44,341 bases of DNA. It comes from Solirubrobacter deserti (GTDB lineage: Bacteria; Actinomycetota; Thermoleophilia; Solirubrobacterales; Solirubrobacteraceae). Of the stretch, positions 1-44,341 are shown piece after piece (the first letter of the stretch is position 1; each line of letters begins with the position of its first letter). The DNA is taken from positions 1-44,341 of the forward strand of contig NZ_JAPCID010000059.1 in the NCBI RefSeq assembly GCF_027587175.1. The letters are read 5' to 3'. The position numbers and the translations under genes were made by a program. A model generated the notes under the pieces. It ran no database searches, was not told the origin of the DNA, and worked only from the letters and a program-made list of their open reading frames with translations.

Positions 1-2018
1 GGCGCCGGCGGCTCGCGCCCCGCTTCCGCGGCATCGCCCCCGGGCGGCGGGCCGCCGGCCGCACCTCCGCCGGGCGGTGCGCCATCCCCCGCCCCGGCGC
101 TCGCGCCGTCCGACGTCATCCCCTCTGGCGGCACCTCTGTGACGGTGTCGCTCGTGGTATCGGGGCCGTCGAAGGCGGCGAGCGCCGCGAGTCCCTCGGC
201 GGAGCCGTCCACGATCACGGACGGCCGCTCGGGCTCGACGCGGACCAGGCCAGGCGCGGACGGGCGGTCCCAGGCGCGGACCGCCGGCAGCAGGCGCGGC
301 TCGCCGAGCGTTCCCGCCGCCCGCGGCCGCTCCCGCGGCGCACCGAACGTGGCGTCCGGCTCGCCGAGCTGGTCGAGCACGTCGGCGGCGTCCGCCGCGG
401 GGGCCGCGCCGCTGCGCTGGCGGTCGTCGTCGGCGCCGGCGACCACCACGCGCGTGCCGAGCAGGTCGAGCAGCGGGTCCAGCTGGCCCGGAACGGCGCG
501 CCGCTGCTGGACGAGCGCGTCGACCGTCCACAGCAGGTCCGTCGCGCGCAGGTCCGCGTAGCCCACGGCGTTGCGGGTCGCGACCGGCTTGTCGGCGAGC
601 GTCGGGAGGATCGGGTCGATCGTCCCGCCCCAGTCGTAGTAGGCGTACAGCTGCCCCGGCAGGACGAGGGCACGCCCGTCCCCTGCGCGCGCGTCGACGT
701 GCTCCGCGGCCGTCGCCCACGTCGACGGGATCCGCTCCCACAGCAGCTGGTCGTCGACGGCGCGGCCACGCGCCAGCGGCCAGCACGCGACGATCGCGAG
801 CCCGACGAACACGACCGCCCGCGGCCGGGTCGCCGCGAAGCCGGCCAGCAGCGCGACGCCCAGCGCCACCAGCGGACCGGCCTTGTAGGTCGTGCGCAGA
901 AACTGCACCGGGACAAAGTTGTTGTACGTGAAGTTCGACGCCCGGCGAAGCGGCGTTCCCTCTGGGAACCCGGCCATCATGACGATCAGTCCGATCAGGA
1001 CGAGCGCGAGGGCGAAGGGCGCGAAGGGGTGCCGACGGGTCACTGCGAACCCCATCAGCGCCAGCGCCGGGACCAGCAGGCCGGCGAGCACGACGGGCAG
1101 GGCGAACAGCAGCACGGCGCCGTCCCCGAAGTACGGCCGCAGGTCTCCCCCGTAGCCGACGCCCAGGTAGGAGATCCAGTAGCCCATCAGCCGCAGCGAC
1201 TCGGGCAGCGACGTCGTCGACCAGATCGTCCCGGGCTGCTCGGTGAAGCGCAGGAAGTCGACGCCGTAGCGGGATTGCACGAGCAGCGGCATCACCCACC
1301 ACGCGGACGCGAGCGCGGTCGCGAGGCCGGTGCGCCACGCGAACGCCCACAGCCGCCGCACGTCGACCGCCCCGGTCCACCACAGGTACGCGCCGAGGAG
1401 CACCGGCCCGAGCAGCACCCACGCGGTGACGGCCGCGTTCACACCGCCACCGGAGGCCGTCACGATCAACGCGAACACCGCCGGCCAGCGCCACCCGCGC
1501 GCGAGCAACCCGCGCCGGACCGCCACCAGCAGCCACGGCAGCGCCGCGTACCCGAGCAGCGTGATCGAGGTCCGGGCCGTGAACACCACGACGTACGGGT
1601 TGAGCAGGAACAGCAGTCCCGCGACCGCGTGCGGGAGCCCGCGCCGGCCCGAGCAGAGCTCGTCCATCAGCCGCACGGCGCCCCACGCCGCCAGGAACAG
1701 CACCAGCGCGAGCCACAGCCGCTGGACGAGCCACGGCGCGCCTCCGAGCGCGTGGCCGAGCGCGAAGAACGGGCCCATCGGGAACAGGTAGCCGCCGTAC
1801 TGGCCGCCCTGGACGTGCCCGAGGTCCCCGGTCGACGACCACGCCGACGCGACATCGGCCAGGAACCCACCCGGGTCCGTGTGCAGGTCGATCTTCGTGT
1901 CCGAAGACGCGAGCCCCGGCCGTTGCGCCAGAGAGATGAGCAGCGCCAGCGCCGCGAGGCCCGGGACGAGGAGGCGGGAGCGCAACGGCAAGGCGGCGAG
2001 GATACGGTCCACGCCCAC
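1..2018 (-). CDS. AftD-like alpha-(1->3)-arabinofuranosyltransferase family membrane protein (3' end outside window)
   Basis: The reading frame is open from a GTG at 2018 to the left edge (672 codons seen). It encodes a polytopic GT-C type membrane protein. After one N-terminal membrane segment (about residues 16-31) comes the motif KIDLHTDPGGFL (residues 42-53), followed by a stretch containing GGYLFPMGPFFALGHALGG. This pattern is characteristic of the AftD/DUF3367 arabinofuranosyltransferase family, which uses decaprenyl-phosphate-arabinose to build arabinan. About ten further hydrophobic segments follow, then a soluble part ending in a Gly/Pro/Ala-rich low-complexity stretch near the edge. 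The start is uncertain: a second in-frame GTG lies at 2012, and neither has a Shine-Dalgarno. It is divergent from the ATG at 2021 with only 2 bp between the two starts. The family call rests on remembered motifs; the exact substrate is unknown. Confidence 0.72.
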   Translation of the reverse strand, partial: MGVDRILAALPLRSRLLVPGLAALALLISLAQRPGLASSDTKIDLHTDPGGFLADVASAWSSTGDLGHVQGGQYGGYLFPMGPFFALGHALGGAPWLVQRLWLALVLFLAAWGAVRLMDELCSGRRGLPHAVAGLLFLLNPYVVVFTARTSITLLGYAALPWLLVAVRRGLLARGWRWPAVFALIVTASGGGVNAAVTAWVLLGPVLLGAYLWWTGAVDVRRLWAFAWRTGLATALASAWWVMPLLVQSRYGVDFLRFTEQPGTIWSTTSLPESLRLMGYWISYLGVGYGGDLRPYFGDGAVLLFALPVVLAGLLVPALALMGFAVTRRHPFAPFALALVLIGLIVMMAGFPEGTPLRRASNFTYNNFVPVQFLRTTYKAGPLVALGVALLAGFAATRPRAVVFVGLAIVACWPLARGRAVDDQLLWERIPSTWATAAEHVDARAGDGRALVLPGQLYAYYDWGGTIDPILPTLADKPVATRNAVGYADLRATDLLWTVDALVQQRRAVPGQLDPLLDLLGTRVVVAGADDDRQRSGAAPAADAADVLDQLGEPDATFGAPRERPRAAGTLGEPRLLPAVRAWDRPSAPGLVRVEPERPSVIVDGSAEGLAALAAFDGPDTTSDTVTEVPPEGMTSDGASAGAGDGAPPGGGAAGGPPPGGDAAEAGREPPA

Positions 2019-2020
2019 GG

Positions 2021-3448
2021 ATGGCACGGTCACGCCTGATTCTCGCCCTGCCGGTGCTGGCCCTGCCGGTGGGCCTCACGTTCGCCAAGGGCGGCTACTT
2101 CGACGTCCCGCGCCTGGCCGCGGGCGTGATCGCGTGCGCGCTGGTCGTGGTCGCGGCGGTCGCGACCAAGCGGCCGCTGCCCCGCGAACGCGCGCCCCGT
2201 CTCGCGCTGCTCGGCCTGGCCGCGCTGACCGCCTGGACGGGCGCCTCCCTGGCCTGGGCGCCGATTGCGGGCGTGGCCGGCGACGACCTCCAGCGCCTGC
2301 TCCTCTACCTCGCCACGTTCACCGCCGCGCTCGCGCTGCTGCCGCCCGCGCGCCGGATCGTCGAGCCCGTGCTGCTGGCCGGGATCGTCGCCGCCGCACT
2401 CTACGGCCTGTCCGAGCGCCTGCTGCCGGGCGTGTTCGAGCTCCAGACGCTGCCGTCCGCCAACGACCGCCTCGCCTGGCCGCTCACCTACTGGAATGCG
2501 ATGGGCGCGCTGATGGGCATGGGCCTCGTGCTCGCGGCGGCGACCCGAAACCGCGTCGCGGCGGCCGCCGCCCCACTGCTCGGCCTGGCGCTGTACCTGA
2601 CCTTCTCGCGCGGCGCGCTCGGGGCGACCGCCGTCGGCGTCGCCGCCCTGCTCGCGCTCGAACCCACCCGCGAGCGCCTGACCCGCACGCTGCTCGTCGC
2701 CGTCGCCGCCGCCATTCCGGCGCTCGCCACGTTCGCCCTCGGCGACCTCGAACGCCCCGGGGGCAGCGCGGCCCAGGGCGCGGCGATGCTCGCGCTGCTG
2801 GCCGTCACGAGCGCCGCCGCGGCGGCCCTGTTTCCGAAAGAGGGACTGTCCCTCTTTAGGAAACACCCCCGCTTTTTCCAGCCTGCCGTGAGGATCGACC
2901 CACACGAACCTAAAGAGGGACAGTCCCTCTTTATGTTGCGGGCGGTGGCGATCGGGGTGCTCGTGCTCGCGCTGGGGGCCACGATCGTGCTCTCGACGAG
3001 CGGCGGGCCGACGGAGACGCCCGCGAACGCGGAGGCGTCGCGGCTGCTGTCCACGCAGTCCAACCGGGACGAGTACTGGCGCGTGGCGCTGAGCACCTTC
3101 GCCGAGCACCCGCTCAACGGCGCGGGCAGCGGCGCCTTCCGCACGGAGTGGCTGCGCGAGCGCGAGATCCCGGAGGCCGTCCGGGACGCGCACTCGCTGT
3201 ACTTCGAGACCGCCGCCGAGCTCGGCCTGGTCGGGCTCGCGGCGCTCGCCCTGTTCCTCGGCGGGATCGTCGGGATGGCGCGGCGCAATCCCCAGGCGGG
3301 CGCGGTCGCCGCGCTCGTCGTCTACGCCGCCCACGCGGGGCTGGACTGGGACTGGGAGCTCCCCGCGCTCACGCTCTTCGCGCTCGTGCTCGCCGCGCGG
3401 CTGGCGGACGAAGCGCCATCAGCGGACGCTCGACCAGCACCCAGCTAG
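2021..3448 (+). CDS. O-antigen ligase/polymerase-like (Wzy/WaaL) membrane protein
   Basis: This 475-aa protein has about 10-12 hydrophobic segments. Its C-terminal half carries the Wzy_C-type signature: EHPLNGAGSGAF, then a conserved DAHSLYFETAAELGLVG stretch. Such proteins polymerise or ligate lipid-linked glycans on the outer face of the membrane. Residues about 271-305 (FPKEGLSLFRKHP ... PKEGQSLF) do not look like this family. They are encoded by a palindromic repeat pair at 2831-2933 inserted in frame in a loop between two membrane helices. The ATG lies 3 bp from the start of the divergent AftD-like gene, and no Shine-Dalgarno is visible. The 3' end overlaps the convergent acyltransferase gene by 80 bp. 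Neighbours (flippase, GT-C and GT4 genes) fit a surface-polysaccharide role. Confidence 0.8.
   Translation: MARSRLILALPVLALPVGLTFAKGGYFDVPRLAAGVIACALVVVAAVATKRPLPRERAPRLALLGLAALTAWTGASLAWAPIAGVAGDDLQRLLLYLATFTAALALLPPARRIVEPVLLAGIVAAALYGLSERLLPGVFELQTLPSANDRLAWPLTYWNAMGALMGMGLVLAAATRNRVAAAAAPLLGLALYLTFSRGALGATAVGVAALLALEPTRERLTRTLLVAVAAAIPALATFALGDLERPGGSAAQGAAMLALLAVTSAAAAALFPKEGLSLFRKHPRFFQPAVRIDPHEPKEGQSLFMLRAVAIGVLVLALGATIVLSTSGGPTETPANAEASRLLSTQSNRDEYWRVALSTFAEHPLNGAGSGAFRTEWLREREIPEAVRDAHSLYFETAAELGLVGLAALALFLGGIVGMARRNPQAGAVAALVVYAAHAGLDWDWELPALTLFALVLAARLADEAPSADARPAPS
2831..2933. repeat. REPIN-like pair of inverted palindromes inside a coding sequence
   Basis: Palindrome 1 (2831-2863) has 16-bp arms around a single central base; its core is AAAGAGGGAC-T-GTCCCTCTTT and there is one mismatch. 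Palindrome 2 (2911-2933) is TAAAGAGGGAC-A-GTCCCTCTTTA and is perfect. The two lie in opposite orientation: the 24 bp at 2837-2860 are the exact reverse complement of 2909-2932, separated by 48 bp. This is the layout of REP doublets (REPINs) mobilised by RAYT/Y1 transposases. Both palindromes are read in the same frame and encode near-identical peptides, PKEGLSLF and PKEGQSLF. No transposase gene is present in the window. Confidence 0.8.
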
Positions 3449-4439
3449 CCGTCGCCAGCAGCACCGAGCCCACGAACGCGCCCACCAGCCACAGCGCGTA
3501 CGGGTGCAGCCACGACTCCCAGGCGCCGAACCCCCACTTCGCCAGCAGCATCAGCACCAGCAGGTGGTAGAGGTACAGCCCGTAGGAGATCTCGCCCAGG
3601 CGCGCCAGCGGCCAGGTGCCCAGCACCCGCGCCGGTCCACCGCGCCCCGCGACCGCCGGCGCCAGCACGAGCAGCGCCACCGCCCCGTACAGCGCGTGCC
3701 GGGCGAGCCACTGGCCGTGCGTGTAGACGTCCAGCCGCGCATCGCCCAACGCCCAGCTGCCCACCAGGAACAGCGCCACCGCGCCGCCCCACCACCACCA
3801 GGAGCCGGACGGCCGCACGCCGCGCGCCTCCAGCAGCGCCAGCCCCATCCCGAGGGCGAAAAAGTCCAGGAACGCCGGCAGCGCAATCAGCGCCGGGTCC
3901 AACGGCCGCACCAGCGCCGGAGCGCCCGCCAACACGACCAGCTTGTACGCGACGCTGAACGCCACCATCCCGAGCAGCGGCCACACGGACCGCGTCCGCA
4001 CCGTCAGCCACGCCCACAGCGGGAGAAACGCGTAGAACGCGACCTCGACGCACAGCGTCCACGCCTGCCCGAGCCCTTGCCCCGCCGTCTCGGCGCGGTA
4101 CGTCTGCAGGAAGCCGAAGAACCACACCGGCGCGTCCCACACCTCGCGCAGCGGCAGCGCCAGAGCCGCCACCGTCAGCGCCACCCAGTACGCCGGCACG
4201 ATCCGGAACAAGCGCCGCCACGCATACTCCCCTAGACGTAAAGACCCACGCAGAAACGGGCAATACAGCAAGTACCCCGACAAGAGGAAGAAGATCGTCA
4301 CGCCGACGTCCAGCCGTCCGACCCACGGCTGCGCGGCCGCCTCCCCGCCCGCCCCGCGCCCCCAGTAACCGACCGCGTGGAACGCGAGCACCGCAAGCGC
4401 GGCCAGCGCCCGCACGCCGTCGAGCTCGGGCCGCCTCAC
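3369..4439 (-). CDS. Acyltransferase family 3 (OafA/YrhL-like) membrane protein
   Basis: This 356-aa polytopic protein opens with the typical acyltransferase-3 signature: PELDGVRALAALAVLAFHAV at residues about 4-23, where the His is the presumed catalytic residue. It continues with FFLLSGYLL, a YAWRRLFRIVPAYW stretch and a late GEISYGLYLYHLLVL. Such enzymes transfer acetyl or other acyl groups to extracytoplasmic sugars. The GTG start at 4439 overlaps the TGA of the upstream YfhO-like gene (GTGA), so translation is probably coupled. The open frame continues upstream but only as antisense-free shadow of that gene. It is the last gene of a four-gene minus-strand operon beginning at 9349. The 3' end overlaps the convergent ligase gene by 80 bp and has an Arg/Ala-rich tail. 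The acceptor glycan is unknown. Confidence 0.85.
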   Translation of the reverse strand: MRRPELDGVRALAALAVLAFHAVGYWGRGAGGEAAAQPWVGRLDVGVTIFFLLSGYLLYCPFLRGSLRLGEYAWRRLFRIVPAYWVALTVAALALPLREVWDAPVWFFGFLQTYRAETAGQGLGQAWTLCVEVAFYAFLPLWAWLTVRTRSVWPLLGMVAFSVAYKLVVLAGAPALVRPLDPALIALPAFLDFFALGMGLALLEARGVRPSGSWWWWGGAVALFLVGSWALGDARLDVYTHGQWLARHALYGAVALLVLAPAVAGRGGPARVLGTWPLARLGEISYGLYLYHLLVLMLLAKWGFGAWESWLHPYALWLVGAFVGSVLLATASWVLVERPLMALRPPAARRARARRA

Positions 4440-6739
4440 CGCCGCCACACGAACGCCCCCACCAGGCCGACCAGGGCCAGCAGCGACACGATCCACCCCA
4501 CCCGCCAGCTGAGCGGCGCGTAGACGAACTCGACGCGCGACGCCCCCGCGGGCAGCGCCACGCCGCGGAAGGTGTAATCCACCCGCTCGACGTCGACCTC
4601 CTCCCCGTCGACCCGGGCCTTCCAGCCCGGGTACCAGTTGTCGGTGAGCACGAGCGTCGCCGTCCGGTCCGCCCGCGCCTCCACCACGACGCGGTTGCGC
4701 TCCAGCGCCACGATCCGCGCCGCACCCGCCGGCCCCGGCGCACCCCCGGACCCGCCGCCCTCGACGATCACCTCCCGCCGCGCGTCGAACCCCGGCGCCG
4801 TGATCGCCGCGAACGAATCGGCCGCCGGGCGCCGCGCCCCGACGACCATCGCCCGCGGCAGCGCGCCCTCGTTCGCGTACACCCGCGCGTCCGGCCCGTC
4901 GTGCACGACCCGCAGCCCCGGCACCCGCAGCTCCGGGTCCCCGACCGGCTGCAGCACCCGCGAGACCCCGAGCAGCGAGAGGAACCGCAGCCGCTCGGCA
5001 TCCACCTTCGGCAGCGACAGCGGGATGAACGCGGGCAGCGGCCCGACCTGCGACGGGAACTCGGGCGACAGCTTCGCCCGCCACAGCCGGTCGAAGCGCT
5101 TGTCCACCGGCAGGTCATAGCCGCGCGCCTCGGGCGCCGCGTAGTCCATCGGGATCGAGTTCTGGGAGATCGCCCCGATGCTCACGAACCGCGCGGGAGC
5201 TACCGCGGCCACCGCCTCGATCGCCGGTGTGGAGGGCTGGATCGCGTGCTCGCGCGGGATCGCCGGGTTGTAGCCCACCCCGGCCCACGCCAGATCGGCG
5301 AACACCACGACGAGCGCCGCCACCGCGACGTTGCGCCGCCACGCGAGCACGAGCAATCCCGCTCCCCCCACCACGAGCCACTGCACCACCGCCGCGCCGC
5401 GCACCACGAAGCCGACGTCCGGCTCGTTCACCGCCGGCGCGTCCGCGAACCCGAACGCGACCTGCACCGCCTCGCCGACCACGTCCCACGCGGAGCGGGA
5501 CCGCACGACCGTGTACGCCACCGGGAACAGCAGCACGGCGACCCCGACGAGGAGCACCCGCCGCGACACCCCGCGCCGCACGACGTCGTCCAGCCCCCAC
5601 CCCGCCAGCAGCGCCAAGCACAGCAGGTAGAGCACGGCCAGCCGCGTGTTGTGCCCGCTCGAGAACACCGGCAACGCGGTGACGAGCTGGAACACGGGCG
5701 GGACCCCGAGCACCACCGCCATGCAGGCCACGCCCAGCACGGCCGCCGCCACCCGCTCCCGCGTCGGCCGCAGCAGCGCGATCCCGGCCAGCAGCAGCGG
5801 CAGCGCGCCGCCGTAGAACGCGCGCGCCAGCAGGAAGAAGTCGAGCGGCGTCTGGGTCGGCTTGCCCCAGTAGAACGGCACCATCACGCCGAGCGCGAAC
5901 TTGCGCGAGGTCCAGATGTGGCGCGCTTCCCCCGCCCGCTGCTCGAGGTCCGCCGACCGCAGCACGAGCTCCGCCGCCGGCAGCAGCACCAGGGCCGCCA
6001 GCGCCGCGCCCCACACGCCGCCGGCCACCAGCCACGCCGCGGTCCGCCACCCGGGCCGCCGCAGCGCGCAGAACACGACCGTTGCGACCAGCAGATGGAA
6101 GCTCGACTCCGGATGCCCGCCCAGGAACTGGATCGCGATCACGAGCGCGAACAGCGCGACCCGGCGCAGGTCGGGCCGGCGCATCACCCCGTCGGCCGCG
6201 GCCAGCGCCCACGGGATCATCGCCCACACGCTCACGTGCGGATACGAGACCCACGTGACCATCCACAGGCTGAACCCGTAGACGAGCCCGGCCAGCAACG
6301 CGCCCGGCCAGCGCATGTTCAGCGCCCGCGCGAGCAGGAACGCGCCGAACGCGGCGACCCAGAACTTCAGGATCGCCTGCCACGCCAGCGCGGTGAAGGC
6401 ATCCATGACCCACACCACTGCGTTGAACGGCGAGAAGACCGCGCTCTGCGAGTTGGCCAGCGTCGGCCGGCCGGCCTGGATGTACGGGTTCCAGAGCGGG
6501 ATCTCCGGCAGCGAGCGCTTGACCTCGCGCAGGAACGGCTGCACGTGCTCGGGCGCGTCGCCGAGCTCGGGGTTCGCGGGCCGGATCAGGTCTGCGGGCC
6601 TGGACGCGCCCCACGGTGCCTCGAACCACAGCTCGTCCGAGTTGGAGAGCACCTTCCCCGGGACCAGCGCGGGCGAGACGAACGCGAGTGCCAGCAGTGC
6701 GTACAGCAGCGCCGCCGCGAGCAGCGGATGGCGCTTCAC
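4436..6739 (-). CDS. YfhO family GT-C membrane protein (copy 1)
   Basis: This 767-aa protein begins with a membrane helix (residues about 7-25), then a periplasmic loop with SNSDELWFEAPW, about 12 membrane segments, an extracytoplasmic beta-rich domain, and a final helix ending in FVWRR. The order matches the YfhO family. Known YfhO proteins act with CsbB-type enzymes to glycosylate lipoteichoic acid from lipid-linked sugar; the acceptor here is unknown. The chosen GTG at 6739 overlaps the TGA of the upstream paralogue (GTGA), and an in-frame start further up at 6793 would run into that gene. It is clearly homologous over its full length to the preceding gene, so this is a tandem duplication. 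It is followed by the acyltransferase through another GTGA overlap. Confidence 0.85.
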   Translation of the reverse strand: MKRHPLLAAALLYALLALAFVSPALVPGKVLSNSDELWFEAPWGASRPADLIRPANPELGDAPEHVQPFLREVKRSLPEIPLWNPYIQAGRPTLANSQSAVFSPFNAVVWVMDAFTALAWQAILKFWVAAFGAFLLARALNMRWPGALLAGLVYGFSLWMVTWVSYPHVSVWAMIPWALAAADGVMRRPDLRRVALFALVIAIQFLGGHPESSFHLLVATVVFCALRRPGWRTAAWLVAGGVWGAALAALVLLPAAELVLRSADLEQRAGEARHIWTSRKFALGVMVPFYWGKPTQTPLDFFLLARAFYGGALPLLLAGIALLRPTRERVAAAVLGVACMAVVLGVPPVFQLVTALPVFSSGHNTRLAVLYLLCLALLAGWGLDDVVRRGVSRRVLLVGVAVLLFPVAYTVVRSRSAWDVVGEAVQVAFGFADAPAVNEPDVGFVVRGAAVVQWLVVGGAGLLVLAWRRNVAVAALVVVFADLAWAGVGYNPAIPREHAIQPSTPAIEAVAAVAPARFVSIGAISQNSIPMDYAAPEARGYDLPVDKRFDRLWRAKLSPEFPSQVGPLPAFIPLSLPKVDAERLRFLSLLGVSRVLQPVGDPELRVPGLRVVHDGPDARVYANEGALPRAMVVGARRPAADSFAAITAPGFDARREVIVEGGGSGGAPGPAGAARIVALERNRVVVEARADRTATLVLTDNWYPGWKARVDGEEVDVERVDYTFRGVALPAGASRVEFVYAPLSWRVGWIVSLLALVGLVGAFVWRR

Positions 6740-8973
6740 CGCCGCCACGCGACCCCGACCAGCGCCAGCGCCGTCAGCAGCGACACGATCCATCCGATCC
6801 GCCAGCTCAGCGGCGCGTACCGGAACTCGACGGTGTGCGTCCCCGCCGGCACCACGACGCCCCGCAGCAGGTGCTGGGTGCGGATGATCGGGGCGTCCGC
6901 GCCGTCCACCGTCGCCTTCCAGCCCGGGAAGTACGTGTCGGCGAGCACGACCATCGCCCGCCCGCGCGTGTCGGAGCGCACCGCCACGTGCTCAGGGTCG
7001 TCGCGCGTGATCCGCGCGGTGCCGGACCCGTCGAGGCCCAGCGGCTCGCTCACCACCGCCTCCGGCCCGGACTCGAGCACCGCGGTCAGCTGATCCTCGA
7101 CGACCCGCTCGCTCCCGGCCACGTACGTCCGTGGCGTGGCGCGCGGATTCGCGTACACGACCGCGTCCGGCCCGGCATACACCCGCGGCAGCGACAGCGC
7201 AGGCTCATCCGGCGGCTGCAGGATCCGCGTGACGTTCAGTAGGCCCAGCGCCCGCAGCGCCTCCGGCCCGGCCGACGCCCGCACCGACGGCAGCGTCAGC
7301 CCCAGGGGGTCCGGCGGGTTGACGGCGCGCCGCCACAGCTCGTCGTAGCGCTTCTCGGTCGGATAGTCGTAACCGCGGGCGTCGTGCAGGCCGAAGCGCA
7401 TGCCGACGTTCGCCGTCAGCGGCGTGAGCAGCTCGCCCCCGACGGCCACGAAGCGGCCGTTCGCGAGCTCGCGCATGGCCGGGGTGAACGGCACCGTGGC
7501 GTGATCGACGGGGATCGCGGGATTCTGGCCCATGCCGGCGCGGAACAGGTCGAGCACGGTGAGGGTGACCGCGAGCGTCGCCAGGTGCGCGGGCCGCTTG
7601 ACCACCAGCACGCCCGCCAGCAGCGCGAACGGCACCCAGATCAGCATCGACGTGAGCGGCAGCACGGCCGGATCGGTGGGCGTGACGAAGCCCCAGGCGC
7701 TCGCGAGCGCGTCCCCGAGCGGGAACCGCAGCCCGCCTTCCGCGAAGCCGCCCACGATCGGCAGCACCAGCACGCCGACCGCCAGCGGGAGCAGCCACCG
7801 CGATGGCCGCAGCGAATCCAGCCCCCACCCAGCGAGCAGCGCGACCGCCAGCAGCGCGATAATTGCCAGCCGCGTGTTGTGGGCCATGCTGAAGCCCGGG
7901 ACGAGGTGGATGAGCGTGAAGAACGGCTCCACGCCGACCACGATCGTCAGCGCGACGGCACCCGCCGCCGCGATGATCAGCCGCTCACGCGTGGGCTTGA
8001 GCACCAGCGCGCACGCCGCCAGCAGCAGCGGCAGCGCGCCCGCGTAGAACGCCCGCGCCACGATGAACGGCTCGCTCACCAGCTGCGTCGGGCGGCCCCA
8101 GAAGTCCGGCAGCGCGACGCTCAGCAGGTAGCGCAGCGGCGAACGCGCGGGCTCGCGGTCCTTCCGGTTGGCGAGATCGGACGAGTGGTACAACAGCTCG
8201 AGGAACGGCAGCAGCACAGCCGCGGCCAGCGCCGTGCCCGCGAGCGCGCCGATCCCGAACCGCAGCAGGCCGCGCCAGCCCTGCATGCGCAGCAACGCGA
8301 AGGCGAGCGTCGCCGCCAGCACGTGGAAGCTCGTCTCCGGATGCCCGCCCGTGTACTGCACGGCGACCACGACGGCCAGCCCGACGACCGGCAGCCGCCC
8401 GGGACGCCGCACGACGCGGTCGGTGAGCAGCAGCAGCCAAGGCAGCCACGCCCACACGCTCGAGAGCGGCCATGCGAGCCAGACGACGTGGAAGAGGCCG
8501 AAGCCCGCCACCACGCCCGCCAGCAGCGCGCCGGCGTGGCTCTGGCCCAGCGCGCGAGCGAGCAGGAACGTCCCGAACGCCGGCACCCACAGCTTCAGCG
8601 CGCCGATCACGCCCAGCGACCACCAGAACGGCAGCACGTACGCCGGCCACGAGAACGGCGAGAAGACCGCGGGCTGGATGCTCGCGTGGAACGGGCGGCC
8701 GCCCTCGATATGCGGGTTCCAGAGCGGCATCTCCGGCAGGCGGGAGCGGGTGTACTCGAGCGCGGGCTGGAAGTAGGCGACCGCGTCCGCGAGCTCGTAA
8801 TTGGAGCCGTACGGAGGCACGCCCGGCGGCGTGTCCGCAGTCCACGGCGCGAGTGACCAGAGCAGGTCGGTTGACGCCAGCGTGTGGCCGGGGATCAGCG
8901 CGGGCGCGACCATCGCGACCGCCAGCAGCGCATAGAACAGCGCCGCCGCGAAAACCGGGCGCCTAGCGGCCAA
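6736..8973 (-). CDS. YfhO family GT-C membrane protein (copy 2)
   Basis: This 745-aa paralogue of the next gene shares the N-terminal helix and loop (PALIPGHTLASTDLLWSLAP, compare PALVPGKVLSNSDELWFEAP) and the C-terminal FRYAPLSWRIGWIVSLL (compare FVYAPLSWRVGWIVSLL). About 12 membrane helices plus an extracytoplasmic domain support a GT-C transferase of the YfhO family. The start is a TTG at 8973 that overlaps the end of the upstream TPR gene by 11 bp. No ATG or GTG precedes the conserved first helix, so the TTG is the best choice, though no Shine-Dalgarno is seen and coupling is assumed. Substrate and acceptor cannot be read from the sequence. Confidence 0.83.
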   Translation of the reverse strand: MAARRPVFAAALFYALLAVAMVAPALIPGHTLASTDLLWSLAPWTADTPPGVPPYGSNYELADAVAYFQPALEYTRSRLPEMPLWNPHIEGGRPFHASIQPAVFSPFSWPAYVLPFWWSLGVIGALKLWVPAFGTFLLARALGQSHAGALLAGVVAGFGLFHVVWLAWPLSSVWAWLPWLLLLTDRVVRRPGRLPVVGLAVVVAVQYTGGHPETSFHVLAATLAFALLRMQGWRGLLRFGIGALAGTALAAAVLLPFLELLYHSSDLANRKDREPARSPLRYLLSVALPDFWGRPTQLVSEPFIVARAFYAGALPLLLAACALVLKPTRERLIIAAAGAVALTIVVGVEPFFTLIHLVPGFSMAHNTRLAIIALLAVALLAGWGLDSLRPSRWLLPLAVGVLVLPIVGGFAEGGLRFPLGDALASAWGFVTPTDPAVLPLTSMLIWVPFALLAGVLVVKRPAHLATLAVTLTVLDLFRAGMGQNPAIPVDHATVPFTPAMRELANGRFVAVGGELLTPLTANVGMRFGLHDARGYDYPTEKRYDELWRRAVNPPDPLGLTLPSVRASAGPEALRALGLLNVTRILQPPDEPALSLPRVYAGPDAVVYANPRATPRTYVAGSERVVEDQLTAVLESGPEAVVSEPLGLDGSGTARITRDDPEHVAVRSDTRGRAMVVLADTYFPGWKATVDGADAPIIRTQHLLRGVVVPAGTHTVEFRYAPLSWRIGWIVSLLTALALVGVAWRR

Positions 8974-9349
8974 GGGGTGAGAGCGCCCGTGCGCGGGCGG
9001 CGGCCTGCTGGGCGATCGCCGGGTCCGTGTCGGCGGCGGCCGACCGCAGCAGCCCCCAGGCCTCGAGGTTGGCCGGCTCGGCCCGCGTGACGGCCTGCAG
9101 CGTCGCGATCGCCTCGCGTGTGCGGCCCTGGCGGGCGAGGATCACGCCCTCGAAGAGCTCGGGGCGCCGGTCCGGGTTCCAGCGCCGCGCCTGGGTGAGC
9201 AGCCGCTCGCTCTCGGCCTGCGGCGGCGGCTCCGGCGCCTCGAAGGCGAGCTCGATCAGCCGCTCCTCGGCGCGCCCCGCCCGCGCCTGGACGACGAGCC
9301 AGGTGCCCGCGACGAGCGCGGCGACGACGAGCAGGACCCGGGCGACCAT
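8963..9349 (-). CDS. Small membrane-anchored TPR-repeat protein
   Basis: This 128-aa protein has an N-terminal hydrophobic helix (residues 2-19, VARVLLVVAALVAGTWLVV) followed by two helical TPR-like units. The pattern ELFEGVILARQGRTREAIAT, then AVTRAEPANLEAWGLL, has the usual A/G/Y/P spacing. It probably anchors to the membrane and mediates protein contacts. It is the first gene of the YfhO-YfhO-acyltransferase operon. The ATG at 9349 is preceded by CATACT (9363-9358) with 8 nt between, so the transcript is probably leaderless. Its exact role is unknown. Confidence 0.75.
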   Translation of the reverse strand: MVARVLLVVAALVAGTWLVVQARAGRAEERLIELAFEAPEPPPQAESERLLTQARRWNPDRRPELFEGVILARQGRTREAIATLQAVTRAEPANLEAWGLLRSAAADTDPAIAQQAAARARALSPLGR

Positions 9350-9356
9350 GGCGTGG

Positions 9357-9363
9357 CAGTATG
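9357..9363. promoter_or_regulatory. Overlapping divergent -10 elements between TPR and cupin genes
   Basis: On the minus strand CATACT (9363-9358) lies 8 nt before the ATG at 9349. On the plus strand CAGTAT (9357-9362) lies 7 nt before an in-frame GTG at 9370 of the cupin gene. Both fit -10 elements of leaderless transcripts and share bases, so the two promoters may exclude each other. Confidence 0.4.
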
Positions 9364-9852
9364 CCGGGCGTGGGCGACCCCAACGTCTTCTCGCCGCAGT
9401 GGCAGCCGGGCACGCCGCCCGGCGTGAAGGGCCAGATGGTCGGCGCGGCAGCCGGCGCGACCGAGCTCGGCGCCACCGTCTACGAACTCGAGCCCGGCGT
9501 CGCCGTCTCGCCCTACCACCTGCATCACGGGAACGAGGAGCTGTTGATCGTGCTGAGCGGGCGCGTGCGGCTGCGCACGCCCGACGGCGAACGGGAGCTC
9601 GACGCGGGCGCCGTGGTCGCGTTCCCGCGCGGTGCGGACGGCGCGCACCGGGTGGCGGCGGGCCCCGAGGAGCCCGCCCGCGTCCTGCTCGTCTCCACCA
9701 TGAACTTCCCGGAGATCGCCGAGCACCTGAGCACCGGCACGACGCTGACGATGTCCTCCCCGGGCGTCGGGAAGGCGTTCAGCGCCGACGGCGAGGTGCC
9801 GTTCCTGGAGGCCTACGCGGCCGCGATCGAGCGCGACACGAGCACGTCGTAG
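9361..9852 (+). CDS. Cupin domain protein
   Basis: This 163-aa single-domain cupin has motif 1 with metal ligands in YHLHHGNEELLIVLSG (His, His, Glu; about residues 51-66), and motif 2 around FPRGADGAHRVAAG with the last His. This is the Cupin_2 type, found in enzymes such as isomerases and dioxygenases and in sugar-binding proteins; the substrate cannot be inferred. The ATG at 9361 is used here. A GTG at 9370 is an alternative and is better placed relative to a possible -10 (CAGTAT, 7 nt upstream). It is divergent from the TPR operon, and its 3' end overlaps the convergent GT-C gene by 40 bp. Confidence 0.8.
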   Translation: MPGVGDPNVFSPQWQPGTPPGVKGQMVGAAAGATELGATVYELEPGVAVSPYHLHHGNEELLIVLSGRVRLRTPDGERELDAGAVVAFPRGADGAHRVAAGPEEPARVLLVSTMNFPEIAEHLSTGTTLTMSSPGVGKAFSADGEVPFLEAYAAAIERDTSTS

Positions 9853-11300
9853 TACCCGAACCGCGATTCCAGCCGGTACGCGCGCTCGAGGTAGTCGTCG
9901 AGCGCGGTCGAGCCGCTCGGCTCGCCGCGCCGGTTCGGCTCGGGCTTCGAGGACGCCGGGTCCGTCCAGCGGATCACGACGCGCGGGCGGCGCTGCTCGA
10001 GCGCGCGGACGATGTTGCGCTGCTCCTCCGGCTTGGCCTGCAGCAGCACGTCGCGGCGCAGGACGTTCGGGCGGTCCGTGAGGTAGTGCAGGAGCGGGTT
10101 GGTGAACGTGACGAGGTCGGACCGGCGGGGCGCGACGTAGATCGGCTCCCCGGGCGGCACCAGATGGTCGATGCGCGCGACCACCTCGGGCAGCGCCCTC
10201 GCCTCTTCGGGCGGGATGGCGATGCCGCGGTAGGTGGTGAGCTCGGGCGGCCTGAGCAGCGCCGACGCGCGGTTCCCGACGCCGACGACGATCAGGATCG
10301 CGAGCAGTGCGATGCCGACCACTGCCGGCCGGACGAACGCGGCGAGTGCCGCCGCCACGACGAGCAGGCCCTGCGCGTGCTCGAGATCGGCCCGGGAGAC
10401 GTAGTAGATCGCCGCGCCGGCGCCGAGCACGACGAGCCCGGCCGCGGGGCGGCGGGGCACGGCCAGCGCGAGCACGATCAGTGCCGCGTACGGCGCCAGC
10501 CACGCCAGGAAGTCCTTCGGATCGCCCCCGTCGAACCCGGCGGGGAACGGCAGCCGCCACCACGCGCCGTCCTTCGTGGCCTGGACCACGAGCGCGTCCC
10601 ACACGGTTCCCGGGCCGGCCGCGACGATGAACGGCGCGTAAAGCCCGAGCCCGACGACGGCCGCCACGCCGAGCGCGACCGCGGCCGCGCGCGCGCCGCC
10701 CCGCGCCTCGCCGGCGCACCGCGACTCGTCGCCCTCCCTCGCGCGGACGCGTCGCTCTCCCGCCACGAACACGGCGGCCGCGGCCAGCGCGCCGATCACG
10801 CCCACGTCCGGGCGCCAGAACGCGGCCGCCGCGGCCAGCGCGCCCGCCCACGCCGGCCGTCCTCGCGTTGCGCACAGCACGGCGCCGAGCGCGAAGGCCA
10901 GCGCCGGAGCGGTCGGGTTCGCGCTGGTGGGCTGCGCGGCGGTCACCGCAGCGGCGGCCCACGCCCACGGCGCCCAGCGCGGGCGGACGTCCCGCACGAG
11001 GGCCCACACGAGCACCGCCGCCGTGGCGTCGGCGGCGACGCGCAGCACGCGCCACGAGAACAGCGACTCGCCGGTGGCCAGGACGACGAGCGGCTGGCCT
11101 GGGCCGTAGGACCAGCTGAAGTCGCGCCACGGCCACTGGCCGTCGGCCATGCGGGCCGCGGCCTGCATGAGGATGCCCTCGTCGAGCGGGCCGAGGTAGC
11201 GGCGAGCGGTGAAGCCGCTGATCAGCGCCGCGGCCAGCCACAGCACGGCGAGCCCGGCGCCGGACGCTGTCGCGGCTCGCCGAAGCACCGCGGCGCTCAC
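9813..11300 (-). CDS. GT-C type glycosyltransferase-like integral membrane protein
   Basis: This 495-aa protein has about 10 membrane helices. The first periplasmic loop contains YLGPLDEGILMQAAARMADG and FSWSYGPGQPLV, resembling the acidic loop-1 motif of GT-C enzymes of the PMT/ArnT type that use polyprenyl-phosphate sugars. A soluble C-terminal part follows (about residues 340-495). The GTG start at 11300 overlaps the TGA of the flippase gene (GTGA), so the two are coupled. A longer open frame upstream of this start lies entirely inside the flippase gene and was not used. Role inferred: transfer of a sugar to a glycan or lipid exported by the flippase. Confidence 0.72.
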   Translation of the reverse strand: MSAAVLRRAATASGAGLAVLWLAAALISGFTARRYLGPLDEGILMQAAARMADGQWPWRDFSWSYGPGQPLVVLATGESLFSWRVLRVAADATAAVLVWALVRDVRPRWAPWAWAAAAVTAAQPTSANPTAPALAFALGAVLCATRGRPAWAGALAAAAAFWRPDVGVIGALAAAAVFVAGERRVRAREGDESRCAGEARGGARAAAVALGVAAVVGLGLYAPFIVAAGPGTVWDALVVQATKDGAWWRLPFPAGFDGGDPKDFLAWLAPYAALIVLALAVPRRPAAGLVVLGAGAAIYYVSRADLEHAQGLLVVAAALAAFVRPAVVGIALLAILIVVGVGNRASALLRPPELTTYRGIAIPPEEARALPEVVARIDHLVPPGEPIYVAPRRSDLVTFTNPLLHYLTDRPNVLRRDVLLQAKPEEQRNIVRALEQRRPRVVIRWTDPASSKPEPNRRGEPSGSTALDDYLERAYRLESRFGYYDVLVSRSIAAA

Positions 11301-12748
11301 CGCACGTACCCGCGCAGCTCGGCCAGCAGCGGCCGCTCGAGGCGCCACGTCGCCGCTGCGAGCCCACCGAGCCAGACCGCGAGCTCGAGCAGCGCCTGCC
11401 AGAGCGGGCGCTCGCCGCCCCACAGGGCGCCGCGCAACGCGAGCACCGGCACCGTCGCGAGCGCCACCGGCACGGCCGCGCGCAGCGCCATCGGCAGCAG
11501 CCGCGCGCCCGGGAGCAGCCGGCGCACATAGACCGCCCGCGCGCCCAGGACGCACAGCGTGCAACCGATGCGCCCGCACACGAACCCCCACGAGCCCCAG
11601 AGCAGCGCGCCCGGAACGGCCAGCGCCGCGAAGGACGCGCCGAACACGCCGGACTCGACGGCCTGCGGCCACGACTCACCCCGCGCGCGGTAGAACGCGA
11701 ACCACGAGTAGCCGATCTGCTGCAGCGCGACCGCGACCGCGAGCCCGCCGAGCAGCACGATCGCGCCGCGCCAGTCGTCGCCGAGCACGAACACCACGAG
11801 GTCCGCGCCGAACAGCGCGAGCCCGGCCCCGAACGGGAACGCCCACATCAGCGTCAGCCGGTTCGCCTTCTCGAACAGCTCCTCGAGCACCTCGGCCCGC
11901 TCGCGCACGCGGACGATCGCGGGGTAGATCGTGGTCGCGAGGATCTGGTCGGCGCGGTCGGCGTACCGCGTCAGGGTCGCCGCAAGCGTGATGTAGCCGG
12001 CCCCGACGAGCCCGTCGTCGAGCCCGAACACCGCGATCTGGCCCTGCGCCACGAGCAGAGCGACCAGCGACGTCACGAACACGGGCCACGAGAACCGCAG
12101 GTACCGCCGCGCCGCCGCCCGGTCCGGGCGCAGCCGTAGCGCGTACGGCGAGCTCCGCCACGCGGCCAGGACCGCCGCCAGATTGCCGACGAACGGCCCG
12201 ATCACGAGCGCCCACACGCCGACACCGGCGAGCAGCAGCGGCACCGCCACGGCGACCGTCACGAGCGGCACGATCGCCTGCAGCACGCGCAACCGCACGT
12301 ACTCCATGCGCTTGAAGAACACCCACTGCGGCGCCTGCAGCGTGAACGCCACCGGCAGGTACGTCACCGCCAGCGTCAACCCCAGCAGCCGGGAGTCGTC
12401 GTAGGCCGCCGCAAGCACCGGCGCGAGCGCCGCCACCGCCAGCGCGCTCACCAGCCCCAGCGCCAGCTCGACCGTCAACGCGCGCTGGAACTCGGCTTCC
12501 TCGTCGTCGACGGCGGTCTGCACGAACGCCTCGTCGATCCCCACCCGCCGCAGCGCGACGATCGTCATGGCCGTCGTGGTCACGATCCCGTACAGGCCGA
12601 TCGCGTCCGGCCCCAGCAGCGCCGTCGCCAGCAGCCCTTGCAGGAGCACCAACAGCTCCGCCCCGGACAGGAACGCGGCGTTGACCACGCCGCCACGCGC
12701 CGTGCGCGCACGCAGGCCGGGCGGGTCCGGAACGCGGCGCGACGCCAT
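11297..12748 (-). CDS. Oligosaccharide flippase (Wzx/MATE-like polysaccharide exporter)
   Basis: This 483-aa protein has about 12-14 membrane helices. It opens with an Arg-rich cytoplasmic stretch and then GVVNAAFLSGAELLVLLQGL, typical of the polysaccharide biosynthesis (PF01943/PF13440) flippases that move lipid-linked oligosaccharides across the membrane. It has the internal pattern GLYGIVTTTAMTIVALRRVG, where such proteins commonly carry a G-x-Y/F-x-x motif. The ATG at 12748 is preceded by TAGCAT with 8 nt between, so it is likely leaderless. It is followed by a coupled GT-C gene. It is divergent from a GT4-GT2 pair with 24 bp between the start codons, so export and assembly genes probably share one control region. 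Confidence 0.85.
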   Translation of the reverse strand: MASRRVPDPPGLRARTARGGVVNAAFLSGAELLVLLQGLLATALLGPDAIGLYGIVTTTAMTIVALRRVGIDEAFVQTAVDDEEAEFQRALTVELALGLVSALAVAALAPVLAAAYDDSRLLGLTLAVTYLPVAFTLQAPQWVFFKRMEYVRLRVLQAIVPLVTVAVAVPLLLAGVGVWALVIGPFVGNLAAVLAAWRSSPYALRLRPDRAAARRYLRFSWPVFVTSLVALLVAQGQIAVFGLDDGLVGAGYITLAATLTRYADRADQILATTIYPAIVRVRERAEVLEELFEKANRLTLMWAFPFGAGLALFGADLVVFVLGDDWRGAIVLLGGLAVAVALQQIGYSWFAFYRARGESWPQAVESGVFGASFAALAVPGALLWGSWGFVCGRIGCTLCVLGARAVYVRRLLPGARLLPMALRAAVPVALATVPVLALRGALWGGERPLWQALLELAVWLGGLAAATWRLERPLLAELRGYVR

Positions 12749-12755
12749 GACGCGC

Positions 12756-12762
12756 GATGCTA
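12756..12762. promoter_or_regulatory. Overlapping divergent -10 elements, flippase / GT4
   Basis: In the 24-bp gap, minus-strand TAGCAT (12762-12757) sits 8 nt before the flippase ATG at 12748. Plus-strand GATGCT (12756-12761) sits 11 nt before the GT4 ATG at 12773. The two hexamers occupy nearly the same bases. The minus-strand element is the better match. Confidence 0.45.
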
Positions 12763-12772
12763 GTGGCGCCCG

Positions 12773-13717
12773 ATGACCGAGCCTGTGCTCTTCGCCTCCT
12801 ACGCCGGCGTCCTCGGCGGCGCCGAACGCGTGCTGCTGGACTGCGTGACGCGGCTCGAGCGGCCGCTGCGGGTCGCGTGCCCGCCCGGGCCGCTCGCGGA
12901 CGAGCTGCACGCCGCGGGGATCGACCACGTGCCGCTCCAGGACCGCGGGCTGGCCAAGAGCGCGACCGGCACGCTCGGCCTCACCTACGAGCTGACGAAG
13001 CTCAAGCCGTCCACGCTCGTCGCCTGGGGCGCCAAGGCCGTGATGGCGGTCGCGGCCGTGCCCAACACGCGCCGGATCGCCGTGCACCACGACCTCTTCG
13101 ACTCCCCCGCGCTGCGCGGCGCCGTCCGCGCCACCACGAAGCGCTCGGACGTCGTCGTCGCCGCCTCCCAGGCGGTCGCGGACGACCTTGCGCTCGAGGC
13201 CACGATCCTGCACCCCGGCGTCGACCTCGACGTGTTCGTCCCCACGCCACTGCCCGACGGCCCGCCCAAGGTCCTGATCGCGGGCGCACTCGTGCCGTGG
13301 AAGCGCCCGGATCTGGCCGTCGCGATCGCCCGCCGGATGCCCGACGCACGCTTCACGTTCGCCGGCGAGCCGCTCCCCGGCGACCCCATGCCGGAGCTCG
13401 ACCCTCCGCCGAACGTCACCTTCGCGGGCCGCACCGACATGCACCGCGCCTTGCAGGAGCACCACGTGCTGCTCCACTGCGCCGACCGGGAGCCCTACGG
13501 CCTCGTGCTCGTAGAGGCGCTGGCGTCCGGCCGGCCGGTCGTCGCGCCCGCCGCCGCGGGCCCGCTCGAGATCCTCGACCGCGGCCTCTACACCCCCGGC
13601 GACGTCGACGAAGCGGTCACCAAGATCCGCGAAGCGCTCGAGGACCCCGGCGACCCGAGACAGCGCGCCGTCGACGTCCGCGACAGCGTCGCCCGCCTCG
13701 GCGCCGTCCTCGGGTGA
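12773..13717 (+). CDS. Glycosyltransferase family 4 (GT-B)
   Basis: This 314-aa GT-B fold enzyme has a Gly-rich loop GVLGGAERVLLD in the N-terminal Rossmann domain (residues about 12-23), where GAER is typical of GT4 proteins. The nucleotide-sugar site EPYGLVLVEALASGRPVVA, with the E-x7-E pair, lies in the C-terminal domain (about residues 242-260). It is shorter than the usual 350-400 aa. The stop overlaps the GTG of the following GT2 gene (GTGA), forming a two-gene operon. It likely adds a hexose to a surface-glycan precursor at the cytoplasmic face; the sugar is unknown. Confidence 0.85.
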   Translation: MTEPVLFASYAGVLGGAERVLLDCVTRLERPLRVACPPGPLADELHAAGIDHVPLQDRGLAKSATGTLGLTYELTKLKPSTLVAWGAKAVMAVAAVPNTRRIAVHHDLFDSPALRGAVRATTKRSDVVVAASQAVADDLALEATILHPGVDLDVFVPTPLPDGPPKVLIAGALVPWKRPDLAVAIARRMPDARFTFAGEPLPGDPMPELDPPPNVTFAGRTDMHRALQEHHVLLHCADREPYGLVLVEALASGRPVVAPAAAGPLEILDRGLYTPGDVDEAVTKIREALEDPGDPRQRAVDVRDSVARLGAVLG

Positions 13718-14517
13718 CCTGGGCCGCCGTCATCGTCCTGCACCGCTCCCGGCCCCACCTGGAGCGGCTGCTGCCGACGATCAACCCGCCTCAGCTGATC
13801 GTCGTCGACGTCGGCCCCGACGACGGCGGCGCGCAGCTGGCCCGCGACCATGGCGCGCACGTCATCGAGCGCCGCGACAACCCCGGCTTCGGCGCCGCCA
13901 ACAACCTCGCGCTCACCCACGTGACGCACCCCACGACCGTGCTCCTGAACCCGGATGCGATCGACCAGCACGGCGTCCTCCCCGAGCTCGCGCGACGAGC
14001 CACCCAGCCCGGCCTGCACGCGCCCCGCCTGCTCAACGAGGACGGCAGCGTGCAGCGCAGCGCCCACCCGCTCCCGGGCACGGTCGGCGCCTTCATCCCC
14101 GCCCTGCTGCCGTTCGCCCCGGTGCGCGCCGAGCCGTACCGGTCCGCGACGCCGCGCACGGTCGGCTGGGTGATCGCGGCGTGTGTCGCCGCCCCCACGC
14201 ACCTGATCCGCTTCGACGAACGCATCCACCTGTTCGCGGAGGACATGGACCTGTGCCTCCAAGCCCGTAACCGCGGCCTGCGCACCTACCTCCACACCGA
14301 CCTGGCGGTCACCCATACAGGCGGTCACAGCATCGAGCACGAACCGTTCCTGCAGCTTGCGCAGAACCGGCACGACGTGATCGAGCGCACGCTCGGGCGC
14401 CGCGCGGCGCGGCGCGACGCCGCCGCTCAGATCCTCACGTTCGCCCTCAGAACGTACAAAGGCCGCCGCGAGCGACAACAGCTCGCGGCGGCCTTGGAGG
14501 GACGACGCAACTCGTGA
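13714..14517 (+). CDS. Glycosyltransferase family 2
   Basis: This 267-aa GT-A enzyme starts with WAAVIVLHRSRPHLERLL. It carries NPGFGAANNLAL (residues about 53-64), a feature of the rhamnosyltransferase-like GT2 group, then the metal-site region LLNPDA and the late acidic motif FAEDMDLCLQARNRG. GTG at 13714 is chosen because it overlaps the TGA of the GT4 gene (GTGA); a longer frame from 12757 is only a shadow of that gene. The stop TGA (14515-14517) directly abuts the sigma-factor stop on the other strand. The last 60 bp contain the strong hairpin 14459-14495 that probably ends transcription of the sigma gene. Confidence 0.85.
   Translation: MTWAAVIVLHRSRPHLERLLPTINPPQLIVVDVGPDDGGAQLARDHGAHVIERRDNPGFGAANNLALTHVTHPTTVLLNPDAIDQHGVLPELARRATQPGLHAPRLLNEDGSVQRSAHPLPGTVGAFIPALLPFAPVRAEPYRSATPRTVGWVIAACVAAPTHLIRFDERIHLFAEDMDLCLQARNRGLRTYLHTDLAVTHTGGHSIEHEPFLQLAQNRHDVIERTLGRRAARRDAAAQILTFALRTYKGRRERQQLAAALEGRRNS
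14459..14495 (-). terminator. Intrinsic terminator of the sigma gene, lying within GT2 coding sequence
   Basis: A perfect 15-bp stem (14459-14473 with 14481-14495; AAGGCCGCCGCGAGC and its complement) encloses a 7-nt loop. Read on the minus strand it lies 22 nt past the sigma-factor stop and is followed by TTTGTACGTTCT, so it has a GC-rich stem and a short T tract. On the plus strand it encodes the last residues of the GT2 protein. Confidence 0.65.
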
Positions 14518-15393
14518 CTAGGCCGGTTCGCGCAGGGCGGCGGGCTCCGGCCGCTGCGAGAGGCGCTTGAGGGCGCGCTCCTCGATCTGGCGGGCCCGCT
14601 CCGTCGACACGCCGAGCTTGCGGCCGGCCTGCGACAGCGTCTGCGGCTCACGGTCGCCGGCACCGAAGCGCATCTCGATGACGTCACGCTCGGGCTCGGG
14701 GAGCTCGGCGATGGCGTTCAGGAGCGTCTCGGACTTCAGCGCCTCGTGGACCTCTTCGTCCACGGCCGGGGTCTCGATCGCCAGCAGGTCGCCGAAGGCG
14801 GTGTCGCCGTCGTCGCCAACCGGCTTGTCGAGGCTGACCACCGCGCGGTCGGCCTTGCGGATCTCGATGACGTCCTCCAGCGGCAGGTCCGCGGCGGACG
14901 CGATCTCCTCGTCGGACGGCTCGTGACCGAGGCGAGTGGTGAGCTCACGCTCGATGCGACCGACCTTACGGGAGCGCTGCGCCACGTGGACGGGGAGGCG
15001 GATGGTCCGGCTGGTGTTCTCGAGGCCGCGCTGGATCGCCTGACGGATCCAGAGGGTCGCGTACGTCGAGAACCGGAAGCCCTTGCGCCAGTCGAACTTC
15101 TCGACGGCGCGGATCAGCCCCAGCATCCCTTCCTGGATCAGGTCACCGAGGGCGAGGCCCTGGCCCTGATAGCGGCGCGCGTTCGCGACCACCAGGCGGA
15201 GGTTGGAGTTGATCATGCGTTCCTTGGCTGCCAGGTCTCCGCGCTCGATCCGCTTGGCGAGTTCGATCTCCTCACTCGGCTTGAGCAGCGGGTACCGGCC
15301 AGCCTCACGCAGGAGCAGCTGCAGCGAGTCCAGGGTCGGGTCGACCTCGTGCTCGGTGTCGCGGCGGCGTGGGGTGTCGGTGATGGTGCTCAG
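14518..15393 (-). CDS. Sigma-70 family RNA polymerase sigma factor (primary-like, group 1/2), CTG start
   Basis: This 291-aa sigma factor has region 1.2 at about residues 25-55 (DSLQLLLREAGRYPLL, EEIELAKRIERGD), and region 2 with NSNLRLVVANARRY, GDLIQEGMLGLIRAVEKFD and FSTYATLWIRQAIQRGL. Region 3 follows, and then region 4 with ERDVIEMRFG and the helix-turn-helix VSTERARQIEERALKRL. It binds RNA polymerase core and recognises -35/-10 promoters. The first ATG (15216) would delete region 1.2. Between it and an in-frame TGA at 15420-15418 there is no ATG, GTG or TTG. The CTG at 15393 has GGAAGGA 7 nt upstream and is the evident start. Its promoter is TTGCGG-17-TATAAT. It has no long region 1.1, so it may be an alternative primary-type sigma. 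Confidence 0.88.
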   Translation of the reverse strand: MSTITDTPRRRDTEHEVDPTLDSLQLLLREAGRYPLLKPSEEIELAKRIERGDLAAKERMINSNLRLVVANARRYQGQGLALGDLIQEGMLGLIRAVEKFDWRKGFRFSTYATLWIRQAIQRGLENTSRTIRLPVHVAQRSRKVGRIERELTTRLGHEPSDEEIASAADLPLEDVIEIRKADRAVVSLDKPVGDDGDTAFGDLLAIETPAVDEEVHEALKSETLLNAIAELPEPERDVIEMRFGAGDREPQTLSQAGRKLGVSTERARQIEERALKRLSQRPEPAALREPA

Positions 15394-15422
15394 TTGGGGG
15401 TCCTTCCAAGAGTCAGTTCAAG

Positions 15423-15441
15423 TCCTACCGGGGCAGTAGGA
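15423..15441 (-). promoter_or_regulatory. Short hairpin in the sigma-gene 5' leader
   Basis: The leader begins with TCCTAC-TGCCCCG-GTAGGA, a 6-bp stem with a 7-nt loop directly after the -10 element. It could stabilise the 5' end of the mRNA or affect early transcription; no further function can be read. Confidence 0.35.
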
Positions 15442-15470
15442 ATTATAGGCTAAGTTACTTGTTTCCGCAA
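15442..15470 (-). promoter_or_regulatory. Strong consensus promoter of the sigma-factor gene
   Basis: On the minus strand, -35 TTGCGG (15470-15465), a 17-bp spacer and a perfect -10 TATAAT (15447-15442) precede the gene. This predicts a leader of about 40 nt that includes the GGAAGGA ribosome-binding site (15407-15401). It is the best housekeeping-type promoter in the window. Confidence 0.75.
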
Positions 15471-15696
15471 CCACCTTGTTCGGGCCCCACGACACACGAC
15501 CGGACCCGGCAAGCTGGAGTCTCTTCGAGGTGGAACGCCGCAGACATTCACGGCCGTCCCTCCGGAGAGGTCCCGATCTCCCGCTAAGCTTGTGACCGTT
15601 GCGGCGAGATCAGGGCGCAGGCTGGACGCCCGCGCACAACAGACAACCCAAAGAATGCCACAGGGTTACGCTGATTGTGCCCACGAGGGGAGAGAT
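15471..15696. other. Intergenic stretch between GT4 end and sigma promoter
   Basis: No convincing gene was found. The only structure I see is an imperfect dyad at 15575-15611 (GATCTC-CCGC ... GCGG-c-GAGATC; 10-bp stem with a one-base bulge and a 16-nt loop). It could be a weak terminator for the upstream minus-strand glycosyltransferase gene. No T tract follows it. Confidence 0.4.
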
Positions 15697-16872
15697 TTAA
15701 CGGCTCCTCATGGATTCTGCGCCCCGCCGTGAGACTCTCGTAGGCAAGAGCCCGCCGAGCGGACGCTCTATTTCTCGCGCTGTGCCGCCCTTTGCGGCCG
15801 TTTCTGTGACGATCGTCCGGAGTCGTTCCTGGAATCGCTCGACTCCAAACCTGTGTGCCGATGTCACACAAGTGGACGAGTGCGTCCGCGCCACATCGAA
15901 GCTCGAGACGGCCTCCGCGAGCGCCTTCGGGTCGTCCCCATCGTCGTAGAAGGTTCCGGTCACCCCTTCTGTGACCGTTTCGAGAACACCGCCCGCACGT
16001 AGCGCGATCACGGGCCGGCCGCTCGCCAGCGACTCGACCGCCGCGATCCCGAACTCCTCCTCCGCCGTGACCACCAGCGCCTGCGCCGTGCGCAGCAGAT
16101 CGGCGACCTCGCTGTCCGACAGCCGGCCCGTCAGCCGGACGGTCGGGCCGGCGAGCCGCTTCAGGCGGCGGTACTCCGGCCCGTCCCCCACGACCACGAG
16201 CGGCCGGCCGAGCGCGTTGAAGGCGCGGATGGCGACATCGATGCGCTTGTGCGCCATCAGCTCCGCCAGCACGAGGTAGTGGTCCCCGACCGGGCCGGGT
16301 GAGAAGCGGCTGAGCTCCACCGGCGGGTGCAGGACCGTCGACTCGCGGCCGAAGTAGCGCCGTATGCGCTTCTGGGTGATCGTCGAGTTGGCGACGTAGG
16401 CGTCGACGCGCTGGGCCGCGATCCAGTCCCACTGGCGCCAGCGCGAGAGCAGCAGCCGCAGCGCGGGACGGGTCAGCGGGCTGCGGGCGGCGAGCGTCGC
16501 CTCGCGCTCGGACCACGCGTAGCGGAACGGGTTGTGGCAGTAGCAGACGTGCACGGCGCCGGGGTCGACCAGCACGCCGTGCGCCCACGCGCTCGAGCTG
16601 GAGACGACGATGTCGTAGCCGCGCAGGTCCAGCGACTCGACCGCGTGCGGGTAGAGCGGGAGCAGCGGGCGAAAGGTGTTCGACGTCGGGTGCAGCTTCT
16701 GCAGGAAGGACGCGTGGGGGTGGCGCGCGGCGAAGCGCCCTTCGGTGCCCTTCTCGTCGTAGACGGCGGTGAAGACGTCCGCGTCCGGCCAGGCGTCGCA
16801 GATGGCCGCGAAGACGCGCTCCGCGCCTCGCAGGTCCAGAAGGAAGTCGTGAATCAGAGCGACGCGCGGCAT
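15697..16872 (-). CDS. Glycosyltransferase family 4 (mannosyltransferase-like)
   Basis: This 391-aa GT-B enzyme has N-terminal RVALIHDFLLDLRGAERVF (residues 3-21, with the GAER loop), then VCYCHNPFRYAW (a CH-P-R motif common in mannosyltransferase-like GT4 proteins), VANSTITQKRI and a C-terminal EEEFGIAAVESLASGRPVIA with the E-x7-E pair. The ATG at 16872 is preceded by TAGGAT with 9 nt between, so it is probably leaderless. It is divergent from a secreted glycoside hydrolase with 24 bp between starts. The C-terminal 40 residues are Arg-rich and not conserved in the family. It likely works in exopolysaccharide assembly. Confidence 0.85.
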   Translation of the reverse strand: MPRVALIHDFLLDLRGAERVFAAICDAWPDADVFTAVYDEKGTEGRFAARHPHASFLQKLHPTSNTFRPLLPLYPHAVESLDLRGYDIVVSSSSAWAHGVLVDPGAVHVCYCHNPFRYAWSEREATLAARSPLTRPALRLLLSRWRQWDWIAAQRVDAYVANSTITQKRIRRYFGRESTVLHPPVELSRFSPGPVGDHYLVLAELMAHKRIDVAIRAFNALGRPLVVVGDGPEYRRLKRLAGPTVRLTGRLSDSEVADLLRTAQALVVTAEEEFGIAAVESLASGRPVIALRAGGVLETVTEGVTGTFYDDGDDPKALAEAVSSFDVARTHSSTCVTSAHRFGVERFQERLRTIVTETAAKGGTAREIERPLGGLLPTRVSRRGAESMRSR

Positions 16873-16880
16873 GAACGCGC

Positions 16881-16887
16881 CATCCTA
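16881..16887. promoter_or_regulatory. Overlapping divergent -10 elements, GT4 / glycoside hydrolase
   Basis: Minus-strand TAGGAT (16887-16882) lies 9 nt before the GT4 ATG (16872). Plus-strand CATCCT (16881-16886) lies 10 nt before the hydrolase ATG (16897). The two share five base pairs in a 24-bp gap. Confidence 0.42.
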
Positions 16888-16896
16888 CGTACCCGC

Positions 16897-18012
16897 ATGC
16901 GCGCAACCGCCACATTCGTCCTGTTCTTGGTCCTCCTGCTCACGCCCGCCAGCGCGAGCGCCGCCGACCGCCTCGTGCCGCGCGGGTGGCTCGGCGTGAC
17001 GGTGGACGGGCCGCTCAACGACCCGGGGTACGCGCACGCGGCGGGCGAATGGGACCGGATGGCTTCAAGCGGCGTGGAGGCGGTACGGACCGCGTTCTAC
17101 TGGCATTCCATCCAGCCGACCGGACCCGAGGCGTTCGACTTCTCCGTCAAGGACCAGCTCGTGCTGGCGGCGGCCAAGCGCGGCCTCGGCGTGCTGCCGG
17201 TCGTCCACGGCACGCCGGCCTGGGCCGCCCTAAACCCCGGCGATCCGGCCTCTCCCCCGCGTGACGCGGCCGACTTCGCCCGTCTGTTGACCGCACTCGT
17301 CACGCGCTATGGGCCCAACGGCTCGTTATGGGCCGAGCACCCTGAGGTCGTCAAGCAGCCGATTCGCGCATGGCAGATCTGGAACGAGCCGAACCTGATG
17401 CGGTACTGGAACGTCGCGCCTTGGGCGCCGTCCTACGCCGCGCTGCTCAAGGTCGCGCACCGGACGCTGAACGCCGCCGACCCCGGTTCGACCACCGTCC
17501 TGGCGGGCCTGCCGAACGAGAGCTGGAAGGCGCTGCAGGCGCTCTACGACGCGGGCGCGCGCGCGAGCTTCGACGTCGTCGCGCTGCATCCGTACACCGG
17601 CAAGCCCAAGAACGTGATCCGGATCGTGAAGATCATCCGGCGCGTGATGGAGCGCAACAAGGGCGCGACGCGCCCGATCTGGCTGACGGAGCTCTCGTGG
17701 CCCGCCGGCGTCGGCAAGACCAAGCAGGAGGGCGACTTCTCGACGACCGACTCCGGGCAGGCCAAGCGGCTCGAGCTGGGCCTGGAGCTGATCGCGCAGG
17801 CGCGGCGGCGCTACAGGCTCGACCGCGTCTATTGGTACACGTGGCTCTCGACCGAGGGGATCACCTCGAGCGGATTCGACTACAGCGGATTGCGCCGACT
17901 GCGTGCGGGTACGCTCGTGGACGCGCCGGCGCTGGCGGTTTTCCGGCGGGTCGCCCGCCGGCTCCAGGGGTGCGCGAAGCCGCTGGGCGACGCGCGGCGC
18001 TGCCGGACTTAG
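16897..18012 (+). CDS. Secreted clan-A glycoside hydrolase
   Basis: This 371-aa protein has a clear signal peptide (residues 1-22; MRATATFVLFLVLLL then ASASAA). The (beta/alpha)8 barrel shows the acid/base Glu in WQIWNEPN (E164) and the nucleophile Glu in WLTELSW (E265), the standard retaining clan GH-A pair (GH5/GH39-like). GVEAVRTAFYWHSIQP and VVALHPYTG are typical barrel strands. It hydrolyses an unknown beta-linked polysaccharide outside the cell, perhaps trimming the glycan made by the neighbouring genes. The ATG at 16897 is chosen for the signal peptide; the longer frame upstream is antisense to the GT4 gene. The C-terminus has CAKPLGDARRC, a possible disulfide. Confidence 0.82.
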   Translation: MRATATFVLFLVLLLTPASASAADRLVPRGWLGVTVDGPLNDPGYAHAAGEWDRMASSGVEAVRTAFYWHSIQPTGPEAFDFSVKDQLVLAAAKRGLGVLPVVHGTPAWAALNPGDPASPPRDAADFARLLTALVTRYGPNGSLWAEHPEVVKQPIRAWQIWNEPNLMRYWNVAPWAPSYAALLKVAHRTLNAADPGSTTVLAGLPNESWKALQALYDAGARASFDVVALHPYTGKPKNVIRIVKIIRRVMERNKGATRPIWLTELSWPAGVGKTKQEGDFSTTDSGQAKRLELGLELIAQARRRYRLDRVYWYTWLSTEGITSSGFDYSGLRRLRAGTLVDAPALAVFRRVARRLQGCAKPLGDARRCRT

Positions 18013-18015
18013 GCG

Positions 18016-18021
18016 TACGCT
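18016..18021 (+). promoter_or_regulatory. -10 element (TACGCT) for leaderless MFS gene
   Basis: TACGCT lies 9 nt before the GTG at 18031, in the 18-bp gap after the glycoside hydrolase stop. This spacing places transcription start at or next to the start codon. Confidence 0.45.
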
Positions 18022-18030
18022 TATCCCGGC

Positions 18031-19230
18031 GTGCGGGACACCAGCGGGGGCTACGGCGCTGTCCTAGCAAAGCGGCCGATCCGTGATCTGCTGCTCGCTT
18101 CGCTGTGCGGCCGTTTCGCCTTCAACGCACTCGGGCTCGGCTTCGTGCTCTTCGCGACGGCCGAGACCGGGTCGATCGCGATCACCGGCGCGTTGGTCGC
18201 GACGTTCGCGATCACGACGGCGTTCGCGCCCGTGCGCGGCCGGATCGTGGACCGCCACGGCCCGGGAGCGCTCGCCGCGCTCGCGGCGGCCTGCTCGGCT
18301 TCGGTCGCCCTGGTCGTGGTGGCCGGGGCGCTGGACGGGCCGTCGTGGGCGTTCGTGGCGCTCGCGGGCCTCGCAGGGTTGTTCGCTCCGCCGCTGGGCC
18401 CGTTCGCACGCTCGGTCTGGAGCGGGCTGGCCGACGAAGGCGAGCTCCAGCAGCGCGTGCACGCGCTGGACGCGGCCGGCGAGGAGGCGGCGCTGATCGT
18501 CTCGCCGCTGCTCGTCTCGGTGTTCGTGCTGGTCGGCTCGCCCGGTCTGGCGTTGGGCGTGTGCGCGGGAGCGCTGGTCGCGGGTGCGTTCGTGGCCGGG
18601 CGGACTTCGCTGGCGCGCGCGCCGGCCGCGCGTACGGGCCCTTCGCCGCCGATCCCGGCTTCGCTGTGGCTCGTGTTCGTCGCCTTCCTACCGACGGCGG
18701 CGGCGCTCGGCGCACTGGACATCGCGCTCCCGGCGGCGGCGACCGAGCGCGGGCATCCGGCCGCGGCCGGCGCGTTGGAGGCCGCGATGGCGGTCGGCAC
18801 GGTCGCCGGCAGCCTGCTGGCGGGGAAGGTCGTGCTCGGGACGATCCGGCGCCGGGTCGTCGTCTCGCAGGGACTGATGGCCGTCGGGTTGGCGGTCTCA
18901 ACATTGTTCGCGACACAACTCGTGCTGCTCGGTGCAGTATTGGTCGTGCCGGGAATCGCTCTTGGAGCCCTGTTCGCGTCGTTGTATCTGCTCGTCGGCC
19001 GCCTCGCCCCGCGCGGTTCAGGCACGCGGACGTTCGGCTGGCTGGTGACGGCCAACAACAGCGGACTGGCGCTCGGAGCGGCCGCCGCGGGGGCGCTCAG
19101 CGACGCGTCCGGACCGGTGGCGGGCCTCTGGCTCGCAGCCACGTGTGCTCTGGCCGGAATCGCGCCCGCAGCGGGTGCGTTGATTTTGTCTGGACGCATA
19201 CCGCTCACGAATCCGGCGACACGCGTCTGA
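18031..19230 (+). CDS. MFS transporter
   Basis: This 399-aa protein has about 12 membrane helices. A motif-A-like loop RGRIVDRHGPGALAAL follows the second helix, and ARSVWSGLADEGELQQRVHA is typical of the YbfB/AraJ-like and EntS-type MFS permeases. The central linker (about residues 190-205, ARAPAARTGPSPP) separates the two six-helix bundles. The substrate is unknown. A GTG start at 18031 is supported by a -10 TACGCT 9 nt upstream. No paired regulator lies next to it. Confidence 0.78.
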   Translation: MRDTSGGYGAVLAKRPIRDLLLASLCGRFAFNALGLGFVLFATAETGSIAITGALVATFAITTAFAPVRGRIVDRHGPGALAALAAACSASVALVVVAGALDGPSWAFVALAGLAGLFAPPLGPFARSVWSGLADEGELQQRVHALDAAGEEAALIVSPLLVSVFVLVGSPGLALGVCAGALVAGAFVAGRTSLARAPAARTGPSPPIPASLWLVFVAFLPTAAALGALDIALPAAATERGHPAAAGALEAAMAVGTVAGSLLAGKVVLGTIRRRVVVSQGLMAVGLAVSTLFATQLVLLGAVLVVPGIALGALFASLYLLVGRLAPRGSGTRTFGWLVTANNSGLALGAAAAGALSDASGPVAGLWLAATCALAGIAPAAGALILSGRIPLTNPATRV

Positions 19231-19408
19231 TGAGTAACTTCCGACTTATGGCGCGTTGGCGCTTTTCGGGGGAACCGAACACGGGGGGAGGGGTCATGGG
19301 CCACGTCAAGTGCTAAGCGCCTTTGTCGCCGCGCTTACCTGCGCGCTGAATCACCTACCAATCCGCACGGCCATACCGCCCCTGCGGCGTATACGCTTGC
19401 GCGCACTC
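19231..19408 (+). other. Gap with possible leaderless micro-ORF and G-rich stretch
   Basis: A 22-codon frame at 19248-19316 (MARWRFSGEP ... GHVKC) has TAACTT 7 nt before its ATG, the same layout as the leaderless genes in the window. Inside it, 19268-19300 has four G runs (5, 6, 4 and 3 G), a potential G-quadruplex. Downstream, TACGCT (19392-19397) lies 11 nt before the GTG of the next gene. Expression of the micro-ORF is unproven. Confidence 0.25.
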
Positions 19409-20614
19409 GTGTCGAACCGGATCACACGCCCACGGGTTGCGCTCGCTGTACACGGCGCGGCGGCGGTTGCCCTTGTGCCCGCCTTCGTGTGGCTCGCTCC
19501 GCCGTCCTCGTGGGACCAGCCTGGTCTGCTGTTCGTCCTGCTGGCGCTGGCGGTGATCGCAGACGTCACGGAGATCACCATGCCGAACGGCCTCTCGTTC
19601 GACGCGGCGCTCGAGCTCGTGCTGATCACCCTGGTCCTGATGGGGCCGTTCCCCGCCTTCCTGGTGGCGGTGCTGCCCCTCGCGATCGGCGGATTGATAC
19701 GCCGGGAGCGGATCGTCCGCCAGGGCAACCTGGCGAACGTCGCCGCTTTCGGCTGGGAAGCGCTTGCGGGCGCCGCGCTGCTGTCGGCGGCCGGCGTCTC
19801 GGCGTCCACCCTGGGCCTCGAGGCGCTCCCGTGGCTGCTGGCGGCCGGCATGGTCATGATGGTCACGCAGATCTCGGTCGGCCCGGCGCTCTACGCGCCG
19901 CTGTACCTGGGCCACCGCTGGACCGCCGGCCCGCAGATCATCGCCGACACGGCGCCCGCCACGATCGTGATGCTCACGCTCGCGGGCATCACCGTGCTGC
20001 TGTACCCGCTGGTCGGCGTGCTGTCGCTGGCGCTGTTCGCGCTGGTGGCGGTGGTCCCGCAGACCGCGCTGTTCCTGGCCGCACGCACGCGTCCGGTCGC
20101 GGCGCTGGACCCGCTGGCCGCGACGCGTCGCTACGCCTACGCGCTCGCCCTCCACCTGGGGCTGGATCGCGCCGAGCGCCGCCACCTGCTCCGCGTGACC
20201 GAGCTGGCCTTCGCCCGTCGCGCCGACGCCGGCGACCCGATCGCCTACGCGCGCCAGACCCTCCGCGACCCGTCTCGCGCCTCCTGGGAGGCCGGACACG
20301 TCGGTGAGTGGTGGAACGGCGGGGGCGGCCCCGCGGGCCTGCGCGGCTCGGTGACCCCGATCGCCTCGCGCATCGTCGCGGTCGCCGACACCTGGTCCGC
20401 GCTGACCGCCAAGGGCGGCCCCGAGCTCTCGCACGCCGACGCGCTGGTCGAGCTCGAGAACGCCGCCGGCACCCGCTTCGACCCGCGCGTCGTCCAGGCG
20501 TGCTTCGCGGTCGTCGCCGAAGAGCCCGTCTCCGAGCGCGAGCCTGCGCCGGTTCCGCGCCTGCACGCCCTGCGTGTCCCGGCGCCCCTGCGCCGCGCCA
20601 TCGCGGCGGGTTAG
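19409..20614 (+). CDS. Membrane protein with degenerate HD-GYP domain
   Basis: This 401-aa protein has an N-terminal half with about 7-8 membrane helices (residues about 10-225), resembling membrane sensor domains of MASE type. The C-terminal domain (about 235-385) aligns by eye with HD-GYP phosphodiesterases. It has a GHVGEWWNGGGGPAGLRG stretch where the family has HHExxDGxGYPxGLxG, then IASRIVAVADTWSALTA and AGTRFDPRVVQACF. The HD pair is absent (the LLHDIGK position reads VTELAFARR) and GYP is replaced by GGP, so cyclic-di-GMP hydrolysis is unlikely. It may bind a ligand or a partner. A GTG start at 19409 is chosen because it directly precedes the conserved membrane part; an earlier frame to 19256 is possible but not supported. 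Confidence 0.7.
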   Translation: MSNRITRPRVALAVHGAAAVALVPAFVWLAPPSSWDQPGLLFVLLALAVIADVTEITMPNGLSFDAALELVLITLVLMGPFPAFLVAVLPLAIGGLIRRERIVRQGNLANVAAFGWEALAGAALLSAAGVSASTLGLEALPWLLAAGMVMMVTQISVGPALYAPLYLGHRWTAGPQIIADTAPATIVMLTLAGITVLLYPLVGVLSLALFALVAVVPQTALFLAARTRPVAALDPLAATRRYAYALALHLGLDRAERRHLLRVTELAFARRADAGDPIAYARQTLRDPSRASWEAGHVGEWWNGGGGPAGLRGSVTPIASRIVAVADTWSALTAKGGPELSHADALVELENAAGTRFDPRVVQACFAVVAEEPVSEREPAPVPRLHALRVPAPLRRAIAAG

Positions 20615-21582
20615 CGCGCCCGCGCCACGGAGCGGACCACCGCGTCGACCTCGCCCGCGGTGCGCTCCCAGCGGAACTCGCGCGCGCGTTCCAGCCCTGC
20701 CGCGCGGAGCCGCTCCTGCTCGCGCGCATCGCCCAGCAGGGCCAGCAGCGCCTCACGGATCGCCTCGCCGTCCGGCTCGACCAGCCGCGCCGCGCCGCCG
20801 CACGTCTCCGGCAGCGCGGTCACGCCGGAGGCGACCACCGGCGTCCCGCTCGCCATCGCCTCCAGCACCGGCAGCCCGAAGCCCTCGTAGACCGACGGCA
20901 GCACGAACGCCACCGCGCCCGCGTACAGCGCCGGGAGCGCGGCGTCGTCGACGTGCCCGAGCAGCTTCAAGGCGCCCAGCCCGCTCTCGGCGGCGAACTG
21001 CGGCCGGTGCCCGCCCGCCACGCGCAGCTCCACGCCCTCGCGCGCCAGCGCCTCGGCCGCCGGCACCAACGCCCGCAGGTTCTTGCGCGCCGTGTGGGAG
21101 GCGACGCACAGCACGTACGGCCGCTCGGCCTTCTCCCCCGGCGCGAAACGCGGATCCACGCCGCCGTAGACGACGTGCGCGTCCACACCCAGCAGCTCCC
21201 GCAGCTCCCGGCGCGAGAACTCGCTCACGGTGATGACCGCCCGTGCGCGGCGCGCAATCAGCGGCAACACGCGCCGCTGGAAGCTCGCGTACAGGTTCGA
21301 ATACCAGTCCGGGCGCCGCAGCGGCGCGGCGTCGTGGATGACGACCACGACGTTGCGAGCCGCCAGCGGCGCCAGGTTCGCCGGGCACAGCAGGGCGGGC
21401 GCGCGTGCGCTCAGCAGCGGCAGCACGGCCTGCTCCCACGCGTGCCCGGCCCGGTGTGAGAGCGCCTCCGGCGGGCGGTGCACGGTGTACGGCAGCCGGG
21501 CGGACAGCTCACGCGCCCACCGCTCGACCCCGCCGAGCTCCGGCCGGGCCGCCGCGCGCGCGTCGATCGCGGGCGCCGTCAA
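20611..21582 (-). CDS. Glycosyltransferase family 4
   Basis: This 323-aa GT-B enzyme has LGGVERWARELSARLP near the N-terminus (residues about 14-29), VVVIHDAAPLRRPDWYS, then ITVSEFSRRELRELLGV and VYGGVDPRF. The C-terminal site is PSVYEGFGLPVLEAMASGTP, with E-x7-E. This is the arrangement of WfgS/WbaZ-like GT4 mannosyl- or rhamnosyltransferases. The start is a TTG at 21582 that overlaps the TGA of the upstream lipoprotein-like gene (TTGA), so translation is coupled. The 3' end overlaps the convergent HD-GYP-like gene by 4 bp. Confidence 0.83.
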   Translation of the reverse strand: MTAPAIDARAAARPELGGVERWARELSARLPYTVHRPPEALSHRAGHAWEQAVLPLLSARAPALLCPANLAPLAARNVVVVIHDAAPLRRPDWYSNLYASFQRRVLPLIARRARAVITVSEFSRRELRELLGVDAHVVYGGVDPRFAPGEKAERPYVLCVASHTARKNLRALVPAAEALAREGVELRVAGGHRPQFAAESGLGALKLLGHVDDAALPALYAGAVAFVLPSVYEGFGLPVLEAMASGTPVVASGVTALPETCGGAARLVEPDGEAIREALLALLGDAREQERLRAAGLERAREFRWERTAGEVDAVVRSVARAR

Positions 21583-21887
21583 GGACGCAGGGTGAAGTAG
21601 GCCCGCTCGCCCTTGACGCTGGAGACGTCCACCTTCAGCGCCCCGAGCGCGCCGTTCTGCCCGGTCCGGAGCGTCGCGCGCGCCGTGCCGGCCTGCAGCG
21701 TCACACGCCCGTCGCGCGTTTCGACGACCTCCACCGTCTCGCCGTACTCCTCCTCGAAGTCGAGCTCGGCCGGACCGGACGTCTCCACCTCGCACACGCG
21801 GTTCGTGCACGAGAACTTGTACGAGCTCGCCGCGCACCCCGTCCACGCCGCCAGTCCGGTCACCACGATCACCACCACGCGCTTCAT
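21579..21887 (-). CDS. Small secreted or lipoprotein-like protein
   Basis: This 102-aa protein has an N-terminal hydrophobic stretch (KRVVVIVVTGLAAWTGC) ending at a Cys that could be a lipidation site, although the residue at -3 is Trp, not Leu, so the lipobox is imperfect. Two further Cys residues (FSCTNRVCEVE) could form a disulfide. The remainder is beta-rich (VEVVETRDGRVTLQAG). I do not recognise the family. The ATG at 21887 is preceded by TACTGT with 7 nt between, so it is likely leaderless. It is coupled to the downstream GT4 gene, which suggests a shared envelope function. Confidence 0.65.
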   Translation of the reverse strand: MKRVVVIVVTGLAAWTGCAASSYKFSCTNRVCEVETSGPAELDFEEEYGETVEVVETRDGRVTLQAGTARATLRTGQNGALGALKVDVSSVKGERAYFTLRP

Positions 21888-21929
21888 CGGTCGCACAGTA
21901 TTGATGCGTGCGCTTTGATAAGCAGCCGC

Positions 21930-22541
21930 ATGAAGAGGCCAGTGCTCCGTCGCCGTCCGGGAGACGTCGTCCGCCCCGCCGAGATCGCCGTGGCCGAGTC
22001 GCCCGCCGGCGCGCGCGTCTACCTGCGGGTGCTGGCGCGCGAGGACCGCGCCGAGTTCCTCGCCCTGGCGCGTGAGAGCCACCGGCTGCACCGGCCGTGG
22101 ACGTACCCGCCCGAGCGCGCCGACCAGTTCGAGGAGCTCTACAGCCGCTCGCGCCGCGAGGACTTCCTGTGCCTGCTCGCGTGCCGCAGCGACACGGGCG
22201 CGATCGCCGGCGTGTTCACGATCAGCCAGATCGTCCGCGGCGCGTTCCAGTCCGCCTACCTCGGCTACTACGCGCACGAGCGCCACGCCGGGCAGGGTCT
22301 GATGCGCGAGGCGCTCGAGCAGATCCTCGCCCACGCGTTCGGCCCGCTCGGCCTGCACCGCGTCGAGGCGAACATCCAGCCCGGCAACCAGCCGTCGATC
22401 GCGCTCGCCCGCGGCGCCGGCTTCCGCCTCGAGGGCTTCTCCCCGCGCTACCTGCTGATCGGCGGCCAGTGGCGCGATCACGAGCGCTACGCCATCACCG
22501 CCGACGAGCACGCGGCCGCGAAGAACAGCGAAGCCGCCTAA
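21930..22541 (+). CDS. GNAT family N-acetyltransferase (RimJ/RimL-like)
   Basis: This 203-aa protein has the RimJ-type order: [20 protein letters not shown] (residues about 31-50), [11 protein letters not shown], then [22 protein letters not shown] with the acetyl-CoA loop (R/Q-x-x-G-x-G/A). It continues with [28 protein letters not shown] and ends in a typical [17 protein letters not shown]. It would acetylate the N-terminus or a side chain of a protein or a small molecule. The ATG at 21930 is used; upstream frame is antisense to the lipoprotein-like gene. Its stop codon TAA forms part of the sigma-28-type promoter of the next gene. Confidence 0.85.
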
Positions 22542-22566
22542 AGCAATCGTTGACCGGTGCCGATCT
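22539..22566 (+). promoter_or_regulatory. Sigma-28 (FliA/SigD/WhiG)-type promoter of the chemoreceptor gene
   Basis: TAAAG (22539-22543) and GCCGATCT (22559-22566) are separated so that TAAA-N16-GCCGATCT results. The known consensus is TAAA-N15/16-GCCGATAA. The start of transcription would fall about 6 nt before the ATG. An 8-bp dyad, TTGACCGG (22550-22557) and CCGGTCAA (22568-22575), overlaps it and could be an operator or chance. Confidence 0.62.
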
Positions 22567-22578
22567 CCCGGTCAACTC

Positions 22579-24396
22579 ATGTCGCGTCTGTCCCTTGGAT
22601 CCAAGCTCGCCGCTGCCTTCGGCGTCACCCTGCTGCTGTTGCTCGCCGTGACCGCCGTCGCGGTGACGAGGATGGGCGCGCTCGCCGACCGCACCGCGGA
22701 CGCCAAGCGCGGCGCGGTCCTGGACGAGCAGATCATGTCGATGGAGATCGCCGCCCGCGAGGCGCTCGACGTCGAGGCCTCCGCGCTGCTGTACGGCGCG
22801 CCGAGCACGCTCGACGACCGCCTGAAGGCGGCGTGGACCACGGACGACGGCGACGCGTTCGCCGAATCACTGGCCGAGGCGCAGCGGCTCGCCGTGCTGG
22901 AGATGCCGCGCCGCCTGCGTGACAGCGCCGCAGCCGCCACGCAGCTGCAGGGGTCGATCACCCGCACGCTCGAGCTCGTGCGCGCGGGCGACCTCGACGC
23001 GGCGCGCGCGAACCGGCGCAGCACGAGTCTTCCTGCCTTTGACACCTTCACCGAGCTCAACCAGGCCGTCGAAACCAACTCCGAGGCGTTCAGCGAAGCG
23101 GCGTCCGTCGGCGCCGCCGAAGCCGCGAGCGGCGGCAAGCGGACCGTCATCCTCGTCGCGCTGTTCGCGCTGCTGATCGCCGCCGCGAGCGCCACGCTCA
23201 TCATCCGCGGCGTCACGCGCGGTGTGCGCGCGATCCTCGACCGGCTCGGGTCCCTGCGTGAGCACGACACCGCCGACCTGTCCGGCGGCCTGGCCGCCAT
23301 CGCCGCCGGCGACCTGACGCGGACGCTCTCGCCCACCACCTTGCCGCTCGAGCACAGCGGCGGCGACGAGATCGCCCGTGTCGCGCGCGCCGTGGACGAG
23401 ATCCGCGCCACCACCGCTCACTCGATCGCCGACTACAACGAGATGCGCGCCCAGCTCGCGACCCTCGTCGGCGAGCTCGCGACGAGCGCCGGCACCGTCT
23501 CCTCCGCCTCCCAGCACGTCGCGACGTCCTCGGACGAGGCGGGGCGCGCCGTGGGTGAGATCGCTTCCGCCCTGACCGACGTCGCCCAGGGCGCCGAGCG
23601 CCAGGTGCGCATGGTCGAGTCCACCCGCGAAGCCGTGCAGGAGGCCTCGCGCGCCGCGTCCACCAGCGCCCAGACGGCGCAGGACACCGCCAGCGCGGCC
23701 GAGGAGGCCCGCCGGCTCGCCGCCGACGGCGTCGCTGCCGCCGGGGACGCCTCCGACGCGATCCGCCAGGTCGCCGAGGCCTCCGAGCTGGCCGGCCGCG
23801 CCATCCACGAGCTCTCACAGCGGTCCGAGCGCATCGGCGGGATCGTGACCACCATCACCGGGCTGGCGGAGCAGACGAACCTGCTCGCGCTCAACGCGGC
23901 GATCGAAGCGGCGCGCGCCGGCGAGCAGGGCCGCGGCTTCGCGGTCGTGGCCGAGGAGGTGCGCAAGCTGGCCGAGGAGTCCCAGGCCGCCGCGGGGCAG
24001 ATCGCGGAGCTCGTGAGCGAGATCCAGGCCGAGACGGTGCTGGCCGTCAACGCCGTCGGCGACGGCGCCCAGCGCACGCAGCACGGCGTCGCCACCGTCG
24101 AGCGGACCCGCGCGGCGTTCGAGGCGATCGGCGGCTCTGTCGGCGAGGTCAGCGCGCGCGTCGGCGAGATCGCCGCCGCCGTGCAGCAGATCTCGGCCGA
24201 GGCGGGCCGGGCCGAGCACGACGTGGCCGAGGTCGCCGCGGTGGCCGAGCAGTCGTCGGCGTCCGCCGAGCAGGTGTCGGCGTCCACGCAGGAGACGTCC
24301 GCGTCCGCGCAGGAGATCGCCGCGTCGGCACAGGAGCTCGCGCAGACCGCCGAGCACCTCAACGGCCTCGTCGGCCGCTTCACCGTCGCAACCTAA
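22579..24396 (+). CDS. Methyl-accepting chemotaxis protein
   Basis: This 605-aa chemoreceptor has TM1 (residues about 9-31), an extracytoplasmic four-helix-type sensor region (about 32-187), TM2 (about 188-210), a HAMP region (about 211-280), and a long cytoplasmic coiled coil. The signalling tip at about 417-469 contains [20 protein letters not shown], then [18 protein letters not shown], the site that docks CheA/CheW. Ala/Glu/Gln-rich flanks offer methylation sites. No che genes are next to it. The sigma-28-type promoter in front implies that it belongs to a flagellar or chemotaxis regulon encoded elsewhere. The stop overlaps the convergent uracil glycosylase stop by 4 bp. The ligand is unknown. 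Confidence 0.92.
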
Positions 24397-25085
24397 AAGA
24401 GGCCGAGCTGCTGCTCGTAGATGAGCTCGGGCTCCGGAATCACCGGCTCGGGCTCGGGCTCCTCCACGACCACGGGCTCCGGCTCGGGCTGCTCGGGCGC
24501 GGGCAGCGCCAGCAGCGCCGGCAGCCGGTGGAAGTCCGTGCGCAGGATCTCCAGCATCGACGGCGTGTAGAGCGCCGCCGCCGGGTGGTAGATCGGGTAC
24601 AGCCGGACGCGGCGGGGGCCGATCAGCCGCTCCTCGGCGCGCCCGTGCAGCCGCGTGATCCCGGTCGGGTCGGCGCGCAGCAGCTTGGTCGCGAAGTTCC
24701 CGAGGGTGCACACGACCTTCGGCTCGATCAGCTCCAGCTGCCGGAACAGGTAGTCCTGGCAGTTGTCGATCTCCTGCGGGAGCGGGTCGCGATTCCCGGG
24801 CGGGCGGCACTTCAAGACGTTGACCACGAAGACGTCGCCGCGCGTCATCCCGATCTCGCCGAGCAGGGTGTCGAGCAGGCGGCCGGCCTGGCCCACGAAC
24901 GGGACGCCCTGCTTGTCCTCGTTGGCGCCCGGGGCCTCGCCGACGAACATCAGGTCCGCGTCGGCGTGGCCGGAGCCGAAGACCACGGTCGTCCGGCCCG
25001 CCGCGAGCTGCGGGCACTTCACGCAGCCCTGGGACTGGTGGAAGACGGCTTTGAGCTCCTCGCGCCGCTCCGAAGCGCTGGACAT
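24393..25085 (-). CDS. Family 4 uracil-DNA glycosylase with clamp-binding C-terminus
   Basis: This 230-aa protein has four Cys for a 4Fe-4S cluster (CVKC near residues 21-24, [16 protein letters not shown] region), motif 1 [20 protein letters not shown] (about 49-68) and motif 2 [12 protein letters not shown] (about 166-177). These define the thermostable-type family 4 UDG, which removes uracil from DNA. After the fold, residues about 196-230 form a Pro/Glu-rich linker ([15 protein letters not shown]) ending in EQQLGLF. QLGLF fits the beta-sliding-clamp binding consensus QLxLF and is placed at the very end. The ATG at 25085 has TACCGT 6 nt upstream (leaderless). It is divergent from the DUF2520 gene. 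Confidence 0.9.
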
Positions 25086-25091
25086 GGCGTC

Positions 25092-25116
25092 ACGGTACCG
25101 CCGGGCACGGCAGAAT
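25092..25116. promoter_or_regulatory. Divergent leaderless -10 elements, UDG / DUF2520 gene
   Basis: Minus-strand TACCGT (25097-25092) lies 6 nt before the UDG ATG (25085). Plus-strand CAGAAT (25111-25116) lies 8 nt before the ATG at 25125. The gap is only 39 bp, so both transcripts should start at or very near their start codons. Confidence 0.48.
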
Positions 25117-25124
25117 CGGCCTGA

Positions 25125-25850
25125 ATGCCCGCAAACTCCGCGACAAGAATGTCCGTGGCCGTGGTCGGCGCCGGCCGGATGGGAACGGTCCTCGCGCAGG
25201 CGCTCGAGGCGCGCGCGCTCCGGCGCGACGAGCCGGTTCCGGCCGACGTGGACGTGCTCCTGCTCGCCGTCCCCGACACCGCGATCGCCGCCGTGGCGGC
25301 CGCGATGCCGGAAGGCCCGCTGCTCGGCCACGTGTCCGGCGCCACCGGACTGGAGGTGTTCGGCGCCCGCGAGGGCTTCAGCCTGCACCCGATGATGTCC
25401 ACGCCGCCCGGCAGCGACCCGAGCATCCTGCGCGGCGCGGGTGGGGCCGTGGACGGGACGTCGGACCGCGCGCTGGAGGTGGCCTTCGCCCTCGCGGACC
25501 GGCTCGGGCTGGAGGTCACCCGCGTGCCCGCCGAGGACCGCGTCGCCTACCACGCCGCGGGCGCGATCGCCGCGAACTTCCTGGTCGCGCTCGAGGCCTG
25601 CGCCGAGCGGCTCGCCGCCACCGCGGGCATCTCGCGCCGCCAGCTCGCCCCGCTCGTCCTGGCGACCGCGCGCCAGTGGGCGGAGATCGGTCCAGAGCAG
25701 GCGCTCACGGGCGCGATCGCACGCGGAGACGAGCTCACGGTCGAGCGCCATCGCGCCACGATCGCCGAGCGGACGCCTGAGCTGCTGCCGGTCTGGACCG
25801 AGTTGGCCGAAGTCACCCGCGCCGTGGCGGGTAGAAGAAGCTGGGCATGA
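25125..25850 (+). CDS. Rossmann/DUF2520 protein, candidate ketopantoate reductase (PanG-like)
   Basis: This 241-aa protein has an N-terminal NAD(P) Rossmann motif VAVVGAGRMGTVLAQAL (residues about 10-26; GxGxxG) and a C-terminal helical DUF2520-type domain (about 115-241) with FSLHPMMS and YHAAGAIAANFLVALEACAE. From memory, proteins of this architecture include PanG, an alternative ketopantoate reductase. That fits the 4-bp ATGA overlap with panC and the nearby panB, because this cluster has no panE of the usual type. Assignment to ketopantoate reduction is inference. The ATG at 25125 is supported by CAGAAT 8 nt upstream; an ATG at 25149 is the alternative. Confidence 0.75.
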   Translation: MPANSATRMSVAVVGAGRMGTVLAQALEARALRRDEPVPADVDVLLLAVPDTAIAAVAAAMPEGPLLGHVSGATGLEVFGAREGFSLHPMMSTPPGSDPSILRGAGGAVDGTSDRALEVAFALADRLGLEVTRVPAEDRVAYHAAGAIAANFLVALEACAERLAATAGISRRQLAPLVLATARQWAEIGPEQALTGAIARGDELTVERHRATIAERTPELLPVWTELAEVTRAVAGRRSWA

Positions 25851-26701
25851 GAACGATCCGCACCATCGCCGAGATGCGCGCCTGGCTGGGGAACTGCCGC
25901 GCCGAGAACCGGTCCGTCGGGCTGGTCCCGACGATGGGCGCCTTCCACGCCGGCCACCACTCGCTGATGCGGGCGGCCAAGGACGAGCAGGACGCGGTCG
26001 TGGTCAGCCTGTTCGTCAACCCGACGCAGTTCAACGATCCGAAGGACCTGCAGAACTATCCGCGCAGCGAGGCCAACGACGCGGTCGAGGCGTCCGAGCT
26101 GGGCGTCGACGTGCTGTTCGCCCCGCCCGCGAGCGAGATGTACCCCGAGGGGTTCGCGACGACCGTCAGCGTCGCCGGGCTGTCGGAGATCCTCGAGGGC
26201 GCCGAGCGCGGCCCCGGGCACTTCGCGGGCGTCTGCACCGTCGTCTGCAAGCTGCTGAACATCGTCGCGCCCGACGCCGCCTACTTCGGCCAGAAGGACG
26301 CCCAGCAGGTCGCGGTCGTCAAGCGCATGGTGCGCGATCTCGACCTCTCGTCCAAGATCGAGGTCCTGCCGACGGTGCGCGAGCCGGACGGCCTCGCGCT
26401 CAGCTCCCGCAACGTCCGGCTGAGCTCGGAAGACCGCGAGCAGGCGCTCTCGCTCAGCCGCGCGTTGTTCGCCGCGCGGGACGCGGTCGCCGCCGGCGAG
26501 CGTGACGTCGAGCGGATCCGCGCCGCCGCGCTCGCCCAGATCGAGGACCCCGAGTACCTCGCGGTCGTCGACCCGCTGACCTTCTCTCCACTGTCCACGA
26601 TCGCCGCGCCCGCGCTGGTCGCGGTCGCAGCGCGCGTCGGACCCGTCAGACTCATAGACAACCTCGTGCTGGAACCCGTTCCGGCCCCGGTGGCGACCTG
26701 A
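25847..26701 (+). CDS. panC: Pantothenate synthetase
   Basis: This 284-aa enzyme joins pantoate and beta-alanine with ATP to make pantothenate (vitamin B5) in the cytoplasm. It has the nucleotide-binding PTMGAFHAGHHSLMRAA (residues about 28-44, HxGH), VVSLFVNPTQFN, NIVAPDAAYFGQKDAQQ and the KMSKS-like GLALSSRNVRLS. The length equals the usual family size. The ATG overlaps the stop of the DUF2520 gene (ATGA), so it is coupled. panB follows after 33 bp with its own ribosome-binding site. panD is not in the window. Confidence 0.97.
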   Translation: MRTIRTIAEMRAWLGNCRAENRSVGLVPTMGAFHAGHHSLMRAAKDEQDAVVVSLFVNPTQFNDPKDLQNYPRSEANDAVEASELGVDVLFAPPASEMYPEGFATTVSVAGLSEILEGAERGPGHFAGVCTVVCKLLNIVAPDAAYFGQKDAQQVAVVKRMVRDLDLSSKIEVLPTVREPDGLALSSRNVRLSSEDREQALSLSRALFAARDAVAAGERDVERIRAAALAQIEDPEYLAVVDPLTFSPLSTIAAPALVAVAARVGPVRLIDNLVLEPVPAPVAT

Positions 26702-26734
26702 GCCCTCAGGCGTCAACCAATCCCAGGAGGCACC

Positions 26735-27628
26735 ATGTCCACCCCGCCCAAGGACCCGAACCGCAAGCGGATCACGCTCACCAAGCTGCACGAGATGCGT
26801 GCGCTGGGCGAGCCGATCGTGATGATCACCGCCTACGACCACCCGAGCGCGCTCGTGGTCGAGGAGGCGGGCGTCGACGTCGTCCTCGTCGGCGACAGCG
26901 CCGCCAACAACGTGCTCGGCTACCCCGACACGGTGCCGGTGACGGTGGAGGAACTGCTGATGCTCACCCGCGCCGTGCGGCGCGGGCTCAAGACGCCGCT
27001 GCTGGTCGGTGACCTGCCGTTCGGCTCCTACGAGGCCAGCGACGCGCAGGCGATCGAGACCGCGCACCGCTTCGTCAAGGAGGCGGGCTGCGACGCCGTC
27101 AAGCTCGAGGGCGGCGGCGCGATGGCCGAGCGGGCGCGCGCGATCGTGCGCGCCGGCGTACCCGTGATGGGGCACGTCGGGCTCACCCCCCAGACGGCCA
27201 CGATGCTCGGCGGGTACCGCGCGCAGGGCCGCACCGCCGCCCGCGCCCGCGCCGTGCTCGAAGACGCGCTGGCGCTGCAGGAGGCGGGCGCCTTCAGCAT
27301 CGTCTTCGAGGCCATCCCGGCCGACGTGACCGACGCGATCATGCCCTACATGGAGATCCCGATCATCGGCATCGGGGCGGGCGCGAGCACGGACGGGCAG
27401 GTACTCGTCCTACACGATCTGCTCACGATCCACGACGATTTCCAGCCGAAGTTCGCCAAGCGGTTCGCAGCGGTCAAGGACGAGATGCGCCGCGGCGTGG
27501 ACGCCTACGCCGACGAAGTGCGCTCACGCACGTTCCCGGCGCCCGAGCACACCTACAACATCGCGCCCGAGGAGCTCGAGCGCTTCCGGGCCGAGTTGCC
27601 CGCCGTGCCGCGCACCCACGTCGGGTGA
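26735..27628 (+). CDS. panB: 3-methyl-2-oxobutanoate hydroxymethyltransferase
   Basis: This 297-aa enzyme transfers a hydroxymethyl group from methylenetetrahydrofolate to alpha-ketoisovalerate, giving ketopantoate, the first step of the pantothenate branch. It has VGDSAANNVLGY (residues about 52-63, metal and substrate site), DLPFGSYE, VKLEGGGAM, MGHVGLTPQT and IGIGAGASTDGQVLVLHDLL, the classic PanB order. The start has a good Shine-Dalgarno, AGGAGG 5 nt upstream of ATG. It follows panC in the same direction. The first 13 residues are a basic tail (KDPNRKRITL). Confidence 0.97.
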   Translation: MSTPPKDPNRKRITLTKLHEMRALGEPIVMITAYDHPSALVVEEAGVDVVLVGDSAANNVLGYPDTVPVTVEELLMLTRAVRRGLKTPLLVGDLPFGSYEASDAQAIETAHRFVKEAGCDAVKLEGGGAMAERARAIVRAGVPVMGHVGLTPQTATMLGGYRAQGRTAARARAVLEDALALQEAGAFSIVFEAIPADVTDAIMPYMEIPIIGIGAGASTDGQVLVLHDLLTIHDDFQPKFAKRFAAVKDEMRRGVDAYADEVRSRTFPAPEHTYNIAPEELERFRAELPAVPRTHVG

Positions 27629-27643
27629 CGCTCCGCGTTCACA

Positions 27644-27649
27644 TATAGT
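27644..27649 (+). promoter_or_regulatory. -10 element (TATAGT) of the DUF47 gene
   Basis: TATAGT, one base from consensus, lies 9 nt before the ATG at 27659, in the 30-bp gap after panB. No recognisable -35 is seen. The gene probably has its own leaderless transcript. Confidence 0.55.
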
Positions 27650-27658
27650 GGCCGCGGG

Positions 27659-28255
27659 ATGAGGCGGCTGTTCGATCTACTCGAGGAGGCGGCGCGCAAT
27701 GCGGTGCGCGCCGCTGACCTGCTCGTGACCATTCTCGAGCAGTGGCCGGACGCCGCCGCGACGACGCGCGAGATGGTCGACTGCGAGCACGAGGGCGACC
27801 GCATCACGCACGACATCTTCAGCTGGCTCAACGAGGGCGGCAAGATGGCCTTCGACCGCCAGGACGTGATCACGCTCGCCTCGGCGCTCGACGACATCGT
27901 CGACTTCACCGAGGAGGTCGCGGACTTCCTCGGGCTGTACAAGATCGAGGCGCCGATGGAGGCCGCCGAGCAGATGGCCCGCGTCCTGCGCGACGCGGCC
28001 CGGCAGATCGCCGAGGCGATGCCGCGGCTGCGCAAGCTGCAGGACATCCACCCGCAGCGGCTCGAGGTCAACCGGCTCGAGGACGAGGGCGACCGGATCT
28101 ACCGCGAGGCGGTCGCCGCCCTGTTCGACCACGGGATCGATCCGATGCTCGTGATCCGCTGGAAGGACCTCTTCGAGCGCCTGGAAGAGGCGATCGACGC
28201 CACCGAGCGCACGGCCAACACGCTCGAGGGCATCATCATCAAGCACGGTAAGTGA
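27659..28255 (+). CDS. DUF47 family PhoU-like protein
   Basis: This 198-aa all-helical protein has the PhoU-like repeats E-x-E-G-D-x-I-T/Y-x-D/E: CEHEGDRITHDIF (residues about 42-54) and RLEDEGDRIYREAV (about 139-152). These E/D clusters bind metal in the family. DUF47 proteins usually sit next to a PiT-type inorganic phosphate transporter and modulate it. No pit gene follows here, so the partner must be elsewhere. The TATAGT -10 lies 9 nt upstream. The 3' end overlaps the convergent acyltransferase gene by 17 bp. Confidence 0.9.
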   Translation: MRRLFDLLEEAARNAVRAADLLVTILEQWPDAAATTREMVDCEHEGDRITHDIFSWLNEGGKMAFDRQDVITLASALDDIVDFTEEVADFLGLYKIEAPMEAAEQMARVLRDAARQIAEAMPRLRKLQDIHPQRLEVNRLEDEGDRIYREAVAALFDHGIDPMLVIRWKDLFERLEEAIDATERTANTLEGIIIKHGK

Positions 28256-28811
28256 TTTCGCGCAGCACGCGGGCGGGTGCGCCGGCCGCGATGCTGAACG
28301 GCGGGATGTCGGTCGTGACGACGCTGTTGGCGCCGATCACGCAGCGCTCGCCGACGGTCACACCGGACGTGATGACGACGTTGGCGCCGCACCAGACGTT
28401 GTCGCCGATGGTCGTCGGGCCCTTGGACGTGAAGCCCTGCCAGGTGATCGGCTGGTCGGGGTCGTCGAAGCGGTGGTTGCCGTCCGTGACGAAGCAGCCG
28501 TTGGCGAACATGCAGTGCGCGCCGATCGTGACCCGGTCCACCGCCGCGACCTGGACGCCGAGGTTGAGGATGCTGCCGTCGCCGATGTGGATGCGGCCCG
28601 AGCCCGTGAGCCACACGTTCGGCTCCAGCAGGACGTGCTCGCCGAGCGTGAGGCGGTTCTCGTCGAAGAGCTCGAGGATCTCGCCGTGGATCGGCCAGCG
28701 CGCGAACGAGCGCCGCTTCGCGAACTCGTAGTGGATGCGCGCGCGGTTCCAGGGGAGGGAGTTGCGTTGGTACCAGCGCCACTTCTGCGCCCACAGCTTG
28801 AGGTCGTCCAC
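28239..28811 (-). CDS. Hexapeptide-repeat (LbH) O-acyltransferase
   Basis: This 190-aa protein has a left-handed beta-helix built from hexapeptide repeats, from about residue 60 to 175: RIHIGDGSILNLGVQVAA, VTIGAHCMFANGCFVTDGNH, TTIGDNVWCGANVVITSGV, and VTVGERCVIGANSVV. The end, FSIAAGAPARVLREI, is typical of maltose O-acetyltransferase-like and WbbJ-like enzymes that acetylate sugars. The GTG at 28811 is chosen because TAACAT lies 7 nt upstream and no ATG or TTG is in frame between it and the upstream divergent gene. A longer frame to 29069 would run over the LysM gene. It may decorate surface glycans. Confidence 0.78.
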   Translation of the reverse strand: MDDLKLWAQKWRWYQRNSLPWNRARIHYEFAKRRSFARWPIHGEILELFDENRLTLGEHVLLEPNVWLTGSGRIHIGDGSILNLGVQVAAVDRVTIGAHCMFANGCFVTDGNHRFDDPDQPITWQGFTSKGPTTIGDNVWCGANVVITSGVTVGERCVIGANSVVTTDIPPFSIAAGAPARVLREITYRA

Positions 28812-28818
28812 GTGGGCG

Positions 28819-28824
28819 ATGTTA
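28819..28824 (-). promoter_or_regulatory. -10 element (TAACAT) of the hexapeptide acyltransferase
   Basis: TAACAT on the minus strand (28824-28819) lies 7 nt before the GTG at 28811. It supports this start over longer frames. Confidence 0.42.
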
Positions 28825-28917
28825 TGCAGGGGGACGTAAAGCCGCGCGCAGCGCTTCCAATATGAGAGCCGACGGGCAAGCCTCGTGGGGTCACACCCAA
28901 CGCAGGAGGCCTTTGTC

Positions 28918-29862
28918 TTGCGGCTCACCCCGCTGTACGCCGTAGTGTTCGCGCTTCTCTTCGCCGCTCCTTCCACCGCCGCCGTGCCGCATGTCGTGCA
29001 GCCCGGCGAGACGCTGTGGTCGATCGCGGCGGCCAACAACTTGACGACCCGCACCGTCGCCGCCTTCAACGGGCTGTCCGAGAACTCGCAGGTCGTGCTC
29101 GGCTCGACGATCCAGGTGCCGTCGACGTCGGAGGGCTACGCCGCCCTCCAGAACGCGGGGCTGGTGTCCTCGACGCCCGCCGCCACCGAGAGCGCTCCCT
29201 CATCGTCCGCCCCGGCCGCCGCTCCGGCTGCGCCCGCGCCGATGGGTGGCTACACGGTGCGCGCGGGCGACACGCTGTCCGGGCTCGCCGCGTCCTCGCG
29301 CGTGGCCGTGAGCGACATCGCGGCCATGAACGGGCTCGACCCGAACGGGGTCCTGCTCGCCGGCACGGTGATCAAGCTGCCGACGGGTGCTCCCGCCCCC
29401 GCGCGCGCCGCCGCGCCCGAGCCGGAGGCGACCGTCGTTCCGGCCGCCGCCCCCGAGCCCACCGCGACGCGCGTCGGCGCCGCGGACGTCCAGAACGTCG
29501 CCGCCCAGCACGGCGTCTCCCCCTCGCTCGCCACCGCCATCGCGTGGCAGGAGAGCGGCTTCAACAACGCGATGGTCTCCTCGGCCAACGCGCGCGGCGT
29601 GATGCAGGTCATGCCGGGCACGTGGGACTACGTGCAACAGAACCTCGCGCAGCGCCAGCTCAACCCCGAGTCGGCGCACGACAACGTGACCGCCGGCGTG
29701 CTCTACCTCAAGCAGCTGCTCAACCAGACCGGTGGCGACGAGAACGCTGCGATCGCCGCCTACTACCAGGGATTGGGGGCGCTGCAATCACGCGGCGTCT
29801 TTGACGACACGAGGCAGTACATCGCGAACGTCCAGGCGCTGAGACCGCGCTTCGGCGGATAG
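28918..29862 (+). CDS. LysM-domain lytic transglycosylase
   Basis: This 314-aa secreted protein has a signal peptide (residues 1-22, ending STAA), LysM 1 at about 24-66 (HVVQPGETLWSIAAANNLTT), and LysM 2 at about 112-155 (YTVRAGDTLSGLAASSRVAV). Pro/Ala linkers follow, then an SLT domain (about 190-310) with the catalytic Glu in WQESGF (E212), then ARGVMQVMPGTW and AAYYQGLGAL. It binds and cleaves peptidoglycan glycan strands. The start is a TTG at 28918 with AGGAGG 8 nt upstream; an earlier in-frame GTG (28885) would place 11 extra residues before the signal and has no such site. An intrinsic terminator follows at 29876. Confidence 0.9.
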   Translation: MRLTPLYAVVFALLFAAPSTAAVPHVVQPGETLWSIAAANNLTTRTVAAFNGLSENSQVVLGSTIQVPSTSEGYAALQNAGLVSSTPAATESAPSSSAPAAAPAAPAPMGGYTVRAGDTLSGLAASSRVAVSDIAAMNGLDPNGVLLAGTVIKLPTGAPAPARAAAPEPEATVVPAAAPEPTATRVGAADVQNVAAQHGVSPSLATAIAWQESGFNNAMVSSANARGVMQVMPGTWDYVQQNLAQRQLNPESAHDNVTAGVLYLKQLLNQTGGDENAAIAAYYQGLGALQSRGVFDDTRQYIANVQALRPRFGG

Positions 29863-29875
29863 TTGAACGGCGGAT

Positions 29876-29914
29876 CGGTCCGCGGCGAGATGATCTCGTC
29901 GCGGACCGTTCTTG
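29876..29914 (+). terminator. Intrinsic terminator after the LysM-SLT gene
   Basis: A 15-bp stem (29876-29890 with 29894-29908; one G-U type mismatch) with a 3-nt loop is followed by TTCTTGG. It lies 14 nt after the lytic transglycosylase stop and just before the MarR -10, so it separates the two transcripts. Confidence 0.65.
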
Positions 29915-29915
29915 G

Positions 29916-29921
29916 TATCGT
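29916..29921 (+). promoter_or_regulatory. -10 element (TATCGT) of the marR-type gene
   Basis: TATCGT lies 7 nt before the GTG at 29929, consistent with a leaderless transcript, and immediately follows the upstream terminator. Confidence 0.48.
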
Positions 29922-29928
29922 TGGGCAC

Positions 29929-30405
29929 GTGGCCGCCGTCTCCGCCCCGCCCGTTGACCTGATCTTCCTGCTCTCCCGGGCCGCGCATGCGCTCCAGACG
30001 GAGATGACCGCGGCGCTGGAGCAGATCAACGCCACCCCGCGCGCCTACTGCGTCCTCGGCAACGCGCGCAAGGGCGAGTACACCCAGAAGGAGCTCGCCG
30101 ATCTCTGCGCGCTCGACAAGACCACGATGGTCGTGACGATGGACGCGCTGGAGAAGGATGGGCTCGCCGAGCGCCGGTCCTCCCCCACGGACCGGCGCGC
30201 ACGCATCATCGCCGTCACGCCGGCCGGTGAGGAGGTCGTCGAGCGCGGCGAGCAGATCGTCAGCGCGCTCTACGCCGACGTGCTCGGGTCGCTGCCCGAG
30301 GATCAGCGGGAGGCGCTCGTGGGCGCGCTGCAGACCCTGATGAACGGCCGGCTCGCCGAGCCGGCCGAGTGCTCCGCGACCGTGCGGAGACCCAGGTCAT
30401 CCTGA
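29929..30405 (+). CDS. MarR family transcriptional regulator
   Basis: This 158-aa winged-helix protein has a recognition-helix region YTQKELADLCALDKTTMVVT (residues about 49-68), then a wing with ERRSSPTDRRARIIAVTPAG, the typical D-R-R signature of MarR. It probably dimerises and represses the adjacent efflux pump, releasing DNA on ligand binding. The GTG at 29929 is chosen because a TATCGT -10 lies 7 nt upstream; the longer frame to 29863 runs through the terminator hairpin. Operator-like repeats lie in the 42-bp gap before the pump gene. Confidence 0.85.
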   Translation: MAAVSAPPVDLIFLLSRAAHALQTEMTAALEQINATPRAYCVLGNARKGEYTQKELADLCALDKTTMVVTMDALEKDGLAERRSSPTDRRARIIAVTPAGEEVVERGEQIVSALYADVLGSLPEDQREALVGALQTLMNGRLAEPAECSATVRRPRSS

Positions 30406-30407
30406 TT

Positions 30408-30433
30408 TAGATCGTCTACTTCTAGATCATCTG
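30408..30433. promoter_or_regulatory. Tandem operator-like repeats (MarR site candidate)
   Basis: Two direct repeats, TAGATCGTCT (30408-30417) and TAGATCATCT (30423-30432), lie 15 bp apart, each also a small dyad (TAGA-N3-TCTA and TAGA-N3-TCTG). They sit upstream of and next to the TACGGT -10 (30435-30440), a position suited to repression. Confidence 0.55.
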
Positions 30434-30434
30434 G

Positions 30435-30440
30435 TACGGT
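30435..30440 (+). promoter_or_regulatory. -10 element (TACGGT) of the DHA2 pump gene
   Basis: TACGGT lies 7 nt before the ATG at 30448, between the tandem TAGATC repeats and the start-codon dyad. It predicts a leaderless mRNA. Confidence 0.5.
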
Positions 30441-30461
30441 TCGGTCTATGAAAGACCGAAC
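30439..30461. promoter_or_regulatory. 9-bp dyad centred on the start codon
   Basis: GTTCGGTCT (30439-30447) and AGACCGAAC (30453-30461) form a perfect dyad with ATGAA between them, so the ATG of the pump gene is in the centre. It could be a DNA operator over the transcription start. If transcription starts upstream it could be an RNA hairpin with the ATG in the loop. Confidence 0.55.
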
Positions 30462-31878
30462 TCGTGCCGTGTTGACCCCTGAGAACCGCTGGTTCGCGCT
30501 TGTCGTCTTATGCGTCGGGTTTCTGATGATCATCCTCGACTCGACGATCGTGAACGTGGCGCTGCCGTCGATCCAGACGGACCTCGCGCTGTCCTCCGAC
30601 GGGCTGGCGTGGGTGATCAACGCGTACCTGATCGCGTTCGGCGGGCTGCTCCTGCTGGCCGGCCGGGTGGGCGATCTCATCGGCCGGCGCCAGGTGTTCC
30701 TGGCCGGGCTCGCGCTGTTCACGTTCGCCTCGCTGCTGTGCGGGTTCGCGGCCGAGGCCTGGCAGTTGATCGCGGCCCGGTTCCTGCAGGGCGTGGGCGG
30801 CGCGCTGGCGTCCGCCGTGATCCTCGGCATGATCGTGACCATGTTCCCGACGCCGCGGGAGCAGGCCAAGGCGATCGCCGTGTTCTCGTTCGTCGGCTCC
30901 GCGGGCGCTTCCTTGGGCCTGCTGCTCGGCGGCGTCCTGACCCAGTTGCTGAGCTGGCACTGGATCTTCTTCGTCAACGTGCCGATCGGCGTGGTCGCGT
31001 TCGTGCTGGCGCGGCCGCTGCTCGCGCGGGAGCCCGGGCTCGGGCTGCGCGCCGGCGCTGACGTCCCGGGCGCCGTGCTGGTGACGGCGGCGCTGATGCT
31101 CGCCGTTTACACGATCGTCGACGCGGAGTCGTGGCTGCTCGGCGGCGTCGCCTTCGCGCTGCTGGCCCTGTTCGTCGCTCGCCAGGCCACGGCGGAGCGC
31201 CCGCTGCTGCGCCTCGGCCTCCTGAAGTCCCGCGACGTGGTCGGCGCGAACGTCGTCCAGATGGTCGCGGTGGCCGGCATGCTCGGCATGTCCTTCCTCG
31301 CCGTCCTGTACCTGCAGCGCGTGCTCGGCTACGACGCGTTCACGACGGGCGTCTCCTTCCTTCCCATCTCGCTGGCGATCGGCGTGCTCTCGCTCGGCTT
31401 CTCCGCACGACTGATCATGCGCTTCGGTGCGCGGCTCGTGCTGCTCCCGGCGCTGGCGCTGATGGCCGTCGGCCTGTTCCTGCTCGGCCAGGCGGGCGTC
31501 GACGGGCAGTACTGGGTCGACGTGTTGCCGGCCCTGCTGCTGATGGGCGTCGGCGCGGGCCTGGTCATCCCGGCCCTGATGACGCTCGCGATGGCCGGCG
31601 TCGCACCGCAGGACTCGGGCCTCGCCTCCGGGCTGATCAACACGACCCAGCAGGTCGGCGGCGCGTTCGGCATCGCGATCCTCGCCAGCGTCGCGGCGCG
31701 CGAATCCGGCGGTGGCGAGGACCCGGCCTCGCTCGTCGCGGGCTACAGCGCCGCGTTCGAGCTCGCTGCGGCCCTGGCGGCCGCCGCGCTGGTGATGGCG
31801 GTCGTCGTGCTGCGCCGCCGCCCGGCCGTTGCGGCCGAGGCGGCCGTGGAAGAGCCGGCGGTCGCGGTGACCGTGTAG
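30448..31878 (+). CDS. DHA2 family (EmrB/QacA-type) MFS multidrug efflux transporter
   Basis: This 476-aa protein has about 14 membrane helices. It opens with RWFALVVLCVGFLMIILDST, then IVNVALPSIQTDL (motif D1 of DHA2 pumps), motif A GRVGDLIGRRQVFL, motif C SAGASLGLLLGGVL and late QVGGAFGIAILASV. Such pumps expel drugs or lipids by proton antiport. A MarR gene lies directly upstream in the same direction. The start and promoter region carry two sets of operator-like repeats, so the pump is probably induced by a MarR ligand. A palindrome follows at 31915. The substrate is unknown. Confidence 0.92.
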   Translation: MKDRTRAVLTPENRWFALVVLCVGFLMIILDSTIVNVALPSIQTDLALSSDGLAWVINAYLIAFGGLLLLAGRVGDLIGRRQVFLAGLALFTFASLLCGFAAEAWQLIAARFLQGVGGALASAVILGMIVTMFPTPREQAKAIAVFSFVGSAGASLGLLLGGVLTQLLSWHWIFFVNVPIGVVAFVLARPLLAREPGLGLRAGADVPGAVLVTAALMLAVYTIVDAESWLLGGVAFALLALFVARQATAERPLLRLGLLKSRDVVGANVVQMVAVAGMLGMSFLAVLYLQRVLGYDAFTTGVSFLPISLAIGVLSLGFSARLIMRFGARLVLLPALALMAVGLFLLGQAGVDGQYWVDVLPALLLMGVGAGLVIPALMTLAMAGVAPQDSGLASGLINTTQQVGGAFGIAILASVAARESGGGEDPASLVAGYSAAFELAAALAAAALVMAVVVLRRRPAVAAEAAVEEPAVAVTV

Positions 31879-31914
31879 CGCGCCAGACGGCGGGCGCCCC
31901 GCCGCCGCCTCGCG

Positions 31915-31955
31915 ATCGGTCACTTGACCCCCGCAGAGGGGGTCAAGTGACCGAT
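31915..31955. terminator. Perfect 18-bp palindrome between convergent genes (bidirectional terminator or repeat element)
   Basis: ATCGGTCACTTGACCCCC (31915-31932) and its exact complement (31938-31955) enclose the loop GCAGA. It lies between the stops of the pump (31878) and uvrA (31967). It can fold on either transcript, but no T tract follows on either side. The long perfect stem with GGTCACTTGACC suggests it may also be a dispersed REP-like element. Confidence 0.6.
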
Positions 31956-31966
31956 GGCGTGCGGGT

Positions 31967-34855
<2,889 letters not shown>

Positions 34856-34868
34856 AAGACCGCCTCTC

Positions 34869-34874
34869 AGTCTA
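34869..34874 (-). promoter_or_regulatory. uvrA -10 element (TAGACT)
   Basis: TAGACT on the minus strand (34874-34869) lies 13 nt before the uvrA ATG, with a GAGGCGG Shine-Dalgarno in between. The LexA box lies 22 bp further up, covering the -35 region. Confidence 0.5.
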
Positions 34875-34896
34875 GGCCCCGGGCGGACGGACTTTT

Positions 34897-34910
34897 CGAA
34901 CAGACGTTCG
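34897..34910. promoter_or_regulatory. LexA/SOS box upstream of uvrA
   Basis: CGAAC-AGAC-GTTCG (on the minus strand CGAAC-GTCT-GTTCG) is a perfect match to the Gram-positive LexA consensus CGAAC-N4-GTTCG. It lies 41 bp upstream of the uvrA ATG and directly abuts the stop codon of the M32 peptidase gene (34911). Confidence 0.85.
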
Positions 34911-36443
34911 CTAGGAGCGGGGAACGCGCACCGGAGCGGTCAGCAACCCGGCGTCGAGCAGCTTGTCCTCGAGGTAGACGAGGAACGGCTCCACCTGCAG
35001 GTCCTCCCCGGTTGCCCGCCGCAGCAGCTCGCGCGAGTCGAACTTGCGGCCGTGCCGGTGGATGTTGTCGCGCAGCCACTCGCGCAGCGGCCCGAAGTCG
35101 CCGGCGGCGATCGCATCATCGACGTCCGGCAGCTCCGCGCGCAGGCCCTGCCACAGCTGGGCCGCCATCAAGTTGCCGATCGTGTACGTCGGGAAGTAGC
35201 CGATCATGCCCGCGCCCCAGTGGATGTCCTGCAGAACGCCCTCGTGGATCGACGGCGTCTCAAGGCCCAGGAGCCGATGCGTCGCCTCGTCCCACGCGTC
35301 CGGGAGGTCGGCGACGGAGAGCCGCCCCTCGACCATCGCCAGCTCGAGCTCGAAGCGCAGCGCGATGTGGAGGTTGTAGGTCGTCTCGTCCGCCTCGATG
35401 CGGATCAGCGAGAGCCGCACCTGGTTGACGGCGCGGTAGAGCTCGCCCGCGTTCCACGCGTCGAACGGATGGCCGAAGTGGCGCTGCATCACCGGCAGGA
35501 CCCAGTCGCAGAACGGCTTGCCGCGACCGACCAGGTTCTCCCACAGCCGACTCTGGGACTCGTGGGTGCCGAGCCCGGCAGCGTCGGCGAGCGTCGTCCG
35601 GTAGTGGGACGGCGACATCTGCGCCTCGTAGAGCCCGTGCCCGAACTCGTGCAGGCAGGAGTAGAACGCCATCGAGAGGTCGTCGGGCTCCCAGCGCGTG
35701 GTGAGCCGGACGTCCGTGTGCGCCATCGAGCGCGCGAACGGGTGCACGGACGGGTCCAGCCGCCAGTGCTCGGCGTTGTACCCGAGGGCGTGCAGCAGCT
35801 CCTCCGCGAACGGCTTCTGGCGCTCGACCGGGAACTGGCCCGGGAACAGGCGCCCGTCCTCCCCCGCCGCGGCGGCCGCGGAGACGAGCGGGACGAGCTC
35901 CTGCTGCAGGACGCCGAAGATGTCGCGGATCTCGGCCGTCGTGAGGCCCGGCTCGTAGTCGTCGAGCAGGATGTCGTACGGGTGCGCGTACTCGCCCGTG
36001 TCGTCGAAACAGGCGATGTAGCGCTGTTGGAGCTCGAGGATGCGCTCGAGCGCGGGCGCGAAGCGGGCGAAGTCGCTGCGCTCGCGGGCCTCCAGCCAGG
36101 CCTGCTGCGCGTGCGCGGCGGCCGAGGACATCTCGGCGGCGAGGTCCGTCGGCACGCGGACCGCCTTCTCGTGGTCGCGCTTGAGGGTGGCGATCAGGCG
36201 GACGTCGTCGGAGTCGGGGTCCTCGGACGCGGCCCAGGGCGCGAGCTCCTCGAGGATGCGGCCGAGCTGCGGGTCGGTCAGCCGCGAGTGCTGGATGCGC
36301 TCGAGCGCCTCGAACTGATCGGCGCGCGCACTCGCCCCGCCCGGCGGCATCATCGTGTTCTGGTCCCACAGCAGCAGACCGCCGATCCCGTTCAGGTCCG
36401 CGATCTCCCGCGCGCGGCGGTGCAACTCGGCGAGTTCGTTCAT
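34911..36443 (-). CDS. M32 family metallocarboxypeptidase (carboxypeptidase Taq type)
   Basis: This 510-aa zinc carboxypeptidase removes C-terminal residues from peptides in the cytoplasm. It has the zinc motif HEFGH at residues 265-269, [15 protein letters not shown] (third ligand and substrate site), and [19 protein letters not shown], all typical of M32. [18 protein letters not shown] in the N-terminus is also conserved. Length is normal. The ATG at 36443 overlaps the TGA of the DivIVA-like gene (ATGA). The stop abuts the SOS box of uvrA, 55 bp before uvrA's start. Confidence 0.95.
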
Positions 36444-37054
36444 TTCTGGGCCCGCGCGTAGACGTCGTCGAGCAGGCCTTCGGCGTCGGTGAGCTCGAAG
36501 TGCTCGGCCAGGTACGCGGCCGTCTCTTCGCGCGAGGAGCCGCTGAGCGCCATGTTGAGCGCGATCAGCCGCGCACCGGCGTCGTCGGCGGGGAGCGCGG
36601 AGACGGGGGCCGCGTCGGCGGGGGAAGAGGAGTCCGCGGGCGGAGCGGGCGCCTCGGCGGGCGGCGGCGCGGCGCCGGCGACGTCCGCCTGCAGCTGCTG
36701 GAGGCCCTCGGTGAGGCGTTCGCCGGAGGCGCGGAGCGCTTCGAGCAGGCGGCCGAGCTCGGACTCGAGGGCGTCGAGCTGGGCCAGCATGCCGGACGTG
36801 GCCTGCTGGACCTGAGCGACGTGGTCGGAAGCCTCGCGCGCGGCGTCGGAGCGCACCTGGGCGACGCTGCGCTCGGCGGCCTCGAGGATCTCGCGGACCT
36901 GCTCGGAGGTGGAGGCGGCCAGCGAGGGCGCGGGAAGCGGCGCGTTGGCCTCGAAGGCGTCCGCCACCCGGCGCAGGTGCTCGTCCACGGCGGCTGGGTC
37001 GTAGCCGCGACGACCCGTCGGGAAGTCACGGCGCAGGATCCGGTCGCGATCCAC
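36440..37054 (-). CDS. DivIVA-domain coiled-coil protein
   Basis: This 204-aa protein starts with a DivIVA-type module: ILRRDFPTGRRGYDPAAVDE (residues about 6-25), the membrane-curvature-sensing part, where F and RGYDP are conserved. A coiled coil (about 45-115) follows, then a Pro/Ala-rich linker (PPPAEAPAPPADSSSP), and a C-terminal helical domain (about 155-204). It probably marks poles or septa and scaffolds envelope growth. The GTG at 37054 is preceded by TATCCT with 8 nt between (leaderless). The stop overlaps the M32 ATG. The C-terminal domain could bind a partner; its function is unknown. Confidence 0.8.
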   Translation of the reverse strand: MDRDRILRRDFPTGRRGYDPAAVDEHLRRVADAFEANAPLPAPSLAASTSEQVREILEAAERSVAQVRSDAAREASDHVAQVQQATSGMLAQLDALESELGRLLEALRASGERLTEGLQQLQADVAGAAPPPAEAPAPPADSSSPADAAPVSALPADDAGARLIALNMALSGSSREETAAYLAEHFELTDAEGLLDDVYARAQK

Positions 37055-37062
37055 GACCGCTC

Positions 37063-37068
37063 AGGATA
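37063..37068 (-). promoter_or_regulatory. -10 element (TATCCT) of the DivIVA-like gene
   Basis: TATCCT on the minus strand (37068-37063) lies 8 nt before the GTG at 37054, just after the mutY stop. It supports a separate leaderless transcript. Confidence 0.48.
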
Positions 37069-37085
37069 GGAGGCACACCCGCGGC

Positions 37086-37856
37086 CTACGGCAGTTGTGG
37101 ACGACCGGACGAGTCCCGGACGATCAGGCCGTCGCGTTCGAGACCCGCCAGGGCCCGTTCCAACCGCTCGCCGTCCAGCGGGAAGGGCTCGCCGGCCAGG
37201 AGCGAGGCGACGACGCGCCCGCGCGCCCAGCGGTCGGTGTCCTCGAACTTCTCCTTCTTGACGCGACGGGCCGGCGCGACCACCAGCCGGAGGCAGCCAC
37301 GCTCGACCGGGCACCGCGCGCAGTCGGGTACCCGAGGGCGGCAGACGGTCGCCCCGAGCTCCATCATCGCCTGGTTGAACACGGCCGCCCGCCCGCGCGG
37401 CAGCAGCGCGTCGGCGCGCGCGTCCACGTCGACGTCGAGCCCTTCACGCCGGGTGATCACGCGGCGCACGTTCGTGTCCACGGCGGCCATGTCCCGGTCC
37501 CAGGCGAACGAGGAGACGGCAGCCGCCGTGTACTTCCCCACGCCGGGCAGCTCGGTGAGGTCCGAGGGCCAGCCGTGCTCGGAGACGAACACGGCAGCGC
37601 GCTGCAGCGCCAGCGCCCGGCGGTTGTAGCCGAGGCCCGACCACAGCGCGAGCACGTCCCGCGTCGGAGCGGCGGCCAACGAAGCCGCGGTCGGAAACGC
37701 GGACAGCCACCGCTCGTAGTACGGCACCACCCGCAGCGCCTGCGTCTGCTGGAGCATCACCTCGCTCACGAGCAGCGCGTACGGGTCGCGCGTCTCGCGC
37801 CAGGGCAACGGCCGGCGCACCCACTCGTACCAGTCCAGCAGCGCTTCTACGTCCAC
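37086..37856 (-). CDS. mutY: A/G-specific adenine glycosylase
   Basis: This 256-aa base-excision enzyme removes adenine opposite 8-oxoguanine. It has catalytic Glu32 in SEVMLQQTQ, the HhH motif LPGVGKYTAAAVSSFA (residues about 103-118), Asp127 in VDTNVRR, and a 4Fe-4S site C172-x6-C179-x2-C182-x5-C188. The C-terminus is short (about 65 residues: DTDRWARGRVVASLL then RALAGLERDGLIV) and looks like the small helical end found in actinobacterial MutY, not the NUDIX-like domain of longer MutY proteins. The GTG at 37856 has TATGGT 6 nt upstream and matches the protein start; a longer frame to 38129 is antisense to the rhamnosidase gene. Confidence 0.93.
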   Translation of the reverse strand: MDVEALLDWYEWVRRPLPWRETRDPYALLVSEVMLQQTQALRVVPYYERWLSAFPTAASLAAAPTRDVLALWSGLGYNRRALALQRAAVFVSEHGWPSDLTELPGVGKYTAAAVSSFAWDRDMAAVDTNVRRVITRREGLDVDVDARADALLPRGRAAVFNQAMMELGATVCRPRVPDCARCPVERGCLRLVVAPARRVKKEKFEDTDRWARGRVVASLLAGEPFPLDGERLERALAGLERDGLIVRDSSGRPQLP

Positions 37857-37862
37857 ACACGG

Positions 37863-37868
37863 ACCATA
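37863..37868 (-). promoter_or_regulatory. -10 element (TATGGT) of mutY
   Basis: TATGGT on the minus strand (37868-37863) lies 6 nt before the mutY GTG (37856). It is back to back with the rhamnosidase promoter at 37882-37911. Confidence 0.5.
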
Positions 37869-37881
37869 GAAGCGAGAGCGG

Positions 37882-37911
37882 TTGCGTTCGGTCGTGATCG
37901 TTTTGTACCGT
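37882..37911 (+). promoter_or_regulatory. Promoter of the rhamnosidase gene
   Basis: TTGCGT (37882-37887), an 18-bp spacer and TACCGT (37906-37911) give a good -35/-10 pair. The leader would be about 30 nt with a GGAGGAGAG ribosome-binding site (37932-37940). Confidence 0.55.
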
Positions 37912-37947
37912 TCCGCCCAAGCAGTCAACCAGGAGGAGAGAACGAAG

Positions 37948-40900
37948 TTGCTGCAACGTGTCCTCGCGGCCGCGGCGATCGCCGCTGCCTGCGTCGCGGT
38001 CCCACCTGCCGTCGCCCAGGCCGCTCCGCTCACCCCCGGCGCGCTGACCGCCGACCGGCTCACCGACCCGCTCGGCCTCGCCAGCGCCCGCCCCGCCTTC
38101 GGCTGGACGCTCAACGGTGACGGCCGCAACCGCTCCCAGTCGGCCTACCAGGTGATCGTCACCCAGGGCGACCAAACCGTCTGGGACAGCGGCGAGGTCC
38201 GCTCCCCCGCGTCGGCGAACGTCCCCTACGCCGGACCCGCGCTGGAATCGGGCACGCAGTACCGCTGGAAGGTCCGCGTCTGGGACGAGGCGGGCCGCCC
38301 GAGCGACTACAGCGCGCCCGCGACGCTCGAGACCGCCCTGCTGACCAACGCGGACTGGTCCGCGGCGAAGTGGATCGCCGCGCCGAGCGATGACCTGAAC
38401 CTGAGCGGCGCCCGCTGGATCTGGCACGAGGACGGCACGCAGAACATGCCGGCGATGACGCGCTACCTGCGCGCCACCGTCGACCTGGCCACCGCGCCGA
38501 GCAGCGGCCGCTTCCTGTTCACCGTCGACGACGAGGCCGCCGTCTACGTCAACGGCACGCTCGTGATCGACACCAAGAGCATCCGCGACGCCGACGAGAA
38601 CGCGTGGCAGAAGGCGCAGCTCGTGGACGTCCCGCTCAAGGCCGGCGCGAACACGATCGCCGTTCAGGCCAAGAACCGCCTCAACGGCAGCGGAGCGGCC
38701 ACCCCGGGCGCCTTCATCGGCCGCCTGCAGGCCGGCGGCCAGACGATGGCGCTCAGCTGGAAGTCGAACGCGAACGCCCCTGCGGGCTGGGAGCAGCCCG
38801 GCTTCGACGACTCCGCCTGGCAGGCCGCGCGCGAGCTCGCCACGTACGGCTCCGGACCGTGGGGCAGCAACGTCTCCCTCCCCTCCCAGCCGAGCCCGTA
38901 CCTGCGCAAGGACTTCACCGCCGACAAGACCGTCGCGCAGGCCCGCCTGTACGTCTCCGCCCTCGGCCTCTATGAGCTGTCCATCAACGGCCAGAAGGTC
39001 GGCGACCGCGTGCTCGCCCCGGGCTGGACCGAGTACACCAAGCGCGTCCCCGCGCAGACCTACGACGTCACCGGCCTCGTCAAGCCGGGTGAGAATGCGA
39101 TCGGCGCCGTCCTCGGTGAGGGCTGGTACGCCGGCCGCCTCCAGGGCGGGCGCAAGTGGGGCACCAACCCTGCGTTGATCGCCCAGCTGAAGATCACCTA
39201 CGCCGACGGCACCACCACCCGCGTCGTCACCGACGACAGCTGGCAGACCGGCACGGGCGGCCTGCGCGCCTCCTCGATCTACGACGGCGAGACGTTCGAC
39301 GCACGCCTCGAGCGTGCGAACTGGAACCAGCCCGGCTTCGACGGCGGCTGGCGCAACGCCGTCCTGCGCAACGAGACGATGACGATCGAGCCGGACCGCT
39401 CACCGCCGATCCGCGTCATCGAGACGCTCGTCCCCAAGACGGTCACCACGCCCAAGCCCGGCGTCACCGTCTATGACCTCGGCCAGAACTTCGCCGGGTG
39501 GGCGCGCGTCAAGGCCACCGGCGCCGCCGGCACGCAGCTCAAGCTGCGCTTCGGCGAGATCCTCAACGACGACGGCACCGTCCACACCGCCAACCTGCGC
39601 TCCGCGCTGCAGACGGACACGTTCACCCTGCGCGGTGGCGGCCAGGAGACTCACGAGCCGCGCTTCACCTACCACGGCTTCCGCTACGTGGAGGTCACGG
39701 GCGGCACGGTCGACAGCCTGGAAGGCCGCGTGGTGACCTCCGACCTGCCCGAGTTCGGCACCTTCACCTCCTCCAACGCGCTCGTCAACCAGATCCAGAG
39801 CGCGATTCGCTGGGGCCAGTGGTCGAACTTCCTGGCCGTGCCCACCGACGCCTCCCAGCGCGACGAGCGCCTGGGCTGGACCGGTGACATCCAGGCCTTC
39901 GCCACGACCGGCACGTTCAACGGCGACGCGAGCCACTACCTCGGCCAGTGGATGCAGACCCTGCGCGACAGCCAGTCCGCCAACGGCGCGTTCCCCGACG
40001 TGGCGCCGAAGACGTGCTGCGGCGAGGGCGTCGCCGGTTGGGGTGACGCGGGCACCGTCGTCCCCTTCGCGCTCTACAAGCGCTACGGCGATGTCCGCGT
40101 CCTGCGCGAGAACTACGACGCGATGGAGCGCTGGATCGCCTACCTGCGGGCCAACTCGACCAACCTCATCCGGCCCAACAGCGGCTACGGCGACTGGCTC
40201 GCCGTCGACAACACGGCGCAGGACTTCATCGCCACCGCGTTCTTCGCCTACTCGACCGACCTGGTCCGCCAGGCCGCGACGATCCTCGGCGAGGACGCCG
40301 ACGCCGCCTCCTACGCGAGCCTGCACGCCCAGATCAAGTCCGCCTTCGCCAACCGCTGGGTGCGCGCGGACGGCACCGTCGGCACCGGCAGCCAGACCAG
40401 CTACGTGCTGGCGCTGAAGTTCGGGCTCGTCCCGGATGACCTCGAGCAGCGCGCCTTCGACCGCCTGGCGGACGACGTCGCGCACCGCGGCAACCACCTG
40501 AGCACCGGCTTCCTCGGCACGCCGTTCCTGCTCAACGTGCTCGAGGACGGCGGCCGCGCCGATCTGGCGCACGAGCTCCTCGTGCAGGACACCTACCCGA
40601 GCTGGGGCTACATGCTCAGCCGCGGCGGCACGACGATCTGGGAGCGCTGGGACGGGATCAAGCCGGACGGCACGCTGCAGGACCTCGGGATGAACTCGTT
40701 CAACCACTTCGGGCTGGGGTCGATCGGCGACTGGCTCTACGACGAGGTCGGTGGCCTCGCCCCGCTCGAGCCGGGCTACAAGAAGCTGCTGGTCGCGCCG
40801 TCCACGGGCGACCTGGGGAGCGCGTCGTCCTCCGTCAAGACGGCGTACGGCCCCGCGCGGACCGCCTGGTCCAAGGACGCCGCGGGCCGGCTGACGATCG

Positions 40901-41499
40901 ACGTCGACGTCCCGGTGAACACGCGCGCCGAGCTGCGCCTGCCGCTCGCGGACGGGCAGGTCGTGTTCGAGAACGGCAAGCCCGCGGCCGAGCAGCCCGG
41001 CGTCGTGCACAAGGGCACCGCGAACGGCGTCGCCACCTACGAGGTCGGCTCGGGCAGCTACCGCTTCCTGGCGGCGGTGAGCAACGCCACGAGCGTGAAC
41101 GGCGACGTGGCGGGGACGGTTCCCCCGACACTCGCGCTGAGCGTCGGCCCCGTGACGCTGGGCGCGCTCGTTCCCGGCGTCCCGCGCACGTACGACGGCG
41201 AGGCGCGCGCGACCGTGACGTCCACCGCCGGCGAGGCCGCGCTCAGCGTGCACGACCCGAGCGCGACGGCCACGGGCCGGCTCGTGAACGGCTCGTTCGC
41301 GCTCGCCCAGCCGCTGCGCATCGACGGCAAGGCGGTCGGCGGGTCGAGCTCCCCCACGCCGCTGCACACGTGGACCGGACCGGTCAGCAACGGCGCCAAG
41401 ACGCTCACGTTCGCGCAGGACGTCGGCGCCGACGAGCCCCTGCGCACCGGCAGCTACAGCAAGACGCTCACGTTCACGCTGAGCACTACCGCTCCGTAA
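37948..41499 (+). CDS. Secreted GH78 alpha-L-rhamnosidase with WxL-like C-terminal module
   Basis: This 1183-aa protein has a signal peptide (residues 1-25, AVAQA|APLTPG), an N-terminal fibronectin-like rhamnosidase domain, a carbohydrate-binding-like beta domain (about 130-300), and Bac_rhamnosid_N. The (alpha/alpha)6 catalytic domain (about 610-940) has ASQRDERLGWTGDIQAF, WGDAGTVVPFALYKRYGD and RGGTTIWERWDGIKPDG, where the Asp/Glu residues invert rhamnosidic bonds. A C-terminal module (about 1065-1183) ends in GSYSKTLTFTLSTTAP and resembles WxL-type beta domains. The start is a TTG at 37948, with a GGAGAG site 7 nt upstream. It degrades rhamnose-containing glycans outside the cell. Confidence 0.93.
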   Translation: MLQRVLAAAAIAAACVAVPPAVAQAAPLTPGALTADRLTDPLGLASARPAFGWTLNGDGRNRSQSAYQVIVTQGDQTVWDSGEVRSPASANVPYAGPALESGTQYRWKVRVWDEAGRPSDYSAPATLETALLTNADWSAAKWIAAPSDDLNLSGARWIWHEDGTQNMPAMTRYLRATVDLATAPSSGRFLFTVDDEAAVYVNGTLVIDTKSIRDADENAWQKAQLVDVPLKAGANTIAVQAKNRLNGSGAATPGAFIGRLQAGGQTMALSWKSNANAPAGWEQPGFDDSAWQAARELATYGSGPWGSNVSLPSQPSPYLRKDFTADKTVAQARLYVSALGLYELSINGQKVGDRVLAPGWTEYTKRVPAQTYDVTGLVKPGENAIGAVLGEGWYAGRLQGGRKWGTNPALIAQLKITYADGTTTRVVTDDSWQTGTGGLRASSIYDGETFDARLERANWNQPGFDGGWRNAVLRNETMTIEPDRSPPIRVIETLVPKTVTTPKPGVTVYDLGQNFAGWARVKATGAAGTQLKLRFGEILNDDGTVHTANLRSALQTDTFTLRGGGQETHEPRFTYHGFRYVEVTGGTVDSLEGRVVTSDLPEFGTFTSSNALVNQIQSAIRWGQWSNFLAVPTDASQRDERLGWTGDIQAFATTGTFNGDASHYLGQWMQTLRDSQSANGAFPDVAPKTCCGEGVAGWGDAGTVVPFALYKRYGDVRVLRENYDAMERWIAYLRANSTNLIRPNSGYGDWLAVDNTAQDFIATAFFAYSTDLVRQAATILGEDADAASYASLHAQIKSAFANRWVRADGTVGTGSQTSYVLALKFGLVPDDLEQRAFDRLADDVAHRGNHLSTGFLGTPFLLNVLEDGGRADLAHELLVQDTYPSWGYMLSRGGTTIWERWDGIKPDGTLQDLGMNSFNHFGLGSIGDWLYDEVGGLAPLEPGYKKLLVAPSTGDLGSASSSVKTAYGPARTAWSKDAAGRLTIDVDVPVNTRAELRLPLADGQVVFENGKPAAEQPGVVHKGTANGVATYEVGSGSYRFLAAVSNATSVNGDVAGTVPPTLALSVGPVTLGALVPGVPRTYDGEARATVTSTAGEAALSVHDPSATATGRLVNGSFALAQPLRIDGKAVGGSSSPTPLHTWTGPVSNGAKTLTFAQDVGADEPLRTGSYSKTLTFTLSTTAP

Positions 41500-41869
41500 C
41501 GACGCGGATCTCCGCCTTGGCCACGAAGTGCGTGGCCAAGGCGTCCCGCTCCGTGAACGAGAGCACGTGGATCCACGCGGTGTACTGATCGCCGAACGTC
41601 CCGTGCAGCTCGATCGGCGCCGGGCCGGAAGCGTCGCGGTAGCCGTCCCACGACTCCTCCGCTGCGCGCCAGTCGACTTCCCACGGGCCGAGGATCCGCG
41701 GATAGAGGCCGAGCGTCTCCTCCTGCGGCGTCAGGTCCAGGCGGAACAGGCCCGGGGCGAGCAGGATCGCCGCCCGCGCGCCGAACTCGACCAGCCGCGA
41801 GGCCGTGATCAGCAGCCCGCCGTCCGGCAGCGCGCACGCCAGCTGACCGAGCGCGGCGCCCTCGCTCAC
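41486..41869 (-). CDS. Hypothetical protein
   Basis: This 127-aa protein has no recognised family. An N-terminal LACALPDGGLLITASRLVEF is followed by beta-rich LDLTPQEETLGLYPRILGPW, a DWRAAEESWDGYRD stretch and FTERDALATHFVAKAEIRVV. It is probably cytoplasmic. The start is uncertain: GTG at 41869 lies 14 bp after the PrmA-like stop, while GTG at 41911 would overlap that gene by 28 bp. The 3' end overlaps the convergent rhamnosidase by 14 bp and contains the hairpin 41513-41543. It probably shares a transcript with the PrmA-like gene. Confidence 0.6.
   Translation of the reverse strand: MSEGAALGQLACALPDGGLLITASRLVEFGARAAILLAPGLFRLDLTPQEETLGLYPRILGPWEVDWRAAEESWDGYRDASGPAPIELHGTFGDQYTAWIHVLSFTERDALATHFVAKAEIRVVTER
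41513..41543 (+). terminator. Terminator-like hairpin for the rhamnosidase gene, inside the opposing coding sequence
   Basis: CGCCTTGGCCACG (41513-41525) and its perfect complement (41531-41543) enclose AAGTG. It lies 13 bp after the rhamnosidase stop and inside the 3' coding part of the hypothetical minus-strand gene. No T tract follows on the plus strand, so strength is uncertain. Confidence 0.5.
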
Positions 41870-41883
41870 GGCGCGGTCCGCGC

Positions 41884-42660
41884 TCAGCAGCTCAGCCGCA
41901 GCGCGATCCACTCGTCCTCCGTTCCCAGCGCCTTGGCGATCTTGAAGCCCGTGTAGCGCCGGACGACGTCCTCCATCTCCTCGGCCACGATGCCGGACAC
42001 GATCACGTGGCGGACGCGGTCGTCGACGGCGGCGGCCACGCGCTCGTGCACGGGCGGCGGCGCGTTCACCAGCAGCACGTTCGCGAGCGGGATGTCGTCG
42101 ACGGCCAGGTCGGACACGGCGACGTCGACGTCCACCCCGTTGCGTTCGACGTTCTCACGCGCGACCTCGATCGCCACCGGCACCCGGTCGACGCCGACGA
42201 CCGGCGCCCAGCCCAGTTTCGCGGCCACGATCGCGAGCGTGCCGACGCCGCAGCCGAGGTCGGCGACGCTCCCGCCCGGCTCGAGCTCGAGCAGCAGCGC
42301 CACGCACATCTGGGTCGTCGGGTGCGAGCCGGAGCCGAAGGCGCTCCCGCGCCGCTCCACCACGACCTCGATCGGCGCGCCGGACTCGCGGTCGAACGGC
42401 GAGCGGATGCCGACCACGCCGCCGATCACGACGCCCGCGCTCATCTTGCGCTGCTTCCAATCGGCCGGAACCTCGTCCACGGCGCCGCCGGTGAGCGCGA
42501 GCACGGCGTCGGAGAACGGCGCGCCGGAGTAGGCCACGAGCGCGTCCTCGTCCTCGCGCACGCCGCCGGGGAGCAGCGGCAGGACGGCGTCCAGCAGGTC
42601 CTCGTCGCCGCGGAAGGTGAGCCGGTACATCGGTGGCGAAGCGTCGCAGACCTCGTTCAT
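41884..42660 (-). CDS. PrmA-like (ribosomal protein L11) methyltransferase
   Basis: This 258-aa SAM-dependent methyltransferase has the PrmA hallmark FGSGSHPTTQMCVALLLEL (residues about 124-142; the family has FGTGxHPTT), SAM motif I VADLGCGVGTLAIVAAKLG (about 150-168), and acidic motif VVGVDRVPVAIEVA. The NPPP-like catalytic motif reads NAPPP. It may methylate L11 or another protein. Motif spacing fits PrmA, but the N-terminal domain (about 100 residues) differs from the usual one. The ATG at 42660 is used; ATG at 42630 is an alternative. It is divergent from the arsR-type gene across a 31-bp operator region. Confidence 0.75.
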   Translation of the reverse strand: MNEVCDASPPMYRLTFRGDEDLLDAVLPLLPGGVREDEDALVAYSGAPFSDAVLALTGGAVDEVPADWKQRKMSAGVVIGGVVGIRSPFDRESGAPIEVVVERRGSAFGSGSHPTTQMCVALLLELEPGGSVADLGCGVGTLAIVAAKLGWAPVVGVDRVPVAIEVARENVERNGVDVDVAVSDLAVDDIPLANVLLVNAPPPVHERVAAAVDDRVRHVIVSGIVAEEMEDVVRRYTGFKIAKALGTEDEWIALRLSC

Positions 42661-42670
42661 ATGCACGTAG

Positions 42671-42693
42671 AAGGTATATACTTTCAAAGGTAT
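42671..42693. promoter_or_regulatory. ArsR operator candidate with three half-sites
   Basis: AAGGTAT (42671-42677), ATACTTT (42678-42684, inverted) and AAAGGTAT (42686-42693) make two overlapping dyads, each with one mismatch. The first is GAAGGTATATACTTTC (42670-42685). The -10 TATACT (42677-42682) of the arsR-type gene is inside, 9 nt before its ATG, so binding would repress it and probably the divergent methyltransferase gene. Confidence 0.6.
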
Positions 42694-43006
42694 GTTGACG
42701 ACCTTCGAGGTGCTGTCCCTGCCCGCCCGGCGCGAGATCCTCGAGCGGCTGCGGAGCGGCCCGAGCTCGGTGAGCGAGCTGTCCGACGCGCTCGGGTTGA
42801 GCCAGCCGATCACGTCCAAGCACCTGCGGGTGCTCAAGGACGCCGGGTTCGTGAGCGTGCGGCCGGACGCGCAGCGGCGCTGGTACGAGCTGCGTCCCGA
42901 GCCGTTCGTGGAGGTGGCGCAGTGGCTGGAGCCCTACCGCTGGATGTGGGAGGACCGGCTCGACCGGCTCGGCCGGTACTTGGATGACGAGGAGGCTTCC
43001 CGATGA
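42692..43006 (+). CDS. ArsR family transcriptional regulator
   Basis: This 104-aa winged-helix protein has SLPARREILERLRSGPSS (residues about 9-26), the recognition helix region LSQPITSKHLRVLKDAGFV (about 36-54), and a wing with RPDAQRRWYELRPEP. There are no Cys or His clusters, so metal sensing is unlikely. It belongs to the group paired with SRPBCC (AHSA1) genes. The ATG is preceded by TATACT with 9 nt between, inside the three-half-site operator, so it represses itself. The stop overlaps the next gene's ATG (ATGA). Confidence 0.92.
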   Translation: MLTTFEVLSLPARREILERLRSGPSSVSELSDALGLSQPITSKHLRVLKDAGFVSVRPDAQRRWYELRPEPFVEVAQWLEPYRWMWEDRLDRLGRYLDDEEASR

Positions 43007-43698
43007 GCGATCCCGTGTTCCTGCGAGACGGCGCCCGGCCCGCGGTGCGGGTCGAGCGCCGCTACGACCATCCGATCGAAGCCGTGTGGCGGGCGGTGAC
43101 GTCGCCGGAGGGCCTGGCCGCGTGGTTTCCCGCCCCCGTCCGGTTCGCGGGCGACGTGGCCGACTTCGGTGACAGCACGGGGCAAGTGTTGACGATGGAG
43201 CCCCCGCGCCGGCTCGTGTTCACCTGGGGCGGCGACCAGCTCGAGTTCTCGCTGCGCGAGGACGGCGCCGGCACGGTGTTCGTGCTCACGCATTCGTTCG
43301 ACGACCGCGCGGGCGCGGCCAGCTTCGCCAGCGGGTGGGAGCACTGCCTGCAGGTGCTGGGCCTCGTGCTGGCGGGGGCGCCGCTGCCGGAGCCGGAGCG
43401 TTTCGAGGCGCGTCATGAGGAGCTCGTCCGCGCCTTCGGGCTCGAGGACCCGGTCGTGATCCGCGGCGACGCGGGCTGGAGCGTGCGGATCGAGCGCCAG
43501 CTGGTCGTTCCGGCCGCCGTCGCGTGGGATCGCCTGCGCGCGGGGTCGCTCGACGTGCCGAACGTGCTCGTCAAGCTCGGTGACGGCACCGGCCACGGCG
43601 CGCGGCTGGTCGTCGCGGTCAACGGGTCGGACGAGGCGGAGCTGGAACCGGCGACGGCGTGGGTGCGCGCCGCGGTCGCACGAGCAGCAACGGGGTGA
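43003..43698 (+). CDS. SRPBCC domain (AHSA1-like) protein
   Basis: This 231-aa protein has an N-terminal helix-grip fold: VRVERRYDHPIEAVWRAVTS (residues about 15-34), then PEGLAAWFPAPV and RRLVFTWGG, all classic AHSA1/START-like signatures. The second part (about 146-231) looks like a degenerate second copy (RIERQLVVPAAVAWDRLRAG). The fold binds hydrophobic ligands. It is coupled to the ArsR gene by an ATGA overlap, a pairing common in actinobacteria, and probably is the effector of that regulator. Its ligand is unknown. The 3' end overlaps the convergent MFS gene by 80 bp. Confidence 0.85.
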   Translation: MSDPVFLRDGARPAVRVERRYDHPIEAVWRAVTSPEGLAAWFPAPVRFAGDVADFGDSTGQVLTMEPPRRLVFTWGGDQLEFSLREDGAGTVFVLTHSFDDRAGAASFASGWEHCLQVLGLVLAGAPLPEPERFEARHEELVRAFGLEDPVVIRGDAGWSVRIERQLVVPAAVAWDRLRAGSLDVPNVLVKLGDGTGHGARLVVAVNGSDEAELEPATAWVRAAVARAATG

Positions 43699-44341
43699 GC
43701 AGCAGCAGCGCGCCGGCGGCGCCGACCGCCTCGCGCAGGCCGACGACCGCGGCGAGCGCGCCCCAGGCGGCGGTGAGGAGCGCGGTCGTGAGGCTGCCCG
43801 ACACCGTCCACGCCGCCAGCGTGCGCGCGACCCGGTCGTCGGGCGTGAGCTGCAGCCGCCGGGTCGCGAGCAGCGGGCTGAAGACGCCGATCGCGACCAG
43901 GAGCGCGAACTGCGTCGCGAGGACGATCAGCAGGCCGGGCGCGCCGGGCACGACGAACGCGAGCGGCAGCGCGAAGCAGCCGCGCAGCGTGCCGGCCACC
44001 AGCAGCGCCCGGTCACCCGACCAGCGCCGCGCGAGCCGCGCGCCGACGATCCCGCCGACGCACGGCACGCCGAACGCGACCGCGTACTCCAGCGGCGAGA
44101 ACCCGAGCTCGCCGAGCATGAGCACGGCCATCAGCGGCGCCGTGGCCATGATCAGCCCGTTGACGAGCAGCGTGTTGAAGAACAGCGGCCGCAGGTCGGG
44201 GCTGGCCAGGATGAAGCGCCAGCCGGCGAAGACGTCGGCGACGCGGGCGGACGTGGCGGCGCGGGGCGTGGCCGCAGCGGCCGGCAGCGCGGCAGCGCCT
44301 GGCGTGACCGCCGCGGCCGGCGGGCGCACCTCGCGGCCCGT
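43619..44341 (-). CDS. MFS transporter (5' end outside window)
   Basis: The frame is open past the right edge; an in-frame GTG at 44329 is internal, and TGRE precedes it. About 240 residues of the C-terminal half are seen. A Pro/Ala-rich linker (VRPPAAAVTPGAAALPAAAATP) is followed by FAGWRFILASPDLRPLFFNT, GFSPLEYAVAFGVPCVGGIVG, and about six membrane helices. This fits the C-terminal bundle of MFS efflux pumps of the MefA/EntS type. The Pro/Arg-rich end (VRPRRAPTPSPVPAPPRPTR) overlaps the SRPBCC gene by 80 bp. The substrate is unknown. Confidence 0.72.
   Translation of the reverse strand, partial: TGREVRPPAAAVTPGAAALPAAAATPRAATSARVADVFAGWRFILASPDLRPLFFNTLLVNGLIMATAPLMAVLMLGELGFSPLEYAVAFGVPCVGGIVGARLARRWSGDRALLVAGTLRGCFALPLAFVVPGAPGLLIVLATQFALLVAIGVFSPLLATRRLQLTPDDRVARTLAAWTVSGSLTTALLTAAWGALAAVVGLREAVGAAGALLLLTPLLLVRPRRAPTPSPVPAPPRPTR

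What the first reader, a model, noticed from the sequence alone, without database searches (positions are those of the whole stretch)
2831..2933. REPIN-like inverted palindrome pair inserted in frame in a polysaccharide ligase gene
Two palindromes with the same 21-bp core (AAAGAGGGAC-N-GTCCCTCTTT) sit in opposite orientation with 48 bp between, inside the coding sequence of a Wzy/WaaL-like protein. The frame stays open through both, and each encodes nearly the same octapeptide (PKEGLSLF and PKEGQSLF). The added 34 residues fall in a loop between two membrane helices. Mobile palindromes of this kind normally lie between genes, so an in-frame, tolerated copy is unusual.
Basis: partly seen in the sequence, partly recalled or inferred. 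Interest (0 to 1): 0.72.

Follow-up and report, generated by a model that had tools for sequence, protein, structure and literature searches.

The report
Mobile palindromes read as protein
A soil bacterium carries dozens of copies of a small mobile-type DNA palindrome, and several of them, including the pair here, sit inside genes where the reading frame runs straight through and would add an extra loop of protein; it is a new family of a phenomenon already known from a few other bacteria.

Summary
Two 33-bp palindromes (2831-2863, 2906-2938) with the exact 21-bp core lie in frame in a Wzy_C polysaccharide ligase of Solirubrobacter. The core has 59 places in this genome (<=3 mismatches). It is a REP-type repeat: all 4 RAYT transposases of one clade, in 3 species, are flanked on both sides by it; copies are absent or mostly imperfect in three congeners without that RAYT; and it was found in 5 of 232 genomes of the order, all of this genus. 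Five congeners lack the ligase insert, which fills a hypervariable loop between two predicted helices.

The ligase is no lone case. In four species 29 coding sequences of 18 families read through a copy in frame; seven families show it in more than one species. The palindrome is open in two of three frames; the third carries TAA. No gene interior passing my coding test uses that frame, but 41 of 87 gene ends near copies lie exactly at that TAA (shifted controls 0).

In-frame REPs are already known (Di Nocera 2013; Rickettsia RPE). This one lacks their GTAG tag, and the inverted-doublet "REPIN" label is only partly met. Verdict: new variant of a known kind.

The parts
2021..3448 (+). Wzy_C/O-antigen-ligase-like membrane protein, 475 aa, host gene of the insert
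   Evidence: open frame; PF04932 E 8.7e-14; orthologues in congeners
2831..2863 (.). palindrome 1 (33 bp, core 2837-2857, centre T), read FPKEGLSLFRK; G at 2836 instead of the usual T of the arm is synonymous here (CCT/CCG, Pro)
   Evidence: phase 0; usual arm TTTCCT
2864..2905 (.). 42-bp spacer of the doublet (core start-to-start distance 75; 11 of 18 pairs of the family lie at 75-78)
2906..2938 (.). palindrome 2 (33 bp, core 2912-2932, centre A), read EPKEGQSLFML

Best explanation
The pair is a copy of a REP-type palindrome family of Solirubrobacter, spread by a cognate RAYT (Y1 HUH transposase). It landed in an already variable loop of a membrane polysaccharide ligase and is read as a flexible segment of about 36 residues. 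It is tolerated because of its frame properties: the 33-bp palindrome is a multiple of three and stop-free in two of three frames on either strand, and the 108-bp doublet is also a multiple of three. In the third frame it presents TAA; copies in that phase are found at gene ends, where they serve as the stop codon. Shown: copy number, linkage to one RAYT clade, phase pattern, absence of the insert from five congeners, loop position by alignment and prediction. Inferred: that the RAYT moves the repeat as single-stranded DNA, that the ligase is made and active, and that purifying selection is the filter.
For: 59 places in the genome, control 0. All 4 RAYTs of one clade (G000 C30, G000 C86, G003 C4, G004 C236; 67-70% identical; split from the other six with support 1.000) have the palindrome on both sides; the 6 other RAYTs of the six genus genomes do not within 420 nt (palindrome places). 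Copies at <=2 mismatches: 56, 26 and 56 in the genomes with such a RAYT; 11, 0 and 0 in those without. Perfect cores among recovered copies: 41/54, 17/27, 41/52 against 1/11 in G001. In-frame reading: 26 of 126 sites pass the strict two-sided coding test with an open frame, 12 in phase 0, 14 in phase 2, 0 in phase 1. With a lower threshold, plus one site (L087) added by hand, 29 proteins in 18 families; one representative of each family was scanned and all 18 have Pfam matches. All 8 in-frame doublets have a length divisible by three, against 6 of the 11 other doublets. Insert absent in congeners: ligase (5 of 5), LytS-type kinase (4 of 4 with the gene). Loop position.
Against: No sufficiently close empty site was found for the ligase itself, so clean insertion cannot be told from insertion plus loss of about 10 residues. 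In the S9 peptidase, REP-bearing orthologues and the G005 orthologue without the palindrome have nearly equal length, which a plain insertion does not predict. RAYT matches to NF047646 are below its curated cut-off (60.9-68.7 against 80 bits), although PF01797 is above its own. Doublet orientation is not the classical inverted one. One site (L068) has coding signal on both sides in the stop phase; I read it as the end of one gene and the start of the next. There is no proteomic or transposition evidence. The RAYT/copy-number link rests on six genomes of one genus. Coding calls come from my own codon model, trained on G000 loci, not from annotated genes.
Confidence: 0.86

Rival explanations
1. 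The palindromes in genes are kept because they do something there: a domesticated linker peptide or an mRNA/DNA hairpin that regulates the host gene, rather than neutral passengers.
For: Same-position copies in more than one species for 7 of 18 families: S9, MocR-A and CydDC-like by alignment, APH, one MFS, EamA and ADH by matching flanking residues. Cores unchanged in G000, G003 and G004 at the S9 site and at the right-hand CydDC-like site. In the MocR-B linker G000 has this REP while probable orthologues (72-79% identical) of G001 and G003 have a second REP family.
Against: The gene functions are unrelated. The window copy is absent from the five congeners. In G001, without the cognate RAYT, 10 of 11 copies are imperfect. 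The MocR-B orthologue of G004 (78%) shows no clear REP. Cross-species sites were mostly found by motif matching, which favours conserved cores. No test of selection was made.
Confidence: 0.13
2. The ligase is a pseudogene or dying gene in which the insertion is not under selection.
For: The insert replaces a stretch of a membrane protein; function was not tested.
Against: 475 aa without a stop, coding signal on both sides (30 and 31), 68% identity to S. soli over residues 1-257 and 64% over 306-472, good fold confidence in most of the protein outside residues 271-343. The one change from the usual arm in palindrome 1 is synonymous.
Confidence: 0.06
3. Chance or assembly artefact.
For: none found
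Against: 0 of 100 shuffles; 59 genomic places, control pattern 0; identical stretch in the CPCC 204708 record.
Confidence: 0.01

Closest known systems
Intragenic GTAG and CGTC REPs (Di Nocera et al. 2013, PMC3733652; section 15, part 1 of section 17 and passages read)
   Same: Short palindromes, singles and dimers, a number of them in frame inside unrelated genes, 20-30 aa for dimers or groups; REP ends often give the stop codon of flanking ORFs; GTAG families are tied to transposase genes.
   Different: No GTAG within 12 nt 5' of any stem (0 of 145 palindromes, about 7 expected), no CGTC excess; near-perfect dyad with a 1-nt centre; host is Solirubrobacter (order-wide search: this genus only); shared in-frame sites among species are documented here.
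Rickettsia palindromic elements, RPE (seen only through passages of PMC10969869 and PMC3733652; the primary paper PMC186582 is not held)
   Same: Palindromes in frame in unrelated protein genes, read as an extra peptide.
   Different: RPEs are about 150 bp (PMC10969869) against 33 or about 108 bp here; the CGTC group, to which intragenic RPE-4 and RPE-6 correspond, has no transposase association in PMC3733652 Table 1, whereas here a candidate RAYT is at hand.
REPIN/RAYT system (PMC3116915 and PMC8049555; passages read)
   Same: RAYT-linked palindromes, doublets at a preferred spacing (75-78 in 11 of 18 pairs), diverse spacers, copies mostly perfect where the cognate RAYT is present.
   Different: Mostly singlets (107 of 126 sites); central base the same in 11 of 12 aligned doublets; two RAYTs of the clade in one genome, where PMC8049555 calls RAYTs single-copy; many intragenic copies, whereas in P. 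fluorescens SBW25 only 14 of 1,067 16-mers overlapped genes (PMC3116915).

Membership tests
REP (repetitive palindrome tied to a RAYT) | short palindrome in many dispersed copies | tested here: met
   59 places on many contigs, control 0
REP (repetitive palindrome tied to a RAYT) | same palindrome flanks a Y1/RAYT gene | tested here: met
   4 of 4 RAYTs of one clade in three species; 0 of the 6 others (palindrome places)
REP (repetitive palindrome tied to a RAYT) | GTAG or CGTC tag beside the stem (the two super-families of PMC3733652) | tested here: not met
   GTAG 0 of 145, CGTC 9 of 145 against about 40 expected by a rough local frequency
REP (repetitive palindrome tied to a RAYT) | extragenic location | tested here: inconclusive
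   of 75 coding frames entering a copy 27 read through >120 nt; 70-93 do at four shifted control positions, so copies in genes are depleted about threefold but not absent
REPIN | two REPs in inverted orientation as the unit | tested here: inconclusive
   spacing preference 75-78, but 11 of 12 aligned pairs same-centred; the palindromes are too symmetric for a firm orientation
RAYT (NF047646) | score over curated cut-off | tested here: not met
   60.9, 63.9 and 68.7 bits against 80 for the three G000 genes; PF01797 over its cut-off
RAYT (NF047646) | cuts and joins single-stranded REP DNA | not testable with these tools
   needs purified protein
Rickettsia RPE | sequence homology to an RPE family | not tested
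   only the principle was compared, from papers

The most novel reading that the evidence does not exclude
The repeat is a frame-switchable gene part. In two phases it is a ready-made linker peptide; in the third it is a stop codon that can be read from both strands. The genus has used it both ways: linkers of some regulators and transporters are built from REP DNA and turn over between REP families, and about 40 genes in four species end exactly at its TAA, some convergent pairs sharing one copy. Insertion may even prefer stop codons: in six of seven REP-ended genes with a close REP-free counterpart the protein length differs by at most one residue (three of the six could instead be deletion scars).
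Probability: 0.25. Interest if true: 0.72.

Novelty: new variant of a known kind. Interest (0 to 1): 0.5.

Why it matters
Palindromes inside protein genes are best known from Rickettsia, an obligate intracellular genus. Here the repeats, several congeners with filled, repeat-free and imperfect sites, and a candidate mobilising enzyme flanked by the same repeat occur together in Solirubrobacter, a genus with named culture-collection strains (record titles). That makes the origin of loops and linkers from mobile DNA directly testable, and gives a simple rule (phase decides peptide or stop) that predicts which insertions survive.

Tried and rejected
Rfam: no match in the window at the gathering score. 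Solved structure for the G000 C30 RAYT by sequence: none at E 1e-3. Genes split by a frameshifting copy: 8 sites had coding frames that differ on the two sides of one strand, and one more (L068) had stops in the middle. On inspection, in 8 of these 9 the upstream frame ends 6 nt into the repeat, at its TAA, and in one (L242) 29 nt in; I read them as gene ends, though truncation is not excluded for each. Target-site motif: not resolved. The cleanest empty site (LytS-type kinase) suggests about 42-45 bp inserted; two others (L094/L203, one in each direction) keep CCT/AGG-like arms and may be deletion scars of the inner hairpin rather than empty targets. I did not score core against flank conservation, because sites were chosen by the motif. 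Pfam on ten long ORFs of the window gave names for three; the rest may be shadow frames.

Rows dropped: 5 of 59 own-genome places (<=3 mm) and 5 of 56 in G004 (<=2 mm) were beyond the search listing and not in the fetched loci; G003 (26) and G001 (11) are complete. The strict in-frame test (scores >12) left out L067, L217 and L087, which one search has with a lower threshold (L087 by hand). One search aligned only the 12 pairs at 66-82 of 18 pairs. L065 was left out of the gene-end comparison because its G004 counterpart ends in another repeat.

Papers searched for prior reports. In the listings (titles and abstract starts; one search showed 15 of 1,691, one search showed 10 of 34) I saw no report of this family in Solirubrobacter; ('REP-associated tyrosine transposase' with Actinobacteria) found 0 papers. 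Only open-licence papers are held. The labels MocR, LytS, CydDC and HUH for these proteins are recalled, not given by a family search.

Full report
Observation. The window holds two exact matches to AAAGAGGGACNGTCCCTCTTT, at 2837-2857 and 2912-2932; 100 shuffles give none. With their arms each palindrome is 33 bp (2831-2863, 2906-2938), 42 bp apart. The ligase ORF 2021-3448 reads through both without a stop and matches Wzy_C. The repeat stretch is residues 271-306. In palindrome 1 the G at 2836, where the usual arm has T (TTTCCT), is synonymous in this frame.

Host. The best named match is Solirubrobacter sp. CPCC 204708, 100% over 475 aa and over 6445 bp of DNA. The whole ligase ORFs of S. 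phytolaccae, S. taibaiensis and S. soli are identical in DNA to those of G003, G004 and G005, so I take these handles to be those species; that is inference.

The family. The own genome has 59 places at up to 3 mismatches, control 0. At up to 2 mismatches 4 of 61 relatives (G000 counted) have it: G000 56, G001 11, G003 26, G004 56; the other 57, G002 and G005 included, have 0. In 232 genomes of the order, 5 have it at up to 1 mismatch, all of this genus, one of them a second genome of the same species.

Transposase. PF01797 finds 3 genes in G000, 1 in G001, 0 in G002, 2 each in G003, G004 and G005. Four of these ten (G000 C30, G000 C86, G003 C4, G004 C236) are 67-70% identical to each other and 47-58% to the rest, and the unrooted tree splits them from the other six with support 1.000. 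All four have the palindrome on both sides: upstream, starting 70-76 nt before the start codon, and downstream either at the stop codon (G000 C30, C86) or read into the C-terminus (G003, G004) (with palindrome places). None of the other six has it within 420 nt. Genomes with such a gene hold mostly perfect copies (41 of 54, 17 of 27, 41 of 52 recovered); G001, without it, holds 1 perfect of 11; G002 and G005 hold none. This is the pattern expected if the repeat needs its own RAYT. NF047646 scores of the three G000 genes stay under its cut-off.

A second palindrome family, AAAGGGGTCNGACCCCTTT, occurs 17, 22, 2, 21, 60 and 140 times (<=2 mismatches) in G000, G001, G002, G003, G004 and G005 and lies on both sides of the third G000 RAYT (C38: 27940-27958 with two mismatches and 28548-28566, around 28048-28371).

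In-frame copies. I took 126 sites (145 palindromes) from G000, G001, G003 and G004 and scored the flanking 60 codons in all frames with a codon model trained on the G000 loci. Twenty-six sites have coding signal on both sides in one open frame: G000 7 of 41, G003 8 of 25, G001 4 of 10, G004 7 of 50; one more (L068) has signal on both sides with stops between, and I read it as a gene end. Phases of the 26 are 12, 0 and 14 for FPKEG-, stop- and LKRDSP-reading. If phase were random the chance of none in the stop phase is (2/3)^26, or (2/3)^17 = 0.001 if only the 17 distinct families in this strict set count. With a lower threshold and L087 added by hand there are 29 proteins in 18 families. All 8 in-frame doublets have a length divisible by three, against 6 of the 11 other doublets. 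Pfam names, one representative per family: Wzy_C (window), Wzy_C plus TPR, two GntR-aminotransferase (MocR type), S9 peptidase, amidase, APH, ABC transporter (CydDC-like), His_kinase (LytS type), two MFS, EamA, MMPL, GT9, zinc dehydrogenase, LuxR with AAA, sigma-70 region 4, and a ketoacyl-synthase/acyltransferase protein. In both MocR-type proteins the repeat lies between the GntR and the aminotransferase domains.

Age and turnover. Same-position copies occur in more than one species in 7 of the 18 families. The S9 copy is intact in G000, G003 and G004 and has three changed core bases in G001; G005 has a stretch of equal length without the palindrome. The LytS-type copy is in G000 only, with four congeners lacking it. 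In the MocR-B linker G000 has this REP; probable orthologues of G001 (79%) and G003 (72%) have the second family at that place, G005 (69%) has similar residues, and G004 (78%) has no clear REP.

The ligase loop. G001-G004 have about 10 residues where this protein has 35; S. soli (G005, L105) has 114 residues there, an independent proline-rich tandem repeat. Hydropathy places the insert between hydrophobic stretches 252-273 and 300-329. AlphaFold2 gives helix 250-270, a low-confidence coil 271-300 (one short helix, 278-281) and helix 301-328, itself of low confidence. The site looks like a permissive loop that has been filled twice by different means.

The stop phase. Of 75 coding frames entering a copy, 42 end at its first TAA in phase 1, 4 end elsewhere inside, 27 read through more than 120 nt and 2 stop soon after; at four shifted control positions 2-5 end inside and 70-93 read through. 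Of 87 gene ends found near copies (252 strand-sides searched), 41 lie exactly at that TAA; four shifted controls give 0. At least four copies (L092, L094, L231, L247) end two convergent genes. Seven REP-ended genes have a REP-free counterpart at least 75% identical: six differ by at most one residue in length (L074, L094 both strands, L203, L229, L231 minus) and one (L231 plus) is about nine shorter. Of the six, L094 (both) and L203 may be deletion scars. More distant homologues vary more; L061 and L233 run about 20 residues beyond their 50-53% homologues. This does not yet separate insertion at stop codons from later capture of the stop, or from truncation.

Known or new. Intragenic REPs, stop codons given by REPs, and transposase linkage of GTAG families are in PMC3733652; Rickettsia RPEs are in the review PMC10969869. 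What differs here is the untagged, almost perfectly symmetric palindrome, the host genus, the RAYT/copy-number match across congeners, and the shared and swapped in-frame sites. I therefore file it as a new variant of a known kind, with moderate interest.

Noticed in passing
REP sites in L061-L097, L176-L249: 41 of 87 gene 3' ends near copies lie exactly at the repeat's own TAA, against 0 at four shifted control positions; at least four copies end two convergent genes.
   Followed up: partly
L094 and L203 (G000 and G001): At two gene-end loci one species has the repeat and the other only its outer arms (CCTTAGG, TCCTAATCAGGA), like a deletion scar of the hairpin; the two cases go in opposite directions.
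   Followed up: partly
G000:C38:27940-28566 (L097) and five congeners: A second palindrome family, AAAGGGGTCNGACCCCTTT, beside its own RAYT in G000; 140 copies (<=2 mm) in G005.
   Followed up: partly
L105 (S. soli), ligase loop: Independent proline-rich tandem repeat (PSPADAAPTP-like) in a 114-residue loop at the position of the window's insert.
   Followed up: partly
L086, L083, L072, L093, L178: Composite form in which the REP is joined to a small palindrome like GCGACANNTGTCGC.
   Followed up: no
L176 (G003) and L223 (G004): Two RAYT reading frames run on into their own downstream palindrome, giving REP-coded C-terminal tails.
   Followed up: no
L104, L110, L118: Contigs titled Bifidobacterium breve MAG encode a ligase 40-48% identical to this Solirubrobacter one; the labels look wrong.
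   Followed up: no
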